From positions 1-64,000 of the forward strand of contig CALXYT010000001.1 in NCBI GenBank assembly GCA_944393045.1: a DNA stretch of 64,000 bases, written 5' to 3'. Below, in pieces: positions 1-64,000 of this stretch; the first letter of the stretch is position 1; the number at the start of each line of letters is the position of its first letter. The position numbers and the translations under genes are program-made. The DNA is from an uncultured Succinivibrionaceae bacterium. Lineage in GTDB: Bacteria > Pseudomonadota > Gammaproteobacteria > Enterobacterales > Succinivibrionaceae. Under the pieces are notes generated by a model. It saw only the letters and a program-made list of their open reading frames with translations, was not told the origin of the DNA and searched no databases.

Positions 1-1
1 A

Positions 2-27
2 AAGCAGTAACCGGAAGGTCACTGCTT
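2..27. terminator. Possible hairpin/terminator at window edge
   Basis: A 7-bp perfect inverted repeat (AAGCAGT 2-8 / ACTGCTT 21-27) encloses a second ACC/GGT pairing around a GGAA loop. It is probably the end of a transcription unit lying mostly outside the window. The run of A/T after it is not a clean T-tract on the plus strand, so direction is uncertain. Confidence 0.35.
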
Positions 28-320
28 AAAAAATTCTCAGGATGTTTTTCTATTTACAGAAAGATTTTCACAAACTCCTATTTTTTTTAGTCCATAGCAT
101 TTTTAACTGCCAACCTCTTTTTAAGCTTAATTTATTTTGGTTTCTGTAACGTGTACACTCCTTATTTATCGCCTTACAAACCTTGGTAAATATATAATCT
201 CTCTCACAAATCACTTTTATATTAAGGGGGGTTGTGCTATAATTGCTATTACATAGGAACTGCAGTTGATATCTGAAGCTACCTTTCAGTTTGTTTATTG
301 TTTTATAAGTGACCTAATCA
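28..320. other. AT-rich intergenic region with leader of the kinase-like gene
   Basis: No gene is seen. The right part holds a probable promoter (extended -10 at 235-243) and a leader of about 70 nt with a short hairpin (CTGAA/TTCAG, about 276-292). There is no good Shine-Dalgarno sequence before the ATG at 321. Confidence 0.5.
235..243 (+). promoter_or_regulatory. Extended -10 promoter element
   Basis: TGC followed directly by TATAAT at 238-243 is a perfect extended -10. The -35 position (TTTTAT around 215-220) is a weak match. It lies 77 nt before the ATG at 321 and would drive that gene. Confidence 0.45.
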
Positions 321-884
321 ATGAAAAGTTTAATTCTTGTAACATCACCACCAGCATGTGGTAAAACATATGTTTCTAAAGCAATTGCTAAAAAGCTTGA
401 TCACGTTGTATATTTAGATAAAGACACATTAATTGTCTTATCAAAACAAATTTTCAAGGTTGCAAACCAAGAATATAATCGTAGTTCTGATTTTTTTGAA
501 GAAAATATTCGTGATTATGAATACTATGCAGTACTTGATTTAGCATTTGAAGCATTAGAATATGAAGATAATGTATTAATCAATGCTCCATTTACTCGAG
601 AGATTCGTGACCCTGAGTATGTTAAGGAATTAAGAAAGAAGCTTGAAACAATCGGTGCTAGATTATTCTTAGTTTGGGTTGAAACATCACCTGAAACTTG
701 TCATAGAAGAATGATTGAACGTAATTCAAGCCGTGATACTTGGAAATTAGAAAATTGGGACAAATACATTGCTGGTTGCAACTTCAATAAGCCTACAGAT
801 ATTGGTGATGTATTTGTATTCAAGAATAACACTGGTGAAGAATTTGATGAATCTTTAGATGAGATCGCAAAGATCTTAAATTAA
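321..884 (+). CDS. P-loop kinase-like ATPase (AAA_33-type), function unknown
   Basis: A 187-residue cytosolic protein with a near-Walker A motif SPPACGKT at residues 9-16, where the usual first Gly is Ser. The motif sits after a hydrophobic first strand, as in small nucleotide/shikimate-type kinases and the AAA_33 family. A later VWVETSPETCHRRMIERN segment resembles the lid/Arg region of these kinases. It stands alone: own extended -10 promoter, and a strong terminator at 935-956. No toxin, antitoxin or pathway partner is adjacent, so the substrate cannot be assigned. The ATG lacks a clear ribosome binding site. Confidence 0.7.
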   Translation: MKSLILVTSPPACGKTYVSKAIAKKLDHVVYLDKDTLIVLSKQIFKVANQEYNRSSDFFEENIRDYEYYAVLDLAFEALEYEDNVLINAPFTREIRDPEYVKELRKKLETIGARLFLVWVETSPETCHRRMIERNSSRDTWKLENWDKYIAGCNFNKPTDIGDVFVFKNNTGEEFDESLDEIAKILN

Positions 885-934
885 AAGGAAGCAATTTTTT
901 TCTGGTGCTCCATAGGACAATAATATAATTGATT

Positions 935-956
935 AAGGGAGGAAACTCCCTTTTTT
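935..956 (+). terminator. Rho-independent terminator
   Basis: GGGAG (937-941), GAAA tetraloop, CTCCC (946-950), extended by AA/TT, then six T (951-956). It ends the kinase-like gene. Confidence 0.9.
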
Positions 957-1247
957 CATGCCTTGTTTATATTTAGTATTTAAAATCTTTTCTTTCCTCC
1001 TAAAAAAATCTTTATTCTTTCATTTTTTCTGTTTATTTTCTCCATTATCTTTTTTACTTAACTTCTTGATATATAAATGAAAATATCCATTTATGGTTTA
1101 CCTAATTACTCCTTTTATCTTTAAAAGTTTTATTATCTTGAATGGCTTTTACTTATTAGTAAGATTTAAGAAGAAATTCTTAAAGCCATGAATGTGAATT
1201 TAATGCTAGGAAGATTTGGGGGTAATTTGTAAGCTTTTTATAAAAAT
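957..1247. other. Gene-free AT-rich spacer
   Basis: About 290 nt between the terminator of the plus-strand kinase-like gene and the terminator of the minus-strand gene. I see no ORF, RNA gene or repeat in it; it is very T-rich from 960 to 1140. Confidence 0.5.
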
Positions 1248-1280
1248 TTGCGTTTATAGATCTATGACCTATAAACGCAA
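1241..1280 (-). terminator. Terminator of the phosphoglycerol-transferase-like gene
   Basis: A perfect 12-bp inverted repeat (1248-1259 / 1269-1280) lies just past the stop codon of the minus-strand gene. On the minus strand it is followed by ATTTTTA, a short U-tract. Confidence 0.8.
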
Positions 1281-1288
1281 GAGTATAT

Positions 1289-3334
1289 TTATTTAATAGT
1301 TAGTATTTCTTTTTCATAAAGGTAAGGACCAAGGTTTTCTAGGGCAATGGCTTTATTTAATAAATCATTGCGATTGTCTGTTTGTTCTTTTTGGGTTAAT
1401 TTGTTATTTTCAAGATTATAGAAGTAATGCTTAGTGGGACCTAGTACCGTTAGTTCATTATCTTTCAAGTAACCAAAGTAATTATGGTATTGCATTAAAG
1501 CCTCGCCACCTTCGTTATTTTCAGTGTCTTGGGTGAGGTTTTTACCAATTATTGGGATTTCTTTATCGTAATTTATTAAAGATAATAGCGTATGTAACAT
1601 ATCTATTTGACTTACAATGCGATTATCTTCATATGACTTGATATAACCACCTAAGATAAGAGCAGGTATTCTAAATTGCTCAATCGGGAATCTTTGAGTA
1701 GTTGATACACGGAGCTCATGATCGGCAATAATAAGGAAAATAGTATCTTTATAGTAATCGCTATTTTTTGCCATTTTAATAAATTTACCTAGTGCATAGT
1801 CTGCGTATTTTGCAGCTAAATCTCTCTTAGGGGCATCACTTACCGTATCATCTAAGGTAACTTTATCTTTGGGGATATCAAATGGATCATGGAAGGAACT
1901 GGTAAAAATTATTGAACAGAAGTTTTCATGATCATTATAGTGTTTAGTAAAGCGCTCATGAGCTTTAGCAAATAAGTCTTCATCAGAAACCCCCCATGTT
2001 CCCACAAAACTTGGATTGAGATAATCTTTTTGTTCGATTATTTCAGATACGCCGTTTTGATAGAAATAGCCTCTCATATTATCAAAGTGACTTTCACCAC
2101 CATAGATAAAAGATGTTTTATAACCTTCTTTTTTAAGGAGGTTAGGGAGATTAGCGTAACTAAATTTTGGTTGTGGGAGTTTTACTACGCTATTTAATGG
2201 GCTAGGTGGATAACCGCCAACTACAGCCTCAATACCTCTAATTGATCTATGCCCAGCTGCGTACATCTGATTAAACCACCAGCTTTCATGCTTTAATTCT
2301 TCTAAACATGGACATAAGTTTCTTCCACCAAGGCTAGCCACAAATTCTGCACCTAAAGATTCTTCCAAAATAATAACAACATTGGTTGATAATTTACTCT
2401 TTGGTGTTAGCTCTTTAAGAAGTAAGTTTGGATTTTGGCATGGTATGATTTTTTGGGAAAAAGGATTTCCCTTATTAAGAGTCCCTGTATGCTTACTTAA
2501 GTTACAACCTTCCTTAATTATATTTGCCTCATCTGCTTTAGCATATAAATCATCTTTACTTACTTTGGTTAAATTTAAATGTGTTAGTGCGTAAATTACA
2601 CTGTAAGTAGAATTAAGAGGAATGGTATTTACTAATGGGTCATCACAAAATGAGAGCATGGTAGGGTTCATTGGTCTATGACCAAGAGAAGAACGAATAG
2701 CAAAGGTTATGATAATTGCAGCTATAAAAAAGCAAATTACGCTGGCAAGTGGTGATAAGAAACTTTCTGTTATAAGTAGAGTGCTATTAAAGTAAAAAAC
2801 AGCCACAAAACCTATTATTAGCGTAGTTAACAAAAATATCACTTCCTTAGAATGACCTGTTAGGAGCATCTTTATTACGGTTTTTGGGTAAATAAGATAT
2901 TGTACGTAAATGTTATTTGGTCTTACTCCATATTCATCGATAAATGATTTAGTAGTTAGTTCATTCAAAAGGGCAAAGATAAATGAAAAGGTAAGAATAA
3001 CATTAAAGATAATAAGAAAAACGTTATTATTAAGGTTAAATAAGCCAAATAAACAGAAGATGGTAATTGCAATGGCGTAAATTTCACCGATAGTGGCAAT
3101 GTCAACTCGTAAGCCTTGTAAGTATATTTGCTTAAAACTATTTTGAGGTACTCTTTTGCGATAAATAAGAGCAAGAGCGAATCTACTAAGAGTAAATGTG
3201 AGTAATGTTAGGATAATATTGATAAATATTATGCCTAAGCCATGGTGAAGTAAATTAGATATAGCAATCATAAATATGTAATTTTCCCAAAAATGACTTA
3301 AATAGATATTTTCGATAAATTTGTAGAATACCAA
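1289..3334 (-). CDS. LTA-synthase/MdoB-like membrane phosphoglycerol transferase (sulfatase fold)
   Basis: 681 residues. About five transmembrane segments lie in residues 15-215, followed by a periplasmic alkaline-phosphatase/sulfatase-fold domain (about 315-620). Family landmarks: NVVIILEES (metal Glu region, about 318-326), the GHRSIRG segment (361-367) where the nucleophile is expected, WG..DEDLF, TSSFHDPF, and IIADHE near 535. The SLGHRPMNP linker (217-225) is typical of Gram-negative 'LTA synthase family' proteins. These enzymes move phosphoglycerol or phosphoethanolamine from lipids to envelope glycans; which one here is unknown. The nucleophile position appears to be Ser364 where relatives usually have Thr. 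It is monocistronic, with a palindrome just upstream. Confidence 0.8.
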   Translation of the reverse strand: MVFYKFIENIYLSHFWENYIFMIAISNLLHHGLGIIFINIILTLLTFTLSRFALALIYRKRVPQNSFKQIYLQGLRVDIATIGEIYAIAITIFCLFGLFNLNNNVFLIIFNVILTFSFIFALLNELTTKSFIDEYGVRPNNIYVQYLIYPKTVIKMLLTGHSKEVIFLLTTLIIGFVAVFYFNSTLLITESFLSPLASVICFFIAAIIITFAIRSSLGHRPMNPTMLSFCDDPLVNTIPLNSTYSVIYALTHLNLTKVSKDDLYAKADEANIIKEGCNLSKHTGTLNKGNPFSQKIIPCQNPNLLLKELTPKSKLSTNVVIILEESLGAEFVASLGGRNLCPCLEELKHESWWFNQMYAAGHRSIRGIEAVVGGYPPSPLNSVVKLPQPKFSYANLPNLLKKEGYKTSFIYGGESHFDNMRGYFYQNGVSEIIEQKDYLNPSFVGTWGVSDEDLFAKAHERFTKHYNDHENFCSIIFTSSFHDPFDIPKDKVTLDDTVSDAPKRDLAAKYADYALGKFIKMAKNSDYYKDTIFLIIADHELRVSTTQRFPIEQFRIPALILGGYIKSYEDNRIVSQIDMLHTLLSLINYDKEIPIIGKNLTQDTENNEGGEALMQYHNYFGYLKDNELTVLGPTKHYFYNLENNKLTQKEQTDNRNDLLNKAIALENLGPYLYEKEILTIK

Positions 3335-3349
3335 ATTTTTGAAAAGCTC

Positions 3350-3369
3350 AATAAAATCTAGATTTTATT
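3350..3369. repeat. Perfect 20-bp palindrome, possible operator
   Basis: Ten-base arms meet at CTAG (centre 3359/3360) with no mismatch. It sits 16-35 nt before the start codon at 3334 on the minus strand. Next to it, ATTATACAGA occurs twice (3367-3376 and 3385-3394), giving two TATAAT-like boxes on the minus strand 18 bp apart. Could be a repressor site over the promoter; AT-richness makes chance possible. Confidence 0.4.
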
Positions 3370-3763
3370 ATACAGATATTGGAAATTATACAGACAATCA
3401 TTTAATTTTTGTGTACTATGTTGTCTTATATTAAAATTTTTTGGATTACTTAAACTTTTTAAGCAAAAGCAAGCCTAATTAGTTATAAATACACCAAAAC
3501 TTTAATGTAACCTTATATTTTATTTGCGATTTTAAATGGATAGATTAATAAAAGAAATTTATGATTATGTATGTAATACCTATCAGCACACTAATATTAA
3601 CGCTAGTAGATATCCTGGGTGTCATATCTCATAATTAAATACTGATAAAATGGTATATCGTCATCTTGTTAATCTAACATTTTTCTTAATGGTAATTTCA
3701 GGTAGGCTTGAGGTTAATCATTGTGACTTTAACTTAACCTTTACTAAAGGTGAGTGCTTATTA

Positions 3764-4422
3764 GTGCGCATGGCTGGCATATTTTCTAATGGTTGAAAGT
3801 CCTGGAGCGGTGTCCATAGTAAATTATTATAAGTCCTGTCTGAGGAAATAAAGAACAAAAGAGTGATTTCATTGATTTACAGCTTCCTAGGATTCAAGAT
3901 AATTGACCAATGGAAGGTAATTAAGAATGTAGCAGGTCTATCCATAAGGTAATAATTTCTCCTCAATGTGTACTGATTTTTTCAAAATGAACCTGATCAA
4001 CGCTCTATAGTAGGGGAATTAGGTTTGTAAGGTATGCAGTTGACTGCATGATTTGCAAAAGTTAAAGAGCTGTGCATGGAATCACTGAAAGTAAAACTAA
4101 GTTTATCGAGGGTAAATTGTTTCTGCAGATTAACCACGATAAGACGAAGACAGACAGGTTAGGAATTACCACCATGTTTCCAGGATTTGGTTCTTATCAG
4201 ACTCCAGACGGCAGGATGGTATCCGTACACAAGAAGAGTAGAGACAAATTCACAAAGAAGATACCTGGATAAGAACGAGAATACGCCAAATACTTGTAGT
4301 GTCATGGAAAAGAAGCGCAACTATACAGTAAATTACGTTTAAAGGAAAAGCCCACTATTATGAGATGGTACGGTTGGTTTGTTGAGAGTGGCGAAAGGAT
4401 GACCCACATATCATTACTCTAC
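3764..4422 (+). mobile_element. Degenerate group II intron, copy 1
   Basis: Starts GTGCGC (3764) and ends CTCTAC (4422), fitting the GUGYG...AY intron boundary rule. It carries the 5' ribozyme landmark GGTTGAAAGTCCT (about 3791-3803) and domain V/VI-like sequence with GGTACGG (about 4366-4372). At 659 nt it is far shorter than an intact intron with ORF (about 1.9-2.5 kb). It shares long near-identical stretches with the relic at 47134-48139. Removing exactly this interval restores the AraC exon junction in frame. Confidence 0.8.
3842..4272 (+). pseudogene. Group II intron reverse transcriptase remnant, copy 1
   Basis: Translated pieces match an LtrA-type protein. IKNKRVISLIYSFLGF then VIKNVAG (about 3848-3943) corresponds to the region before the PQGG motif. 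FVRYA followed by VDC (about 4031-4054) is the catalytic YADD box with an Asp changed to Val. KTKFIEGK...NHDKTK...GFGSYQT...VHKKSRDKF (4072-4272) is the thumb/maturase domain. Pieces lie in different frames with stops between. Motifs RT0-RT3 are missing. Not functional. Confidence 0.75.
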
Positions 4423-5021
4423 TTAAATATTTGTCACCCCCTTAACGTTTGAGGTAACAGTGCAAGATGAGGTAGCGGTAGTAATAAATATTCCACTGCT
4501 AAAATTTGTGCTTATGGAATTACTTAAAATGGTTGATTTTTGGGAGTTGCGCAAGCAGAAATTAAAAAATTTATTAAAGAGCAAACTATGCTTAATGATG
4601 AATCTATTGCATCGTTTAATATATTTTTAAAACAAATATATTATTTTTTATTACAAAATAACAACGATCATACCTTTATCATTCAGACTATCAGTGATAA
4701 ACATTTTGCTCCATTACTTGATTCTTTAAGATATTATCGTCTCCTTTTTTAAAAATATTAATTTAAGCGTGGAAGAAGCTAGCAAAGTTTGCATGTTTAA
4801 GTCAAGATATTATAGGCTTTTTAAAGATTATACTGGTATGCCTCATATGAGTTATATATGCAAATTGCGATTATATTAAGGCAGTCGCTTAGATTTACCA
4901 GAACGAAAAACAGTTTATAGCGCTACTTTTTAGTAGGTTTTAGTAGTCGTGGACAATTTAGTGCATTGTATAAAGAGATTTTTGGGTATAAGTCAATTGA
5001 TGATATTTACTAATATTTGTT

Positions 5022-5050
5022 AAAACCTAACCATGAAATGGTTAGGTTTT
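5022..5050. terminator. Bidirectional terminator
   Basis: A perfect 12-bp stem (5022-5033 / 5039-5050) with a TGAAA loop; both ends are A4/T4. It lies between the AraC relic (plus) and the membrane protein gene (minus) and can serve both. Confidence 0.85.
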
Positions 5051-5074
5051 AAGAGAGTGTTAATAGAAAGAGTA

Positions 5075-6361
5075 CTAATTAAATAGAGGTTCTATTAGTT
5101 TATCAGCTTCCATAAGGTAATTACTTTCAGTATTGTAATTATTTGAATTTACAGCTGAGCAAAGGTTTACTGTAAATAGGAAGGTAATAGTTAAAACCAT
5201 CCAAAAATAATGTGCTTGATGAATGTTTAGATGATATTTCTCAAAAACTAATAATAACGGTAATAACGCAAAGACTAGGCAAATAGTTATTTCTCTTGAG
5301 GAAAGTAAATCGCGTGCAAAAGCAGTATAGATAAGTAGAGCAATTAACGCAAAAATCGATAAGATTTTTAAAAAATCCTTAGGGCTAGGTAAAGGCTTAG
5401 TGGTAAAAATCTGCTTTTTACTTTCCGCTATAACTAAATAGTTACCACAAGCACTTATCAGTATGGTAAAACCACCTATGGCACATAAGGTAATAAACCA
5501 GATCCATTTGATAATTTCAGCGACACCTGTTGAGGCTGTAAGCCAAGAAAATTCTACATCTACCAAAATATTATTTGGGAATAATGTTGAGGCATAACGT
5601 ACCCAATAAAGGATAGATTTAAAGATTGGGTAGATATGAATTAAACCATAACCAAAATACCCATCATGCATGATTCTATTTTGGTATAACTCAAGATTAT
5701 TCCCAATCTCTTCAAGTACAGGAATAGTCACTAAAGTAAGTAGAACTAGTCCTGTAATAAAGCCCCAGATATGAAGTTTAATGGCTTTTCTGATTAGTAG
5801 TAAGAGGGTAATAATAAGGAGCATTATCCACGATGAGTGAAATTGTAGGCACCAACCAATACCCATCATAAGAATTAACGTATAAAAGAAACTAGCATTT
5901 CTTGAAAGAAGAGGGGTGGCAAGTTTGCAGACACTAAAAATAAATAATGCAACTCCAATATCTAAATAAGCGCTATAGGATATATTAATATTGTATAAAA
6001 GCCATGGTGATAATAGATAAATAATAGAGAACCATACCATGGTAATTTTGGCGAAGTAGTGTTTAAGAGCCTCGTAAATTATATAGAAGGCACAAAGTTT
6101 TAAGATGATTAGTAAAATTAGAGGTGAGAAGAGACTTTCATAAATCTTCATAGGTAAGGAGATGCAACTAGAGTATAAGGTATCTCCTATAATCTTTTGA
6201 GGTGAACGATCATAGTAGCTCGTAAGTCCATTTTGCAGTAGTTCAACACCGTCAGAAGATAATACTTGGTTATTACAATATATTAGACCAAGAAAAATAT
6301 GCAGAAAAATTACAAGTGTGATAATTCCATTTTGAACTAGTTTGTGCATGAAAAATCCCAA
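5075..6361 (-). CDS. Polytopic membrane protein, possible GT-C-type glycosyltransferase
   Basis: 428 residues, almost entirely hydrophobic, with roughly 10-11 predicted membrane helices. The N-terminal loop after the first helix contains SSDGVELLQNG, a place where GT-C glycosyltransferases (PMT/ArnT-like) carry acidic residues. This resemblance in overall shape is weak and no DxD motif is seen, so the function is not assigned. The start may be the first Met or the Met at residue 5. It begins 2 nt after the cinA-like gene on the same strand, so the two are almost certainly co-transcribed. It is separated from the AraC relic by the terminator at 5022-5050. Confidence 0.65.
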   Translation of the reverse strand: MGFFMHKLVQNGIITLVIFLHIFLGLIYCNNQVLSSDGVELLQNGLTSYYDRSPQKIIGDTLYSSCISLPMKIYESLFSPLILLIILKLCAFYIIYEALKHYFAKITMVWFSIIYLLSPWLLYNINISYSAYLDIGVALFIFSVCKLATPLLSRNASFFYTLILMMGIGWCLQFHSSWIMLLIITLLLLIRKAIKLHIWGFITGLVLLTLVTIPVLEEIGNNLELYQNRIMHDGYFGYGLIHIYPIFKSILYWVRYASTLFPNNILVDVEFSWLTASTGVAEIIKWIWFITLCAIGGFTILISACGNYLVIAESKKQIFTTKPLPSPKDFLKILSIFALIALLIYTAFARDLLSSREITICLVFALLPLLLVFEKYHLNIHQAHYFWMVLTITFLFTVNLCSAVNSNNYNTESNYLMEADKLIEPLFN

Positions 6362-6363
6362 GA

Positions 6364-7584
6364 TTAATTATCAGAATTAAGAGGACTATAATCTTTTATA
6401 GTATCATATTGTACATAAGGATTTAAATCAAGAGCATATCTACGCATTAAATCTGCAATAGTAAAGCTTAGTAACTGTTTTAATGTAGCGCCTTTACTAT
6501 GGAGTTTTAAGGTGCGGCTAAAGAGTTCTTGGTTATTTTTATCATAGAAACTAATAATAAAGATATCATCAAAGAAATCTGTTACTTCATTTAATCCTAC
6601 TGGATATTTAAAGATGCAAACTCTAAAGGTGTAGATTACTTTTGCCTGGGCAGCGCCATTGGAAAAAATTTCCATACTATCTTTTTGTTCATCTTTAATA
6701 GATACATAAGTATTAAAATGTAGTACTTTTAATAAATCGCTTAGATCTAGACTTAAGCCACTTTTATCGTAGATAAGTACGTTTTGGTTAAAGAAGCTAT
6801 TACCGATACTTTCATAAAAGTCAAAGAAATCTGAGGCGATAATATACTTACCAACTAATCTTTCAATTTGGGTTGTTGTTCTAGTATATTCAGTTTCCGT
6901 TGCATTTTCGCTAATCAATTTTAGTTCCAAATACGGATAATCAACACGATAACCTAAATGAATAGATTTTGGGAGATTAATAGTTTCAAGGAGTTTATCA
7001 AGATTTGATTCGCCAATGCCGAAGATAAAGTAACGATAAACTTGTTCTTGAGAAGCTTTAACGTATAAAGGATGTTCTAAAATCTTTGGAATAACAAAGT
7101 TTTCAATCATAGGTTTAAATTCATGCGGAACACCAGGAGTAAAGAAAAAGAGTGCTTTTTTTATACGTACCACAAAACCACATGCTGTACCATTAGGATT
7201 AGGGATGATTTGAGCGCTTTGAGGTAAATAGGCCTGCTTAATATTATTTGAAGGCATTTGACGATTGCGTGAATCATACCAGGAGAGTAGGTGATTTTTT
7301 GCTTCCTCAAAAAGCACTAAAGACTCTTTCATTGCTAAAGAGGCTGCTTCAGCTGAAAGATCATCAGTTGTAGGACCAAGACCTCCGTTTACGATAACAA
7401 TATCAGCTTCTTTTCCTCGTTCTTCAAAAATATTAACTAGTGACTCTAAATTATCACCGACAGTACTGCGTCTTGTCATCTTAATATGAATATCTAGAAG
7501 TTTGGCAGACAAATATGTTGCATTGGTATCAGTAATAAATCCTGTAAGTATCTCGTCACCTGTGGAAATCATCTCGATTTTCAT
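6364..7584 (-). CDS. yfaY: CinA-like protein (YfaY family)
   Basis: 406 residues. The N-terminal MoaB/CinA domain begins IEMISTGDEILTG, followed by VNGGLGPTTDDLS and FFTPGVPHEF, all characteristic of the competence/damage-inducible CinA N-domain. Length and a divergent C-terminal part match E. coli YfaY (about 400 aa), which lacks an obvious nicotinamide-nucleotide amidase domain. By family the N-domain is linked to pyridine-nucleotide pyrophosphatase-type chemistry, but the role of YfaY proteins is not settled. It is preceded on the minus strand by AGGAGA and an extended -10 (7613-7620), and leads a two-gene unit with the membrane protein downstream. Confidence 0.85.
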   Translation of the reverse strand: MKIEMISTGDEILTGFITDTNATYLSAKLLDIHIKMTRRSTVGDNLESLVNIFEERGKEADIVIVNGGLGPTTDDLSAEAASLAMKESLVLFEEAKNHLLSWYDSRNRQMPSNNIKQAYLPQSAQIIPNPNGTACGFVVRIKKALFFFTPGVPHEFKPMIENFVIPKILEHPLYVKASQEQVYRYFIFGIGESNLDKLLETINLPKSIHLGYRVDYPYLELKLISENATETEYTRTTTQIERLVGKYIIASDFFDFYESIGNSFFNQNVLIYDKSGLSLDLSDLLKVLHFNTYVSIKDEQKDSMEIFSNGAAQAKVIYTFRVCIFKYPVGLNEVTDFFDDIFIISFYDKNNQELFSRTLKLHSKGATLKQLLSFTIADLMRRYALDLNPYVQYDTIKDYSPLNSDN

Positions 7585-7612
7585 AAATTATGTCTCCTAA
7601 CCTAATATAGTT

Positions 7613-7620
7613 ATTTTAGC
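7613..7620 (-). promoter_or_regulatory. Extended -10 for the yfaY unit
   Basis: On the minus strand the sequence reads TGCTAAAAT about 30 nt before the yfaY start codon, with AGGAGA between. No clear -35 is needed for an extended -10; assignment is by pattern only. Confidence 0.4.
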
Positions 7621-7676
7621 ACTTATATTCTTATAATGCTTTTCTTTATTTTTGTGATAAAGATTTTATTTAAGTG

Positions 7677-7682
7677 TATAAT
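7677..7682 (+). promoter_or_regulatory. Probable metA -10 box
   Basis: A perfect TATAAT 33 nt before the metA ATG. TTGTGA at about 7652 is a possible -35, with a spacer of about 19 nt. I saw no MetJ-type AGACGTCT repeats here. Confidence 0.45.
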
Positions 7683-7714
7683 ATTTAGGAATACATAGTT
7701 TATTGAGGTGTTGT

Positions 7715-8659
7715 ATGCCAATTAAAATACCAGATGCTTTACCAGCGGCCACAATCTTAACAGCTGAAAAAGTCTTTGTAATGACGGAAAGCAGAGCAAT
7801 TCACCAAGATATTAGACCTTTGCATGTTTTGATATTGAATTTAATGCCAAAGAAGATTGAAACTGAAACACAGTTTTTACGTAAATTATCAAACACTCCT
7901 TTACAGGTAATAGTAGATTTATTACGTATAGATGATCATGTTTCAAAAAATACCCCTAAGGCTCATTTAGACACTTTTTATCAGAGTTTTGATGAGGTAA
8001 AAGATAAGTATTATGATGGCATGATTATAACTGGTGCTCCTTTAGGTAAAGTTCCTTTTGAGGAAGTAAAGTATTGGGATAACTTAGTAAGAATCATGAA
8101 ATGGACCAATGAACATGTAACTTGTACCATGTTTAATTGTTGGGCGGCTCAAGCAGCTTTAAATGTCTTTTATGATTTACCAAAGCAAACTAGAACGCAG
8201 AAGCTTTCAGGGGTGTTTCGTCATAGAAAAGCACAGACTCCAGATCCTCTTATTCGTGGCTTTGATGATTTCTTTTTAGCTCCTCATTCTCGTTATGCAA
8301 ATTTTGAGACAAAATTTATTGAAGATAATACCGATTTAGAAGTATTGGCAGATTCTGATGAAACGGGTGTGTATTTAGCAGTATCTCCTGATCGACGTCA
8401 AGTATATGTAACCGGTCACCCAGAATATGATGCCCAGACTTTAGATAATGAATACCGCCGAGATATGAACGCAGGAATAAATCCAGAAATTCCTGCAAAT
8501 TATTACCCAAATAATAACCCTGTAAACACTCCTTTATGTACTTGGCGAAGTCATGGTAATTTACTATTTTCTAATTGGCTAAACTATTATTTATATCAAA
8601 TTACCCCATTTGATTTAAATGAAAGTCGTGCTAAGAATGGAAAAGAATTTTTAGTATAA
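7715..8659 (+). CDS. metA: Homoserine O-succinyltransferase
   Basis: Transfers a succinyl group from succinyl-CoA to homoserine, the first committed step of methionine synthesis. The 314-residue protein follows the E. coli enzyme closely from [10 protein letters not shown] to the C-terminus. Catalytic Cys142 is in FNCWAAQ, and [10 protein letters not shown] carries the His/Glu pair near residue 235. [13 protein letters not shown] is the family signature. The ATG at 7715 is chosen because it aligns with the family start and has GAGGTG just upstream; an in-frame TTG at 7703 would add four residues overlapping that site. metH follows 160 nt downstream on the same strand. Confidence 0.95.
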
Positions 8660-8714
8660 ATGTAAGTTTATTCAATTAACTTTTACTAGATAAGTCAAAT
8701 AATAAGTAAAATTT

Positions 8715-8742
8715 CATAGAAAGATCGCTCAGTGTTTCTATG
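8715..8742 (+). other. Inverted repeat between metA and metH
   Basis: CATAGAAA (8715-8722) and TTTCTATG (8735-8742) form a perfect 8-bp stem with a 12-nt loop. No T-tract follows, so it is not a standard terminator. It lies in the 160-nt gap and may be an mRNA-processing or regulatory hairpin. A second small hairpin (GTGC/GCAC, about 8771-8784) lies nearer metH. Confidence 0.3.
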
Positions 8743-8819
8743 ATTATAAGGTCTTTAGTTACCTTGATAAATAATAGGTGCTTTGTAGCACTAATCATTG
8801 CTCTTAAACAGGAATTGTT

Positions 8820-11800
8820 ATGCCAAATTGCGAAAATAACTGCCAATCATTATTTACTAATCTTTTACAGCAGCGCATCTTAGTGCTTGATGGTGCTATG
8901 GGCACTATGATTCAGCAATTAAACCTTCAGGAAGAAGATTTTAGAGGTGAGCAATTTGCCAATTTTCCTATTGATTTAAAAGGTTGTAATGATTTGTTAT
9001 GCATAACAAAACCTCATGCAATAAAAGATGTGCATAAAGCTTATTTAGAAGCTGGTGCTGATATTATTGAAACTAACTCATTTAATGCTAATCGCATAGC
9101 TTTAAAAGATTATGAGCTTGAGGCTTATGCTTATGAACTTAATAAAAAGGCAGCCGAGCTTGCAAAATCAGTAGCAAATGCTTATTCAACTCCTGATAAA
9201 CCTCGTTTTGTGGCAGGGGTGCTTGGACCTACTAACCGCACTGCATCAATTTCACCTGATGTAAATGATCCTTCTGTTCGTAATGTAAGTTTTGAGGAAC
9301 TAGCGCTTTCTTATAAAGAGGCTGCTGATGGTTTAATTGATGGTGGCGCAGATTTATTATTGATTGAAACTATCTTTGATACCTTAAATGCTAAAGCGTG
9401 CATTTATGCTATTAAAGAGTTGTTTGCGCAAAAAGGTGTAGAGCTACCTATAATGATTTCAGGCACCATTGTTGATGCCTCTGGTAGAACATTATCAGGT
9501 CAAGTGCTTGAGGCTTTCTATAATAGCGTAAGACATGCTAATCCTATAACTATCGGTTTAAATTGCGCCTTAGGACCAAGAGAATTATCACCATATGTTA
9601 ATGAATTAAGTTCTCTTGCTGAGTGTTATTTATCTGTTCATCCTAATGCAGGTCTTCCTGATGGTTTTGGTGGCTATAATTGTTCACTTGATGAAATGAA
9701 AGAACAAATAGCATCATGGGCAAAAGGTGGTTTGTTAAATATTATAGGTGGTTGCTGTGGTACCACTCCAGAACATATTAAAGCTATTTCTGAGGTTGTT
9801 AAAAATGAAAAACCTAGAGTATTACCACACCTACCTAAAGTAATGCGCTTAAGTGGTTTAGAGCCTCTTAATATCGACGAAAATTCACTTTATGTAAATG
9901 TAGGTGAAAGAACAAATGTAACAGGGAGTGCACGCTTTAGACGTTTAATTCGAGAAGAGCAATTTGATGAGGCTTTATCTGTTGCTCGAGAACAGGTGGA
10001 AAATGGCGCTACTATCATCGATATTAACATGGATGATGCGATGATTGACGCTAAACAATCCATGATTAAGTTTCTTAATTTGATAGCGTCAGAACCTGCA
10101 ATTGCTAAAGTACCACTCATGATTGATTCTTCTAAGTGGGAGGTAATTGAGGCTGGTTTAAAGTGTATTCAAGGTAAACCTATTGTAAATTCAATTTCTT
10201 TAAAAGAAGGTGAGGAGTTATTTTTATCGCACGCTAAAATTATTAAAAAACTAGGTGCAGCAGTTGTAGTTATGGCCTTTGATGAAAATGGTCAGGCTGA
10301 TACTTATGATAAGAAAGTAGTTATTTGTACTAGAGCTTATAATCTTTTAAAAGGAATTGGTTTTCCAGTTGAAGATATAATTTTTGATCCAAATATTTTT
10401 GCTGTCGCAACAGGTATTAAAGAGCATGATAATTATGCCGTAGATTTTATCAATGCTACTAAAACCATTAAAGAGACCTTGCCACATGCTAAGGTATCTG
10501 GAGGTGTTTCTAATGTATCCTTTTCTTTCAGAGGTAATGAACCTTTAAGACAAGCTATTCATACTGTATTTTTATATCATGCCATAAAAAATGGTATGGA
10601 TATGGGGATTGTTAATGCAGGTCAATTATCAGTATATGATGATATTCCTAAAGAGCTAAGAGATAAAGTAGAAGCCGTTATTTTAAATACTTATCCAGAG
10701 GCTACTGATGAGCTTTTAGCAATTGCTGATAAGTATCGTAATAGTGCCTCATCAAATGGTATCAATCAAGCGCTCGAAGATGATAAATGGCGTAGTGAGA
10801 GTGCTGAAAAGAGAATTGAATATGCGTTAATTAAAGGTATCTCTACCCATATTGAGGAAGATATTGAAGAGTTACGTTTGAATTATCCGTCACCAATAGC
10901 GGTAATTGAAGGTCCTCTTATGCATGGTATGTCGGTTATTGGTGACTTATTTGGCACTGGTAAGATGTTTTTACCACAAGTGGTAAAATCAGCTCGAGTT
11001 ATGAAACAAGCGGTGTCTTACTTAGAACCTTTTATTAAAGCTACACAAAATAAAGCTAGAAATAACGGTAAGATTGTTATGGCTACTGTTAAAGGCGATG
11101 TTCATGATATCGGTAAAAATTTAGTATCAGTAGTTATGCAGTGTAATAACTTTGAGATTATTGATCTTGGAGTTATGGTTCCATGTGAAACAATTATCGA
11201 AACTGCTATTAAAGAAAAGGTTGATATTATAGCTTTATCAGGCCTAATAACTCCTTCTTTAGAGGAAATGGTAAAAGTTGCTAAGGCTATGCAAGCTAAA
11301 GGCATGACTGTACCACTAATGATTGGTGGCGCAACTACCTCTAAAATTCATACTGCAGTTAAGATTCAGCCAAATTACCAGGGGCCAGTTGTTTATACTT
11401 CTAATGCAAGTAGAGCTGTAACAATAGCGCAGTTATTAACTTCTCAAGACCAAAAGGAAGGCTTTTTAAAGAAGTTAAAAGAAGAGTATGCTTATGCAAC
11501 TCATCTTTATGAATTAAAATTTACTAAGTTACAAACACTTTCCTATCAAGAGGCGATAAAGAGCGTACCTCAATTTACTAAAGCTCCTATACCAAAGCAT
11601 CTAGGAGAATTTATTTATGAAATTAGCGCTCCTACAATTAAAGATTATTTAGATTTTAATCTCTTTTATCGTTTCTGGGGTATAAACCCTATTGCCCAAA
11701 ATCAAGACTCTAAGGTTAAAGAAGTTATAGATTCGTTGCATCAAGAGGTAACGCAAGTAATAGCATCTTTACCAAATCTTGGTCATGCAATTAAGTGTTA

Positions 11801-12473
11801 TGTTTACCTTGGTAAGGCCTCAAGAGTTGGTAGTGATACTATTGAGGTAAAATTACCAACTCCATTAAAATTAGATTTTCTACGTTCCCAAGTTGTAGGT
11901 AATACTAATTCTGTTGCCGACTTTTATACTAAAGATGATTACTTTGGTTTTATGGCAGTAAATGCAGGTGTTGGTCTTGAGGAGCTTTTAGCAAAGTATA
12001 AAGACGATAATTATAAGAGTATTTTACTTTCTTTATTATGTAATGCTTTGGCTGAGGCTGCTAGTGAATGGTTACATGAAAAAATTCGTAAAGAATTATG
12101 GGGCTATGAAACAGAGTCTTTATCAATAGAGGATATGATAAAGTGTAAGTATGAAGGGATTAGACCTGCTTTAGGTTATCCAATATTACCTCATCATGCT
12201 CAAAAAGCTCTTATTTGGCAGGCTTTAAATCTTGAGCAAAAAATAGGTATTTCTTTAAGTGAATCATATATGATGAGTCCTGTTTGTTCTGTTTGTGCCT
12301 TAGTGATTGCCAATAAAGATGCTAAATATTTTGCGGTTAATGGTATTGGTCGTGATCAGTTAGAGGATTATGCTAAACGAGTTAATATCAGTGTCGCAAA
12401 ACTTGAACAAGATTTAGCAAGTTATCTAGGGTATATTAAGAATGAGGAAGATTTAGACAGGGATGTTATTTAA
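8820..12473 (+). CDS. metH: Cobalamin-dependent methionine synthase
   Basis: Transfers methyl from methyltetrahydrofolate to homocysteine through enzyme-bound cobalamin. All four modules are present in 1217 residues (E. coli about 1227). The homocysteine domain holds zinc ligands in GLNCALGP and in [10 protein letters not shown] (Cys312/Cys313). The folate/pterin domain begins about residue 355 ([14 protein letters not shown]). The cobalamin domain has DVHDIG with the cobalt-ligand His762. The C-terminal AdoMet reactivation domain has RPALGYP. AGGAA precedes the ATG. Presence of MetH implies a cobalamin supply and a flavodoxin reductant elsewhere. The gene ends near a shared terminator at 12493-12529. 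Confidence 0.97.
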
Positions 12474-12485
12474 CATATAAAATGA

Positions 12486-12529
12486 GCATAAAAAATGGAA
12501 GAAAACGTATTACAATCTTTCTTCCATTT
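12486..12529. terminator. Terminator between convergent metH and the DUF2750 gene
   Basis: A perfect 12-bp inverted repeat (12493-12504 / 12518-12529). On the minus strand it is followed by a run of six T, so it best terminates the uvrA-DUF2750 side; the plus-strand T-run is only three. Confidence 0.75.
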
Positions 12530-12568
12530 GCATGACTAAAACGAATTCGTTAAATATACAGTAATACA

Positions 12569-12973
12569 CTATTTTTCGTTTGTAACTTCTTTTTTAAAAT
12601 CTTCTGCTAAAAGTATGCACGACTCGTCATTTTTTAATGGAAAAATGGCAATTGCGATGTTTTTGTCGGTAAAAACTGGGGTCCATGAGGTGCAAAAAAC
12701 TTCTAGTTTAATAGCTAAAGGTTCATAATCTTGATAAGCAGGATGGTTTTGCGCAAAATTTTTGGCAAAATCTTTATGAGGCCAAACTGGTAGCACCACC
12801 TGAGCATCTTGGTTTTGAGGATCATCTTCTTCAAGTAAGAGATACCCTTCGTTATTTTTTAAGATATAAAACTCTTTAACTTTCTTTATCCAAGTAAAGA
12901 AGTACTGATAGCGATATTCTTCGTTAAGCTGTAAGGTTGCTTCAAATTGAGTTTGGGTTAATTCATAACTCAT
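12569..12973 (-). CDS. DUF2750 family protein
   Basis: A 134-residue soluble protein. The pattern (Y.YFF.W.KKV..FYIL, then EGYLLLEEDD, VLPVWPHKDFAKNFA, and a C-terminal IAIFPLKND) matches my memory of the DUF2750 family, in which a conserved PVWPH motif follows a short sheet domain. No enzymatic motif is visible and the function is unknown. It starts 13 nt after the uvrA stop on the same strand, so it is probably read through from uvrA. Confidence is good for a real gene and moderate for the family name. Confidence 0.75.
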   Translation of the reverse strand: MSYELTQTQFEATLQLNEEYRYQYFFTWIKKVKEFYILKNNEGYLLLEEDDPQNQDAQVVLPVWPHKDFAKNFAQNHPAYQDYEPLAIKLEVFCTSWTPVFTDKNIAIAIFPLKNDESCILLAEDFKKEVTNEK

Positions 12974-12986
12974 GGGTCTATCCTTG

Positions 12987-15809
12987 TTATTTCTTCTGCA
13001 AAATCGGTGTTAGAAATTGTCCAGTATAAGATTCTTTAACTTTACAAATTTCCTCAGGAGTACCAAATGCTACTACATTTCCACCACCAGAACCACCTTC
13101 AGGACCTAAATCGATAATGTAGTCAGCTGATTTTATTATATCAAGATTATGCTCAATGACAATTACGGTATTACCACTTTCACGCAATTTTAATAAGACT
13201 TTTAGGAGCATTGCCACATCATGAAAATGCAACCCGGTAGTTGGCTCATCTAAGATATAAAGGTTTTTACCAGTATTAACTCTTGATAGTTCTTTCGCAA
13301 GTTTGATTCGCTGAGCCTCGCCACCTGATAGGGTGGTAGCACTTTGACCTAGTGTGATATAACCTAAACCCACTTCTTTAAGCGTTTGTAGTTTTCTTTT
13401 TAAAGGAGGGTATGCCTCAAAAAAATCTAACGCCTCTGATACGGTCATATTTAGGACATCGGCAATTGTTTTATCTTTGTATGTAACTTTTAAGGTTTCT
13501 TGATTATATCTTTTACCGTGACATTCATCGCATGTTACATAAACATCTGGTAAGAAGTTCATCGCCACACAAATTACGCCATCACCTTCGCATTTATCGC
13601 ATCTACCACCTGCAATATTAAAAGAGAAGCGACGTTTAGTAAACCCTCTTGCTCTAGCTTCTTTAGTTTGGGCAAAGATTTCTCTAATTTCGGTAAATAA
13701 GTTTACATAAGTTGCAGGATTTGAGCGAGGTGTTCTACCAATTGGTGATTGATCGATATTGATAATATGCTCAAATTTATCAAGACCTATAATTTCACTA
13801 CATTTATTATGAACAGAACTTCTCACATTAGTTGCATATTCATAAAGGGTGTTATTGATAAGTGTTGATTTACCAGATCCTGATACTCCTGTAATGCAAG
13901 TAAATAAACCTACTGGAATATTTACTGTGATATTTTTAAGGTTATGAGCTCTTGCATCTTTTATGGTAATAACATTTTTTTTATTGATTTTTTTGCGTTT
14001 TGGGATAGCTATGTTTAATTTACCAGTTAGGTATTGCCCTGTATAAGAGCGAGGTTCTTTAATAATATCTTCCAAAGTTCCTGAGGCTACAACTTCTCCA
14101 CCATGAACACCAGCACCAGGACCTATATCGACAATGTAATCAGCTCTTCTTATAGTATCCTCATCGTGCTCAACGACAATTACACTATTACCAAGTTCTT
14201 TAAGTCTAATTAAGGAGTTTAATAGTCTTTCATTATCTCGTTGGTGAAGCCCAATACTAGGTTCATCAAGAATGTATAACACTCCTGTTAGGCCTGAACC
14301 TATTTGGCTTGCTAATCTAATACGCTGCGTTTCTCCACCTGAAAGAGTATTAGCAGATCTACTAAGAGTTAAATAGTTAAGCCCAACATTTAATAAAAAG
14401 GTTAGTCGAAGCTTAATTTCTTTAATTAAACGTGAGGCTATTTGTTCTTCTAAAGAAGAGAGTTTTATATTATTAAAAAAGTCTGCTAATTCTTGAATGC
14501 TCATTTCGCATAAAGCAGGTAGGCTTTTATGGTTAATAAAAACATGACGATATGCAAGTGCTAAACGCTCGCCATTACATTCTTCACAAGTATTTTGGAG
14601 GGCATGTTCATTTAAATCTTCACGAATATAAATTGGTAAATCTGTAATATTGAGAGTTATATAATCGATAATACCGTTAAATTTATATTCTTTAAAGCCA
14701 TAAGGCTTTTTATAAGAGATATCAGCATCCTTACTACCATAAAAAAGTGCATTTTTAACTGATTCTTCAAGCTCTTTATAAGGAGTTGTAAGACTAAAAT
14801 GTAACTTATCGGCTAATTGCGTGATTATTTGGTATCTTGATGCTGATGAGGGTGTAAAGAACTTTAATGCGCCTTCTTCAAGAGATAGATTTTCATCAAA
14901 AATAAAATTGCTTGGTTGGTAGGTAGTATAGTATCCAAGCCCAGAACATTTTGGGCAGGCGCCTTGAGGGTTATTAAAAGAGAAGTTACGAGGTTCTAAT
15001 TCGCTAATTGAAAAGCTACATTCAGGACATGAATAGTTTTGTGAAAAAAGTAAATCAGCAAATTCGCCATTAATTGAAGCAACCTCTGCTAGTCCATTAG
15101 AATACTTTAAGGCAGTCTCAATAGAAGATGTTAAACGAGTAATAAAGTTTTCATCATCTTTTTTTACGATTAATCGGTCGATAATAAGGTCTATGGTATG
15201 ATTTTTATGAAGTTCAAGTTCAGGAGGTTCTGCAAGTAAATAAGTATCGCCATCAATTCTTGCTCGTAAAAAACCTTCACGAGCTAAATTAGCAAGTAAT
15301 ACTTTAAATTCACCTTTACGTTTACGAACTACTGGTGAAAGAATCATAAATTTAGTATTAACAGGTAACTCTAATACGCTACTAACCATTTCTTTAATGG
15401 TGCTAGCTTTTAAAGAAATATGATGCTCAGGGCATTCAGGAACACCAATTCGAGCATATAATACTCGCAAATAATCGTGGATTTCAGTAATAGTTCCTAC
15501 TGTGGAGCGGGGATTACGTGAAGTAGATTTTTGTTCGATACTAATAGCAGGAGCTAAACCTTCAATTAGTTCAACATCAGGTTTATCGGTAATATCTAAG
15601 AATTGGCGTGCATAGGAAGAAAGTGATTCAACATACCTTCTTTGTCCTTCAGCATAAATTGTATCAAAAGCTAAAGAAGATTTGCCAGAACCTGATAAAC
15701 CAGTAATTACACAAAAACTTTCTTTAGGAATTCTAAGGCTAATATTTTTTAAATTATGGGTCCTGGCTCCTTTGATAATTATTTCTTTTTTATGATCTTC
15801 ATTACTCAT
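12987..15809 (-). CDS. uvrA: Excinuclease ABC subunit A
   Basis: DNA-damage recognition ATPase of nucleotide excision repair; acts as a dimer with UvrB. It has two ABC modules: Walker A motifs GLSGSGKSS and GVSGSGKST, and two LSGGE signatures. Zinc-binding Cys pairs are CPEC...CPKC and CDKC...CDEC. The IGRTPRSNPATY segment is conserved. The start at 15809 gives 940 residues, equal to E. coli, with AGGA seven bases upstream; an in-frame ATG at 15836 would add nine residues but has no ribosome binding site. Divergent from ssb as in many gammaproteobacteria. No CTGT...ACAG LexA box is found in the shared intergenic region. Confidence 0.97.
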   Translation of the reverse strand: MSNEDHKKEIIIKGARTHNLKNISLRIPKESFCVITGLSGSGKSSLAFDTIYAEGQRRYVESLSSYARQFLDITDKPDVELIEGLAPAISIEQKSTSRNPRSTVGTITEIHDYLRVLYARIGVPECPEHHISLKASTIKEMVSSVLELPVNTKFMILSPVVRKRKGEFKVLLANLAREGFLRARIDGDTYLLAEPPELELHKNHTIDLIIDRLIVKKDDENFITRLTSSIETALKYSNGLAEVASINGEFADLLFSQNYSCPECSFSISELEPRNFSFNNPQGACPKCSGLGYYTTYQPSNFIFDENLSLEEGALKFFTPSSASRYQIITQLADKLHFSLTTPYKELEESVKNALFYGSKDADISYKKPYGFKEYKFNGIIDYITLNITDLPIYIREDLNEHALQNTCEECNGERLALAYRHVFINHKSLPALCEMSIQELADFFNNIKLSSLEEQIASRLIKEIKLRLTFLLNVGLNYLTLSRSANTLSGGETQRIRLASQIGSGLTGVLYILDEPSIGLHQRDNERLLNSLIRLKELGNSVIVVEHDEDTIRRADYIVDIGPGAGVHGGEVVASGTLEDIIKEPRSYTGQYLTGKLNIAIPKRKKINKKNVITIKDARAHNLKNITVNIPVGLFTCITGVSGSGKSTLINNTLYEYATNVRSSVHNKCSEIIGLDKFEHIINIDQSPIGRTPRSNPATYVNLFTEIREIFAQTKEARARGFTKRRFSFNIAGGRCDKCEGDGVICVAMNFLPDVYVTCDECHGKRYNQETLKVTYKDKTIADVLNMTVSEALDFFEAYPPLKRKLQTLKEVGLGYITLGQSATTLSGGEAQRIKLAKELSRVNTGKNLYILDEPTTGLHFHDVAMLLKVLLKLRESGNTVIVIEHNLDIIKSADYIIDLGPEGGSGGGNVVAFGTPEEICKVKESYTGQFLTPILQKK

Positions 15810-16219
15810 GGCTAATCCTAATTCACATATTTTCATACCGAGGATTATTGTAACCTAACTATATAGCAATGTGTTATAAATTTAATAGTTACTAAGTTTT
15901 TAACAGCTTAAATTTACTTCTTCTTAAGGATATTTTCGTTTACATGAAAAAGGAGTAAGAGTTATAAAAGATGTGATATTTATGTTGTATAAGTATAAAA
16001 ATTATAATATTATTAGAGTTGCTATTGCAGTAGCATTAGTTATGATAGTTACATAAAAAACAGCCAAAAGATTTAAAAATCGTCTAGGTTGGCAATTTTT
16101 ATGAAATGTTTGAAACATTCTTTTTTGATAATGTTACAATGCTACCTCAATAAATTTGTTGCTAAAACTAAGGGCAAAATTTGTAGTTTTAGTATGTTAT
16201 AACAAAGGAGTTTTTTATT
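15810..16219. other. uvrA-ssb divergent intergenic region
   Basis: About 410 nt. It contains an open 24-codon frame (ATG 15982 to TAA 16054-16056) encoding a hydrophobic peptide, but without a well-placed ribosome binding site, so I do not call it a gene. A short AT hairpin with six T (16105-16126) and the ssb leader inverted repeat (16162-16192) are the only structures. The trinucleotide CTG does not occur on the plus strand, so no canonical SOS box is present. Confidence 0.5.
16162..16192 (+). promoter_or_regulatory. Inverted repeat in the ssb leader
   Basis: CTAAAACTA (16162-16170) and TAGTTTTAG (16184-16192) are perfect 9-bp arms around 13 nt. The right arm ends 27 nt before the ssb ATG, upstream of AAAGGAG. 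It could be an operator or an mRNA hairpin. Confidence 0.4.
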
Positions 16220-17017
16220 ATGGCCCGTGGTGTTAATAAAGTAATTTTAGTTGGAAATCTTACTCAAGATCCAGAATTTAAAGTATTACCTAATTCTGAA
16301 ACAATGACTGCATCTGTTTCGTTAGCTACTAATGAATCTTATCGAGATCAGCAAAATCAGTTAGTAGAGCGTGCAGAGTATCATCGTTTAGTGTTTTGGG
16401 GCAGAACTGCTGAGATAATGCGTGATTATGCTCGTAAAGGTTCGCAAATATATGCAGAAGGTAAATTACGTACTAGAACATATGATGATAAAAATGGGGT
16501 ACGTCATTATATTACAGAAATTCATGTAACTGAGATGCAGTTATTAGGTTCACCAAGAGGTGCTCAGCAAGGACCTAATAATTATAATGCTAATCAGCCA
16601 TATGGGCAGAATAATATGGGCAATAACCAAAATTATAATGCTTATCAAAATCAGCCTCAGCAGAATAACTTTATGGGTAATAATCAGCAGTATGATCAGC
16701 GCAATAATGGTGGTTATCCAAGATCTAATTACGGATATAATCAGGGTGGTCAAAATTGGCAAAATACTCCAAGAAATTACCAGACTCCATCATCTATGCC
16801 TGCACAAGCACCAGTTAATTCTTTTGTCTCTCCTGCGCAAAATGTAACTATTGCTTCTAATGTAGATCCTCAGTCAGTTGGGGCTAATGTAACTGCTAGT
16901 ATGCCAGATCCTAATAACTTTACTTTAAAGCATAATAATGAATCTGATGAAATTAAAGATTTAGCTCAGGCAAAAGATACTGATAAAGACTTTACCATGG
17001 ACGATGTGCCATTTTAA
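16220..17017 (+). CDS. ssb: Single-stranded DNA-binding protein
   Basis: Binds and protects ssDNA as a tetramer in replication, repair and recombination. Residues 1-110 form the OB fold (MARGVNKVILVGNLTQDPE, then YHRLVFWG and YAEGKLRTR). A long Asn/Gln/Tyr/Gly-rich linker (about 115-200) follows, and then the acidic partner-binding tip ending MDDVPF, equivalent to MDDIPF in E. coli. The total of 265 residues is long for SSB (E. coli 178); the extra length is all linker. AAAGGAG lies just before the ATG. Monocistronic, with a terminator at 17041-17078. Confidence 0.97.
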   Translation: MARGVNKVILVGNLTQDPEFKVLPNSETMTASVSLATNESYRDQQNQLVERAEYHRLVFWGRTAEIMRDYARKGSQIYAEGKLRTRTYDDKNGVRHYITEIHVTEMQLLGSPRGAQQGPNNYNANQPYGQNNMGNNQNYNAYQNQPQQNNFMGNNQQYDQRNNGGYPRSNYGYNQGGQNWQNTPRNYQTPSSMPAQAPVNSFVSPAQNVTIASNVDPQSVGANVTASMPDPNNFTLKHNNESDEIKDLAQAKDTDKDFTMDDVPF

Positions 17018-17040
17018 GAGTTTATAGTTTTAAGATTTAT

Positions 17041-17078
17041 CAGCCATTGCTTAATGAAAAGTATATGGCTGTTTTTTT
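17041..17078 (+). terminator. Terminator of ssb
   Basis: CAGCCAT (17041-17047) and ATGGCTG (17065-17071) pair around a 17-nt loop and are followed by seven T. Confidence 0.8.
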
Positions 17079-17313
17079 ATGCATAAGAGCAGTTTTTCTT
17101 GTTTTGATAAAGAAATCTTTTGTCACTGTACTTTTTAAGTTAAATAGCAAAAGAATTTTGCAGTAGTTCTCGTTTAGATTAGTTAAAATTTAAAATAATG
17201 TGTTATAGACTAGTGTTTGATCTTTTTTAGATAAGTATAATAATGTTAGATAATAGTGTGCGGAAAACTGGTCTTAAATTACCATAGAAGACTAATATAA
17301 CAAGGTAAATACT
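17079..17313 (+). promoter_or_regulatory. Upstream region of the msh locus
   Basis: About 235 nt holding the likely msh operon promoter. A TATAAT lies at 17236-17241, 73 nt before the mshI ATG, without a clear -35 at standard spacing. AAGGTAAAT precedes the start codon. In Vibrio and Shewanella csrD (mshH) occupies this place; no trace of it is seen. Confidence 0.4.
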
Positions 17314-18315
17314 ATGAGTAAACCTGATTCTCAGTTATTGGCAATTGGTTTAAGCTCAAACGAGGTTTCGTTTTTGAGTTTAACTCATGATGATGTTATA
17401 GCTGAAATTAAGCAATGTAATTCTAAAAGTGATTGGGGATTGATTATTAAGCAATTCTTTGTGCAATATAAAATCAGCAATAAAACAAAAGTAAAAGTTG
17501 TCTTAGATAGTAGTATTCTCTATACCTCAGTTCAATTACCTAAAAATGAATTATTAACAGATGAAGAATTGTATGGTATTGCAATGTATAAAGATTTTGA
17601 AGGGGTAGTAAAAGGCAACGTAGCAGATTATACTTGGGATTACTATGATGCAAGAACTGGTAAAAATGCAAGACCTCAGCAGAATTTTATTTTAGTACCT
17701 AAGCAAATTATTGCATATATTAGTGAGATTATTAATAATTTAGCAGTGCTTACCTCTGTTACGGTATCTGAATTAGCCATGGCTGAGTTTATTTCGTTAT
17801 ATCAGTATTATTCAGTAAATAAAACCATTCCTACTACACCCCAAAAATATGTTAATCAGCTTTGTATTGCTTTATATATGCAGCCTGATCGTGATTTGAT
17901 GATGTTTGGGGTTTATCAAGGTGAGCTATGTTATTCACGTATGTTAAGAGGTTATAAGCCATTAAATACCACGGTGCTTTCTGATTATAATGATCCATTG
18001 TTAATTAAATTAACTACCGATATCTTACGTTTAAGTGATGACTTTTTTACCTCACAGTTAGGTTTGCCACCAATGTCAAAATTATTGATATTAATTGATT
18101 CTGATCAATCAGAAAAAATTACAGAGATGTTAAGTAATAATTTCAGACGTGTAGTTGATGTAATCCCAATTGGCGCAACATCTTTTATTAAAACTCCAAC
18201 TACTTATTCTATTTGTGATAATACTCAAATTAGAACTATTGCTAGCAAGAGTGCTGAATTTTTACCATTATATGGTGTACTTAAAGAAGGACTGTTAGAA
18301 AGTGAAGAAAATTAG
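17314..18315 (+). CDS. mshI: MSHA biogenesis protein MshI (PilM-like)
   Basis: 333 residues, first gene of the MSHA-type pilus locus. By family MshI is a PilM-like actin-fold cytoplasmic protein that ties the pilus ATPase to the inner-membrane assembly complex. The opening LAIGLSSNEVSFLSL fits the first strands of that fold, and the central LPKNELLTDEELYGIAMYKD segment resembles other MshI proteins. There is no signal peptide or membrane helix. The 3' end overlaps the next gene by 14 nt, a sign of translational coupling. Assigned largely by position and overall pattern. Confidence 0.85.
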   Translation: MSKPDSQLLAIGLSSNEVSFLSLTHDDVIAEIKQCNSKSDWGLIIKQFFVQYKISNKTKVKVVLDSSILYTSVQLPKNELLTDEELYGIAMYKDFEGVVKGNVADYTWDYYDARTGKNARPQQNFILVPKQIIAYISEIINNLAVLTSVTVSELAMAEFISLYQYYSVNKTIPTTPQKYVNQLCIALYMQPDRDLMMFGVYQGELCYSRMLRGYKPLNTTVLSDYNDPLLIKLTTDILRLSDDFFTSQLGLPPMSKLLILIDSDQSEKITEMLSNNFRRVVDVIPIGATSFIKTPTTYSICDNTQIRTIASKSAEFLPLYGVLKEGLLESEEN

Positions 18316-18931
18316 AATAAATCTCTATGGTCCTGAGTTTAGACCTAAGAAGGTTATTTTATCTCTTGAGCATATGCTAATCATCTGGCTGGTGTGTATC
18401 GTAGTAGTTAGTGTATGCTATGGGATAACCGATAGGCAAAGAAAGCAACTACAAAGACAAGTAGATAATGCTTTAATAAAAAATGATGAGTTAAATACCC
18501 AGCTTATGCAAATTCAGACTAAGGTTGGCGAATTTTCTCCTGATGGCGCATTAGAAGAGCGGTTAACTAATTTGCGTAAATTAGTTACTACTAAAAAAGA
18601 TTTAAAGGATTTTCTACTAGCTCATAAGGATCTTAAGAATACCGGCTATGGTATTTTTATGGAGGATTTATCTAAAATCAGTAATCCTCGAGTTTCAGTT
18701 GAAGAATTTCATCTACATGGTAAACAAGCCTCTATTTCAGGTTTAGCTTATAAAGGATATGATATCCCATCTTGGATTGCAGAATTTAAAAATTATGAAG
18801 CTTTAAGTGCTATTGTTTTTGGTGGAGTGAAAGCTAATTTAGATGAAGAAAATAATTTAGTAAAATTTACTTTACCATTTAAATCTCAGGAGTTAGATAC
18901 TAAGAAAGAAGGAACTGGGAGAAAAAAGTAA
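18302..18931 (+). CDS. MSHA biogenesis protein, PilN-like (MshI2)
   Basis: 209 residues. A short cytoplasmic N-terminus (KKIRINLYGPEFRPK), one membrane helix (about 24-44, MLIIWLVCIVVVSVCYGI), a coiled coil (about 45-75) and a periplasmic ferredoxin-like domain: the PilN plan. It starts at GTG inside the end of mshI, with AAGGA about 12 nt upstream. In relatives this gene is often split from mshI and called mshI2. It should join MshI and MshJ in the inner-membrane alignment complex. Confidence 0.8.
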   Translation: MKKIRINLYGPEFRPKKVILSLEHMLIIWLVCIVVVSVCYGITDRQRKQLQRQVDNALIKNDELNTQLMQIQTKVGEFSPDGALEERLTNLRKLVTTKKDLKDFLLAHKDLKNTGYGIFMEDLSKISNPRVSVEEFHLHGKQASISGLAYKGYDIPSWIAEFKNYEALSAIVFGGVKANLDEENNLVKFTLPFKSQELDTKKEGTGRKK

Positions 18932-18932
18932 T

Positions 18933-19568
18933 ATGGCAAGTTATCAAGACTTAAAAAAGCATGTTGCTAATATGAGCATGCGTGAGCGTATCATGGTTTC
19001 CTTGGTCGGGGTAGTATTATTTTTATTTCCAGGCTTTTTTACTTTTGTGGATGGTAACCAAAGTCAAATTGCTCAATTAGAAAAACAGTTAGAAGCTCAG
19101 CAAGTAGAAGAACAACGTATATTGGGTGAAATCGCTCTTTGGCAAGCTAAGCTTAATGGCAATCCTAATGATGTAATGCGTCAAGAAATTGCAAAGTACA
19201 GTAAAGAGTTATCAGAGATTGATGCGGCTTTAACTAAAGAAACAGTAAACTTAGTTGATGCAAGTTTAATGACTAAAATATTACTTGATGTCTTAAAGGT
19301 TGATAATTCATTAGAGATTTTATCAGTTGAGTCAAAAGAACCTCAGATAGCTTTAAAAAAAGATGATATCAATTTATATCAACATGGCATTGTGATACAA
19401 ATAAAAGGACGTTACCAGGATATTTTACGCCATATGAAGAATGTGGAACAATTACCGTATAGTTTTTATTGGAAGAGCATGGATTATAAAGTTGATGAAT
19501 ATCCATATGCAATTGCAGTTATAGAGCTTTATACCTTAAGTATAAATAAGGATTTTATCCGTGGTTAA
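18933..19568 (+). CDS. mshJ: MSHA biogenesis protein MshJ (PilO-like)
   Basis: 211 residues. One membrane helix (about 22-40, IMVSLVGVVLFLFPGFFTF), a coiled coil (about 43-105) and a C-terminal periplasmic domain, the PilO/GspM-like arrangement expected of MshJ. MSMRERIMV before the helix is typical of this family. It starts 1 nt after the PilN-like gene and overlaps mshK by 8 nt. Confidence 0.85.
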   Translation: MASYQDLKKHVANMSMRERIMVSLVGVVLFLFPGFFTFVDGNQSQIAQLEKQLEAQQVEEQRILGEIALWQAKLNGNPNDVMRQEIAKYSKELSEIDAALTKETVNLVDASLMTKILLDVLKVDNSLEILSVESKEPQIALKKDDINLYQHGIVIQIKGRYQDILRHMKNVEQLPYSFYWKSMDYKVDEYPYAIAVIELYTLSINKDFIRG

Positions 19569-19896
19569 GAGTCTGCTAAAAATACTATTGTATGTTGGAG
19601 TGTTAGTATGTTTGCCTGCTCAAGCAAATAATTATTTAAGAGATCCAACAACGCCACTTATGGGAATGCAAGAAGATGAGGCAAGTAATAGTGATAGATT
19701 TGGCTTATCGTTGCAGGCAGTAATAATAGATGGAAAAAACAATAGAGCCATTATAAACGGTAAAACTTGTTATCAAGGAGAAAAATGTGGTGGCTATATT
19801 TTAACTTCCGTAAATCGCTTAAGTGTGCTTTTATTAAATGAGGAAACTCAGCAAATTATAAATCTACCGTTATATTCTTTTGGGATGAAAAAATGA
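19561..19896 (+). CDS. mshK: MSHA biogenesis protein MshK (PilP-like)
   Basis: 111 residues with a signal peptide (SLLKILLYVGVLVCLPAQA) and a short periplasmic domain starting LRDPTTPL. The DPT/P start followed by LQAVIIDGKNNRAIINGK is typical of MshK and PilP/GspC homology-region folds, which contact the secretin. Cys56 and Cys61 could form a disulfide. It starts at GTG overlapping mshJ and ends in a 4-nt ATGA overlap with mshL. Confidence 0.85.
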   Translation: MVKSLLKILLYVGVLVCLPAQANNYLRDPTTPLMGMQEDEASNSDRFGLSLQAVIIDGKNNRAIINGKTCYQGEKCGGYILTSVNRLSVLLLNEETQQIINLPLYSFGMKK

Positions 19897-21605
19897 TTAA
19901 AATTACAAAAACTACGATTGTTATCCTTATTTCGGCAGTATTAACTTCAGGTTGTGTATATAGTCATCTTGAACCAAAAGAAGTGAAAGAAGAATTACAA
20001 GCAGCTATAGATAATAATGCTCAGTTAGAAATTCCTGAAGATGTGTTAAATGAATTAAATCCTAATAATCCTATGGAGAGTAACTACCAAGTTGCAGGTG
20101 TTAGACGAGTAACGGTTGCAGCTAATAATGTACCTGCTGCCGAATTCTTCGGGCAGGTAATGGCTGAGACTAATACCTCAGTTGTAGTTCATCCTGAGGT
20201 TTCAGGTAATATTTCGTTAAATTTGCAAGATGTAACAGCGCAGGAGATTTTTGATGCGTTATATAAAATGTATGGTTATAGGGTAGACAAGCAAGGAACT
20301 GTTTATTACGTTTACCCAGCAGGTGTTCATACTGAAACTTTGCCAATTAACTATATCTTTTTAAAGCGTATATCAGATACCTCAGTTAATATAACTAATA
20401 ACACCGTATCTAATACCACAAGTGATAGCTCAGATTCTAGTGATTCCTCAGACTCAAGTAGCTTTGATTCTTCATCCGATTCTAGTGGTGAAAGTTCATC
20501 TGGTACTAATGTAAATACTACCTCTGAGAGTGATTTTTGGACGGAACTTCAAAAAACCTTACAAAGTATCATAGGTCAAGGCGAGGGAAGAATGGTAAGC
20601 GTTAATCCTCAAGCTGCCAATGTTACAGTTCGTGGTACTCCTGATGAAATAAGTGCTGTGCGTAATTTTTTAAGTATCACAGAGCAGTCTTTACGCCGTC
20701 AGGTTGTTATTGAGGCGAAAATTCTTGAAGTATCTTTAAATGAGAATTATTCACAAGGAATTGAGTGGAGTAAAATTTTTAATGGTAACAGTGAAGAGAG
20801 CAAGCTTATTTCAACAAATAGTGGCTGGCTTGGTGGTGTTACCGATAGTGTGTATTCTGTTTTAGGTGGCGGTGTTAAATTAGATTTAAGTGATCAAAAG
20901 TATAGTGCCTTAGTTACACTATTAAAAACACAGGGTGATGTATCAACTCTGTCAAGTCCAAGAATTACTGCATTAAATAACCAAAAAGCTGTAATGAAGA
21001 TAGGTAAAGATTCCTATTTCTTAACAGATATCTCAACCGATAGTTCATCAACATCAAGTACAGAAAATAATCTTGTTTCTAGTGATTATGATTTTGAGCC
21101 ATTCTTTAGCGGTGTTGCACTTGATGTTATTCCACAGATTAGTGAGGATGGCAAAGTTATTATGCATATTCATCCTGCGGTAATTGAAGTACAGGAAGAT
21201 AAGAAGGTTGTACGCATTAATGGTCAAGATAGCGAGTTACCATTTGCAAGTTCTGATATAAGAGAAACTGATACCTTAGTAGAGGCTAATAGTGGTGATG
21301 TTATAGTTATCGGTGGTTTAATGCGTCAAGATAAGGGTGAATTAGAATCAAAAGTTCCACTTTTAGGTGATATTCCTTATTTAGGGGAATTATTTACTAA
21401 CAAGGTAAGATATGACAATAAGTCAGAGTTAGTTATTTTACTTAAACCTGTTATTGTCGGTGGTAATACCTGGAATGAGGAGCTTAATAGATCTCTTAAG
21501 TTACTGGAAAAGTGGTATCCAGAAGGGGAGTCTAAACCATCATTTTTTGTAAGTGATTGGGAAGATGATAATACACTAGATAATGATGATGACACTAAAT
21601 TATAA
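19893..21605 (+). CDS. mshL: Secretin MshL, outer-membrane pilus channel
   Basis: 570 residues. The lipoprotein signal has lipobox LTSGC (acylated Cys21). An STN-like domain (about 70-140) is followed by an N1-type domain (about 225-275), and the secretin core (about 275-525) includes VEAKILEVSLNENYSQGIEW, VEANSGDVIVIGGLM and VPLLGDIPYLGELF. These form the multimeric outer-membrane pore for the pilus. A Ser/Asp-rich low-complexity stretch (residues 174-212, DNA about 20412-20528) interrupts the domain before the core. Coupled to mshK by ATGA. Confidence 0.95.
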   Translation: MIKITKTTIVILISAVLTSGCVYSHLEPKEVKEELQAAIDNNAQLEIPEDVLNELNPNNPMESNYQVAGVRRVTVAANNVPAAEFFGQVMAETNTSVVVHPEVSGNISLNLQDVTAQEIFDALYKMYGYRVDKQGTVYYVYPAGVHTETLPINYIFLKRISDTSVNITNNTVSNTTSDSSDSSDSSDSSSFDSSSDSSGESSSGTNVNTTSESDFWTELQKTLQSIIGQGEGRMVSVNPQAANVTVRGTPDEISAVRNFLSITEQSLRRQVVIEAKILEVSLNENYSQGIEWSKIFNGNSEESKLISTNSGWLGGVTDSVYSVLGGGVKLDLSDQKYSALVTLLKTQGDVSTLSSPRITALNNQKAVMKIGKDSYFLTDISTDSSSTSSTENNLVSSDYDFEPFFSGVALDVIPQISEDGKVIMHIHPAVIEVQEDKKVVRINGQDSELPFASSDIRETDTLVEANSGDVIVIGGLMRQDKGELESKVPLLGDIPYLGELFTNKVRYDNKSELVILLKPVIVGGNTWNEELNRSLKLLEKWYPEGESKPSFFVSDWEDDNTLDNDDDTKL

Positions 21606-21616
21606 CAAGGATTGTA

Positions 21617-22555
21617 GTGACTAAAAGTGTTTATAACGAAAAAGGAATATTGAGCTTTTTTGGCTTAAAGGAAGTTCCGTTTAATTTGACTCCCAATGTT
21701 GCTCTTTATTATGGTTTACCTACCCATGAAGAGGCTTTAGTGCTATTAACTAGTGCCTTAGAAAAAGGTGATGGCTTTATTAAGATAACAGGTGAGGTTG
21801 GAACTGGTAAAACTATGGTGTTGCGTAAGTTTATCACGCAACTACCTGATAATTATGAATTAGTTTATCTACCAAATCCTATTCTTAATCCAGGAGAGCT
21901 TAAGATTTCTATTGCTCGAGAATTAGCAATAGATGTGGATAATTGTACTAACTTATCATTAAGTGATGATATAAATCATCGTTTACTTGAGTTAAATAGT
22001 TTAGGTAAAAAAGTTGTACTGGTGATTGATGAGGCGCAGTCAATTCCTAATGATACATTAGAAGCTCTTCGTTTATTAGGTAATTTAGAGACTGAACATC
22101 AGAAAATGATTCATATAGTGCTTTTTGGGCAACCTGAATTAGATGCTAAGTTATCATTAGCAATATTCAGGCAATTACGTCAAAGAATAACTTTTTCCTG
22201 CAAGTTGGCACCGTTAGATTTGGCGCAAACTAGTGCTTATTTAAATTATAGATTACATGCTGCAGGTTATAGAGGAGCTGATCTATTTTTAAAAAAGCAA
22301 GCAAAGATGATTTATAAATATACTAAAGGGATTCCTCGACTAATAAATGTGGTAGCTTCAAAATGTTTAATGCTTGCTTATGCCCAGGAAAGTTATCAGA
22401 TAACTACTGTGCAAGTAAAGCTTGCCATAGCAGATACTGAGCAAAATGTAATGGTTGAACATAATGGACAGCGATTAGTTACGGTAATATTAATTATAGC
22501 AATAATGGCAATGTTAGCACTTGCTTATGTCCTTCTTTTTATGGAGAGTGTTTAA
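21617..22555 (+). CDS. mshM: MSHA biogenesis ATPase MshM (ExeA/GspA-like)
   Basis: 312 residues, AAA+ ATPase. The N-terminal FFGLKEVPFNLTPN is typical of ExeA-type proteins. Walker A GEVGTGKT (59-66), Walker B VVLVIDEAQ, sensor region LFGQPELD. One membrane helix lies near the C-terminus (about 285-308). ExeA-type ATPases help secretin assembly through the peptidoglycan. It starts at GTG 21617 with AAGGA upstream and ends in a TAATG overlap with mshN. Confidence 0.9.
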   Translation: MTKSVYNEKGILSFFGLKEVPFNLTPNVALYYGLPTHEEALVLLTSALEKGDGFIKITGEVGTGKTMVLRKFITQLPDNYELVYLPNPILNPGELKISIARELAIDVDNCTNLSLSDDINHRLLELNSLGKKVVLVIDEAQSIPNDTLEALRLLGNLETEHQKMIHIVLFGQPELDAKLSLAIFRQLRQRITFSCKLAPLDLAQTSAYLNYRLHAAGYRGADLFLKKQAKMIYKYTKGIPRLINVVASKCLMLAYAQESYQITTVQVKLAIADTEQNVMVEHNGQRLVTVILIIAIMAMLALAYVLLFMESV

Positions 22556-23742
22556 TGAGTGTAATAAATAAATTACTTTCTGAGATGGATAAACGAGAAA
22601 GTGTAGAACATGGTAAGTATGTACCACCAGTAAAGAAGAGTAGGCTAAATTTAATTTTAGGGATTTTAGTTGCTGTTATTGCTTTATTAGTGGTAATGAT
22701 TACTGTTTATAAATACCAAGATTTAGAGCAACAGGTTAAGGCAAAGTTATTAGTAGCACAGGAGATTGCTCAGCAAAAACAAGAAAAGCAAGCTCCAAGA
22801 ACACAAGAAAATACTCTAAGTAATAAAGCTCAGCCTTTAAATGAAGAGCTTGCTACTACGAATACTAATATCAAAGAAGATAACAACACCTCAGTAAAGG
22901 AAGAAATAAATAATAAGGTAAATGAGGGGGAGGAGCCTTTAACAAAAAGTGCTAGCGCTAAAGAACCTCAGATTATTTCGTTGGTCAATAGTAATAGTGC
23001 AAGAGCTATTAAAGAAGATGCAAGTGATAAGCAAAAGTTAGAAAGCACTAATAAGGTAGAAGAAATAGTTTTTGATAATTCAGCTAATATTGAGTATTTA
23101 CCAGTAGAAGATTTTACTCAAGAAAAGGCTAAATCAATGAAGATCTCATCTTCAAAACTAACTTTAGCGCAAGAGCTTGCTATTTATCATAAAGACGTTA
23201 ATGCTGCTATTGCACAAGGAAATAAGAAAGGAGCAGTTGCTAGTTTAAAATCCATTTTATCCCGAAAACCTTCTGATATTAAAGCAAGAGAGAGGTTAGC
23301 TTCGATATATTATGGTGAAGGTAATATTGTTGAAGTTGCTAAGGTGTTAAATAAAGGTATTGAATTAACCCCGCATCATTATGATTACCGTTTATATTTA
23401 GCGCGAGCTTATGCTAGCGCTTCGCAAAATGAGTTAGCTATTAAAGTTTTAAGGCAAGCTAATCCTCCAATAAATGGCAACGTGGATTATTATGCTACTT
23501 TAGCTACCCTTGCACGTAATAGTGGTGATTTTGCAAGTGCTGAATATGCTTATCAAAAACTTAGTACGCTAAAAACTAGTGAAGGCAGGTGGTACATGGG
23601 ATTAGGGATTGTACTAGAGCAACAAAAGAAAAAGGATAAGGCCTTAGCTGCATATAAGAAGGCATTAGGTTTATATTTAAGTTCCTCTTCTAGTAAATTT
23701 GTAAAACAAAGAATAAAAGTGTTAGGGTCGAGCGATGAGTGA
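22555..23742 (+). CDS. mshN: MSHA biogenesis protein MshN, TPR protein
   Basis: 395 residues. A short cytoplasmic start MSVINKLLSEMDKRES, one helix (about 33-51), a long charged low-complexity linker (about 58-190) and C-terminal tetratricopeptide repeats (about 205-380). The opening resembles GspB/ExeB-type proteins, partners of the preceding ATPase. It overlaps mshE by 8 nt. Confidence 0.85.
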   Translation: MSVINKLLSEMDKRESVEHGKYVPPVKKSRLNLILGILVAVIALLVVMITVYKYQDLEQQVKAKLLVAQEIAQQKQEKQAPRTQENTLSNKAQPLNEELATTNTNIKEDNNTSVKEEINNKVNEGEEPLTKSASAKEPQIISLVNSNSARAIKEDASDKQKLESTNKVEEIVFDNSANIEYLPVEDFTQEKAKSMKISSSKLTLAQELAIYHKDVNAAIAQGNKKGAVASLKSILSRKPSDIKARERLASIYYGEGNIVEVAKVLNKGIELTPHHYDYRLYLARAYASASQNELAIKVLRQANPPINGNVDYYATLATLARNSGDFASAEYAYQKLSTLKTSEGRWYMGLGIVLEQQKKKDKALAAYKKALGLYLSSSSSKFVKQRIKVLGSSDE

Positions 23743-25486
23743 GAATAAAAAAAGACTAAGAATAGGTGACGTACTTGTTCAGTCTGGCATTATAACAGCG
23801 ACCGATGTTGAGAAGGCTTTAGATTATTCTAAGCAGACTAATACTAAGTTAGGTCAGGCAATTGTAGCATTAGGCTTAGCTACTGAAGGTGATATTTGTG
23901 AGGCTTTAGGTAAGCAGCTTTCAATGCCGGTGTATACTGATTTATCGGTGCTAAAAATCGATCTTAATGTAGTGCAGCGTTTAAGTGAAAATTTTGCTCG
24001 TCAAAAAAGAGCTTTAGCTATTGATCAATCAATAAATTCCGATACAGGAGCCACAGTTTATACTGTTGTTATAGCTGATCCTTTAGATTATCCAACACGC
24101 GATGAGATTACCGATAAGTTTTACCCGTCTGAGGTAAGATTTGTGATTGCTCCTGAGTCGGAAATCGTTCGTAGTTTATCGCAATTTTACCGTAATACTG
24201 AGGCTATTGCTAAGTATGCTAATCAGTTGCAAACGGAAGTAGTAAATTCAGCCTTTGATATGTCATCAGACTTATTAGGGGTAGATGATGCCACCTCGGA
24301 TGCGGCGGTAGTAAATTTATTACGTACGGTATTTGAAGATGCTATAAATTTTAATGCCTCTGATATTCATATTGAACCTGATGAAAACGTATTACGTATC
24401 AGGCAACGTATTGATGGTAATTTAACGGAGCAAATTTTAAATAATGTTGAAATTGCCCCAGCGATTGCTTTACGTTTAAAGCTTATGTCAGGTCTTGATA
24501 TTTCAGAGAAAAGACTGCCTCAAGATGGTAGATTTCCAGTTACAATCTCAGGGAAAAATATTGATGTGCGTTTATCAACATTGCCTACGCAATATGGTGA
24601 ATCGATAGTAATGCGTTTATTAAACCAGTCTAATGGTTTATTAACGTTAGAAAGCACAGGGATGCCTGATGCTTTATTAGCAAAATTTCGTCAAGAACTT
24701 AATCAACCTCATGGTATGATTTTAGTAACAGGACCAACTGGTTCTGGTAAGACTACTACTCTTTATGGGGCAATTAATGAGTTAAATCAGCCACAAGTAA
24801 AGATTATTACCGTTGAGGATCCGGTGGAATATCGCTTGCCAAGAGTTACACAAGTGCAAGTAAACCCTAAAATTGGGTTGGATTTTGCTGGGGTGTTACG
24901 TTCTACTTTGCGTCAAGACCCTGATATTTTGCTGGTGGGCGAAATGCGTGATAAGGAAACCTGTGAAATAGGTTTAAGAGGTTCGATGACAGGTCACTTA
25001 GTATTGTCTACTTTACATACTAATGATGCAATTTCCAGTACTTTAAGACTTATGGATATGGGGGCACCTGGCTATTTAGTTGCAGGATCGTTAAAAGCTG
25101 TACTTGCGCAGCGTCTTGTTAGACGTATATGTCCAAAGTGTGGGGCAGTGGTAAAACCAACGGAAGATGAGGTTATGTACTTAAAGTATGCTTTAGGATT
25201 ATCTGAAGAGGAAATCTTATCGCATGAGTATAAATTAGGTAATAAAGGTAAAGGGTGTCAGTATTGTAATTACACAGGCTATAAGGGACGAGTTGGTGTC
25301 TTTGAACTTTTAGTGTTAAACCAAAAGATGATGGATGCACTTAGAAGAGAGGATCATGAGCTTTTTGCTAGGTTAGCACGAGAAGATCCTGATTATAAAC
25401 CATTAGCCTATATGGGGTATCAATTTGCGACAAGAGGCATTACTTCTATTTCTGAGGTAATGAAGGTAGCGGAGATTGTTAAATAA
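23735..25486 (+). CDS. mshE: Pilus extension ATPase MshE with c-di-GMP-binding N-domain
   Basis: 583 residues. Powers pilus polymerisation at the inner membrane. The N-terminus has two MshEN motifs: RIGDVLVQSGIITATDVEKA (about residues 8-27) and KLGQAIVALGLATEGDICEA (about 37-56); in V. cholerae and P. aeruginosa homologues these bind c-di-GMP. The catalytic part has Walker A GPTGSGKTT (333-341), the Asp box VEDPVEYRL, Walker B LVGEMRDKET, a His box, and the zinc-binding CPKC...CQYC. The next gene begins at its stop codon. Confidence 0.97.
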   Translation: MSENKKRLRIGDVLVQSGIITATDVEKALDYSKQTNTKLGQAIVALGLATEGDICEALGKQLSMPVYTDLSVLKIDLNVVQRLSENFARQKRALAIDQSINSDTGATVYTVVIADPLDYPTRDEITDKFYPSEVRFVIAPESEIVRSLSQFYRNTEAIAKYANQLQTEVVNSAFDMSSDLLGVDDATSDAAVVNLLRTVFEDAINFNASDIHIEPDENVLRIRQRIDGNLTEQILNNVEIAPAIALRLKLMSGLDISEKRLPQDGRFPVTISGKNIDVRLSTLPTQYGESIVMRLLNQSNGLLTLESTGMPDALLAKFRQELNQPHGMILVTGPTGSGKTTTLYGAINELNQPQVKIITVEDPVEYRLPRVTQVQVNPKIGLDFAGVLRSTLRQDPDILLVGEMRDKETCEIGLRGSMTGHLVLSTLHTNDAISSTLRLMDMGAPGYLVAGSLKAVLAQRLVRRICPKCGAVVKPTEDEVMYLKYALGLSEEEILSHEYKLGNKGKGCQYCNYTGYKGRVGVFELLVLNQKMMDALRREDHELFARLAREDPDYKPLAYMGYQFATRGITSISEVMKVAEIVK

Positions 25487-26712
25487 TGGCAATGTATAAG
25501 TATAGAGCAAAGATCTCATCTGGTGCATATAAAACTGGTAAAGTTGAAGCAGAGAACTCCATAGATGCCATAGATGAGGTTCGTCGCTTAGGATTTGTTC
25601 CACTTGAGGTTAAGGAGTTATCCTCTCTTAACATTGCTGCTTCTATTGATTTTAAAGAGTTATTGCATGGTAGGGTTGGTCTTGCGCAACTAATAATGAT
25701 GTGTAGACAAATGTATTCTTTATCAAAAGCAGGTGTGCCAATAGTAAATGCTATTAATGGTTTATCAGAATCAACAGATCATTATGGTCTGCAAAAATCA
25801 TTAAAGAAATTAAACCGTGATTTAGTTGGTGGTAAATCATTGCATATTTCTATGCAAGAGCAACCCAAAATCTACAATAATTTATTTGTGGCGCTAATAA
25901 AAGTAGGTGAAAATACTGGTAAATTAGAAGAGGCTTTTGCGCAATTAGCCGAATACTTTACGTTAGAGTATGAAACTAGAAAAAGAATAACAGCAGCTAT
26001 GAGATACCCAATTTTAGTTATTGTATTTATTGCAGTAGCTTTAATGGTATTAAATATCTTTGTAATTCCTGTGTTTAGTTCGATGTTTGCAAAATTTGGG
26101 GTGGAATTACCGTTAACTACCAGAATCTTAATTGGTACTTCTAATTTCTTTGTTAATTATTGGATGTATATCTTAGCTGTGATTTTAGCATTACCAATTG
26201 CTATTAAATTTATGCTAACACGACCAAAGGGAAAATATTTCTTTGACCGTTATAAATTAAAGATTCCGATTGTTGGGAGTATTATAAAACGCTCCTTATT
26301 AGGGCGTTTTTGTCGTAGTTTTGCGTTAATGTTAAGAGCAGGTGTACCACTAAATTTAGCATTAACTTTAGTAGCTGAGGCTATTGATAATTCGTACTTA
26401 GAAGGCGCTGTGCTTGATATGCGTCATCAAATAGAACAAGGTAATGCCTTATCTATTGTAGCTACACAAAGTAAGATATTTTCACCATTAGTACTTCAGA
26501 TGTTCGCAGTTGGTGATGAGACTGGTAGAGTTGATGATTTGCTCATTGAAGCTGCTGAGTATTATGAAAGAGAAGTTGATTACGATCTTAAGTCCCTAAC
26601 AGCTAAAATTGAGCCAATACTTCTGGTAATTGTTGCTTTAATGGTTGGTGTTTTAGCTTTAGGTATATTTACACCTATGTGGGATATGTATGGAGCAATG
26701 CAAGGGAAGTAG
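25486..26712 (+). CDS. mshG: Pilus inner-membrane platform protein MshG
   Basis: 408 residues, GspF/PilC family. Two homologous helical cytoplasmic domains (about 65-190 and 270-370) are each followed by membrane helices (about 170-195, 220-240, 378-400). The family pattern VGENTGKLEEAFAQLAEYF and its repeat VGDETGRVDDLLIEAAEYYE are clear. Starts within the mshE stop (TAATG); its TAG overlaps the mshF GTG by one base. Confidence 0.93.
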   Translation: MAMYKYRAKISSGAYKTGKVEAENSIDAIDEVRRLGFVPLEVKELSSLNIAASIDFKELLHGRVGLAQLIMMCRQMYSLSKAGVPIVNAINGLSESTDHYGLQKSLKKLNRDLVGGKSLHISMQEQPKIYNNLFVALIKVGENTGKLEEAFAQLAEYFTLEYETRKRITAAMRYPILVIVFIAVALMVLNIFVIPVFSSMFAKFGVELPLTTRILIGTSNFFVNYWMYILAVILALPIAIKFMLTRPKGKYFFDRYKLKIPIVGSIIKRSLLGRFCRSFALMLRAGVPLNLALTLVAEAIDNSYLEGAVLDMRHQIEQGNALSIVATQSKIFSPLVLQMFAVGDETGRVDDLLIEAAEYYEREVDYDLKSLTAKIEPILLVIVALMVGVLALGIFTPMWDMYGAMQGK

Positions 26713-27230
26713 TGAACGAAGAAGAAGCAAATGAAAAACTAAAATCGTTATATCGGTTTGTAGTTGTATTTATTGTAATAGTTCTAATAGCAGTAGGGTG
26801 CATTAAATTTTTAGTGGAACCTCAAAGTGATAGAACATTAAATTTAGCCATGAATAATTTAGCAACAAATCTTAGTCAAAGATCGATGCTTATTCATAAT
26901 TTATGGCTAACTGATACTTCACGTACGCAAGATTTTCATTTACCTTCATGGGTTAAACTTTACCAAGATGTAAGATATGACAAGATAGGTTTTAATCCAA
27001 AAGAGTTAGTTTTTGTGATGTCTAAAACTGGCTGGCCAAAAGATGTTAAAGGAATAAATAGAGATAATTCTTGTGAAAGGTTATGGGTAGGACTATTAGG
27101 TAAAGATATTAAGTTATTTATTGAGGAGGTTAAAGTTATTGCTCATCCGGAGGACAACTCATGTACTTATCACACGAGGGTAACGAGTTTTAAATATAAT
27201 TTTATGACAGGTGAGGTTAGTTATCTATAA
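26712..27230 (+). CDS. mshF: MSHA biogenesis protein MshF
   Basis: 172 residues from GTG 26712. An earlier in-frame ATG at 26679 lies inside mshG and would add 11 residues; I prefer the GTG because AAGGGAAG sits just before it and TAGTG coupling with mshG is natural. One membrane helix (about 15-35, FVVVFIVIVLIAVGCIKF), then a periplasmic domain with WLTDTSRTQDFHLPSW. Assigned by position between mshG and mshB and by its prepilin-like helix-plus-domain shape without a prepilin cleavage site. Confidence 0.75.
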   Translation: MNEEEANEKLKSLYRFVVVFIVIVLIAVGCIKFLVEPQSDRTLNLAMNNLATNLSQRSMLIHNLWLTDTSRTQDFHLPSWVKLYQDVRYDKIGFNPKELVFVMSKTGWPKDVKGINRDNSCERLWVGLLGKDIKLFIEEVKVIAHPEDNSCTYHTRVTSFKYNFMTGEVSYL

Positions 27231-27271
27231 ATTATAATGTTAAAAAAGCTAATATATTAGAGGACATATAA

Positions 27272-27970
27272 ATGAGAAGAGTGCATGGACGTCAAGGTTT
27301 TACCCTTGTTGAACTAATTATAGTAATAGTAATTCTTGGTATTTTAGCAGCTACTGCATTACCACGTTTTTTAGATGTAACTGAAGAAGCTAAAAAAGCT
27401 AGTGTTGAAGGCGTTACAGGGAATTTTGCGACTGGTATCTTATTAGTAAGAGCTCAGTGGGAAGCTAAGGCAAGATCTAAAATCAATCAAGTAAATACTA
27501 CAGTTTATGATGGTACAAGATTTGTGCTTACCACTCCTACTCAGACTATGGTAGATAATGGTGTTATGAGTGCAGGTTATCCATTTGATGCACTTGCTAG
27601 TGCAACAGATGAAATTGGTGGTGATTATCTTACCAGAGCATCTAGTACAGCTTTATCAAGTAGTGATGTTGTGGGGAATGATATGTGTACTAATGTATGG
27701 AATAAAATGTTACAAAACCCACCAAAAATAACCTCAAATATTGGTATTACCAATAGCAGTGAATATAAGTACTTTGCAAAATATTATCATTTAGATCGTA
27801 ATGGTTCTAGTTATGGTGCTTGTCGTTATTATTTAATAATTTCGTTAATGAAAGATAACAATGGTAATTATGCTGAACCTGATGTTTCAGATTATGATAA
27901 GTATATGAGTTTTACTTATATTCCTGCTTTAGGTGTAGTTGAGCCATATATCAATCTTAACGAGGATTAA
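27272..27970 (+). CDS. mshB: MSHA type IV prepilin MshB
   Basis: 232 residues. A nine-residue basic leader is cleaved between Gly9 and Phe10, giving FTLVELIIVIVILGILAATA with Glu5 of the mature form. The following VEGVTGNFATGILLVRAQWE is what I know from MshB rather than MshA. In Vibrio and Shewanella mshA, the major subunit, follows mshB; here mshC starts 6 nt later, so this is the only large pilin in the locus and may serve as the main subunit. Two C-terminal Cys (NDMCTN, GACRYY) could form the pilin D-loop. It lies 41 nt after mshF with AGAGGACATATAA before the ATG. Confidence 0.85.
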   Translation: MRRVHGRQGFTLVELIIVIVILGILAATALPRFLDVTEEAKKASVEGVTGNFATGILLVRAQWEAKARSKINQVNTTVYDGTRFVLTTPTQTMVDNGVMSAGYPFDALASATDEIGGDYLTRASSTALSSSDVVGNDMCTNVWNKMLQNPPKITSNIGITNSSEYKYFAKYYHLDRNGSSYGACRYYLIISLMKDNNGNYAEPDVSDYDKYMSFTYIPALGVVEPYINLNED

Positions 27971-27975
27971 GATAC

Positions 27976-28434
27976 ATGTATTTGAAAAGAATGACTAGAG
28001 GATTTTCTTTAATAGAGTTAGTGTCTGTTATGCTGATAGTTGGTATTTTATCAGTATATGCAGTAGCTAAGCTTGAGCCAGATTCTACTAGTCATTTTCA
28101 GTACTGTAGAGAAGTTGCAACAGCATTAAAAAGAGTTCAAAACATTAATATGAATCAAGGAATAGATATTAATGTTTTTTTTAAAAGTTTTAATGAAAAT
28201 GGCTCCGGTATTATGGGCTTATGCTATAAAGATGAGTGCTCTAATAATGAGAAGCTCTTTGATAAAGCAATCCTTGATGGAACAACAATAACGGAGCAAG
28301 TTTTTAGGTTTAATGAATATGGTAAACCTGTTGCTACCAATGATAATTTATTAGATAAGGTAACTTTAACAATTGGTAGTATCAATACCTGTCAGATTGA
28401 TATTTCAGATGAGGGGGTTATATCATGGCAATAA
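27976..28434 (+). CDS. mshC: MSHA minor prepilin MshC
   Basis: 152 residues. Leader of nine residues, cleavage Gly9/Phe10 in RGFSLIELVSVMLIVGILSV. A short globular part has Cys in CYKDECSN and near the C-terminus. It is thought to be a minor pilin at the pilus tip complex. Starts 6 nt after mshB and overlaps mshD by 10 nt. Confidence 0.85.
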   Translation: MYLKRMTRGFSLIELVSVMLIVGILSVYAVAKLEPDSTSHFQYCREVATALKRVQNINMNQGIDINVFFKSFNENGSGIMGLCYKDECSNNEKLFDKAILDGTTITEQVFRFNEYGKPVATNDNLLDKVTLTIGSINTCQIDISDEGVISWQ

Positions 28435-29123
28435 CTCCTAGACATACTAAAGGTTTTACTTTAATTGAAATCATACTTGGAATAGTTGTTATGTCCATAG
28501 CTATTGCAGGTGTGGTGAGCGTAATGGTATCTTTTGACAAGACATCAACTGACCCAATTTTAGAAACTAAGGCTTCAATGTTAGCTGAGCATGTGATTTC
28601 GCAAATTTATCAAACCTCCTACGATGAGAACTCTGATCATTATGGTGGAGAGTGTAGATGTGGGGAAAATTCTATCTTATGTCCAAGTCAAGCTGTATGT
28701 TCAAATATTATTGGACCTGATAATGATTTAGAAAGAAATGCGTTATCACCATTAAATTTTAATGATGTGGATGATTTTGACAGTAGTGTATTTTGTAGTA
28801 GCCATACCTCAAGTATAGTCTGCCAAAAAAATGAGGCAATTTGTGAAGGCAATGATGCATGTTTACTTCCTGCTGAGTTTTTTACCACATCAGAGTTTAC
28901 CGGATGGATTGAGGAACAACTTAAGCTTTTTGATATTGCATATAATGGTTTTTACGTTTATATAAAAGTAAATACTACAACTAACAGTAAAGATGGGCTT
29001 AATTCTATTATTGAGGCTACAAATAATTCCGATATTTATGCCCAGGTAAAACATATTGAGTTAAAAGTGCTAGTACCTAATGGTCAAGTTTATACTTTTT
29101 CTATGATAAGAGGTAATTACTGA
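28425..29123 (+). CDS. mshD: MSHA minor prepilin MshD
   Basis: 232 residues. Prepilin cleavage Gly10/Phe11 in KGFTLIEIILGIVVMSIAIA. A cysteine-rich loop (CRCGENSILCPSQAVC, then further Cys to about residue 147) suggests disulfide bonds. Minor pilin by position. Its stop overlaps the mshO ATG. Confidence 0.85.
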   Translation: MAITPRHTKGFTLIEIILGIVVMSIAIAGVVSVMVSFDKTSTDPILETKASMLAEHVISQIYQTSYDENSDHYGGECRCGENSILCPSQAVCSNIIGPDNDLERNALSPLNFNDVDDFDSSVFCSSHTSSIVCQKNEAICEGNDACLLPAEFFTTSEFTGWIEEQLKLFDIAYNGFYVYIKVNTTTNSKDGLNSIIEATNNSDIYAQVKHIELKVLVPNGQVYTFSMIRGNY

Positions 29124-29959
29124 TGAAAAAAACATTAGGATTTACTTCAATAGAACTAGTAATTGTGATGCTTCTTTTAGGGGTAACTTCAATTTTTGTG
29201 CTTTCATTTATCGGTATGGGCACTCAAATATTTGTGCAAGCTAGTAGCCGAGCAGAAGTTTCCATGTATGCTAAAAATTTACTTCAGCGCATGAAACGAG
29301 AAATTATTAACGCTGTTCCCTATTCTTTAAGCACAAAAGATTATGTAACTTCTAATTATTTAGAGTTTATCTCTCCAGTTGCTAATAGCCGTATTATTAA
29401 AATAAACTACGATAGTAATGATGTAGCTAATTCATATCTTATTTTAGCTACCGATATTGTTGATAAGTTAGATAGCGTAAGTTGTAATGAGACTACAACT
29501 AAGTGGCTTTACACCATAGTTAATGGTCAGATTAGTAAATATGAGCTAAAAGAGCAAGCAAAGTATCCTCAAAGCGCAGAAGATACAAAGGGTACTAAGA
29601 TAAGTTTTAAAGATAATACTAATATCTTAAGTATCAAGCAAAGTTTATCAACAAATAATTCTCGTGTTTATTTTATTGATGATTGCTCCGTAAAAAGATA
29701 TAGCTTTAGTAAAAGTAATAAAATCTTAGATTATCAGCAAGGATCTATAAGTAATGGTGTCTTTACTTCATATCAAAGTGCTCCATTAAGTGATAATAAG
29801 ATTAAAGTTGAGAGCGTATTATTTAATATTGCCAGTGACAATAATTATCAAACCCAAGATACTTCCAATCGCAATGATGTAATTGTTGGAATATTACTTA
29901 GTTCTGGTGGTGAGATTATTAGTATAAGTCAGTTTTTGGAGGTGCTAAATGCCTCGTAG
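29123..29959 (+). CDS. mshO: MSHA minor prepilin MshO
   Basis: 278 residues. Cleavage Gly6/Phe7 in GFTSIELVIVMLLLGVTSIF, a prepilin helix with Glu5. The longer globular part with VYFIDDCSVKRYSF resembles PulJ/MshO minor pilins. Overlaps mshP by 11 nt. Confidence 0.85.
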   Translation: MKKTLGFTSIELVIVMLLLGVTSIFVLSFIGMGTQIFVQASSRAEVSMYAKNLLQRMKREIINAVPYSLSTKDYVTSNYLEFISPVANSRIIKINYDSNDVANSYLILATDIVDKLDSVSCNETTTKWLYTIVNGQISKYELKEQAKYPQSAEDTKGTKISFKDNTNILSIKQSLSTNNSRVYFIDDCSVKRYSFSKSNKILDYQQGSISNGVFTSYQSAPLSDNKIKVESVLFNIASDNNYQTQDTSNRNDVIVGILLSSGGEIISISQFLEVLNAS

Positions 29960-30449
29960 TCTTGCAAAAAATCGAGGTTCAATGCTTGTTACTGCAATTT
30001 TTGTGATTGTGGTATTTACCTCTTTACTTGCTATTATCTCAAGGATACTGATGAGGCAGGAAGATGTGGAATTAGGTAATGTTTATTCCACACAGGCCGA
30101 AGCTTTGGCTAGAAGTGGTACTGAGTTTGCGTTAGGTGCGCTATTTTTACCTAATAAATTATCAGTAGACTCTCCTATTTTTAAAGAAGGAATCAAAGAG
30201 CAGGAATATATAATATTACAATGCCCAAGTGAGCATAATACATTTTGTAATGTTCAGGGGCGTTGCAATATTGAAAAAGTTACTATTATAGTGCGTAATT
30301 TAGCCAAAATAACTTCTGATACTGATACATTATATGAATATCAAATACTATCACGCGCAAGTTGCACAGTACCGTTTATCAATAATACCAATAGCTATAA
30401 GATAACAAGAGAAATTCAAACTGTGGCCTCAGATTTAAGATGGCAATAG
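29949..30449 (+). CDS. mshP: MSHA biogenesis protein MshP (PilX-like)
   Basis: 166 residues. A hydrophobic N-terminal helix after KNRGSMLVTAIFVIVVFTSL, with no Glu5, then QAEALARSGTEFALGALF, typical of PilX/MshP proteins. Last gene of the locus. The large adhesin gene mshQ that normally follows is absent; mreB begins 245 nt later. Confidence 0.85.
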   Translation: MPRSLAKNRGSMLVTAIFVIVVFTSLLAIISRILMRQEDVELGNVYSTQAEALARSGTEFALGALFLPNKLSVDSPIFKEGIKEQEYIILQCPSEHNTFCNVQGRCNIEKVTIIVRNLAKITSDTDTLYEYQILSRASCTVPFINNTNSYKITREIQTVASDLRWQ

Positions 30450-30505
30450 GACTAAAGTTATAGTATGGTAATTTGCTTATGCATTATTTTGTGGGCAAAT
30501 AACGT

Positions 30506-30523
30506 TTTTGCAATTATGCAAAA
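30506..30523. other. Short hairpin after mshP
   Basis: TTTTGCA (30506-30512) and TGCAAAA (30517-30523) pair around ATTA. A second weak pair ATTTGC/GCAAAT flanks about 30472-30500. Neither has a proper T-tract, so the end of the msh transcript is not clear. Confidence 0.3.
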
Positions 30524-30607
30524 TGCGTAATTAAGAGTTTTTGAATTATATTATTATAGATTTGTCAAGATTTATGTTTTTTCTAATACAGTTTGATCTT
30601 ATCTTTA

Positions 30608-30616
30608 TGATATAAT
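30608..30616 (+). promoter_or_regulatory. Extended -10 promoter of mreBCD
   Basis: TGATATAAT: TGA directly before TATAAT (30611-30616), 79 nt before the mreB ATG. The -35 is poor, as is common with extended -10 promoters. Confidence 0.55.
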
Positions 30617-30694
30617 CTAGTGACTTAGCATAGGTGTTAGAGCACTGAGTTAAGCTGGATTACTTAATAAAAATATAACTCTCGGATTCCTTAT

Positions 30695-31756
30695 ATGTTT
30701 AAAAAACTTAGAGGCCTTTTTTCAAATGATCTGTCTATAGATCTAGGCACTGCCAATACTCTTATTTATGTAAAAAATCAAGGCATAGTTCTTAATGAAC
30801 CGTCAGTAGTAGCTGTTAGAACTGACATGCCAAAAAATCATCAAGGTACAGCACTTGCAGTTGGTAAAAAAGCAAAAGAAATGCAGGGGAAGGCACCTGA
30901 CACTATCAGAGTTATTCGTCCAATGAAAGATGGTGTTATTGCTGATTGTCAGTATACAGAACGTATGCTAGAAGAATTTATGCGCCTTATTTCAAATAAA
31001 ACTAATAAGTTTTTAGGGTTTATTAAAGGATCTCCAAGAGTATTAGTATGTGTACCATATGGCTCAACGCCTGTTGAAAGAAATGCTATTCGTAATAGTG
31101 TAATGCGCGCTGGTGCTCGAGAAGTATTTTTAATCACTGAACCTATGGCAGCTGCTATTGGTGCTGAAATGCCAGTTACTGAGGCAAGAGGTTCTATGGT
31201 TATCGATATTGGTGGTGGAACTACTGAGGTGGCAATTATCGCTTTAGGTGGTATTGTTTACGCATCAAGCGTAAGAACTGGTGGCGATAAGTTTGACCAA
31301 GCAATAGTGCGTTATATTCGTGATAAGCATCGTTTAGAAATCGGTGAGGTTACAGCTGAAAACATTAAGATTGAGATTGGTTGCGCACTTGTAGATGAAA
31401 ACGGTGAAAAGAGATCAATGGAGATTCGTGGTCAAAGTATTATTGAACAGGCTCCTCGTTCTCTAACTATTACCTCCGAAGAAATCCAAGAAGCTTTAAG
31501 AGATCCCCTTAAGAATGTAATCAATGCCGTATCTGCTGCTCTTAATAATATTCCGCCTGAACTATCAGCTGATATTTATGAAATGGGTATGGTTATCACT
31601 GGTGGTGGTGCTTTATTACGTAATATCGATAAAATTATTAGCGAAGAAACGAGAGTTAATGTTCGTGTAGCAAATGATCCATTAACTTGCGTTGCTTGTG
31701 GTGGTGGTATTGCTCTTGAAATGTATGATAGTAAGGGTGTTAGTGTATTTGAATAA
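30695..31756 (+). CDS. mreB: Rod shape-determining protein MreB
   Basis: 353-residue bacterial actin that guides lateral cell-wall synthesis. The amphipathic N-terminus [13 protein letters not shown] binds the membrane. Nucleotide-binding motifs of the actin fold are present: [12 protein letters not shown] (phosphate 1), [12 protein letters not shown] (phosphate 2) and [10 protein letters not shown] (adenosine). First gene of mreBCD; mreC follows after 3 nt. The cell is therefore likely rod-shaped or helical. Confidence 0.98.
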
Positions 31757-31759
31757 TCT

Positions 31760-32677
31760 ATGAATGAAAAAATAGGCTATACAGGACTTACCGCCAATGC
31801 CAGATTTGTTATATCTGGCATCTTATCACTTATTTTAATAGTTTGCGACTCACATTTTTCGTTATTTAAAGATGTGAGTTTTTACGTTGAGAGCTATTTA
31901 ACTCCTGTTTTTTATATTGCTGATGCGCCTAATTCTCTTTCAAGAAATGTCTCCGATCGCTTTTATTCCTATCAAGAATTATTAGAAGAAAATAAGTTTT
32001 TAAAAAATCAAATTTCAGAAATTCGTACTGAATTATTAAGATTTGATAGTCTAGTAGAAGATAATGAACAGTTAAGACGTCTTAATAACTCACCAATTAG
32101 AAGTTCCTATAAAAAAATTGGTGCTGAGATTATGATGGTAGATACCAATCCTTTTAGTTTAACGATTATGATAAACCGAGGCGAGGATGATGGTGTTTAT
32201 GAAGGTGAGCCTGTTATCAATGAAGAAGGGGTAATAGGTCAGGTTATAAGTGTTGCTAAATCTACTAGTAGAGTGCTACTAATTTCCGATCAAAATCATG
32301 CAATTCCAGTAGTAGTAATGAGAAATGGTATTAGAGCCATAGTTTCTGGGACTGGGATTATCAATGAGTTAAATGTTGTTAATATGCCAAGAAATGTGGA
32401 TATTCAAGTTGGTGATATCCTCATTACCTCAGGTTTAGGTGGTAAATTTCCGAAAGGGTATCCTGTGGCTAAAGTAACTGTCTTTGATAGAAAAGAAGGT
32501 CTACAGTTTGCTGAGATTAAAGCTCAGCCTTTAGCATCACTTGATAGATTAAGATATATGTTATTAGTTTCACTACCGAACGAGGCTTTACCAAAGCAAT
32601 CGATAATAAAAGATGAGTCATTCATCAATAGCATTCTACCACGCACAACTTTAGGCACAAACAAGGAGCAACCATAG
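31760..32677 (+). CDS. mreC: Rod shape-determining protein MreC
   Basis: 305 residues. One N-terminal membrane helix (about 16-32), a coiled coil (about 70-105) and a periplasmic double beta-barrel region with GVIGQVISVAKSTSRVLLISD and ITSGLGGKFPKGYPVA, the family signature. Scaffold linking MreB to the PBP2/RodA elongation machinery. Three nt separate it from both mreB and mreD. Confidence 0.95.
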   Translation: MNEKIGYTGLTANARFVISGILSLILIVCDSHFSLFKDVSFYVESYLTPVFYIADAPNSLSRNVSDRFYSYQELLEENKFLKNQISEIRTELLRFDSLVEDNEQLRRLNNSPIRSSYKKIGAEIMMVDTNPFSLTIMINRGEDDGVYEGEPVINEEGVIGQVISVAKSTSRVLLISDQNHAIPVVVMRNGIRAIVSGTGIINELNVVNMPRNVDIQVGDILITSGLGGKFPKGYPVAKVTVFDRKEGLQFAEIKAQPLASLDRLRYMLLVSLPNEALPKQSIIKDESFINSILPRTTLGTNKEQP

Positions 32678-32680
32678 CAC

Positions 32681-33169
32681 ATGCAAAATCAGGTAAGTAT
32701 TTTTGTAATATGGTTATCGATTATTGTGGCATTAGTGTTATCACTAATTAAATTGCCAATAGTTGTTGATAATTTAGTACCTAATTATGTGGTGATGGTA
32801 GTACTCTATTGGGTTATTGTGTGTCCTAATAAAGTTAATGTTGGGGTAGGGTGGTTTGCTGGATTATTAATGGATTTTCTTTTTGGCTCTACTTTAGGAC
32901 TACATGCCTGCGCTATTGCCTTTATGGTATGGATTATCGCTACACAATTTAAAAACATAGCGTTTTATTCGTTACTGCAAAAGACTATTGTAGTAGGTAT
33001 AGTTAATTTTATTGGGCAATTTATTCTCTTTTGGACAGAGCATATTTTTGGGGTGGTAACAGTTGACTATAATTTCTTATGGTCTTGTGTTTCTACTTTA
33101 GTGCTTTGGCCAATTGTTTCAGGTATCTTAAGTCTTACTCATTCATTTAATCGTAACTACGAAGGGTAA
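32681..33169 (+). CDS. mreD: Rod shape-determining protein MreD
   Basis: 162-residue membrane protein with five or six helices. VGWFAGLLMDFLFGSTLGLHA is the conserved MreD segment. Third gene of the mre operon. Confidence 0.92.
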   Translation: MQNQVSIFVIWLSIIVALVLSLIKLPIVVDNLVPNYVVMVVLYWVIVCPNKVNVGVGWFAGLLMDFLFGSTLGLHACAIAFMVWIIATQFKNIAFYSLLQKTIVVGIVNFIGQFILFWTEHIFGVVTVDYNFLWSCVSTLVLWPIVSGILSLTHSFNRNYEG

Positions 33170-33217
33170 TATTCTTGCTAATGATAAGATACTTACTAAA
33201 TTATCAGGCAAAAGTAT

Positions 33218-33223
33218 TATAAT
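33218..33223 (+). promoter_or_regulatory. Possible -10 box before maf-rng
   Basis: A perfect TATAAT 44 nt before the maf ATG, in a 97-nt gap after mreD. TTACTA (about 33193) is a possible -35 with a long 19-nt spacer. Confidence 0.35.
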
Positions 33224-33266
33224 GTTATTCCCGATTTTCTTTTTTTAAGTGTATGAAGGAGGACAA

Positions 33267-33836
33267 ATGAAGCTTGTCTTAGCATCAAAATCTCCACGTC
33301 GTTATGACTTATTGAAATCCCAAGGTTTTAAGGTGGTAGTTCTGCCTTGTTTAGAGTCAGAACCTCCTTATGATTGTAAAGAGAAAATTGAGGATTATGT
33401 AAAGGCTTTAGCGTATTTTAAAGCTCGCTTTGTAGCGCAAAACCTTCCTCAAGAGATAGTTTTAGGTGCTGATACTATAATTGAGTTTAATGGTGAGGTA
33501 ATCGGTAAACCTAAGAACTATGAACATTACCTAGAAATAATGCATAAACTTAGTGGTAAAGAGCATAAAGTCCACACAGCTTATGCTCTTTGTTATATGA
33601 GCCATGTTATAGCAAATGTAGTGACCTCGGTAGTTAAGATGAAAGATTTAACAGATGAGGATATAGAGGCATATTGGCAAACTGGCGAGCCTAAAGATAA
33701 AGCTGGTGGTTATGGTATTCAAGGCAAGGGGGCAAATTTAATTGCTACATACCAAGGTGATTTATCGTCAATTATTGGTTTACCTATAAAGGATGTTATG
33801 CACGATATCGAAGTTTTACAGGATAGATTTAAATGA
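33267..33836 (+). CDS. yhdE: Maf-family nucleoside triphosphate pyrophosphatase (YhdE type)
   Basis: 189 residues from the ATG at 33267, chosen because AGGAGG lies seven bases upstream; an upstream in-frame ATG at 33249 overlaps that site. Motifs: LASKSPRRYDLL (phosphate-binding), GADTIIEF with catalytic Asp, KPKN, LSGKEHKVHTA and DKAGGYGIQG. In E. coli YhdE cleaves dTTP and UTP to monophosphates, guarding against non-canonical incorporation. The conserved order mreBCD-maf-rng is retained; overlaps rng by 4 nt (ATGA). Confidence 0.92.
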   Translation: MKLVLASKSPRRYDLLKSQGFKVVVLPCLESEPPYDCKEKIEDYVKALAYFKARFVAQNLPQEIVLGADTIIEFNGEVIGKPKNYEHYLEIMHKLSGKEHKVHTAYALCYMSHVIANVVTSVVKMKDLTDEDIEAYWQTGEPKDKAGGYGIQGKGANLIATYQGDLSSIIGLPIKDVMHDIEVLQDRFK

Positions 33837-35302
33837 ATGAGCTCTTATTAAATGTAACACCTTCCGAAACTAGAGTGGCGCTAGTTGAGCAAGGGACATT
33901 ACAAGAAATTTATATTGAAAGAGCTACTTTACAAAGTATGGTAGGTAATGTTTATCGTGGTAAGGTTACTAGAGTGTTACCTGGCATGCAAGCAGCATTT
34001 GTGGATATTGGTTTCGATAAAGCTGCTTTTTTGCATGCCTCTGATATAGTACCTCATACTGAATGTGTTAATGCCAGAGATAAAGAACATTTTAAGGCGA
34101 TAGATATTGCAAGTTTAGTTCGTCCAGGACAAGATGTATTAGTGCAGGTAGTAAAAGATCCTATTAGTACTAAAGGTCCAAGATTAACTACAGATTTAAC
34201 TTTACCTTCCAGATATTTAGTTCTAATGCCAGATTGTGCTTATGTAGGCGTTTCCCAAAAAATTGAAGATGAAACAGAAAAAGCACGTCTTAAAGCAATA
34301 GTTGAAAAATTTGTCGATAAATCTTTAGGTGGTTTTATTATTAGAACTGCTGCTGAAGGGGTATCGGAAAATGAATTATTAGAAGATGCCAATTTTTTAA
34401 AGCGTCTTTGGTCTAATATTAGAGAAAATTATAAAAAAGTAAAATCAGGCACTTTACTGCACGAAGATCTTTCTATTGAGTTAAGAATTTTACGAGATTT
34501 TGTGGGAACTAAACTTGATAAGATTAGAGTAGATTCTACTTTAACTTATAATGAATTAACAAAATTTTGTAAAGATTTTATACCTGATACTCAAAATATT
34601 ATAGAGCACTATGAGGGTAAAACTCCTCTTTTTGATATGTATGATATTGAAAATGAAATCCAGCGTGCGCTAGATCGTAGAGTTACCTTAAAAAGTGGTG
34701 GTAGTTTGATAATTGATCAAACAGAGGCTATGACTACCATCGATGTAAATACAGGTGCCTTTGTTGGAATGCATAATCTTGAGGAAACCATTTTTAATAC
34801 CAATATCGAGGCAACAAGTGCTATTGCTAGACAATTACGCCTACGTAATTTAGGTGGCATTATCATTATTGATTTTATCGATATGGCAAGTGAGGTTCAT
34901 AAAGAACGAGTGCGTAATGCCTTAATTAGTGAATTAGAGAAAGATAGAGTAAAAACTACAGTCTCTAAATTTTCATCTTTAGGGTTAATTGAAATGACAC
35001 GTAAACGCACTCGTGAAAGTTTAGGTCATTTATTATGCTGTGAATGCCCTGAATGCCAGGGTAGGGGAATGGTAAAAACAGTAGCTTCTGTTTGTTATGA
35101 TATTTTACGAGAAGTTGTGCGCATTAATAAGGCTTATAAGGCAGATAAGTTTATTATTTATGCATCTTACGAGGTTGCTGAGGCACTAGAGCGTGATGAA
35201 CGCCATACCATAGGTGAGCTTGAGGTTTTTATTGATAAGCAAATATCAATTCGGGCAGAACCAAGATATCGCCGTGAGAAATACGATGTGGTAATGATGT
35301 AA
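33833..35302 (+). CDS. rng: Ribonuclease G
   Basis: 489 residues (E. coli 489). Single-strand endoribonuclease that trims 16S rRNA 5' ends and cleaves some mRNAs. S1 domain (about 38-125, GNVYRGKVTRVLPGMQAAFV), RNase H-like and DNase I-like parts with metal-binding Asp in TTIDVNTG and IIIDFIDM, and the zinc-link CPECQGRG. It lacks the long C-terminal scaffold of RNase E. Coupled to maf by ATGA and to the nitrilase gene by a one-base overlap. Confidence 0.97.
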   Translation: MNELLLNVTPSETRVALVEQGTLQEIYIERATLQSMVGNVYRGKVTRVLPGMQAAFVDIGFDKAAFLHASDIVPHTECVNARDKEHFKAIDIASLVRPGQDVLVQVVKDPISTKGPRLTTDLTLPSRYLVLMPDCAYVGVSQKIEDETEKARLKAIVEKFVDKSLGGFIIRTAAEGVSENELLEDANFLKRLWSNIRENYKKVKSGTLLHEDLSIELRILRDFVGTKLDKIRVDSTLTYNELTKFCKDFIPDTQNIIEHYEGKTPLFDMYDIENEIQRALDRRVTLKSGGSLIIDQTEAMTTIDVNTGAFVGMHNLEETIFNTNIEATSAIARQLRLRNLGGIIIIDFIDMASEVHKERVRNALISELEKDRVKTTVSKFSSLGLIEMTRKRTRESLGHLLCCECPECQGRGMVKTVASVCYDILREVVRINKAYKADKFIIYASYEVAEALERDERHTIGELEVFIDKQISIRAEPRYRREKYDVVMM

Positions 35303-36099
35303 TGAAAAGAGTAGTAGCTTTAGAATTATCGGCTCAAGGTAGAAGTTTTACTTATACCCTTGAGCTTATAGCATTAGAGCTAAGTAAAATTCGTCAGAAG
35401 TTCATTGATGATGAGTTACTAGTAGTCTTACCCGAGAATTTTTTAGGGTATCCTCAAGATGAGAAAGAGGTAGAGGCGCATGCAAAGGGTATTAAGAAAT
35501 TTAATATTATTGAAAAATTTGCCCAACTCTCTAAAAAATATAATTTATATTTAGTAGCAGGTACGATAGTTCAAAAGCTAAGTAATAAATATTTTATTAC
35601 CTCTATTGTTTTTTATAATGGTAAAATTATTGGTGCATACCAAAAAAATCACTTGTTTAAGGCACAATTACCTACTAAAGCATTTGATGAAGGCAAATAT
35701 TTTACCCCAGGTGATAAGTTATGTATTATTGATACAACTTTTGGGAGAATAGCTATTGGGATATGTTTTGATATACGCTTTGCTAAGATGTTTGTAGAGC
35801 TAAAAAAACATAAAGTAGATATTATATGTTTGCCGGCGGCTTTTAGTTATTTAACAGGTGTAAAACATTGGGAGATTTTACTGCGTGCTCGTGCGATTGA
35901 AAATCAAGCATATATTATAGGATGTGGCTTAAACGGTTTATCTTCTAATGGAGTAAGATGTTTTGGAAACTCGATGATAATCGATCCAGACGGTTGCATT
36001 TTAGCAGAGCAAAAGAACAATTACCCTATAAGCTATATTGATGCTCCAATTGATTTAGCATTTATTTCAAAGATTAGAAAATTATTACCACTAGATTGA
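35302..36099 (+). CDS. Nitrilase-superfamily carbon-nitrogen hydrolase
   Basis: 265 residues with the complete catalytic triad: Glu45 (LPENF), Lys115 (YQKNHLF) and Cys155 (GICFDIRF). Such enzymes cleave amides, for example omega-amidases or deaminated-glutathione amidases; position between rng and tldD is shared with other gammaproteobacteria. The exact substrate cannot be read from sequence. yhdP, a very large gene often found between rng and this one, is missing. The ATG overlaps the rng stop. Confidence 0.88.
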   Translation: MKRVVALELSAQGRSFTYTLELIALELSKIRQKFIDDELLVVLPENFLGYPQDEKEVEAHAKGIKKFNIIEKFAQLSKKYNLYLVAGTIVQKLSNKYFITSIVFYNGKIIGAYQKNHLFKAQLPTKAFDEGKYFTPGDKLCIIDTTFGRIAIGICFDIRFAKMFVELKKHKVDIICLPAAFSYLTGVKHWEILLRARAIENQAYIIGCGLNGLSSNGVRCFGNSMIIDPDGCILAEQKNNYPISYIDAPIDLAFISKIRKLLPLD

Positions 36100-36109
36100 G
36101 GATATAACC

Positions 36110-37624
36110 TTGAGTAAGAATGATGATATTTTTTCAAAGGTTGAGCTTAAGTTACTTGAGCAAAATGGTTTATCAATACCAAGTGTTGAGAGACTCCTTG
36201 GTTCTCTTGTAAGCAAAGATATTGATTTTGCAGATGCTTACTTTGAGCATAATGTAGCTGAAGGGCTTTATTTGTCAGAGGGTATTGTAAAGAATGGTTC
36301 ATTTTGCATAACTAGTGGTTTTGGGGCAAGAGCGGTAAAAGATGAGAATACTGCCTTTGCATTTTCCGATGCCATTAGTGTGCAAAATCTAAAGGAAACT
36401 ATTGAGGCAACTAGAAGTATTGCTAAAATTAATGGTGCAGGAAAAGCTCGAATAGGTGCTAAACTTAATTACACTCCAATATGCCAAGATATAAATCCTG
36501 TTAAGCAGTTATCAAGAGAAAAAAAGACGCAAATTCTTAAGGAAATGGATCTTTTTGTAAGAGCGTTAGATAGCCGCGTAACGCAGGTCTCTGTAAGTAT
36601 CAATTGCAGTTATCGTCAGCGTTTAGTTATAGCGACGGATAATACATATGCTGCTGATATTATGCCTAAAGCTATGATTTTTTGCACAGTGCAAGTATCA
36701 GAGAACGGTAGAACAGAAACAGGTTCTGATGCTTATGGAATAGCAGGCGGGTTTGCTTGTTTAGAAGATTTAGTGCCTGTGATACCAAATGATTATATTG
36801 ATGATGTAACAGATACTAGTATTATTACTACTTTGGAAAAGCGTTATTTAAGTATTGCTCGTGGTGCTTTAAGAAGAGCATTAACTAACTTAAAAGCTCG
36901 TAGCATGAAAGCAGGTAAAATGCCAATAGTATTAGCTGCAGGCTGGCCTGCGGTGTTAATTCATGAGGCTGTAGGTCATGGGCTTGAAGGTGATGCTATT
37001 CGTAAAGGAACTAGTATGTTCAAAGATAGCATGGGTAAACAGGTAGCCTCAAGTTTATGTACAATTGTTGATGATGGGACTATTGAGAATAGATTAGGTT
37101 CTCGAGGTTTTGATAGTGAAGGAACGCCTACTAATGCTAATGTGTTAATAAAAGATGGCATTTTATGTGGCTTTATGTACGATAAGCTTAATGCCAAACT
37201 TATGGGGCAAAAATCAACTGGCAATGGTCGTCGCAGTACTTATTCTTGTTTACCAATTCCACGCATGACTAATACTTACTTAGAGCCAAGAGATGATAAT
37301 CCATTAGATATTATTCGTAGCCTTAAAAAAGGTGTTTATGCTGTTAATTTTAGTGGTGGGCAAGTAGATACTGCCTCAGGTAATTTTACTTTTACTGCTA
37401 ATGAGGCATATTACGTAGAAAATGGTGAGATTAAATACCCTGTTAAAGGTATTACGTTAATTGGTAATGGAGAGGAAACTTTAAAAAATGTTACCCGAGT
37501 GGGTAATAACTTAAAATTTGATAAAGGTATAGGTAGCTGTGGTAAGTGTGGGCAAAATGTACCAGTAGGTATAGGTCAGCCTACTATTAGAGTAGAAGAT
37601 GTTACCGTAGGTGGTAGTAAATAA
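36110..37624 (+). CDS. tldD: Metalloprotease subunit TldD
   Basis: 504 residues. Zinc-binding HEAVGH at His285-His290 (HExxxH), followed by GLEGD. Pairs with PmbA (TldE) as a heterodimeric metalloprotease that processes small peptides, such as microcin B17 and CcdA in E. coli. The start is TTG at 36110 with GAGGAT about nine bases upstream; no ATG fits better. Ends at a strong bidirectional terminator. The partner gene pmbA lies 1.1 kb downstream. Confidence 0.96.
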   Translation: MSKNDDIFSKVELKLLEQNGLSIPSVERLLGSLVSKDIDFADAYFEHNVAEGLYLSEGIVKNGSFCITSGFGARAVKDENTAFAFSDAISVQNLKETIEATRSIAKINGAGKARIGAKLNYTPICQDINPVKQLSREKKTQILKEMDLFVRALDSRVTQVSVSINCSYRQRLVIATDNTYAADIMPKAMIFCTVQVSENGRTETGSDAYGIAGGFACLEDLVPVIPNDYIDDVTDTSIITTLEKRYLSIARGALRRALTNLKARSMKAGKMPIVLAAGWPAVLIHEAVGHGLEGDAIRKGTSMFKDSMGKQVASSLCTIVDDGTIENRLGSRGFDSEGTPTNANVLIKDGILCGFMYDKLNAKLMGQKSTGNGRRSTYSCLPIPRMTNTYLEPRDDNPLDIIRSLKKGVYAVNFSGGQVDTASGNFTFTANEAYYVENGEIKYPVKGITLIGNGEETLKNVTRVGNNLKFDKGIGSCGKCGQNVPVGIGQPTIRVEDVTVGGSK

Positions 37625-37697
37625 TACCAAACTTCACTAACACTCAATACAAAAACAAATAATAACAACAATAATAGCAACAAGGACAACAATAATA

Positions 37698-37727
37698 AAA
37701 AACCACAAGTTGTAACTTGTGGTTTTT
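37698..37727. terminator. Bidirectional terminator between tldD and the rhodanese gene
   Basis: A perfect 13-bp stem, AAAAACCACAAGT (37698-37710) with ACTTGTGGTTTTT (37715-37727), loop TGTA. A5/T5 ends serve both strands. Confidence 0.9.
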
Positions 37728-37743
37728 AATAAAATACACTTTA

Positions 37744-38055
37744 TTATTTACCTAAAACTGCTTGAGCGTCTTTAAGACCACCAAGATTTTTTACATTCTT
37801 ATAGCCAGCTTTTTCTAAGGCTTCCTGAGCCATAGAAGCTCTACGGCCAGAACGGCAATAAACGCTAATATTATCATCATGCTTAATGCCTAAAGTCTTA
37901 GCACCTTCAACAATTTCAGTATGAGGAATGTTAATAGCATTAGTTACATGTTCTTGGTTATACTCTTGATTTGAGCGCACATCAATTAAAAAATCCTGGG
38001 CATAAGCGAAAGAACAAAGTACAAAAGCTAATGGAAGAAGAAGTAATTTTTTCAT
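37744..38055 (-). CDS. Periplasmic rhodanese (PspE/GlpE-like)
   Basis: 103 residues. Signal peptide MKKLLLLPLAFVLCSFAYA, then a single rhodanese domain with active-site Cys67 in YCRSGRRA. Probable thiosulfate sulfurtransferase or sulfur carrier in the periplasm. Size and layout match E. coli PspE (104 aa), but no phage-shock genes are nearby. It starts 10 nt after darP on the same strand. Confidence 0.85.
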   Translation of the reverse strand: MKKLLLLPLAFVLCSFAYAQDFLIDVRSNQEYNQEHVTNAINIPHTEIVEGAKTLGIKHDDNISVYCRSGRRASMAQEALEKAGYKNVKNLGGLKDAQAVLGK

Positions 38056-38065
38056 ATTTAATCCC

Positions 38066-38611
38066 TTATTTTATATGTGTTTTTAAATATTGAAATAATT
38101 CACGATATTTACGTTTTTGGGTATCGCTCTCATTGGCAAGTTCTTTTTTAGCTTGGGATACTAGAGATCTAATCTTTTGGCGATCAAGTTCATAGTTAGT
38201 GGCGATTAATTCGTTAATTTGCGTCATATCGCCTGTTACTAGTCTTTTGCGAATTTCTTCAAGTCGATGTGTTTCTACATTGGCAGTTTTTAAATGAGCT
38301 ATTTTATTAAGAGCATCTTCATATTTTGAGATTTCATCTTCACGCTTTCTGAATAATGCTTCGATATGCATCAATTGCCTTCTTAGCTCTTCGGAGGCAG
38401 GTTTTAATTTTCTGGCAACAAGACATGCTTCTTTTAATGATAAATCATCATCAAAAGGAATTTGATCAAATTCAGATTCAGGAAGGTTTACAATCTTTTT
38501 ACCAAGCTCGCGTAATTGCTTACCATATCGTTTGATGGCACTTTTGGAGATGTAATCATCCTCATCATCGTTATATTGGTCAGAGTCTGTGAAAATATTT
38601 GGATTATTCAT
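38066..38611 (-). CDS. darP: Ribosome-associated protein DarP/YjgA (DUF615)
   Basis: 181 residues from the ATG at 38611; a TTG at 38632 would add seven residues. E. coli YjgA is 183. An acidic N-terminus is followed by SKSAIKRYGKQLRELGKKIV, then a helical body ending RELFQYLK. Binds late 50S ribosomal precursors in E. coli. Divergent from pmbA, a pairing conserved in gammaproteobacteria. Confidence 0.9.
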   Translation of the reverse strand: MNNPNIFTDSDQYNDDEDDYISKSAIKRYGKQLRELGKKIVNLPESEFDQIPFDDDLSLKEACLVARKLKPASEELRRQLMHIEALFRKREDEISKYEDALNKIAHLKTANVETHRLEEIRKRLVTGDMTQINELIATNYELDRQKIRSLVSQAKKELANESDTQKRKYRELFQYLKTHIK

Positions 38612-38690
38612 TGTATCTTGCAAGATCCTCAACGCTAAAAATATAAAACTATTATATAATAAAATCAGTTTTCAGTAAAAGAGCGCAACA

Positions 38691-40049
38691 ATGATTAATA
38701 ATAACGATAATCTCTCCAATAGTGAGCTAGAGCTAGAAGATATTGCCTGTCATGCTGTTGCTAGAGGATTAGCATTAGGTGCTGATGAGGTATGTGTCAA
38801 TATTGATATTAAAAGGAGTAATGCCGTAAATGTTAGAAATGGTGAGCGAGAAGGAGCGACTTTTTCTCGTACTGCGAGATTAACTGTTGAGGTTAATTGT
38901 GACGGTAGACAAGGATGTACTTATACTACTGATCTTGCATTAGAAGATATTGATAGTGCTGTTATTGCAGCTGTTGATATTGCCTCCTATACCACAGCAG
39001 ATCCTTATGCAGGTTTACCAGATAAAGAAGATTTAGCCTGGGATTTACCTGATATTGAAAATTACTTCCCAACTCAAGTTGATTTAGATGTAGTTACTAA
39101 AGATTTATTGCAATTAGATGAGTATGCGAGAAATATTAATCCTCTAATTAAACAATCAGGTGGCGCAAGTTTTAATGCAAGTGAATATACATGTTTAATT
39201 GCTAATAGCTGTGGTTTTTCAAAAACTACTAGACAAACAAGTTATTCACAGTCCTTAGGTTTAGTAGCTGAAAAAGATGGGCATTTAGAACGTGGCTTTT
39301 CCTGGATGTATACTCCAAATCCCAATGCGCTTCTTTCTAAAGAAGAAATGGCGCAAGAGGCTATGAGACATGCTATTGAGTTCTTAGATGCTAAAACCAT
39401 TAAAACAGGAAATTATCCCGTAATTTTGCGTGAAGATATTGCAGGTGAGTTTATCGATGCTTTATTAACAGGCTTAACTGGCCGAGGGCAGTATTTAAAA
39501 AATAGCTTTTTACTTGATTCATTAAATACCCAGATTGCTCCTAATTGGTTTACATTAACATTAGATCCATACGTAAAACAGTCACCATATTCTTATGCGA
39601 TGGATGATGAGGGGGTTAAAGGTATAAGAGAGAATATCATTGAAAAAGGGGTAGTGCGAAATTATTTACTTTCTTCGTATGAAGCAAGAAAACTTAATAT
39701 GACTACAAATGGTCATTGTAATTCATTAGGTAAAGGTTATGTCTTAGATACAGCGCATCATATACCTGATTTAGCAAGTTTATGCCGTATGATGGATAAA
39801 GGCATAGTTATAGCAGACTTAATGGGATCTGGTCTTAATAGTGTTACTGGTGATTTTTCATTTGGAGCACGAGGTTTTTGGGTAGAAAAAGGAATTATCC
39901 AATATCCTGTTGATGGGATAACTATAGCTGGCAATATTAAGAATATCTTTAAAGAAAGATTAATAGCAATAGCTGAAGATTTTGATGATCGCAACCAAAC
40001 AAATATTGGGTCTATGCTCTTATCGGATCTAAAGATCGCTGGTGATTAA
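38691..40049 (+). CDS. pmbA: Metalloprotease subunit PmbA (TldE)
   Basis: 452 residues (E. coli 450), homologous to TldD but without the HExxxH zinc motif, as is normal. C-terminal GDFSFGARGFWVEKG and YPVDGITIAGN are the family signature. Partner of TldD in peptide maturation. 16 nt separate its stop from an AT-rich gap before glpX. Confidence 0.95.
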   Translation: MINNNDNLSNSELELEDIACHAVARGLALGADEVCVNIDIKRSNAVNVRNGEREGATFSRTARLTVEVNCDGRQGCTYTTDLALEDIDSAVIAAVDIASYTTADPYAGLPDKEDLAWDLPDIENYFPTQVDLDVVTKDLLQLDEYARNINPLIKQSGGASFNASEYTCLIANSCGFSKTTRQTSYSQSLGLVAEKDGHLERGFSWMYTPNPNALLSKEEMAQEAMRHAIEFLDAKTIKTGNYPVILREDIAGEFIDALLTGLTGRGQYLKNSFLLDSLNTQIAPNWFTLTLDPYVKQSPYSYAMDDEGVKGIRENIIEKGVVRNYLLSSYEARKLNMTTNGHCNSLGKGYVLDTAHHIPDLASLCRMMDKGIVIADLMGSGLNSVTGDFSFGARGFWVEKGIIQYPVDGITIAGNIKNIFKERLIAIAEDFDDRNQTNIGSMLLSDLKIAGD

Positions 40050-40114
40050 TATATTAAAAAATAGCTAAGAGTGCTAAAATATACATCAATTGCAAGAATA
40101 CATAGGACTTTATT

Positions 40115-41158
40115 ATGAAGCGTGAACTTTCATTGGAATTTTGTCGTGTAACTGAAGCTGCTGCCCTTGCAGGGTATCATTGGTTAGGAAGAGGTGATAA
40201 GAACTCAGCCGATGATGCTGCTGTTAAAGCTATGCGTTATGTGCTAAACCAAGTTGATATTGATGGTGAAATTGTAATAGGTGAGGGCGAAATAGATGAA
40301 GCTCCAATGCTCTATATTGGTGAGCATGTTGGACATGGCACTTATCCTGTGGATATTGCAGTAGATCCAATTGATGGCACTAGAATGACTGCTATGGGAC
40401 AGGCTAATGCTGTAGCGGTATTAGCAGCTGCTGAAAAAGGGGGGTTTTTAAAAGCTCCTGATATGTATATGGAAAAGTTATTAGTTGGTTCTAACGCTTG
40501 TGGCGTAATTGATTTAAACTTTCCGTTAGAAGAAAATATTTACCGTATTGCCAGAGCTATTGGGAAAAATTACTCAGAATTAACTTGTGTAACCTTAGCA
40601 AAACCTCGCCATGAAAAAGCTATTACTATGATGCAGAATATGGGTTTAAGAGTATTTGCTATTCCTGATGGCGATGTTGCTGCATCAGTGCTTACTTGTA
40701 TGCCTGATAATGATATAGATTTTCTGTATTGTATAGGTGGTGCTCCTGAGGGAGTAATAAGTGCCGCAGTTACTAGAGCTTTAGGTGGTGATATGCAAGG
40801 TAGACTAATACCTCGCCATATTGCTAAAGGAGAAACTCCTGAGAATGTAGCTTATGGTAATGAAGAAATTGAACGTTGCAAATCTTTAGGTCTTGAGCCT
40901 ATGAGCGTATTACGTTTAGAGGATATGGTAAAGAGTGATAGTGTTGTTATTTCAGTGACAGGTATCACTAAAGGTGATTTACTTGATGGTATAGTACTAA
41001 AAGGTGATTTAGCTACTACAGAGACTTTACTTATTCGTGGTAAATCAAAAACTATTAGAAGAATTAAATCATTACATACTCTTAAAAAGAAGTCCCCAAC
41101 TTTATACGAATTAGTATTTGGTAAAGAACATGAGCACGAGGGGAATGCTAATAAATGA
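40115..41158 (+). CDS. glpX: Class II fructose-1,6-bisphosphatase
   Basis: 347 residues. Hydrolyses fructose-1,6-bisphosphate in gluconeogenesis. Metal and phosphate-site motifs GEGEIDEAPML and DPIDGTRMTAMGQANA, plus YCIGGAPEGVISAA, identify GlpX rather than class I Fbp. AGGACT precedes the ATG. Monocistronic with its own terminator. Together with pckA in this window it points to active gluconeogenic flux. Confidence 0.96.
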   Translation: MKRELSLEFCRVTEAAALAGYHWLGRGDKNSADDAAVKAMRYVLNQVDIDGEIVIGEGEIDEAPMLYIGEHVGHGTYPVDIAVDPIDGTRMTAMGQANAVAVLAAAEKGGFLKAPDMYMEKLLVGSNACGVIDLNFPLEENIYRIARAIGKNYSELTCVTLAKPRHEKAITMMQNMGLRVFAIPDGDVAASVLTCMPDNDIDFLYCIGGAPEGVISAAVTRALGGDMQGRLIPRHIAKGETPENVAYGNEEIERCKSLGLEPMSVLRLEDMVKSDSVVISVTGITKGDLLDGIVLKGDLATTETLLIRGKSKTIRRIKSLHTLKKKSPTLYELVFGKEHEHEGNANK

Positions 41159-41226
41159 TCCGAATTTTATTAAATACAAGATATAAAAACTTATAAATAT
41201 ATAATAAGTATATAAGATATAAAAAT

Positions 41227-41252
41227 GGGAAAGCATAACTTTCCCGTTTTTT
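41227..41252 (+). terminator. Terminator of glpX
   Basis: GGGAAAG (41227-41233), loop CATAA, CTTTCCC (41239-41245), then G and six T. Confidence 0.9.
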
Positions 41253-41306
41253 GTTATTATAGATAAGAGATGTAATAATTGCTTGTAATGCTAAGTTAAT
41301 ACTCTC

Positions 41307-41696
41307 TTAAACTACTTCATAAACATAAATAGAGCTATTATCGTTTTCTTTGACAAAACCTTCCATTTCCAGGAAATAGATAAGTCCATCTTGTTCTTCT
41401 TGTGGGAATTTTGAGGTATCGATAAATGCTTTATCAAAATCTTTAGCAATAAAGTTGATAGTTTCTTCAAGTAAGTATTTACCAACTCCACGGCGACGAG
41501 TGATATCTCGAACTTTTAAATAGGTAATAGAATCATCTTTAGAAAGAGATATGCCTACAACTCCATCATTAAACACGGCAATATGAACATCACCAGTTGC
41601 GGTAAGTTCATTAAAAGTAAGAGGAGTGATAAGTTTTTTTAGACTGTTCTCCCATAAGGGGTGAGGGTTTTCGTTATGGAAAATCGTTAGGCGCAT
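41307..41696 (-). CDS. panM: PanD maturation factor PanM/PanZ (GNAT fold)
   Basis: 129 residues. The acetyl-CoA-binding motif RRRGVGKYLLEE in LKVRDITRRRGVGK matches E. coli PanM (127 aa) closely. PanM binds pro-PanD, promotes its self-cleavage to the pyruvoyl enzyme, and senses CoA level to throttle pantothenate synthesis. No pan genes are adjacent. Alternative: a generic GNAT acetyltransferase. Confidence 0.8.
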   Translation of the reverse strand: MRLTIFHNENPHPLWENSLKKLITPLTFNELTATGDVHIAVFNDGVVGISLSKDDSITYLKVRDITRRRGVGKYLLEETINFIAKDFDKAFIDTSKFPQEEQDGLIYFLEMEGFVKENDNSSIYVYEVV

Positions 41697-41749
41697 TGCT
41701 GTTTCCTTAATATTAGATGACTAATAATATTTTAGCATAAATTTCTATG

Positions 41750-43039
41750 CTATTTAAGGTAGTTACGAGGGTTTTGCGGATGACCTTGATAACGTATCTC
41801 AAAATACAAACTATTCTTGCCAAGATCGCCACTATTACCTGTAAAACCTATAATATCACCTTCGGCAATAGTAGCACCAGTATTTACTAAGTTCTTACTA
41901 TTATTGCCGTAAAGTGAAATATAATCTTTACCGTGATCGATTACAATGATATTCCCAAAACCATTTAGATAACCACTATAGAGAATATCCCCACTAGCAA
42001 TTGCTTTAATTTCAGTAGAAGATTTTTGTGAGATAAGTAATCCTTTCCATGAAATTTCACCAGTTCGTCTTTGACCAAAATTTTTAATAACTTTACCGGC
42101 AATTGGCCAGGAGAGTTTATGTTTTTTAGTTAAGCCTTTAAAGGTGGTAGCTTGATGTTTTTTGCGAATATTAGCTTCTAGATGTTTTTGGTTTAAACCT
42201 TTTGTAGTTGCCTCTTTTTTAGCATATGCAAGCTCTTGTTTGCGTTTTTTGTTTTTAGCTTCTTTGATAGCTATTTTTTGTTTGGCAATCTTCTCTTCTA
42301 AATTCTTGAGCGCTTTTTTTACTTTGTTTTGTTCTTCTTTAATGTTATTTATGTTTTTAGAAAGAGCTGAAAGTTTTTTATTTTGATTAGAGCTAGTAAG
42401 TTCAAGTTTATCAAGGTCTTTATCTAAGCTTATTTTTAAGGAACGAAGGGTGGTAACCTCAGTAGTTAATTTCTCCTCAAGAATTTCTTTAGAATCCATA
42501 AACTTGGCTAGTTCTTCAATATGATGGACTTTTTGCTCATGTAAAGTTTGGTAATACTTTAAATATCTACTGCTAGTGTCGGGAGACTGGTTATTTAGTA
42601 GAAGTCTAAATGGACCATCGGCACTAAGTATATAGGTGCCTACTAATAAATCTTTAAGTAGCAGTTTTTCAGAGGCAATGTTTTCTTTAATATAAGTTAA
42701 TTCTTCTTGAATTGCTGAAAGTCTTTGATAGCGAATATCAATCTGCTTTTGGGTATTAGCAACTCGGACTTTAGTATTGTAGATTTCACGAGCGTTTAAA
42801 CGTTGCTCTTGTTTTAATTTAGTAAGATTTTTTTGGTGAGTAGAAATTTGTGCTTGCGTTTCTTTTAAATGATTTTTTAAATTATTGACATCTTGTGCAA
42901 AAACTAAGGATGGTACTAAGCAAACTAATAAAATAATACTTATAGCAAGAGTAGCTTTTAGTTTAAAAGTTAAGAAGGAAGTATTAAAAAAAGAGTTAAT
43001 TATATTCATTATTAGTAATGAGTTAATAGGAAAAAGCAT
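41750..43039 (-). CDS. envC: Murein hydrolase activator EnvC
   Basis: 429 residues. Signal peptide (hydrophobic stretch about residues 30-47, ending FAQ), a long coiled coil (about 50-280) and a C-terminal degenerate LytM/M23 domain (about 310-429) with GNIIVIDHGKDYISLYG. EnvC activates amidases AmiA/B at the septum under FtsEX control. The LytM domain has D/H positions altered from HxH, as expected of a non-catalytic activator. Start uncertain: the first ATG or the one 10 codons in (43009); neither has a clear Shine-Dalgarno. Follows gpmI as in E. coli, but a strong terminator separates them. Confidence 0.9.
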   Translation of the reverse strand: MLFPINSLLIMNIINSFFNTSFLTFKLKATLAISIILLVCLVPSLVFAQDVNNLKNHLKETQAQISTHQKNLTKLKQEQRLNAREIYNTKVRVANTQKQIDIRYQRLSAIQEELTYIKENIASEKLLLKDLLVGTYILSADGPFRLLLNNQSPDTSSRYLKYYQTLHEQKVHHIEELAKFMDSKEILEEKLTTEVTTLRSLKISLDKDLDKLELTSSNQNKKLSALSKNINNIKEEQNKVKKALKNLEEKIAKQKIAIKEAKNKKRKQELAYAKKEATTKGLNQKHLEANIRKKHQATTFKGLTKKHKLSWPIAGKVIKNFGQRRTGEISWKGLLISQKSSTEIKAIASGDILYSGYLNGFGNIIVIDHGKDYISLYGNNSKNLVNTGATIAEGDIIGFTGNSGDLGKNSLYFEIRYQGHPQNPRNYLK

Positions 43040-43099
43040 TAAAAAGAGCTATCTTAAGTAGTTATATTAACACATTATTGATAAGCTTACCTAGAGAGA

Positions 43100-43132
43100 A
43101 AAATAAAAAGACCTTTCAAAATGAAAGGTCTT
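43100..43132 (-). terminator. Terminator of gpmI
   Basis: A perfect 11-bp stem (43108-43118 / 43122-43132) with an AAA loop; the minus strand continues TTTTTATTTTT. It lies between gpmI and envC, so envC probably needs its own promoter in the 60-nt gap. Confidence 0.88.
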
Positions 43133-43155
43133 AATAAGTTATGTGATCTATTTAA

Positions 43156-44685
43156 TTATTTAAGTTTGAATAAAACTTTACCAGTCATTTCTTTTGGAGT
43201 TTCAAGTCCAATTAAAGAAAGGATAGTAGGAGCTAAATCAGAAAGCTTACCGTCTTCAACAGCTTCCGCCTTACGACCTACATATATTAGAGGAACTGGT
43301 AAGTTAGTGTGAGCAGTATAAGGAACACCAGTAGTTAAGTCCTTCATACGTTCTGCATTACCGTGGTCAGCAGTAATTAAGCATTCACCATTAACTTTCT
43401 TTAATGACTCAATTACACGACCAATAGAGGTATCAACAGCTTCACAAGCCTTAACAGCTGCTTCATAAACACCAGTATGACCAACCATATCGCCATTTGG
43501 ATAGTTACAGATAATAACATCATACTTACCACTTTCAATAGCAGCACAAAGCTTATCTGTTAATTCACCAGAACTCATTTCAGGTTGTAAATCATAGGTC
43601 TTAACAGCTGGACTCTTAATAAGTTCACGATCTTCACCAGGGAACTGAGTTTCAATACCACCATTAAAGAAGAAAGTAACGTGAGCATATTTTTCAGTTT
43701 CTGAAATACGTAACTGAGTCTTATCATGCTTAGAAAGCCATTCACCAAGAGTATTTACTAAATCTGAAGGTGGAAATGCGCAGTCAGCATGAATATCAGT
43801 AGCATATTCAGTAAGCATTACAAATGAGGTTAAGTTTGGACGAGTCTTACGAGTAAAACCTGTGAAGTCATCGTTTGCAAAAGCACGAGAAATTTGACGA
43901 GCACGGTCAGCGCGGAAGTTCATGAATATTAAAGAATCGCCGTCTTCTAATTTTACTGGTTCACCGATAATTGAAGCTTTAATAAATTCATCGTTTTCAT
44001 CACGAGCATAAGCAGCATTGAGTGCATCAGTAGCTGAAGCAAATGGAGCAAATTCAGATGTTGCTAGAGTTAATAGGTCATATGCTTGTTCAACACGATC
44101 CCATCTGTTATCACGGTCCATAGCATAGTAACGACCAACCATAGAAGCGAAACGACCAACGCCTAATTTCTTAAATAATGCTTCAAAAGCATCAATTGAT
44201 GATTGAGCACTACGAGGTGGAACGTCACGGCCATCAGTGAAAGCGTGGAAGTAAACTTTCTTAGCACCTTTCTTTGCGCATAATTCAAACATTGACTTAA
44301 TTTGATCTTCATGGCTATGAACACCACCTGGTGACATAAGACCCATTACATGAATGCTCTTACCTTTAGCAACTGCTTCATTAACTGCATGGCTAAGAAC
44401 TTCATTTGAGAAGAAATCCCCATCTTCAATTGCTTTAGTAATTCTTGTTAAATCCTGATAGACAATTCGACCAGCACCAATGTTGGTATGACCAACCTCA
44501 GAGTTACCCATTTGACCATCAGGCAAACCTACATCTTTACCAGATGCAGAAATAAGAGTATGAGCATAGTTTTTAGTTAAATTGTCTAAAACTGGAGTCT
44601 TTGCATTAGCAACGGCATTGAATTCCTTAACAGGGTTATATCCCCAGCCATCCATAATAATGAGGGCAAAAGTCTTTTTAGACAT
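43156..44685 (-). CDS. gpmI: 2,3-bisphosphoglycerate-independent phosphoglycerate mutase
   Basis: 509 residues. Interconverts 3- and 2-phosphoglycerate in glycolysis/gluconeogenesis, using Mn. The catalytic nucleophile Ser62 is in [10 protein letters not shown]; metal motifs include MDGWG at the N-terminus, TADHGNAE and [18 protein letters not shown] precedes the ATG. Codons are biased towards AAG and GAA, suggesting high expression. Confidence 0.97.
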
Positions 44686-45036
44686 GATTATTCCTTTTAA
44701 AATCTCTGAGGTAATACATAAAAAAAAGATAAAAATATATAGGTGATTTATATCACGTTTTAAGGTTAAAGTAAAATATTTTTTGGATATTTTATAGAGA
44801 ATTATTCTCTTAATTACACTTTTAGTGATAAGTAAATTCCTCTTCGGTAAATAGAGTAATTTACCAATCTTGTTATAAAGAAAATTTAATTTAAAAAATT
44901 GCTTTTAGTTTACTGCTATAAACTACTTTTATTAAGAAAAGGGGAAATTTAGGAAGGAATAATTAAAACTGTAACAAACTTTAGCAATTATGATAAAATA
45001 ACGCAGTTGTTAGTTAATTATTGAAATGGTACAAAA
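44686..45036. other. gpmI-yibN divergent intergenic region
   Basis: About 350 very AT-rich nt with no gene seen. It must contain both divergent promoters. The yibN side has an extended -10 at 44991-44999. ATCACGTTTTAAGG near 44752 and the T-rich middle show no clear operator. Confidence 0.5.
44991..44999 (+). promoter_or_regulatory. Extended -10 promoter for yibN
   Basis: TGATAAAAT, 38 nt before the yibN ATG. It is likely the start point of the yibN-secB-gpsA unit. Confidence 0.45.
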
Positions 45037-45489
45037 ATGGAATCGTTAGAGCAATATAGTGAATATATTGAATTTGCAAAGAATCATTACTTATTAACAA
45101 TTGGTTGGTTAATTTGTTTAGGTTACGTTATTTGGACGCAGATCATTATCTTAAAAGATCGCATTGGCTTTATTGATTTTGCTAAAGCTACATTAGATAT
45201 CAACCATAATGGTGGTGTCTTTATCGACATTAGAAAGCCAGAAGAATTTAAAGCAGGTCATATTCACGGTGCTTTAGATATTGCTCCAGAGATGCTTTTA
45301 TCTGGCAACTTTTCGCGTATTACCTGTAATAAAGACGCTAAAATAGTGGTTGTAAGTCATACAAATGACGATACACAAGCTTATAATTGTGCGAAAGCTC
45401 TTAAAAAATCAGGTTACCAAAATACTTTTTTACTAAGAGGTGGTATGCTTGATCTTCAGAGTAGTAATATTCCGTTATCAAAAAAGTAA
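45037..45489 (+). CDS. yibN: Membrane-anchored rhodanese-like protein YibN
   Basis: 150 residues. One N-terminal membrane helix (about 18-38) and a cytoplasmic rhodanese-like domain (FIDIRKPEEFKAGHIHGAL). The catalytic loop reads VVVSHTNDD, with Ser107 where active rhodaneses have Cys, so sulfur transfer is unlikely. E. coli YibN, in the same yibN-grxC-secB-gpsA neighbourhood, also seems to lack the Cys. grxC is missing here between yibN and secB. Confidence 0.85.
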   Translation: MESLEQYSEYIEFAKNHYLLTIGWLICLGYVIWTQIIILKDRIGFIDFAKATLDINHNGGVFIDIRKPEEFKAGHIHGALDIAPEMLLSGNFSRITCNKDAKIVVVSHTNDDTQAYNCAKALKKSGYQNTFLLRGGMLDLQSSNIPLSKK

Positions 45490-45593
45490 AATAAGTAAAA
45501 AACAAGTTAGAGTTTGTTAAAATGTTCTGTATCTTGTTTTAAATTATATTTAAAAAATTATATTATTAACTAGAAGATTTAAAGGATTGCATA

Positions 45594-46058
45594 ATGGCAG
45601 AAGAACAGAAAAACCCAGTGTTTAATATTTTAAGAATTTTTAACAAAGACATTTCTCTTGAAACTCCAAATTCTCCAGTAGTATTTAGTGAAGAATGGAA
45701 GCCTGAAACAAGATTAGATCTTAACATTGAACATAGCAAAGTTGAGAATGTTGAAAATGTTTATGAAGTAGTATTACGTATTACTGTTACAGTTAAACTT
45801 GGCGAAAAGACTGCGTTCCTTTGTGAAGTTAATCAGGCGGGGTTATTTAATATTGAAAATATTCCAGAAGAACAGATGGAACATATGTGTGAAACATTTA
45901 TTCCAACAATTCTTTACCCATATGCAAGAGAAACAATTTCTTCATTGGTGACTAAGGCAACATTCCCACCATTGAATTTAGCTCCATTAAATTTTGATGT
46001 AATGTATCAACAGAAGAAGGCTCATCAAGCAGAGCAACAAGCTAAAGAGTCTAAATAA
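45594..46058 (+). CDS. secB: Protein-export chaperone SecB
   Basis: 154 residues (E. coli 155). Tetrameric cytosolic chaperone that keeps preproteins unfolded and passes them to SecA. YTKDISLE-like start (FNKDISLETPNSP), YEVVLRITVTVKLGEKTAFLCEV, and LYPYARE..SSLVTKATFPPLNLAPLNFD are all diagnostic. AAAGGA lies before the ATG. gpsA follows after 28 nt. Confidence 0.97.
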   Translation: MAEEQKNPVFNILRIFNKDISLETPNSPVVFSEEWKPETRLDLNIEHSKVENVENVYEVVLRITVTVKLGEKTAFLCEVNQAGLFNIENIPEEQMEHMCETFIPTILYPYARETISSLVTKATFPPLNLAPLNFDVMYQQKKAHQAEQQAKESK

Positions 46059-46086
46059 CTTTTTTTTGTAGATATAGGAATTTAAA

Positions 46087-47085
46087 TTGAAGTATAGTAC
46101 TTCAGTGCTAGGGGCAGGATCATACGGTACTGCCCTTTCTATTGCACTTTGTCGTAACGGTAATCGTGTTCTTTTATGGGGACATGAGAAAGAAGCTATT
46201 GAGAAGCTTAAAAAAGAACGCACCAATAGTATTTTTTTACCTGATATTCCATTTCCCCCAGAGCTTGATTTAACAAGCGACTTACAAGAGGCAATGGAAA
46301 GTTCTGAGGTGATACTAATCGTTGTGCCTAGCATGGCTTTTCGTGAGGTTCTTGAAAGAATAAAACCATATTTAACTGCAAAGCATCGTATTGCTTGGGC
46401 TACTAAAGGACTTGAACCTAATACTGGAAGAATCTTAAGCGATGTTGCTAAGGAAGTATTAGGCGATAAGATCCCATTAGCAGTAATTAGTGGTCCTACA
46501 TTTGCTCGAGAACTTGCCAAAGGGTTACCTACTGCTATAAGTATTGCAGGAACTGATGATGTTTTTACTGAGGAATTTTCTAAACTTATTCATTCTAGTA
46601 AGAATTTTAGAGTTTATAAAAATCCTGATTTTATAGGTATTCAAATTGGCGGCACGGTTAAAAACGTAATAGCAATTGGTGCTGGTTTAAGTGATGGTCT
46701 AGGTTTTGGGGCAAATGCACGTACAGCCTTGATTACACGTGGTCTTGTAGAATTACAGCGCTTAGGTGTTGCCATGGGGGCTCAACCTAAAACGTTTATG
46801 GGAATGGCAGGTTTAGGGGATTTAGTATTAACTTGTACCGATAATCAGTCACGTAATAGACGTTTTGGTATGATGCTTGGCGCGGGTGCTAGTGTAGAGG
46901 AGGCTATGGGAAAAATCGGGCAAGTGGTAGAAGGGTGGTATAACACTCGAGAGGTGCATTTACTTGCCGAACGCTACCAGGTGGAAATGCCAATTTGCTC
47001 TGAGATTTATCAAGTGCTTTATGAACAAAAATCACCATTAGATGCTACGGTTTCATTACTTGAGCGAGCTAAAAAAGACGAATAA
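46087..47085 (+). CDS. gpsA: Glycerol-3-phosphate dehydrogenase [NAD(P)+]
   Basis: 332 residues. Reduces dihydroxyacetone phosphate to sn-glycerol-3-phosphate for phospholipids. NAD(P)-binding [12 protein letters not shown] at residues 8-19, [11 protein letters not shown], and the catalytic Lys in [13 protein letters not shown]. Starts at TTG 46087, supported by AGGA eight bases upstream and by the position of the nucleotide-binding motif; no ATG is available. Ends in a terminator immediately followed by group II intron copy 2. Confidence 0.97.
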
Positions 47086-47100
47086 TAAAGATTATAGATA

Positions 47101-47128
47101 AAAAGGTCTAGTTAGAGCTAGGCCTTTT
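47101..47128 (+). terminator. Terminator of gpsA
   Basis: AAAAGGTCTAG (47101-47111) pairs with CTAGGCCTTTT (47118-47128) with one G-U pair; the right arm ends in T4. Confidence 0.8.
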
Positions 47129-47133
47129 ACTTA

Positions 47134-48139
47134 GAGCGCGTGGCATGCACATTTTTTAATGGTTGAAAGTCCTAGAACCTGCGAGCACTCAGCAAGGTCA
47201 TAGTCGAAGGTTGGACAATGATATTGTGAGGTATTGGTCGGAGGTAGCTTGCATAGATGGGGGAATGTAAAGACTTCCTCATGGGGTTTTATAACCATAA
47301 ATACTGTGTAATAGCGTTTATTACCAAGGGGACATTTAAGCTCTCACCAATAAAAGAGAGTGTTCATACCTAAGGATAATGGGCAAAAGCGTTCACCTGG
47401 TATATCAACCACCGTTCTGAATGAACATTATGAAGATAAATTCCCAGATAGTAGCTTTAAGTTCACCTGGAAGAGTTTGTCACAATGCGACAGATAGAGT
47501 ATTAGAGGTTGCAGAAGAAGGATATATCTATGTTATAGATATGGAACAAGGAAAGTTTATTGCTTAGAGTCAAGATAATTGACCAACTAGCTGCTCGATA
47601 GCAGGGGAATTAGTTTTGTAAGGTATGCAGATGACTGCATGATATTTGCTGAAAGTGAAAGAGCTGTGTATGGAATCCCTGAAAGTAAAACTAAGTTTAT
47701 CGAGGGTAAATTTTTTCAGCAGATTACCCACGATAAGACGAAGATAGACAGGTTAGGAATTTTCCCCATGTTTTCAGGATTTGGTTCTTATCAGACTGCG
47801 GACGGCTGGAAAGTGTCCGTTCACAAGAAGAGTAGAGACAAATTCACAAAGAAGATGCGTGAAATTCTTACGAGGAAATGTCCAAGGGGAAAACAAATCC
47901 CCCTGAAGCAATTTAATATTGTTTTAAAGAGGGATAACTACTTCAGGCTATGTATCAGTAAATCCCATATGAATAGGGAGATGCTTGGATAAGAAGGAGA
48001 ATACGCCAAATACTTGTAGTGTCATGGATAAGGAGCGTAACCATACTGGAAATTACGTTCAATGGCAAGGCCCCTATTATGAGGTGGAACGGTTAGGGTG
48101 TCTATAGGGGGAGGATAAAACCAATCCCCCTTGCTCTAC
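47134..48139 (+). mobile_element. Degenerate group II intron, copy 2
   Basis: Begins GAGCGCG at 47134 (GUGCG with the second base changed) and ends CTCTAC at 48139. The 5' end aligns base-for-base with copy 1 over TTAATGGTTGAAAGTCCT. Domain VI-like pairing GGGGGAGGAT/ATCCCCC lies at about 48106-48130, with a domain V-like GGTGGAACGG before it. At 1006 nt it has lost about half of a full intron, in a different way from copy 1. It sits 6 nt past the gpsA terminator and runs to 71 nt before the nfuA stop. Confidence 0.8.
47423..47992 (+). pseudogene. Group II intron reverse transcriptase remnant, copy 2
   Basis: The first part, in two frames, reads EHYEDKFPDSSFKF and then NATDRVLEVAEEGYIYVIDM (about 47423-47549), the RT1-RT3 region with the metal-binding Asp. 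A stop follows, and the RT4 region is gone. The reading frame 47606-47992 starts GISFVRYADDCMIF, so the catalytic YADD (47624-47635) is intact. It continues through KTKFIEGK, HDKTK, the VHKKSRDKF maturase segment and ends MLG. The internal deletion and stops make it non-functional. Confidence 0.78.
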
Positions 48140-48210
48140 TGGAGTAAAATACACAACTAATGGAAAATAGTATAACAGAATGAACCTTAAAATAAAGCTA
48201 CAATTAAAGC

Positions 48211-48801
48211 TTAATCTTCAGGTTTATAAGTTTGGTCTGTTATTTCATGCTCTGTGGTATCGATGACTTCTTTTATCATTCCAGGAAAGGCCGATTTCAA
48301 ATTTGATTCAATACCATCTTTAAGGGTGATATTTACCATTGAGCAACCACGACATCCACCACCAAAGGCAACTTTTACTATACCATCTTCAGTAGCACTT
48401 ATTAGTTTGGCAAATCCACCATGCGCTGCGAGTGATGGATTGATTGTAGTACGAAAGAATGCTTCAAGTTTATCATATAAAGAAGCATCATCAGCTACGT
48501 CTTGTCTTTTTAGTAACGGAGCTTTAAAGGTAAGTGAGCCTTTATTTTGGTCATCATATTTAAAATCGATAACTGCATCAACTAGATAAGGTTGAGAGCT
48601 TTTATCGATTACTAATTCAAAATTATGGTATTGGAAGAAATCATCGGCACCAGTTACCATATCTTCAGGGCAATAAAGAATGCCACATTCAACACCTGGA
48701 GTACCAGGATTAGAAACAAATACTCTAATTCTAGTGTTTGGTGCTTGAGTAGCGAGAAGTTGAACAAAATATTCTTGCGCTTTATCAGTAATGGTAATCA
48801 T
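48211..48801 (-). CDS. nfuA: Fe/S biogenesis protein NfuA
   Basis: 196 residues (E. coli 191). N-terminal degenerate A-type carrier domain (1-95) and C-terminal Nfu domain with Cys150 and Cys153 in GGGCRGCSMVN, which ligate a 4Fe-4S cluster at the dimer interface. Delivers clusters to targets under oxidative stress or iron limitation. Monocistronic and divergent from pckA. Confidence 0.96.
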   Translation of the reverse strand: MITITDKAQEYFVQLLATQAPNTRIRVFVSNPGTPGVECGILYCPEDMVTGADDFFQYHNFELVIDKSSQPYLVDAVIDFKYDDQNKGSLTFKAPLLKRQDVADDASLYDKLEAFFRTTINPSLAAHGGFAKLISATEDGIVKVAFGGGCRGCSMVNITLKDGIESNLKSAFPGMIKEVIDTTEHEITDQTYKPED

Positions 48802-49178
48802 AAAAGGTATTATCCTAAAGAAACTTACAATAGTCTATATTTTGCCATATTAGCAGTAATTTAAAAAGAATAATAGAGTAAATAACGTAAAAATAGCTTA
48901 AGCAAGAATAATTACTAGATAACTTTAATAAAATATGTGAAAGTTGTTGCAAACTTGAAAATATATATCATCTTGTTTTGATTTTTGCTAGTGGTAAGAA
49001 ACTTTGTCCCTTGTTTTATGCTTAAAAAATAAGCAACTTTTCTGAAAGACGATTATTTCTAAAAAAAATTACATAATTTTTAAAATAATTTTGCGCAAAC
49101 AATAGACTAGCAACATCTTTTCAGCTAAAATTAAGCAAGTTTAGTTTCTATTTTTTTTCATTCGGAGAAACAAATTAA
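48802..49178. other. nfuA-pckA divergent intergenic region
   Basis: About 377 AT-rich nt, no gene seen. It must hold the strong pckA promoter, but I could not fix the boxes. TGTGAAAGTTGTTGCAAA (48938-48955) is half like a CRP site (TGTGA kept, second half poor). TAAAAT at about 49126 is a possible -10. GGAGA precedes the pckA ATG. Confidence 0.45.
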
Positions 49179-50780
49179 ATGGCAATTAGCTTAGAAAAGT
49201 ATGGCATTACTGGTGCTACAGAAATTATCCACAACCCTTCATATGATCAATTATATGCTGAAGAAACTAACCCAGCATTAGAAGGCTATGAAAAGGGTCA
49301 GGTAACTGAAATGGGTGCTGTAAACGTAATGACAGGCGTTTACACAGGTCGTTCACCAAAGGATAAGTTCTTTGTTATGGATGATACTACCAAAGATACT
49401 ATTTGGTGGACTTCTGATGAATATAAGAACGATAACAAGCCTCTTTCTCAGGACAGCTGGAAAGTATTAAAGGATATCGCAACTAAGGAACTTTCTAACA
49501 AGAAGCTTTACGTTGTTGATGCTTTCTGTGGTGCTAACGAAAACACTCGTTTAAAGATTCGTTTCATCATGGAAGTGGCTTGGCAGGCACACTTCGTTAC
49601 TAATATGTTCATTCGCCCAACAGCTGAAGAATTAGCTAACTTCGGTGAACCAGATTTCGTTGTAATGAATGCTTCTAAGGCTAAGGTTGAAAACTATAAG
49701 GAATTAGGTTTAAATTCTGAAACTGCAGTTGTATTTAACCTTACTGAAAAGGTTCAGGTTATCATCAACACTTGGTACGGCGGTGAAATGAAGAAGGGTA
49801 TGTTCTCTTACATGAACTACCTCTTACCTTTAAAGGGTATCGCTTCAATGCACTGCTCAGCTAACACTAACAAGGATGGCGAAACTGCAATCTTCTTTGG
49901 TCTATCAGGTACTGGTAAGACTACACTTTCAACTGATCCAAAGCGTGAACTTATCGGTGATGATGAACACGGTTGGGATGATGATGGCGTATTTAACTTT
50001 GAAGGCGGTTGCTATGCTAAGGTTATCAACCTTTCAAAGGAAAATGAACCAGATATTTGGAATGCGATCAAGCGTGATGCATTATTAGAAAACGTAACAG
50101 TTGCTGCTGATGGCAAGATTGACTTTGCTGATAAGTCTGTAACTGAAAACACTCGTGTTTCTTACCCAATTTACCACATCAAGAACATCGTTAAGCCTGT
50201 ATCTAAGGCTCCAGCAGCTAAGAAGGTAATCTTCTTATCAGCTGATGCTTTCGGTGTTTTACCTCCAGTATCAATCCTTGATAAGGAACAGACTCAGTAC
50301 TACTTCTTATCAGGCTTTACTGCTAAGTTAGCAGGTACTGAACGTGGTATTACTGAACCTACTCCAACCTTCTCAGCATGTTTCGGTGCTGCATTCCTTT
50401 CTTTACACCCAACTAAGTACGGTGAAGAACTTGTTAAGAAGATGGAAAAGTCAGGAGCTACTGCATACTTAGTAAATACTGGTTGGAACGGTACTGGTAA
50501 GCGTATTTCTATTAAGGATACTCGTGGTATTATCGATGCTATCCTTGATGGTTCTATCGACAAGGCTGATACAAAGACTATCCCAGTATTCAATTTCAAG
50601 GTTCCTACTGCATTACCTGGTGTTGATTCTAACATTCTTGACCCACGTGATACTTATGCAGATAAGGCTGAATGGGATAAGAGAGCAGAAGATCTTGCTC
50701 AGCGTTTTATCAAGAACTTTGCTAAGTTCACTGGTAATGAACATGGTAAGGCTTTAGTTAAAGCAGGTCCAAAGCTTTAA
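49179..50780 (+). CDS. pckA: Phosphoenolpyruvate carboxykinase (ATP)
   Basis: 533 residues. Interconverts oxaloacetate + ATP with PEP + CO2 + ADP; in succinate-producing fermenters it can run in the carboxylating direction. P-loop GLSGTGKTT at 241-249, the kinase-2 region [20 protein letters not shown], and the substrate motif [11 protein letters not shown]. Codon use is strikingly different from neighbours: AAG, GAA and TTC preferred, with ATC and AAC frequent, the mark of a very highly expressed gene rather than foreign DNA. Own strong terminator. Confidence 0.98.
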
Positions 50781-50805
50781 TATATAATTTTTAAATATTC
50801 ATTAT

Positions 50806-50831
50806 AAAACCGCCTTATGGGCGGTTTTTTT
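50806..50831 (+). terminator. Terminator of pckA
   Basis: AAAACCGCC (50806-50814), loop TTATG, GGCGGTTTT (50820-50828), continuing to seven T. Confidence 0.95.
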
Positions 50832-50844
50832 ATAGGGAGTAGGT

Positions 50845-51453
50845 ATGTCAATTTCATATGTTACTATCGAAGGTTACGCCCTTATTAAAGCAGAATTTAA
50901 TGATATATGGTTTAATTTACGCCCTGATGTAGCTCAAAAACTTCATTGGGCAGCATCATTAGGTGACAGAAGTGAAAATGCAGATTATCAATATAATAAA
51001 AGACTGTTAAGAGAAATAGATATACGTGTTAAGCAATTATCAGACATTTTAGATAATGTAAAAACATTAGATCGCAGTGCTGATATAGATCGTGATAATA
51101 AAATCTACTTCGGAGCATATGTTGAAATTGAAAATGATAATGGCGTTATTAAACATGTGCGCATTGTAGGTGAACATGAAACTTATGGTCGTGAAGGTTA
51201 CATTTCAATAAAAAGCCCAATGGCTAAAGGTTTACTTAATCAAGGCATTGATGATGAGGCGCTAATACATACTCCTAAAGGTGATGTTATTTGGTATGTT
51301 AATAAAATTTCCTCTAAATTAGAACCTTGGTATGGTAAAGAAGGTAAGCCAGTATTTAAGTTCGATACTAAAAACGATCAAAAACCCCCTGAGATGTCAG
51401 AAGAAGAATTAAAGCGTATTAAGGAAGAGTATTTAAGACATTTAGCAAGTTAG
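50845..51453 (+). CDS. greB: Transcript cleavage factor GreB, with C-terminal extension
   Basis: 202 residues. Rescues backtracked RNA polymerase by stimulating transcript cleavage. The coiled coil carries WAASLGDRSENADYQYNKRLLREID, whose acidic tip (D, E) is catalytic. The FKBP-like domain (about 90-155) includes RIVGEHETYGREGYISI and SPMAKGLL. E. coli GreB ends near residue 158; here a further tail of about 45 charged residues (EPWYGKEGKPVF, EMSEEELKRIKEEYL) follows. Its stop overlaps by 4 nt the convergent gene on the other strand, with no terminator between. Confidence 0.93.
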   Translation: MSISYVTIEGYALIKAEFNDIWFNLRPDVAQKLHWAASLGDRSENADYQYNKRLLREIDIRVKQLSDILDNVKTLDRSADIDRDNKIYFGAYVEIENDNGVIKHVRIVGEHETYGREGYISIKSPMAKGLLNQGIDDEALIHTPKGDVIWYVNKISSKLEPWYGKEGKPVFKFDTKNDQKPPEMSEEELKRIKEEYLRHLAS

Positions 51454-52199
51454 CTGTAAGAATTGATACGGCTACCTAAATTACGAGGCGCATAGGAGGC
51501 CTGATATCTTCTTTGGATAGCTAAAATGGTGCTTTTTAAGATATTACGTTCATTGTTACTATCACTACTAATTGCCTCATTTGTAAGATTGCCTATATTT
51601 GAGGTTGTAGGCTCTATGCTACTAGTAGATGCCACAATATCATCTTTATTTAGGGAATTTGGATTTTCTAAAAGTTGCTCATTTTTTTCAGCTTGTGCCT
51701 TTTTGGCAATTTGCGCAGCTTCATTGGCAACTTTTAAATCAGCACTTGACGGTTCACTGGGTGCTAATGCAGCACTTCGTACTTGCTCCATTTTAGCAAT
51801 GGTTTCATCGGGAGTGCTTTCTTCACTAAGCGAAATATTTACGGAACCATCGGTTATGTATTTTTTACCGTCAGGACCTGTGGTGTAGGTATAATTTGGA
51901 CTTTGAGCATATTGCCCACCAGTTTGTTTATGGGCATTTTCATGGGTGATCACCTCCTGCTCTCGTTTTTTTAAATCGTTTATCTTCTCTTTTTCTTGAA
52001 CAGTTATGCTTAATGCAACATTTACCCCAGAGGTATCGCTTTGGTCATTAAGTTTAAATGACGTGGAGTTCTTGTCTTGATTAGTTTTTTGAGAAATCGA
52101 AGCCGTTACTTTATTTTTAAAAATAGGCCTAATGCCGTTTTGGAGCAGAATCTTTTCTGAACGGCTAAGGTTATCATACAATAAAGTAGAGCTTACCAT
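51450..52199 (-). CDS. SprA-related putative metallopeptidase
   Basis: 249 residues. The central block REQEVITHENAHKQTGG, then YTTGPDGKKYITDGSVNI, then AALAPSEPSSADLKVANEA, matches the SprA-related family (PF12118) as I know it. HENAH is a HExxH-type zinc motif (about residues 97-101), so a peptidase is suggested but activity is not established. N- and C-terminal parts are low-complexity and Ser/Asn/Gln-rich, with no signal peptide. It follows the small rod-like protein gene by 9 nt on the same strand. Confidence 0.78.
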   Translation of the reverse strand: MVSSTLLYDNLSRSEKILLQNGIRPIFKNKVTASISQKTNQDKNSTSFKLNDQSDTSGVNVALSITVQEKEKINDLKKREQEVITHENAHKQTGGQYAQSPNYTYTTGPDGKKYITDGSVNISLSEESTPDETIAKMEQVRSAALAPSEPSSADLKVANEAAQIAKKAQAEKNEQLLENPNSLNKDDIVASTSSIEPTTSNIGNLTNEAISSDSNNERNILKSTILAIQRRYQASYAPRNLGSRINSYS

Positions 52200-52208
52200 A
52201 TATTGGTC

Positions 52209-52424
52209 CTACACTTTTATATCGATAAGACTTTGTAAGGTATCATTTTGGACTTCTATTACTTTAGTGCCTGCCTTAGTAAGTTGTTCACTCTCAATAA
52301 GCTCTACAGCATTTTGAGGAAGGTTAGTATTGTTATTGTCTAGCGCAATATTTTGCGAGGCCTTATAAAGTTTATTTTGCCCTTTATAAATAGCGTCCAT
52401 ACCTAAGTATAAAGAATCTAACAT
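52209..52424 (-). CDS. Small protein resembling a flagellar rod terminus
   Basis: 71 residues. The start MLDSLYLGMDAIYKGQNKLYKASQNIA recalls the N-terminal helix of rod/hook proteins (with NIA in place of NIAN), and the end VIEVQNDTLQSLIDIKV recalls their C-terminal helix. It has essentially these two helices without a middle domain. AGGAGG lies eight bases before the ATG, so translation should be strong. No flagellar genes are nearby. Function unknown; pairing with the SprA-related gene may matter. Confidence 0.65.
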   Translation of the reverse strand: MLDSLYLGMDAIYKGQNKLYKASQNIALDNNNTNLPQNAVELIESEQLTKAGTKVIEVQNDTLQSLIDIKV

Positions 52425-52586
52425 AGTGACTCCCTCCTAATATTGATTGTACATTATTTATACAGAAAAAGTTGTGAGAGTTGCTACGATTTAGCACAAA
52501 ATAAAAAAAATTGCACATATGCAATGTAAAAAACATAAAAATATCAGGAAGTAACAAGTTAGTAACTACTCTTAGAGCAAATTTAT

Positions 52587-53366
52587 TTAAAAAAAGTAAG
52601 TAGTTAAAAAGTCCGTTACAATATTTACAAACTCTACTGGTTCTGAAATAAATGGAGCGTGAGAGCTTTTATCAAAGATATAAATCTTTGTATCGTTTTT
52701 ATGTGGCCAAATATATGATTGTGAAGGAGGTGTTAATCTATCATTTTTACCATAAAGGTGCAAAGTAGGGGGCGTAATTCTACTAACAGATGCTCGTAAA
52801 TCTTCATCGATTAATGTTTTTAAACCTGCCATAAGTTCATAGAACTGTGGACTTGGAGCTTCCTTTAAATAGCTTTTAATTTTTTTTATATCTTCTCTCA
52901 TAGTTTTTGAGCCTAATGCCTGCATAGTTAAAAACTTATCGATAATAACATTAGCATTTTTTTTAGTAAGTAAGGAGGTAAGACTATCAAGAAGCTTTTT
53001 ATCGATCCCTGGCCACTTGGTATTAAGATCTTGGGTAAATCTTGGACTTGATGAGCAGGTGATTAGCGAGTGGTTATCAGGATGTAAAATTACATATTTT
53101 AAGGCCAATAAACCTCCTAAAGACCAACCAAGGATTGCGCTATTAGGTTTTATAGTTTCCTCGAGCGATAAGATTATGCCATCAGCTCGATTAGCAGGAA
53201 TATTTACGTTAATACCATAACCTGGTAAATCAATGCATACTACATGAAAAGTTTTTGCAAGCTTTGGGACTATCTCATAAAAAATACGTGAACAAACACC
53301 CCATCCATGAATAAGATAAAGAGTGTTGGGATTTGTACTACCAAATTCCACAATATCAAGTTTCAT
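52587..53366 (-). CDS. bioH: Pimeloyl-[acyl-carrier protein] methyl ester esterase BioH
   Basis: 259 residues, alpha/beta hydrolase. Catalytic Ser82 in GWSLGG, Asp in YGKNDRL and His in SSHAPF; LIHGWG forms the oxyanion region. SSPRF...WPGI and LQALGSKTMREDIK match E. coli BioH. It frees pimeloyl-ACP for biotin ring assembly. Monocistronic; other bio genes are not in the window. Confidence 0.88.
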   Translation of the reverse strand: MKLDIVEFGSTNPNTLYLIHGWGVCSRIFYEIVPKLAKTFHVVCIDLPGYGINVNIPANRADGIILSLEETIKPNSAILGWSLGGLLALKYVILHPDNHSLITCSSSPRFTQDLNTKWPGIDKKLLDSLTSLLTKKNANVIIDKFLTMQALGSKTMREDIKKIKSYLKEAPSPQFYELMAGLKTLIDEDLRASVSRITPPTLHLYGKNDRLTPPSQSYIWPHKNDTKIYIFDKSSHAPFISEPVEFVNIVTDFLTTYFF

Positions 53367-53562
53367 TATGGCTTAATTCCTCGTATCTTAAATCTAAAAG
53401 ATTATACTACATAACACAAAAGCAAACCCACTTTTTAAAAAATGCTCTTATAAACCAACTCAAAAAATTTTAGTAGCAGAAAATTTTAAAGAAAATTTTT
53501 GCAGCGATACATAAAAAAGTGTAGCAAGAAGCAGTTTTAATTTTGTGCATATTAGGTAGGTG

Positions 53563-53579
53563 TGTACAATTATGGTGCA
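53563..53579 (+). promoter_or_regulatory. NtrC-binding site upstream of amtB
   Basis: TGTACAATTATGGTGCA matches the NtrC consensus TGCAC-N5-TGGTGCA with one deviation in the left arm. It lies about 90 nt upstream of the sigma-54 -24 element, the usual enhancer distance. Confidence 0.75.
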
Positions 53580-53651
53580 GAAATCTTAGGCAAAAACTGT
53601 AAAAAATATATTTTTTAAGTGCAAAACCGTAAAAATTCAAATTTTTTGCTC

Positions 53652-53668
53652 TTGGCACAGTTGGTGCA
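53652..53668 (+). promoter_or_regulatory. Sigma-54 promoter of amtB
   Basis: TTGGCACAGTTGGTGCA: the -24 GG (53654-53655) and -12 GC (53666-53667) are exactly 10 nt apart, with a full TGGCAC -24 box. Transcription would start about 53679, giving a 40-nt leader. Fits nitrogen control by NtrC/RpoN. Confidence 0.82.
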
Positions 53669-53718
53669 GCTGTGAGTATGTGTAACTTTTAACTAATTCA
53701 TACTTTAGGAGAATAATA

Positions 53719-55086
53719 ATGAGACGAATACTAGCATGGTTAGCATTAGCAACCACATTATGCTTTTCGGCACCAGTACTGGCTCAAGAAGGTGCAGAGG
53801 TTGTAACTGCTGTGCAAGAGGTTGCTACACAAGCTCCAGTAGCACCAGAAGCAAGTACAGTTGATAATGGCTTTGTAATGATTTGTACCGCTTTAGTAAT
53901 TTTAATGTCTATTCCTGGTATTGCATTATTTTATGGTGGTTTAGTACGTGCTAAGAATATGCTATCAATCTTAGTACAGGCATTTGTAATTTTTGCGCTA
54001 ATGTATGTGCTTTGGGCAATATACGGTTACTCTTTAGCATTTACCTCAAGTGATAGCGAAACGGTTAATCAGATTATTGGTAGTTTGGATAAGTTTTTAA
54101 TGATGGGTATTACTCCTGAGACAGTAACAGGTTCATTATCAGACTTAACATTCTTCTCTTTCCAAGGTGCCTTTGCTGCTATTACTGCATGTTTGATTAT
54201 TGGTTCCTTTGCTGAAAGAATTAAGTTTAGTGCATTATTATTTGTAATAGTTGTTTGGTTTACCTTCTCATACTTACCATTATGTCATATGGTTTGGGGC
54301 GGTGGCTATATCGATAGCGCATGGCACGCATGGGACTTCGCAGGTGGTACAGTAGTTCATATTAACGCTGCAATCTGTGCTTTAGTTGGTGCATATTTCA
54401 CTGGTAAGCGTACAGGTTTAGGACGTGAAATCATGGCTCCACATAACCTAGTAATGACAATGATTGGTGCTTCTTTACTATGGGTAGGTTGGTTTGGCTT
54501 TAACGCAGGTTCTGAATTAGCTGCTGATGGTACTGCGGCTCTAGCATTCGCTAACACTTGTGTAGCTCCAGCTGCTGCAACCTTAGCTTGGTTATTTGCT
54601 GAATGGATTTTATTAGGTCGTCCTTCACTCTTAGGTGCGTGTTCAGGTGGTGTTGCAGGTCTTGTAGCTATTACTCCAGCTTGTGCATTCGTAAACGTTG
54701 GTGGTGCTTTAATTATCGGTTTAGTTGCAGGTTTTGTATGCTTATGGGGTATCCATGGCTTAAAGAAGCTCTTACATGTAGATGATGCTCTTGATGTATT
54801 TGGTGTTCACGGTGTAGGTGGTATTGTTGGTGCGTTACTTACTGGTATCTTTTGTGCTCCTTCATTAGGTGGTATGGGCTTCAAAGACGGTTGGGATTCA
54901 ATTGCAGGTCAGTTTACTGGTCAGTTAGTATCTGTTGTAGTAACTGTTGTATGGTGTGGCGTAGTTTCAATTGTAGCATTCTATTTAGCATCTAAGATCT
55001 TCGGTGGTGTAAGAGTTACCCACGATGAAGAACTTGAAGGTCTTGACTTAACAAGTCATGGGGAACGTGCTTACAACATCTTATAA
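53719..55086 (+). CDS. amtB: Ammonium transporter AmtB
   Basis: 455 residues. Signal peptide (MRRILAWLALATTLCFSAPVLA), an Ala/Val/Gln-rich spacer, then 11 membrane helices. Pore twin His are in LCHMVWGGG and FGVHGVGGIVG; FYGGLVRAKN and FAGGTVVHINA are family signatures. Preceded by TAGGAGA. The sigma-54 promoter and NtrC site predict induction under nitrogen limitation. glnK, which usually forms an operon with amtB, is not adjacent, although the C-terminal tail that would meet a PII protein is kept (DEELEGLDLTSHGERAY). Confidence 0.97.
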   Translation: MRRILAWLALATTLCFSAPVLAQEGAEVVTAVQEVATQAPVAPEASTVDNGFVMICTALVILMSIPGIALFYGGLVRAKNMLSILVQAFVIFALMYVLWAIYGYSLAFTSSDSETVNQIIGSLDKFLMMGITPETVTGSLSDLTFFSFQGAFAAITACLIIGSFAERIKFSALLFVIVVWFTFSYLPLCHMVWGGGYIDSAWHAWDFAGGTVVHINAAICALVGAYFTGKRTGLGREIMAPHNLVMTMIGASLLWVGWFGFNAGSELAADGTAALAFANTCVAPAAATLAWLFAEWILLGRPSLLGACSGGVAGLVAITPACAFVNVGGALIIGLVAGFVCLWGIHGLKKLLHVDDALDVFGVHGVGGIVGALLTGIFCAPSLGGMGFKDGWDSIAGQFTGQLVSVVVTVVWCGVVSIVAFYLASKIFGGVRVTHDEELEGLDLTSHGERAYNIL

Positions 55087-55116
55087 GATAATTACATATT
55101 AAATTAGGAAGAATTT

Positions 55117-55150
55117 TAAAAGAGCTGACAACGGGAGTCAGTTCTTTTTT
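55117..55150 (+). terminator. Terminator of amtB
   Basis: AGAGCTGAC (55121-55129) pairs with GTCAGTTCT (55137-55145) with one G-U pair; six T end the run. Confidence 0.88.
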
Positions 55151-55264
55151 ATTTGTAAAAATTGGTATGACACTAAATGTGTGAGAAAAGAAAGAATTCA
55201 AGAAGGTAATAAAGATATAAAGAAAAAAATCAGCTAAGCAAGTAAAATAAGCATATCATATAAA

Positions 55265-55301
55265 CAAAATAAAAGGGTAGGGGAGCATCGCTACCTTACC
55301 C
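55265..55301 (-). terminator. Terminator of hslR-hslO
   Basis: On the minus strand GGGTA...TACCC (outer) encloses GG/CC and AGC/GCT pairs around GAT, with two mismatches, followed by TTTTATTTT. It lies 27 nt past the hslO stop. Confidence 0.7.
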
Positions 55302-55327
55302 AAAACCTAAAAAAAGAATATTGCTCT

Positions 55328-56215
55328 TTAATGTTTTTTAGCCTCTGCTAAAATATCTAATGACTCATCTTCATTAAATTTATAAGTTGTACCACAGTAG
55401 TGGCAGGTAGCGGTAATAAAGCCGTCTTGCTGAATTATTTGGGCAAGCTGATCAGGACTGATGCAGGCTAAAGCATTTTTATAATGTTCTTTAGAGCAAC
55501 TACATTTAAAAGTAATTGGTACTGGGTTATAAACGATAACTGTTTCTTTATTAAAGAGGCGATAAAGAATTTCATTAAAGGAAAGAGTATGCATCTCTTC
55601 TTCGGTTATAGTATCAGATAGGGTAGTTATATGCTCAAAATGAAGTAGTTGCATAGCTTTATCACGCTTAGTAGGTATAGCGGTAATAATCATTCCTGAG
55701 CTATGAGTTAAATCGGCATTGGTGAATAGTTTCATTTGGCAGGCAACTTGAATTGATTGACGATAATAATCTTCAATACACTCTGCTAAGGAAGGCTTAT
55801 CTAACGGCACAATGCATTGATAATTTTCTCCATCAAGAGGTGCAAATGTAATAAGTAAAACGGCATCTTTAGAGATAATATCGGTAAATGCTTCATTATC
55901 AGTGATATTTCCTTCAATATCAGCAAGACCAATAGTCTCAAAATTTTCATTTACTTTTACTAAAGCGTATTTTAAGCGTCCATGTGAGCGAATTTGAATG
56001 GTGATTTCGCCAAATACTTTTAAGGTGTCAGAGATTAGGCATACAGCACATTGCAATTGTCCTAAGAGTTCTTTAACACATTTGGGATAAGAGTGTTTGG
56101 CAAATAATTGAGAAAAGCTATTAACAGTGTGGATAATTCCACCATGTAAATCGTAATCATCAAACGTAAATCGCTGAAGTTTATCAATGGAAGATGTTGA
56201 AAGTTGTTGCACCAT
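55328..56215 (-). CDS. hslO: Redox-regulated chaperone Hsp33
   Basis: 295 residues (E. coli 292). Holdase activated by oxidation: zinc-binding switch cysteines CSC (FKCSCSKEHY) and CHYC near the C-terminus. The N-terminal core starts LQRFTFDDYDLHGGIIHTV, typical of HslO. Follows hslR by 32 nt on the same strand, as in other gammaproteobacteria, so heat-shock or oxidative-stress co-expression is likely. Confidence 0.95.
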   Translation of the reverse strand: MVQQLSTSSIDKLQRFTFDDYDLHGGIIHTVNSFSQLFAKHSYPKCVKELLGQLQCAVCLISDTLKVFGEITIQIRSHGRLKYALVKVNENFETIGLADIEGNITDNEAFTDIISKDAVLLITFAPLDGENYQCIVPLDKPSLAECIEDYYRQSIQVACQMKLFTNADLTHSSGMIITAIPTKRDKAMQLLHFEHITTLSDTITEEEMHTLSFNEILYRLFNKETVIVYNPVPITFKCSCSKEHYKNALACISPDQLAQIIQQDGFITATCHYCGTTYKFNEDESLDILAEAKKH

Positions 56216-56247
56216 GTTATAAGCCTTGTTAAGTAAATGAATTAAGA

Positions 56248-56646
56248 TTATTGTCTGCCCGAATATTTTAGTTCGAGCAAATATCTACGTTGTTTTTTAT
56301 TAGGTTTTTGTGAAGGATGTGGCGCAAAGAGTATATTACTTTTGTGCGCAAGTTCTAGTTGCTTACGTTGCTCAATACTTGCAGCTGTTTCCTCATAAAG
56401 CAGTCTAGCAAGAGAAGCTTCTCTTCTTACATCAGATAAGGCTAGAACAATAACTTCAATTTTATTATAACCTTGCCAAAGTGAAATATGTGCACCAATG
56501 TCAACATTTCTGCTTGGTTTGGTTCGATTATTGTTATATTGAACCTTGCCACCTTCAATCATTTCGCGGGCAATATTGCGAGTTTTATAAAATCGTGCAG
56601 CCCATAACCATTTGTCTAATCGGACGTTAAGTGAGTTTTCGGTCAT
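56248..56646 (-). CDS. hslR: Ribosome-associated heat-shock protein Hsp15
   Basis: 132 residues. S4 RNA-binding domain VRLDKWLWAARFYKTRNIAR at residues 8-27, then a basic C-terminus (KPNKKQRRYLLELKY). Hsp15 rescues stalled 50S subunits carrying nascent-chain tRNA. Divergent from the gsp operon, a conserved layout. Confidence 0.93.
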   Translation of the reverse strand: MTENSLNVRLDKWLWAARFYKTRNIAREMIEGGKVQYNNNRTKPSRNVDIGAHISLWQGYNKIEVIVLALSDVRREASLARLLYEETAASIEQRKQLELAHKSNILFAPHPSQKPNKKQRRYLLELKYSGRQ

Positions 56647-56683
56647 AATTTATTACAAAAAATTTTATCAGTGATAGGTTTTT

Positions 56684-56707
56684 TAAAAAAACTTGTTGCC
56701 AACAAGT
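56684..56707 (-). terminator. Hairpin with T-tract on the minus strand between hslR and gspC
   Basis: ACTTGTT (56691-56697), loop GCC, AACAAGT (56701-56707). On the minus strand seven T follow (56684-56690). No minus-strand gene lies upstream of it, so it would stop antisense transcription running out of gspC, or be accidental. Confidence 0.4.
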
Positions 56708-56772
56708 GAGATATATTGCAAACTAACACATATTTTTAACATTTTTCACTTTAGAGCTTCCGAAATTATATT

Positions 56773-57741
56773 ATGCTAGCATTGAATAATTATATAAACA
56801 GTATTCGCTCCATGGTTGAAAAGGTTTTCAATAAAACTAATTCTGCCACAGACAATGAGCAAAAAACAGAAGCTACTGAGAGCGATCACCGAGTATATTA
56901 TACTAAGATTTCTAATTATCTGTTCTATATTCTTGCATTTATTTTGTGTTATCAGGCAGCATCTCTTGTTTGGAATAGTATTCCATATAAAAATCAGGTA
57001 ATAGCTGGGCTTACTGCTTCTGAGCTAAAACAAATTCGAACCCCTAAGAATCAAGCTAATAATATGAAGTTTGATCTTTTTGGGAAAGAAATGCAACCAG
57101 AAGAGATTCCTACTGATGCTCAGCAAGTTACCACATCATCTGGTCAGAAGATGGTGCGCACTACCTTAAATATTAAAATTACCGGTATATCAGCAAGTAC
57201 TGTTCCTGGTCAAGGTTCAGTAGTAATGATTTATAATGGCGCTGAGGATACTTATGGTATTGGTGATAAAATTAATAAAACCAATGCTAAAGTTAAGGAA
57301 ATATATCCTGATAGAGTGGTAATTTTTAATAATGGTCGTGATGAGGTTGTGCTTCTTCCTGGTGATGAGTTTAAGCCTATTAAGAGAGATTATTCTCAAG
57401 ATGAGAGCAAGACTGCATCAAAATCAACAAAGCAAGAGTTACAGCGTGTTAGAACTGAGCTTTTAAGTTCACCTGGTACTTTGTTTAACTATATAAACAT
57501 TAAACCTGCGATTGAAAATGGTAAGACAATCGGTTATGAGCTAACCCCAGGCTCAGATGATAAATTGTTTATTAATGCTGGATTACAAGCTGGCGATGTT
57601 GCGGTTGAAATTAATGGAATGGATTTAACTGATAATGTACAGGCAATGGCTGCTATGGCGCAGTTACAAGAGGCTACTTCTATAACATTAGTTATTGAAC
57701 GCAATGGTTCACGTGAAACAATCACCTTAGATTTACAGTAA
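56773..57741 (+). CDS. gspC: Type II secretion protein GspC
   Basis: 322 residues. Cytoplasmic N-terminus, one membrane helix (about 48-66), homology-region domain (about 125-200, GSVVMIYNGAEDTYGIGDKI) that contacts the secretin, and a C-terminal PDZ-like domain (GLQAGDVAVEINGMDL). First gene of the type II secretion operon. gspD starts 9 nt after its stop. Confidence 0.93.
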   Translation: MLALNNYINSIRSMVEKVFNKTNSATDNEQKTEATESDHRVYYTKISNYLFYILAFILCYQAASLVWNSIPYKNQVIAGLTASELKQIRTPKNQANNMKFDLFGKEMQPEEIPTDAQQVTTSSGQKMVRTTLNIKITGISASTVPGQGSVVMIYNGAEDTYGIGDKINKTNAKVKEIYPDRVVIFNNGRDEVVLLPGDEFKPIKRDYSQDESKTASKSTKQELQRVRTELLSSPGTLFNYINIKPAIENGKTIGYELTPGSDDKLFINAGLQAGDVAVEINGMDLTDNVQAMAAMAQLQEATSITLVIERNGSRETITLDLQ

Positions 57742-57750
57742 GTGGTACTT

Positions 57751-59757
57751 ATGATTAGAAATAAATTTTTTAAGAATGCATGTTTTTCAATTGCGCTAAC
57801 ACTTGGGGCCGCTACATTAACGCAATCTATGGCCGCAGAATTTTCCGCTAGTTTTAAAGGAACTGATATTAATGAATTTATCAGTACAGTTGGTAAGAAT
57901 TTAAATAAGAACTTTATTGTTGATCCTGCTGTAAAGGGTAAGGTAAATGTTCGTAGTTACGATTTACTTAATGAAGATCAATATTATCAGTTCTTCTTAA
58001 GTGTTTTAGAAGTATATGGTTATGCAGTTGTACCACTTGAGAATAATACTTATAAAGTAGTACGTAGTGCAATTGCTAAAACCTCAGGCGTTAGGGTTAC
58101 CGATGGAGACGATGCCATTGGTGATGAAATGATTACTCGAGTTATTCCTGTAAAGAATGTAAGTGTACGTGAATTATCACCACTTTTAAGAGGATTGATC
58201 GATAATCAAGGCTCTGGTAATGTTGTGCATTATGAACCTTCAAATGTAATCCTGATAACAGGGCGTGCCCATGTTGTTAATCGTTTAGTAGAAATTATTA
58301 GCCGTGTCGATAAAGCTGGTAATCAAGAAGTAGAAATCGTTAGACTTGAACATGCCTCAAGTACTGAGGTAGTGCGTGTAGTTATGTCTTTAATTAAAGA
58401 TGATAAAGCAGGCGGTTCTACTAGTGCACTACTTACCCCAAAGGTTGTAGCTGATGAAAGAACAAACTCAGTAATAGTTTCAGGTGAACCAAGAGCCAGA
58501 GAGCGCGTAATTAAAATTATTCAAAAGCTTGATATGGAGCAGGCATCAACTGGTAATACTAAAGTATTTTACCTTCATTATGCCAAAGCTGCTAATGTGC
58601 TTGAGACTTTAACAGGTGTTAGTAAGTCATTAACAGGTCAAGAAGGTCAGGCGTCAAATGGTGCTAACCAGTCAAAGATTAACATTTATGCTAATGAAGA
58701 TACCAACTCCATCATAATCAATGCTGATCCTGGTTATATTAAAGAAATCGAGGCCATTATTCGTAAACTTGATATTAGAAGGGCGCAGGTATTAGTAGAG
58801 GCGTTAATTGTAGAAATTTCTGATGAATCTTCTGCAAAATTAGGTGTGCAGTGGGGGGCTGTATCTGATGATGGTCAAGTGGGGGGGCTTATTACTTCAA
58901 CCACTGCAGGTCCTTCAATTGCTAATATTTGGAATGCTGATGATAGCAATATCGATTTAATGGGGGCAGCTGGTCAAGTAAGTGGGGCGGCTGTTGGTTT
59001 TTATAAAGGAAATTGGTTTGGTTTATTAAATATGGTTCGAGCAGATTCACGTAATGATGTGTTATCTACTCCTAGCATAATTACCTTAGATAATGAAGAA
59101 GCTGAATTTAATGTAGGTCAAGAAGTGCCAGTTAAGACAGGTTCTCAGCAATCAACAAGTTCAGATTATGTTTATAGCACCATTGAACGTAAGACAGTTG
59201 GTACTAAGCTTAAATTTGTGCCGCAAATTAACGAAGGTGATAGCGTTTTATTAACAATTGAGCAAGAAGTTTCAAGTGTAGCTGCTGGTAGTGAATCTAA
59301 TGAAAATGGTGAAACATTTGATATGAGAACTATTAAGAACTCAGTGCTAGTTAAGAGTGGTGAAACTGTTGTTCTTGGTGGTTTAATGGATGAACAAACT
59401 TCAGAAATAGTGTCTAAAGTGCCTATTTTAGGTGATATTCCACTTATTGGTGAACTCTTTAAGCAGACCTCAAGTCAGCGCACAAAACGTAATTTGATGG
59501 TATTTATTAAGCCAATAATCTTACGTGATGATGAGTCTTTAGCAACTATTTCAAGTTCAAAATACACTATGTTCCGTAATGAACAGCTTGAAAGAAATAA
59601 GCGTGGTATCCGTTTATTACCAATGACTTTATCAACTCCAGTACTTCCTAGCTTAGATGCATCTATTGTGGTTGCCCCAGGTGTTGTACAAATAGTTAAT
59701 GGTAATGATGTTCAAGATAACTTAGAGCAGGCTGAAAGTTATTCTAACAACATTTAG
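57751..59757 (+). CDS. gspD: Type II secretin GspD
   Basis: 668 residues from the ATG at 57751; an in-frame GTG at 57742 would add three. Signal peptide ending SMAAEF, N0 domain (FKGTDINEFISTVGKNLNKN), N1-N3 repeats (about 125-345), then the secretin core (about 365-620) with VEALIVEISDESSAKLGVQW and VPILGDIPLIGELF. Forms the outer-membrane channel. No lipobox, so a pilotin may or may not be needed. Confidence 0.96.
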   Translation: MIRNKFFKNACFSIALTLGAATLTQSMAAEFSASFKGTDINEFISTVGKNLNKNFIVDPAVKGKVNVRSYDLLNEDQYYQFFLSVLEVYGYAVVPLENNTYKVVRSAIAKTSGVRVTDGDDAIGDEMITRVIPVKNVSVRELSPLLRGLIDNQGSGNVVHYEPSNVILITGRAHVVNRLVEIISRVDKAGNQEVEIVRLEHASSTEVVRVVMSLIKDDKAGGSTSALLTPKVVADERTNSVIVSGEPRARERVIKIIQKLDMEQASTGNTKVFYLHYAKAANVLETLTGVSKSLTGQEGQASNGANQSKINIYANEDTNSIIINADPGYIKEIEAIIRKLDIRRAQVLVEALIVEISDESSAKLGVQWGAVSDDGQVGGLITSTTAGPSIANIWNADDSNIDLMGAAGQVSGAAVGFYKGNWFGLLNMVRADSRNDVLSTPSIITLDNEEAEFNVGQEVPVKTGSQQSTSSDYVYSTIERKTVGTKLKFVPQINEGDSVLLTIEQEVSSVAAGSESNENGETFDMRTIKNSVLVKSGETVVLGGLMDEQTSEIVSKVPILGDIPLIGELFKQTSSQRTKRNLMVFIKPIILRDDESLATISSSKYTMFRNEQLERNKRGIRLLPMTLSTPVLPSLDASIVVAPGVVQIVNGNDVQDNLEQAESYSNNI

Positions 59758-59767
59758 TGAGGAATTT

Positions 59768-61342
59768 ATGAATTTAGATGAAGAAATTGCAGCCCAAGCT
59801 CCAATTGAGCAGCCTCAAGTAGAACAGGTAGATCCTGTAAAGGAGGCCATTGCTCGAGCTGAGAATATAGCTGCTCAAGAAGACCGTCTAAAGCTTCCTT
59901 TCTCCTTTGCTCGCAAAAAAGGCGCAGTTGTTAGAGTTGAGGATAATGGAGATATTACTTTATGTTATAAGGAAAAACCTTCTTTAGATGTTATATTAGA
60001 AGTAAAGCGACATCTAAAGTGTAGCTTTAAGATGTTAGAGTTACCTGAGGAAGAATTTGATAATCTTTTAACTGATACTTATCAACATGATGATTCTGAA
60101 GTATCTGATATCGCAAGTAGTATGGATTCAGTTATCGATGGTGATATCAATTTATCCGGCGATATTAAGATAGATTTGCTTGATAATAGTGAAAACTCAC
60201 CAATGGTGCGTTTTATCAATGCTATGCTTGCTCAGGCAGTAAAGGAAGAAGCATCAGATATTCACGTTGAGCCATATGAAAATAAGTTACTTATTCGTTT
60301 CCGTGTTGATGGTGTGCTTCATGAGAATTTCTCCTTAGACCCAAAACTTACTCCATACTTAATTTCACGTATTAAGGTTATGGCTCGTTTGGATATTTCC
60401 GAAAAGCGTATTCCTCAAGATGGTCGTATTTCGTTATCAGTTGGTGGTAAGCAGGTAGATGTCCGTGTTTCTACCATTCCAACAAGTTATCAAGAACGTA
60501 TTGTAATGCGTTTACTTGATAAGAATAATGTTCGTCTTGAACTTACCCAATTAGGTATGACTTCAGCTATCTGTGAAAAGATTATTAAGCTTATTCACAT
60601 GCCACACGGTATCATCTTAGTAACAGGTCCAACAGGTTCTGGTAAATCAACTACACTTTATGCAGCAATTTCAGAAATTAATACTGTTGATAGAAATATT
60701 TTAACCGTGGAAGATCCTGTGGAATACGATCTAGAGGGTATTGGTCAAACACCTGTAAATCCAAAGGTAGATATGACTTTTGCTCGTGCATTAAGAGCAA
60801 TTTTGCGTCAAGACCCTGATGTGGTAATGATAGGGGAAATTCGTGATCATGAAACAGCTGAAATCGCAGTACAGGCATCTTTAACAGGTCACCTTGTATT
60901 ATCAACACTTCATACCAATACGGCAATTGGAGCCATAACTCGTTTAAAGGATATGGGGATTGAGCCATTCCTTCTCTCAACCTCATTATTAGCAGTACTA
61001 GCTCAGCGTTTGGTAAGAACTTTATGTCCTTATTGTAAACAGGAGGTGATTACATCTCCTCATGATATGGAGTTATTAGGAATTAGTAAACCTGCTAAGA
61101 TTTATAAGGCGGTAGGTTGCCCTGAATGTAATAACACCGGGTATAAGGGACGTTGTGGGATTCACGAACTTGTTGAAGTTAATGATGATGTAAGACTTGC
61201 CATAGGTTCTGAAGAAGGTGAGATTTCAATTGAAAGAGAAGTAAGACCATATACTCCAACCATTCGAGATGATGGCTTTTCGAAAGTTCTTGCTGGTAAG
61301 ACCACAATTGAGGAAGTTATGCGTGTAACTAGCGGAGAATAA
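59768..61342 (+). CDS. gspE: Type II secretion ATPase GspE
   Basis: 524 residues. N-terminal domains (1-145) bind GspL in relatives; the catalytic part has Walker A GPTGSGKST at 287-295, Asp box VEDPVEYDLEG, Walker B VMIGEIRDHETAE, His box TGHLVLSTLHTN, and the zinc motif CPYC...CPEC. Cytosolic motor for pseudopilus assembly. Unlike MshE it has no clear tandem MshEN repeat. Confidence 0.97.
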   Translation: MNLDEEIAAQAPIEQPQVEQVDPVKEAIARAENIAAQEDRLKLPFSFARKKGAVVRVEDNGDITLCYKEKPSLDVILEVKRHLKCSFKMLELPEEEFDNLLTDTYQHDDSEVSDIASSMDSVIDGDINLSGDIKIDLLDNSENSPMVRFINAMLAQAVKEEASDIHVEPYENKLLIRFRVDGVLHENFSLDPKLTPYLISRIKVMARLDISEKRIPQDGRISLSVGGKQVDVRVSTIPTSYQERIVMRLLDKNNVRLELTQLGMTSAICEKIIKLIHMPHGIILVTGPTGSGKSTTLYAAISEINTVDRNILTVEDPVEYDLEGIGQTPVNPKVDMTFARALRAILRQDPDVVMIGEIRDHETAEIAVQASLTGHLVLSTLHTNTAIGAITRLKDMGIEPFLLSTSLLAVLAQRLVRTLCPYCKQEVITSPHDMELLGISKPAKIYKAVGCPECNNTGYKGRCGIHELVEVNDDVRLAIGSEEGEISIEREVRPYTPTIRDDGFSKVLAGKTTIEEVMRVTSGE

Positions 61343-61343
61343 T

Positions 61344-62582
61344 ATGCCAACCTATCAGTATACAGCATATGATGCAAGTGGTAAGCAAAAGAAAGGTACC
61401 ATAGAAAGTGATTCACCTAAAAATGCCCGTGCTAGCATTAAGGAAATGGGGTTACTACCACTTGAAATAAAAGAAACTAAAGCGCAGGCACCAGGTGTCA
61501 AACCTTCATCTGGTGGTTTTTCATTTAATGCTTTTTTTCAGCCGACCATGAGTAATAGCGCATTATGTTTGATAACTAGACAAATATCTACTCTAGTATC
61601 TTCTGCTATGCCTATTGAAGAATCTTTACGTGCAGTAGCGCAGCAATGTGAAAACCCCAAGCATGCTGCTATTATTTCAGGAGTGCGTACTAAAGTATGT
61701 GAAGGTTTATCATTAGCTGATGCTATGAAAAAGTACCCAAGAGTTTTTGATGACCTCTATACCTCAATGGTGGCTGCTGGTGAAAAATCAGGTCATCTTG
61801 ATGAGGTGCTTGAGCGTTTGGCTGATTACACTGAGGGCAAACAAGAGCTAAAAGGTAAAGTTACTCAGGCAATGGTGTATCCGATAATGCTTACAATTGT
61901 GGCAACTGTTGTAATTGGTTTATTACTTTCTTCTGTGGTGCCAAAAGTAGTTGAGCAGTTTGTTCATATGAAAGCTTCTTTGCCAGCCTCAACCGTGGCA
62001 TTAATCAATATTTCAGATTTTGTGAAAAATTACGGTGTGCTGATTGTAATGTTTATTGGTGCTGTGGTTTGTGCTTTTATGGTGGCAATGAAATATCCAA
62101 AGTTTAAATATAAAGTACATAGCATTTACTTACGTTTACCTGTTATTGGAAAAGTTTCAAAATCACTTAATACTGCTCGTTACGCTCAAACTTTAAGTAT
62201 CCTTCATTCTTCAGCTGTTCCTTTAATTGAAGGTATGAGAGTAAGTAGTGATACTTTAACTAATGTTGTAGCTAAAGAGAAACTTAATGATGCAGCAGAA
62301 AAAGTGCGTGAGGGGAAAGGTTTAAGCAGATCGCTACAAGATACTAAACTTTTTACACCAATGATGATTCATATGATATCCTCAGGGGAAAAGAGTGGTG
62401 AATTAGATAGCATGCTTGCTAGAGCTGCGGTTACACAAAGTAATGAGTTTAAACGTAACATTTCATTGGCTTTATCAATTTTTGAGCCATTACTTATTGT
62501 TTCAATGGCAGCAGTTGTGTTATTTATAGTTGTTTCAATTTTACAGCCGTTAATGCAAATGAATAGCATGGTCGGTAATTAG
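61344..62582 (+). CDS. gspF: Type II secretion platform protein GspF
   Basis: 412 residues. N-terminal YQYTAYDASGKQKKGTIE, two helical cytoplasmic domains (VAAGEKSGHLDEVLERLADY and its repeat SSGEKSGELDSMLARAA) and three membrane helices. Inner-membrane hub contacting GspE. Begins 1 nt after the gspE stop. Confidence 0.96.
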   Translation: MPTYQYTAYDASGKQKKGTIESDSPKNARASIKEMGLLPLEIKETKAQAPGVKPSSGGFSFNAFFQPTMSNSALCLITRQISTLVSSAMPIEESLRAVAQQCENPKHAAIISGVRTKVCEGLSLADAMKKYPRVFDDLYTSMVAAGEKSGHLDEVLERLADYTEGKQELKGKVTQAMVYPIMLTIVATVVIGLLLSSVVPKVVEQFVHMKASLPASTVALINISDFVKNYGVLIVMFIGAVVCAFMVAMKYPKFKYKVHSIYLRLPVIGKVSKSLNTARYAQTLSILHSSAVPLIEGMRVSSDTLTNVVAKEKLNDAAEKVREGKGLSRSLQDTKLFTPMMIHMISSGEKSGELDSMLARAAVTQSNEFKRNISLALSIFEPLLIVSMAAVVLFIVVSILQPLMQMNSMVGN

Positions 62583-62611
62583 GTTTATTAAGTTTATAAG
62601 GATTAAGTATT

Positions 62612-63058
62612 ATGAAAAAAAATAAGGGGTTTACCCTCATTGAAATAATGGTAGTTATCGTTATTTTAGGTCTATTAGCAGGTTTGGTCGTACCAAATGT
62701 GATGGGTAGTGTGGATCAGGCTAATGTGCAGAAGGTTGTTACAGATATTTCAGGTTTTGAGAGTGCGCTTGATCAGTATAAGCTCGATGTAGGTCGTTAC
62801 CCAACAACTTCTCAAGGTTTACAAGCTTTAATTGAAAAGCCTTCTCAGGCTCCAATTCCTAAGAAGTATCGTCCTGATGGTTATGTAAAGAAACTTTCAG
62901 ATGATCCATGGCATTCACCATATTATTACAAGATGCCAGGTGATCATGGTAAGAAGTATGATTTATTCTCAGCTGGTCCTGATGGTGAACCAAATACTTG
63001 TGATGATATCGGCAATTGGAATGTTGATAATCCTCCATCACCAGAAACTTGTCAGTAA
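62612..63058 (+). CDS. gspG: Major pseudopilin GspG
   Basis: 148 residues. Cleavage Gly6/Phe7 in KGFTLIEIMVVIVILGLLAG, Glu5 of the mature form. The conserved LDVGRYPTTSQGLQALIEKP and the calcium-site C-terminus DLFSAGPDGEPNTCDDIGNW are diagnostic. Confidence 0.97.
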   Translation: MKKNKGFTLIEIMVVIVILGLLAGLVVPNVMGSVDQANVQKVVTDISGFESALDQYKLDVGRYPTTSQGLQALIEKPSQAPIPKKYRPDGYVKKLSDDPWHSPYYYKMPGDHGKKYDLFSAGPDGEPNTCDDIGNWNVDNPPSPETCQ

Positions 63059-63111
63059 TAGAGTAGTAAATTTTTAGGTAATTTAAATAAGCAAGAGATA
63101 TACGGTTAGGT

Positions 63112-63756
63112 ATGAAGCGATTAAAGTTACAACAAGGCTTTACCTTAATAGAAATCCTTATGGTGGTTTTTATTATGGGAATGGCTGTATCGGTAGTATC
63201 TCTTGCTTTACCACCTTCAAGTTCATTAGATGGCGATCCTCAAGAACAAGCTGATAGGCTACGTTATATTATGGAAGAGATTGCCGATAGAGCAAGTATG
63301 GAAGGGAGAATTATCGGTTTACGTATAGATGAAAATAGCTATAAATTTATGATTCAGCAACATGCTCGAACAAAAGTTGTTGATGGTGCTAAATCGATAG
63401 AGCAAGAAATAAAAATCACTGATTGGGATATGCAAGAGTGGGTGGTGTACCAAAGAGAAGATATCGCAACTGAAAAAGAATTTTCTGAGGATGTTTACGT
63501 AACTCTTGAAGTTGGTGGTTTAAGTATAGTAACTAACGAGGAAGGTTATACAGATTACGATTTTTCTAAGGAATCGTATAAAGCAGAAAGTGAGCGTAAA
63601 GCACCGCAAATTTACTTTTATCCAACAGGTGAGGTTACTCCTTTTAGGATAAGATTAAATATTAAAGATGTTGATACCAAAGATGATCCAATAATGATCA
63701 TTGGGTCTGAACTAGGTAAATTTAGATTATTTGATCCGCAGATTGATAAATTATAG
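63112..63756 (+). CDS. gspH: Minor pseudopilin GspH
   Basis: 214 residues. Cleavage Gly9/Phe10 in QQGFTLIEILMVVFIMGMAV. A globular part with RIIGLRIDENSYKFM and YFYPTGEVTPFRIRL fits the GspH fold that caps the pseudopilus. gspI starts 11 nt later. Confidence 0.93.
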   Translation: MKRLKLQQGFTLIEILMVVFIMGMAVSVVSLALPPSSSLDGDPQEQADRLRYIMEEIADRASMEGRIIGLRIDENSYKFMIQQHARTKVVDGAKSIEQEIKITDWDMQEWVVYQREDIATEKEFSEDVYVTLEVGGLSIVTNEEGYTDYDFSKESYKAESERKAPQIYFYPTGEVTPFRIRLNIKDVDTKDDPIMIIGSELGKFRLFDPQIDKL

Positions 63757-63767
63757 TTAGGAAGATT

Positions 63768-64000
63768 ATGTTTCGTGGGCGCAAAAATAAAGGTATGACA
63801 TTGCTAGAAGTACTAATAGCTCTAGCTGTTTTTGCCTTGACAGGAGGTGCATTAATTAACTCGGTAATGACCTCGCTTAATAATGTTGGTAGCCTTGAAG
63901 AAATGTATCTTGCTGAAATGGTCGCTAATAATGTGCTTAGTGAGCAAATGCTTATAAAAAAATGGCCTAGTAATAGTTGGATTACTAATAAAATGGAGTT
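63768..64000 (+). CDS. gspI: Minor pseudopilin GspI (partial, runs off the window)
   Basis: The first 77 codons are visible. GMTLLEVLIALAVFALTGGA follows a leader of eight residues plus Gly9, with cleavage Gly9/Met10 and Glu5 kept. LAEMVANNVLSEQML...WP is the conserved GspI helix (A-VA-N-L). TTAGGAAG precedes the ATG. The 3' end and gspJ-onwards are outside the window. Confidence 0.92.
   Translation, partial: MFRGRKNKGMTLLEVLIALAVFALTGGALINSVMTSLNNVGSLEEMYLAEMVANNVLSEQMLIKKWPSNSWITNKME

Follow-up and report, generated by a model that had tools for sequence, protein, structure and literature searches.

A fossil group IIC intron in a putative araC-family pseudogene of an uncultured Succinivibrionaceae bacterium

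The window, by which we mean the whole stretch of 64,000 nucleotides analysed here from the draft genome of an uncultured Succinivibrionaceae bacterium (G000), carries near its start a broken gene interrupted by a sequence with the ends of a group II intron. The question raised by this locus is how the intron came to lie in a coding gene and whether it ever spliced from it. An earlier note on the same DNA had described the gene as AraC-family and the insert as a relic of a group II intron, and had taken the reading frame restored by exact removal of the insert as a sign that it may once have spliced.

The interrupted gene and the point of insertion

3536..3763, + strand: putative araC-family pseudogene, 5' part, 76 codons with TAA at 3632 (ungapped alignment to the homologue L034)
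3764..4422, + strand: 659-nt fossil of a group IIC intron with internal deletions (family alignment of the ends and homologue-based join length)
4423..5013, + strand: putative araC-family pseudogene, 3' part with the HTH region (HTH_18 on read-through; alignment to L034)

The 5' exon comprises 228 nt and ends in TKGECLL, and both its limits and its in-frame TAA are as the earlier note had them; the 3' part holds several stops and frameshifts. Two profiles had been proposed there for the broken gene. HTH_18 was recovered weakly on the read-through, with an E-value of 1.3e-6 and 29 bits (Pfam cut-off 33.6), and no convincing Pfam match to AraC_N or an N-terminal domain was obtained on it. Homologues of the gene are intact in genomes of the same family, and one of these, L034, a protein of 344 amino acids with both AraC_N (E = 4e-13) and HTH_18 (E = 1.5e-12), aligns to positions 4-272 of the query with an E-value of 9e-27 (against a small ORF set) and without a gap at the junction, where KGECLL/LNICHPLNV is paired with KGESLANNIFVPLSI of L034. 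The AraC_N domain of L034 spans the position of the insertion site. By this homology the pseudogene is probably AraC-family, as had been claimed; L034, which is 29% identical to it, may be a paralogue rather than an orthologue.

Aligned sister copies set identical ends for the intron, with a start of about (TTA/)GTGCG and an end of CTCTAC or a close variant, and the boundaries given in the earlier note (GTGCG at 3764 and AC at 4422) were thereby reproduced. In a scan of 2475 joins (45 left ends times 55 right ends) against L034 the top-scoring joins all removed exactly 659 nt, a length that is not a multiple of three, and the join 3763/4423, which translates as GECLL-LNICHPLNV, shared the top score with those shifted to the right by one to three bases. 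The best join length agrees with the distance between the intron ends, so that no target bases were duplicated or lost on insertion. The intron entered the coding sequence cleanly and in sense orientation between codons 76 and 77, and in this respect the earlier claim holds. Among the flanks that were annotated, no other copy in its own genome was seen in sense orientation within a coding sequence.

The restored frame was, however, over-read, since the frame returns whenever an insert that duplicated no target bases is taken out, and its restoration is therefore no evidence of splicing. The sense orientation, the exact ends and the frame-compatible join would all agree with an intron that inserted while the araC gene was alive, continued to splice for a period and then decayed in place together with the gene, but any clean insertion gives such a join, no record of splicing is left in the sequence, and some of the deletions are common to copies at other sites (see below), so that we regard this history as rather unlikely. 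A site without the intron was seen at the protein level in the distant homologue L034 but was not found at the DNA level in a close relative: among the genomes searched, none of them from a genus-mate, a scan with the flanking proteins found nothing and a scan with metH gave only relatives of 52-57% identity.

Decay of the window copy

3764..3811, + strand: 5' terminus of the intron (GTGCG...) with the start of domain I (77% identical to the full-length intron of G019 in a 52-nt alignment)
4012..4322, + strand: remnants of the intron-encoded reverse transcriptase (two tblastn pieces against the intact G022 enzyme)
4315..4316, + strand: junction of a 184-nt deletion common to ten copies
4347..4422, + strand: domains V and VI, eroded (aligned to G019; z-score of the fold)

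Compared with the full-length intron of G019, a genome of the same family, the window copy is devoid of nearly all of the stretch from about 49 to 906 and of three further stretches; most of domain I and most of the reverse transcriptase are lost, and domains I-III of the catalytic core are deleted. The exon-binding sequences would, from the positions of the Rfam matches, be among the lost parts of domain I. The two pieces of the reverse transcriptase match the G022 enzyme with E-values of 4e-21 and 2e-4, and the YADD motif reads YAVD at 4033-4044. Against shuffled sequences the fold of domains V-VI gives a z-score of +0.35 in the window copy compared with -4.7 in the full-length G019 relative. 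Base pairing across the intron family, with the structure taken from G019, is clearly above that in slid controls. The covariance-model check suggested in the earlier note gave a negative outcome, as the Rfam search of the window, the window copy and six sister copies yielded no group II match. Because domains I-III are gone, domains V-VI eroded and the reverse transcriptase dead, the window copy is unable to splice today, and it is a fossil derivative of a group IIC intron and not a working intron.

The intron family and its insertion sites

In the window's own genome the intron gave 27 partial matches at 13 places, the window copy included. As two of these places lie at contig ends and could together make up a single copy, the number of copies is 12 to 13. 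A search of plasmids with the intron gave no match. One further copy lies in the window itself:

47134..48139, + strand: fossil copy of this intron (L024), the second in the window, behind a terminator-like hairpin

Some deletions of L024 are common with other copies, and the 71-nt deletion of the window copy is absent from it in exactly that form. Outside this genome, G019 carries two copies of a full-length relative, about 1.86 kb long, that matches the Rfam model group-II-D1D4-3, and G022 contains a related intron matching both D1D4-3 and RF00029, with an intact reverse transcriptase of 420 amino acids that matches TIGR04416 and among PDB entries is most like IIC enzymes. The family ends, the full-length G019 relatives and the related reverse transcriptase bear out the group II assignment made in the earlier note. 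One of the full-length relatives (L111, G019 C7:901600-904700) is placed in antisense orientation at the end of an apparent lgt gene (as read by eye), and its reverse transcriptase frame is split into two ORFs of 122 and 292 amino acids.

Group IIC introns habitually insert behind terminators (PMC4424553), and they recognise stem-loops (PMC7161350). Readable 5' flanks were available for eleven copies in G000, two in G019 and three in G002, and in G000 nine of these eleven immediately follow a strong hairpin (-11 to -21 kcal/mol), which in most cases is terminator-like. The exceptions are L030 and the window copy, for which the upstream hairpin is as follows:

3732..3755, + strand: weak hairpin, candidate target stem-loop just upstream of the site (-6.9 kcal/mol, z = -1.1)

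This hairpin is not significant, and a strong target at this position was ruled out, as 20% of the TTA sites in the window are equally stable. As for L030, an interruption of a gene just after its ATG was ruled out, since this copy lies antisense just past the apparent end (by eye) of a fis-like gene.

Taken against group IIC introns, which have a class C reverse transcriptase and no endonuclease domain, the likeness thus lies in the GTGCG-type start, the AY end, the absence of a target duplication (the join length being the intron length), the sister copies behind terminator hairpins and the related reverse transcriptase; the window copy keeps fragments only of this enzyme, and it is the intact relative that is closest to the IIC enzymes, as judged from the comparison with PDB entries. 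The window copy differs in lacking domains I-III and a working reverse transcriptase, and in lying in a coding gene without a strong, terminator-like stem-loop 5' of the site. Group II fragments in Enterobacteriales are likewise dead remnants in bacterial chromosomes, but they generally occur in genomes that lack a counterpart of that intron, and the survey saw no large ancient proliferation (PMC3522654), whereas here 12 to 13 dead copies of one family persist together.

Deletions shared between copies

Besides the 184-nt deletion, other junctions are common to two to six copies, and for several pairs of deletions all four combinations are seen among the copies, which a single tree without recurrence cannot produce. 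The interiors of the copies are 85% identical to each other and the ends 77%, while the identity to the outgroup G019 is 61% for the interiors and 69% for the ends. A stretch of 281 consecutive polymorphic sites is identical in L021 and L022, although their 3' ends are only about 77-81% identical. In the permutation test of such runs, sites were treated as exchangeable and 75 pairs were tested, and the top pair remains conspicuous all the same. Both the shared deletions and the alike interiors are best explained by homologous exchange between copies that were already dead; template switching during reverse transcription would yield similar mosaics. Some deletions of the window copy match copies elsewhere exactly and were thus not simply formed here after insertion. 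The shared ones were either brought along with the element or gained by exchange, and those unique to the window copy may be later events.

Identical deletion junctions at different sites are also what would be left by a non-autonomous derivative that, without domains I-III and a working reverse transcriptase, was copied to many sites with an intact intron helping in trans, one of these sites being in the araC gene. The ORF-less introns of Thermosynechococcus elongatus resemble the present family in their many copies with identical internal deletion break-points, and, sharing one deletion, they did proliferate via a reverse transcriptase acting in trans (PMC2882425). These introns, however, kept the ribozyme core (PMC2882425), while the copies here have lost domain I and look fossil. 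Moreover, a recent move should leave two copies that are near-identical at both ends, and the copies include no such pair; the four combinations of deletions also speak against it. The comparison of interiors with ends weighs against mobility of the deleted form, which the shared deletions had suggested, and we consider such copying in trans very unlikely. The split-ribozyme state is known from organelles. That a bacterial family without its own domains I-III, relying on a ribozyme core and reverse transcriptase in trans, spread as a mobile element to a dozen sites strikes us as highly improbable; if true, a bacterium would harbour a mobile family in a split-ribozyme state of the organelle type.

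The account that we find probable is that a group IIC intron retrotransposed into an araC-family gene, that both are dead, and that the window copy is one of 12 to 13 fossil copies with later exchange between them. The copies would have reached their sites in a fuller state along the route usual for IIC introns, i.e. reverse splicing beside a hairpin followed by cDNA synthesis; the one in the window would have inserted in sense at codons 76/77 without duplicating its target, and the deletions would have spread later between the dead copies by homologous exchange (gene conversion). This account is supported by the intron ends, the alignment of L034 across the junction, the 659-nt join, the full-length relatives, the deletion map, the identities of interiors and ends, the test of runs, and the terminators; the points against it are the lack of an Rfam match, the low identity to L034 and the lack of a strong hairpin at the araC site. 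Exchange between dead copies would spread identical deletions to many sites without mobility, and shared break-points therefore need not imply mobilisation in trans.

Merging by the assembler could be partly behind the identical interiors, since the genome is a draft of 96 contigs and contigs end inside two copies. The contigs in question break within L031 (G000 C80:1-482) and L032 (G000 C73:1-212). As L031 keeps an undeleted, stop-free frame for the C-terminal part of the reverse transcriptase, the assembly may lack a fuller copy. In G002, which belongs to another genus, three contigs (L081, L082 and L083) end 72-75 nt into an intron with a near-identical 5' end, all behind terminator-like hairpins, and this intron is probably a multi-copy, recently active relative left unresolved by the assembly.
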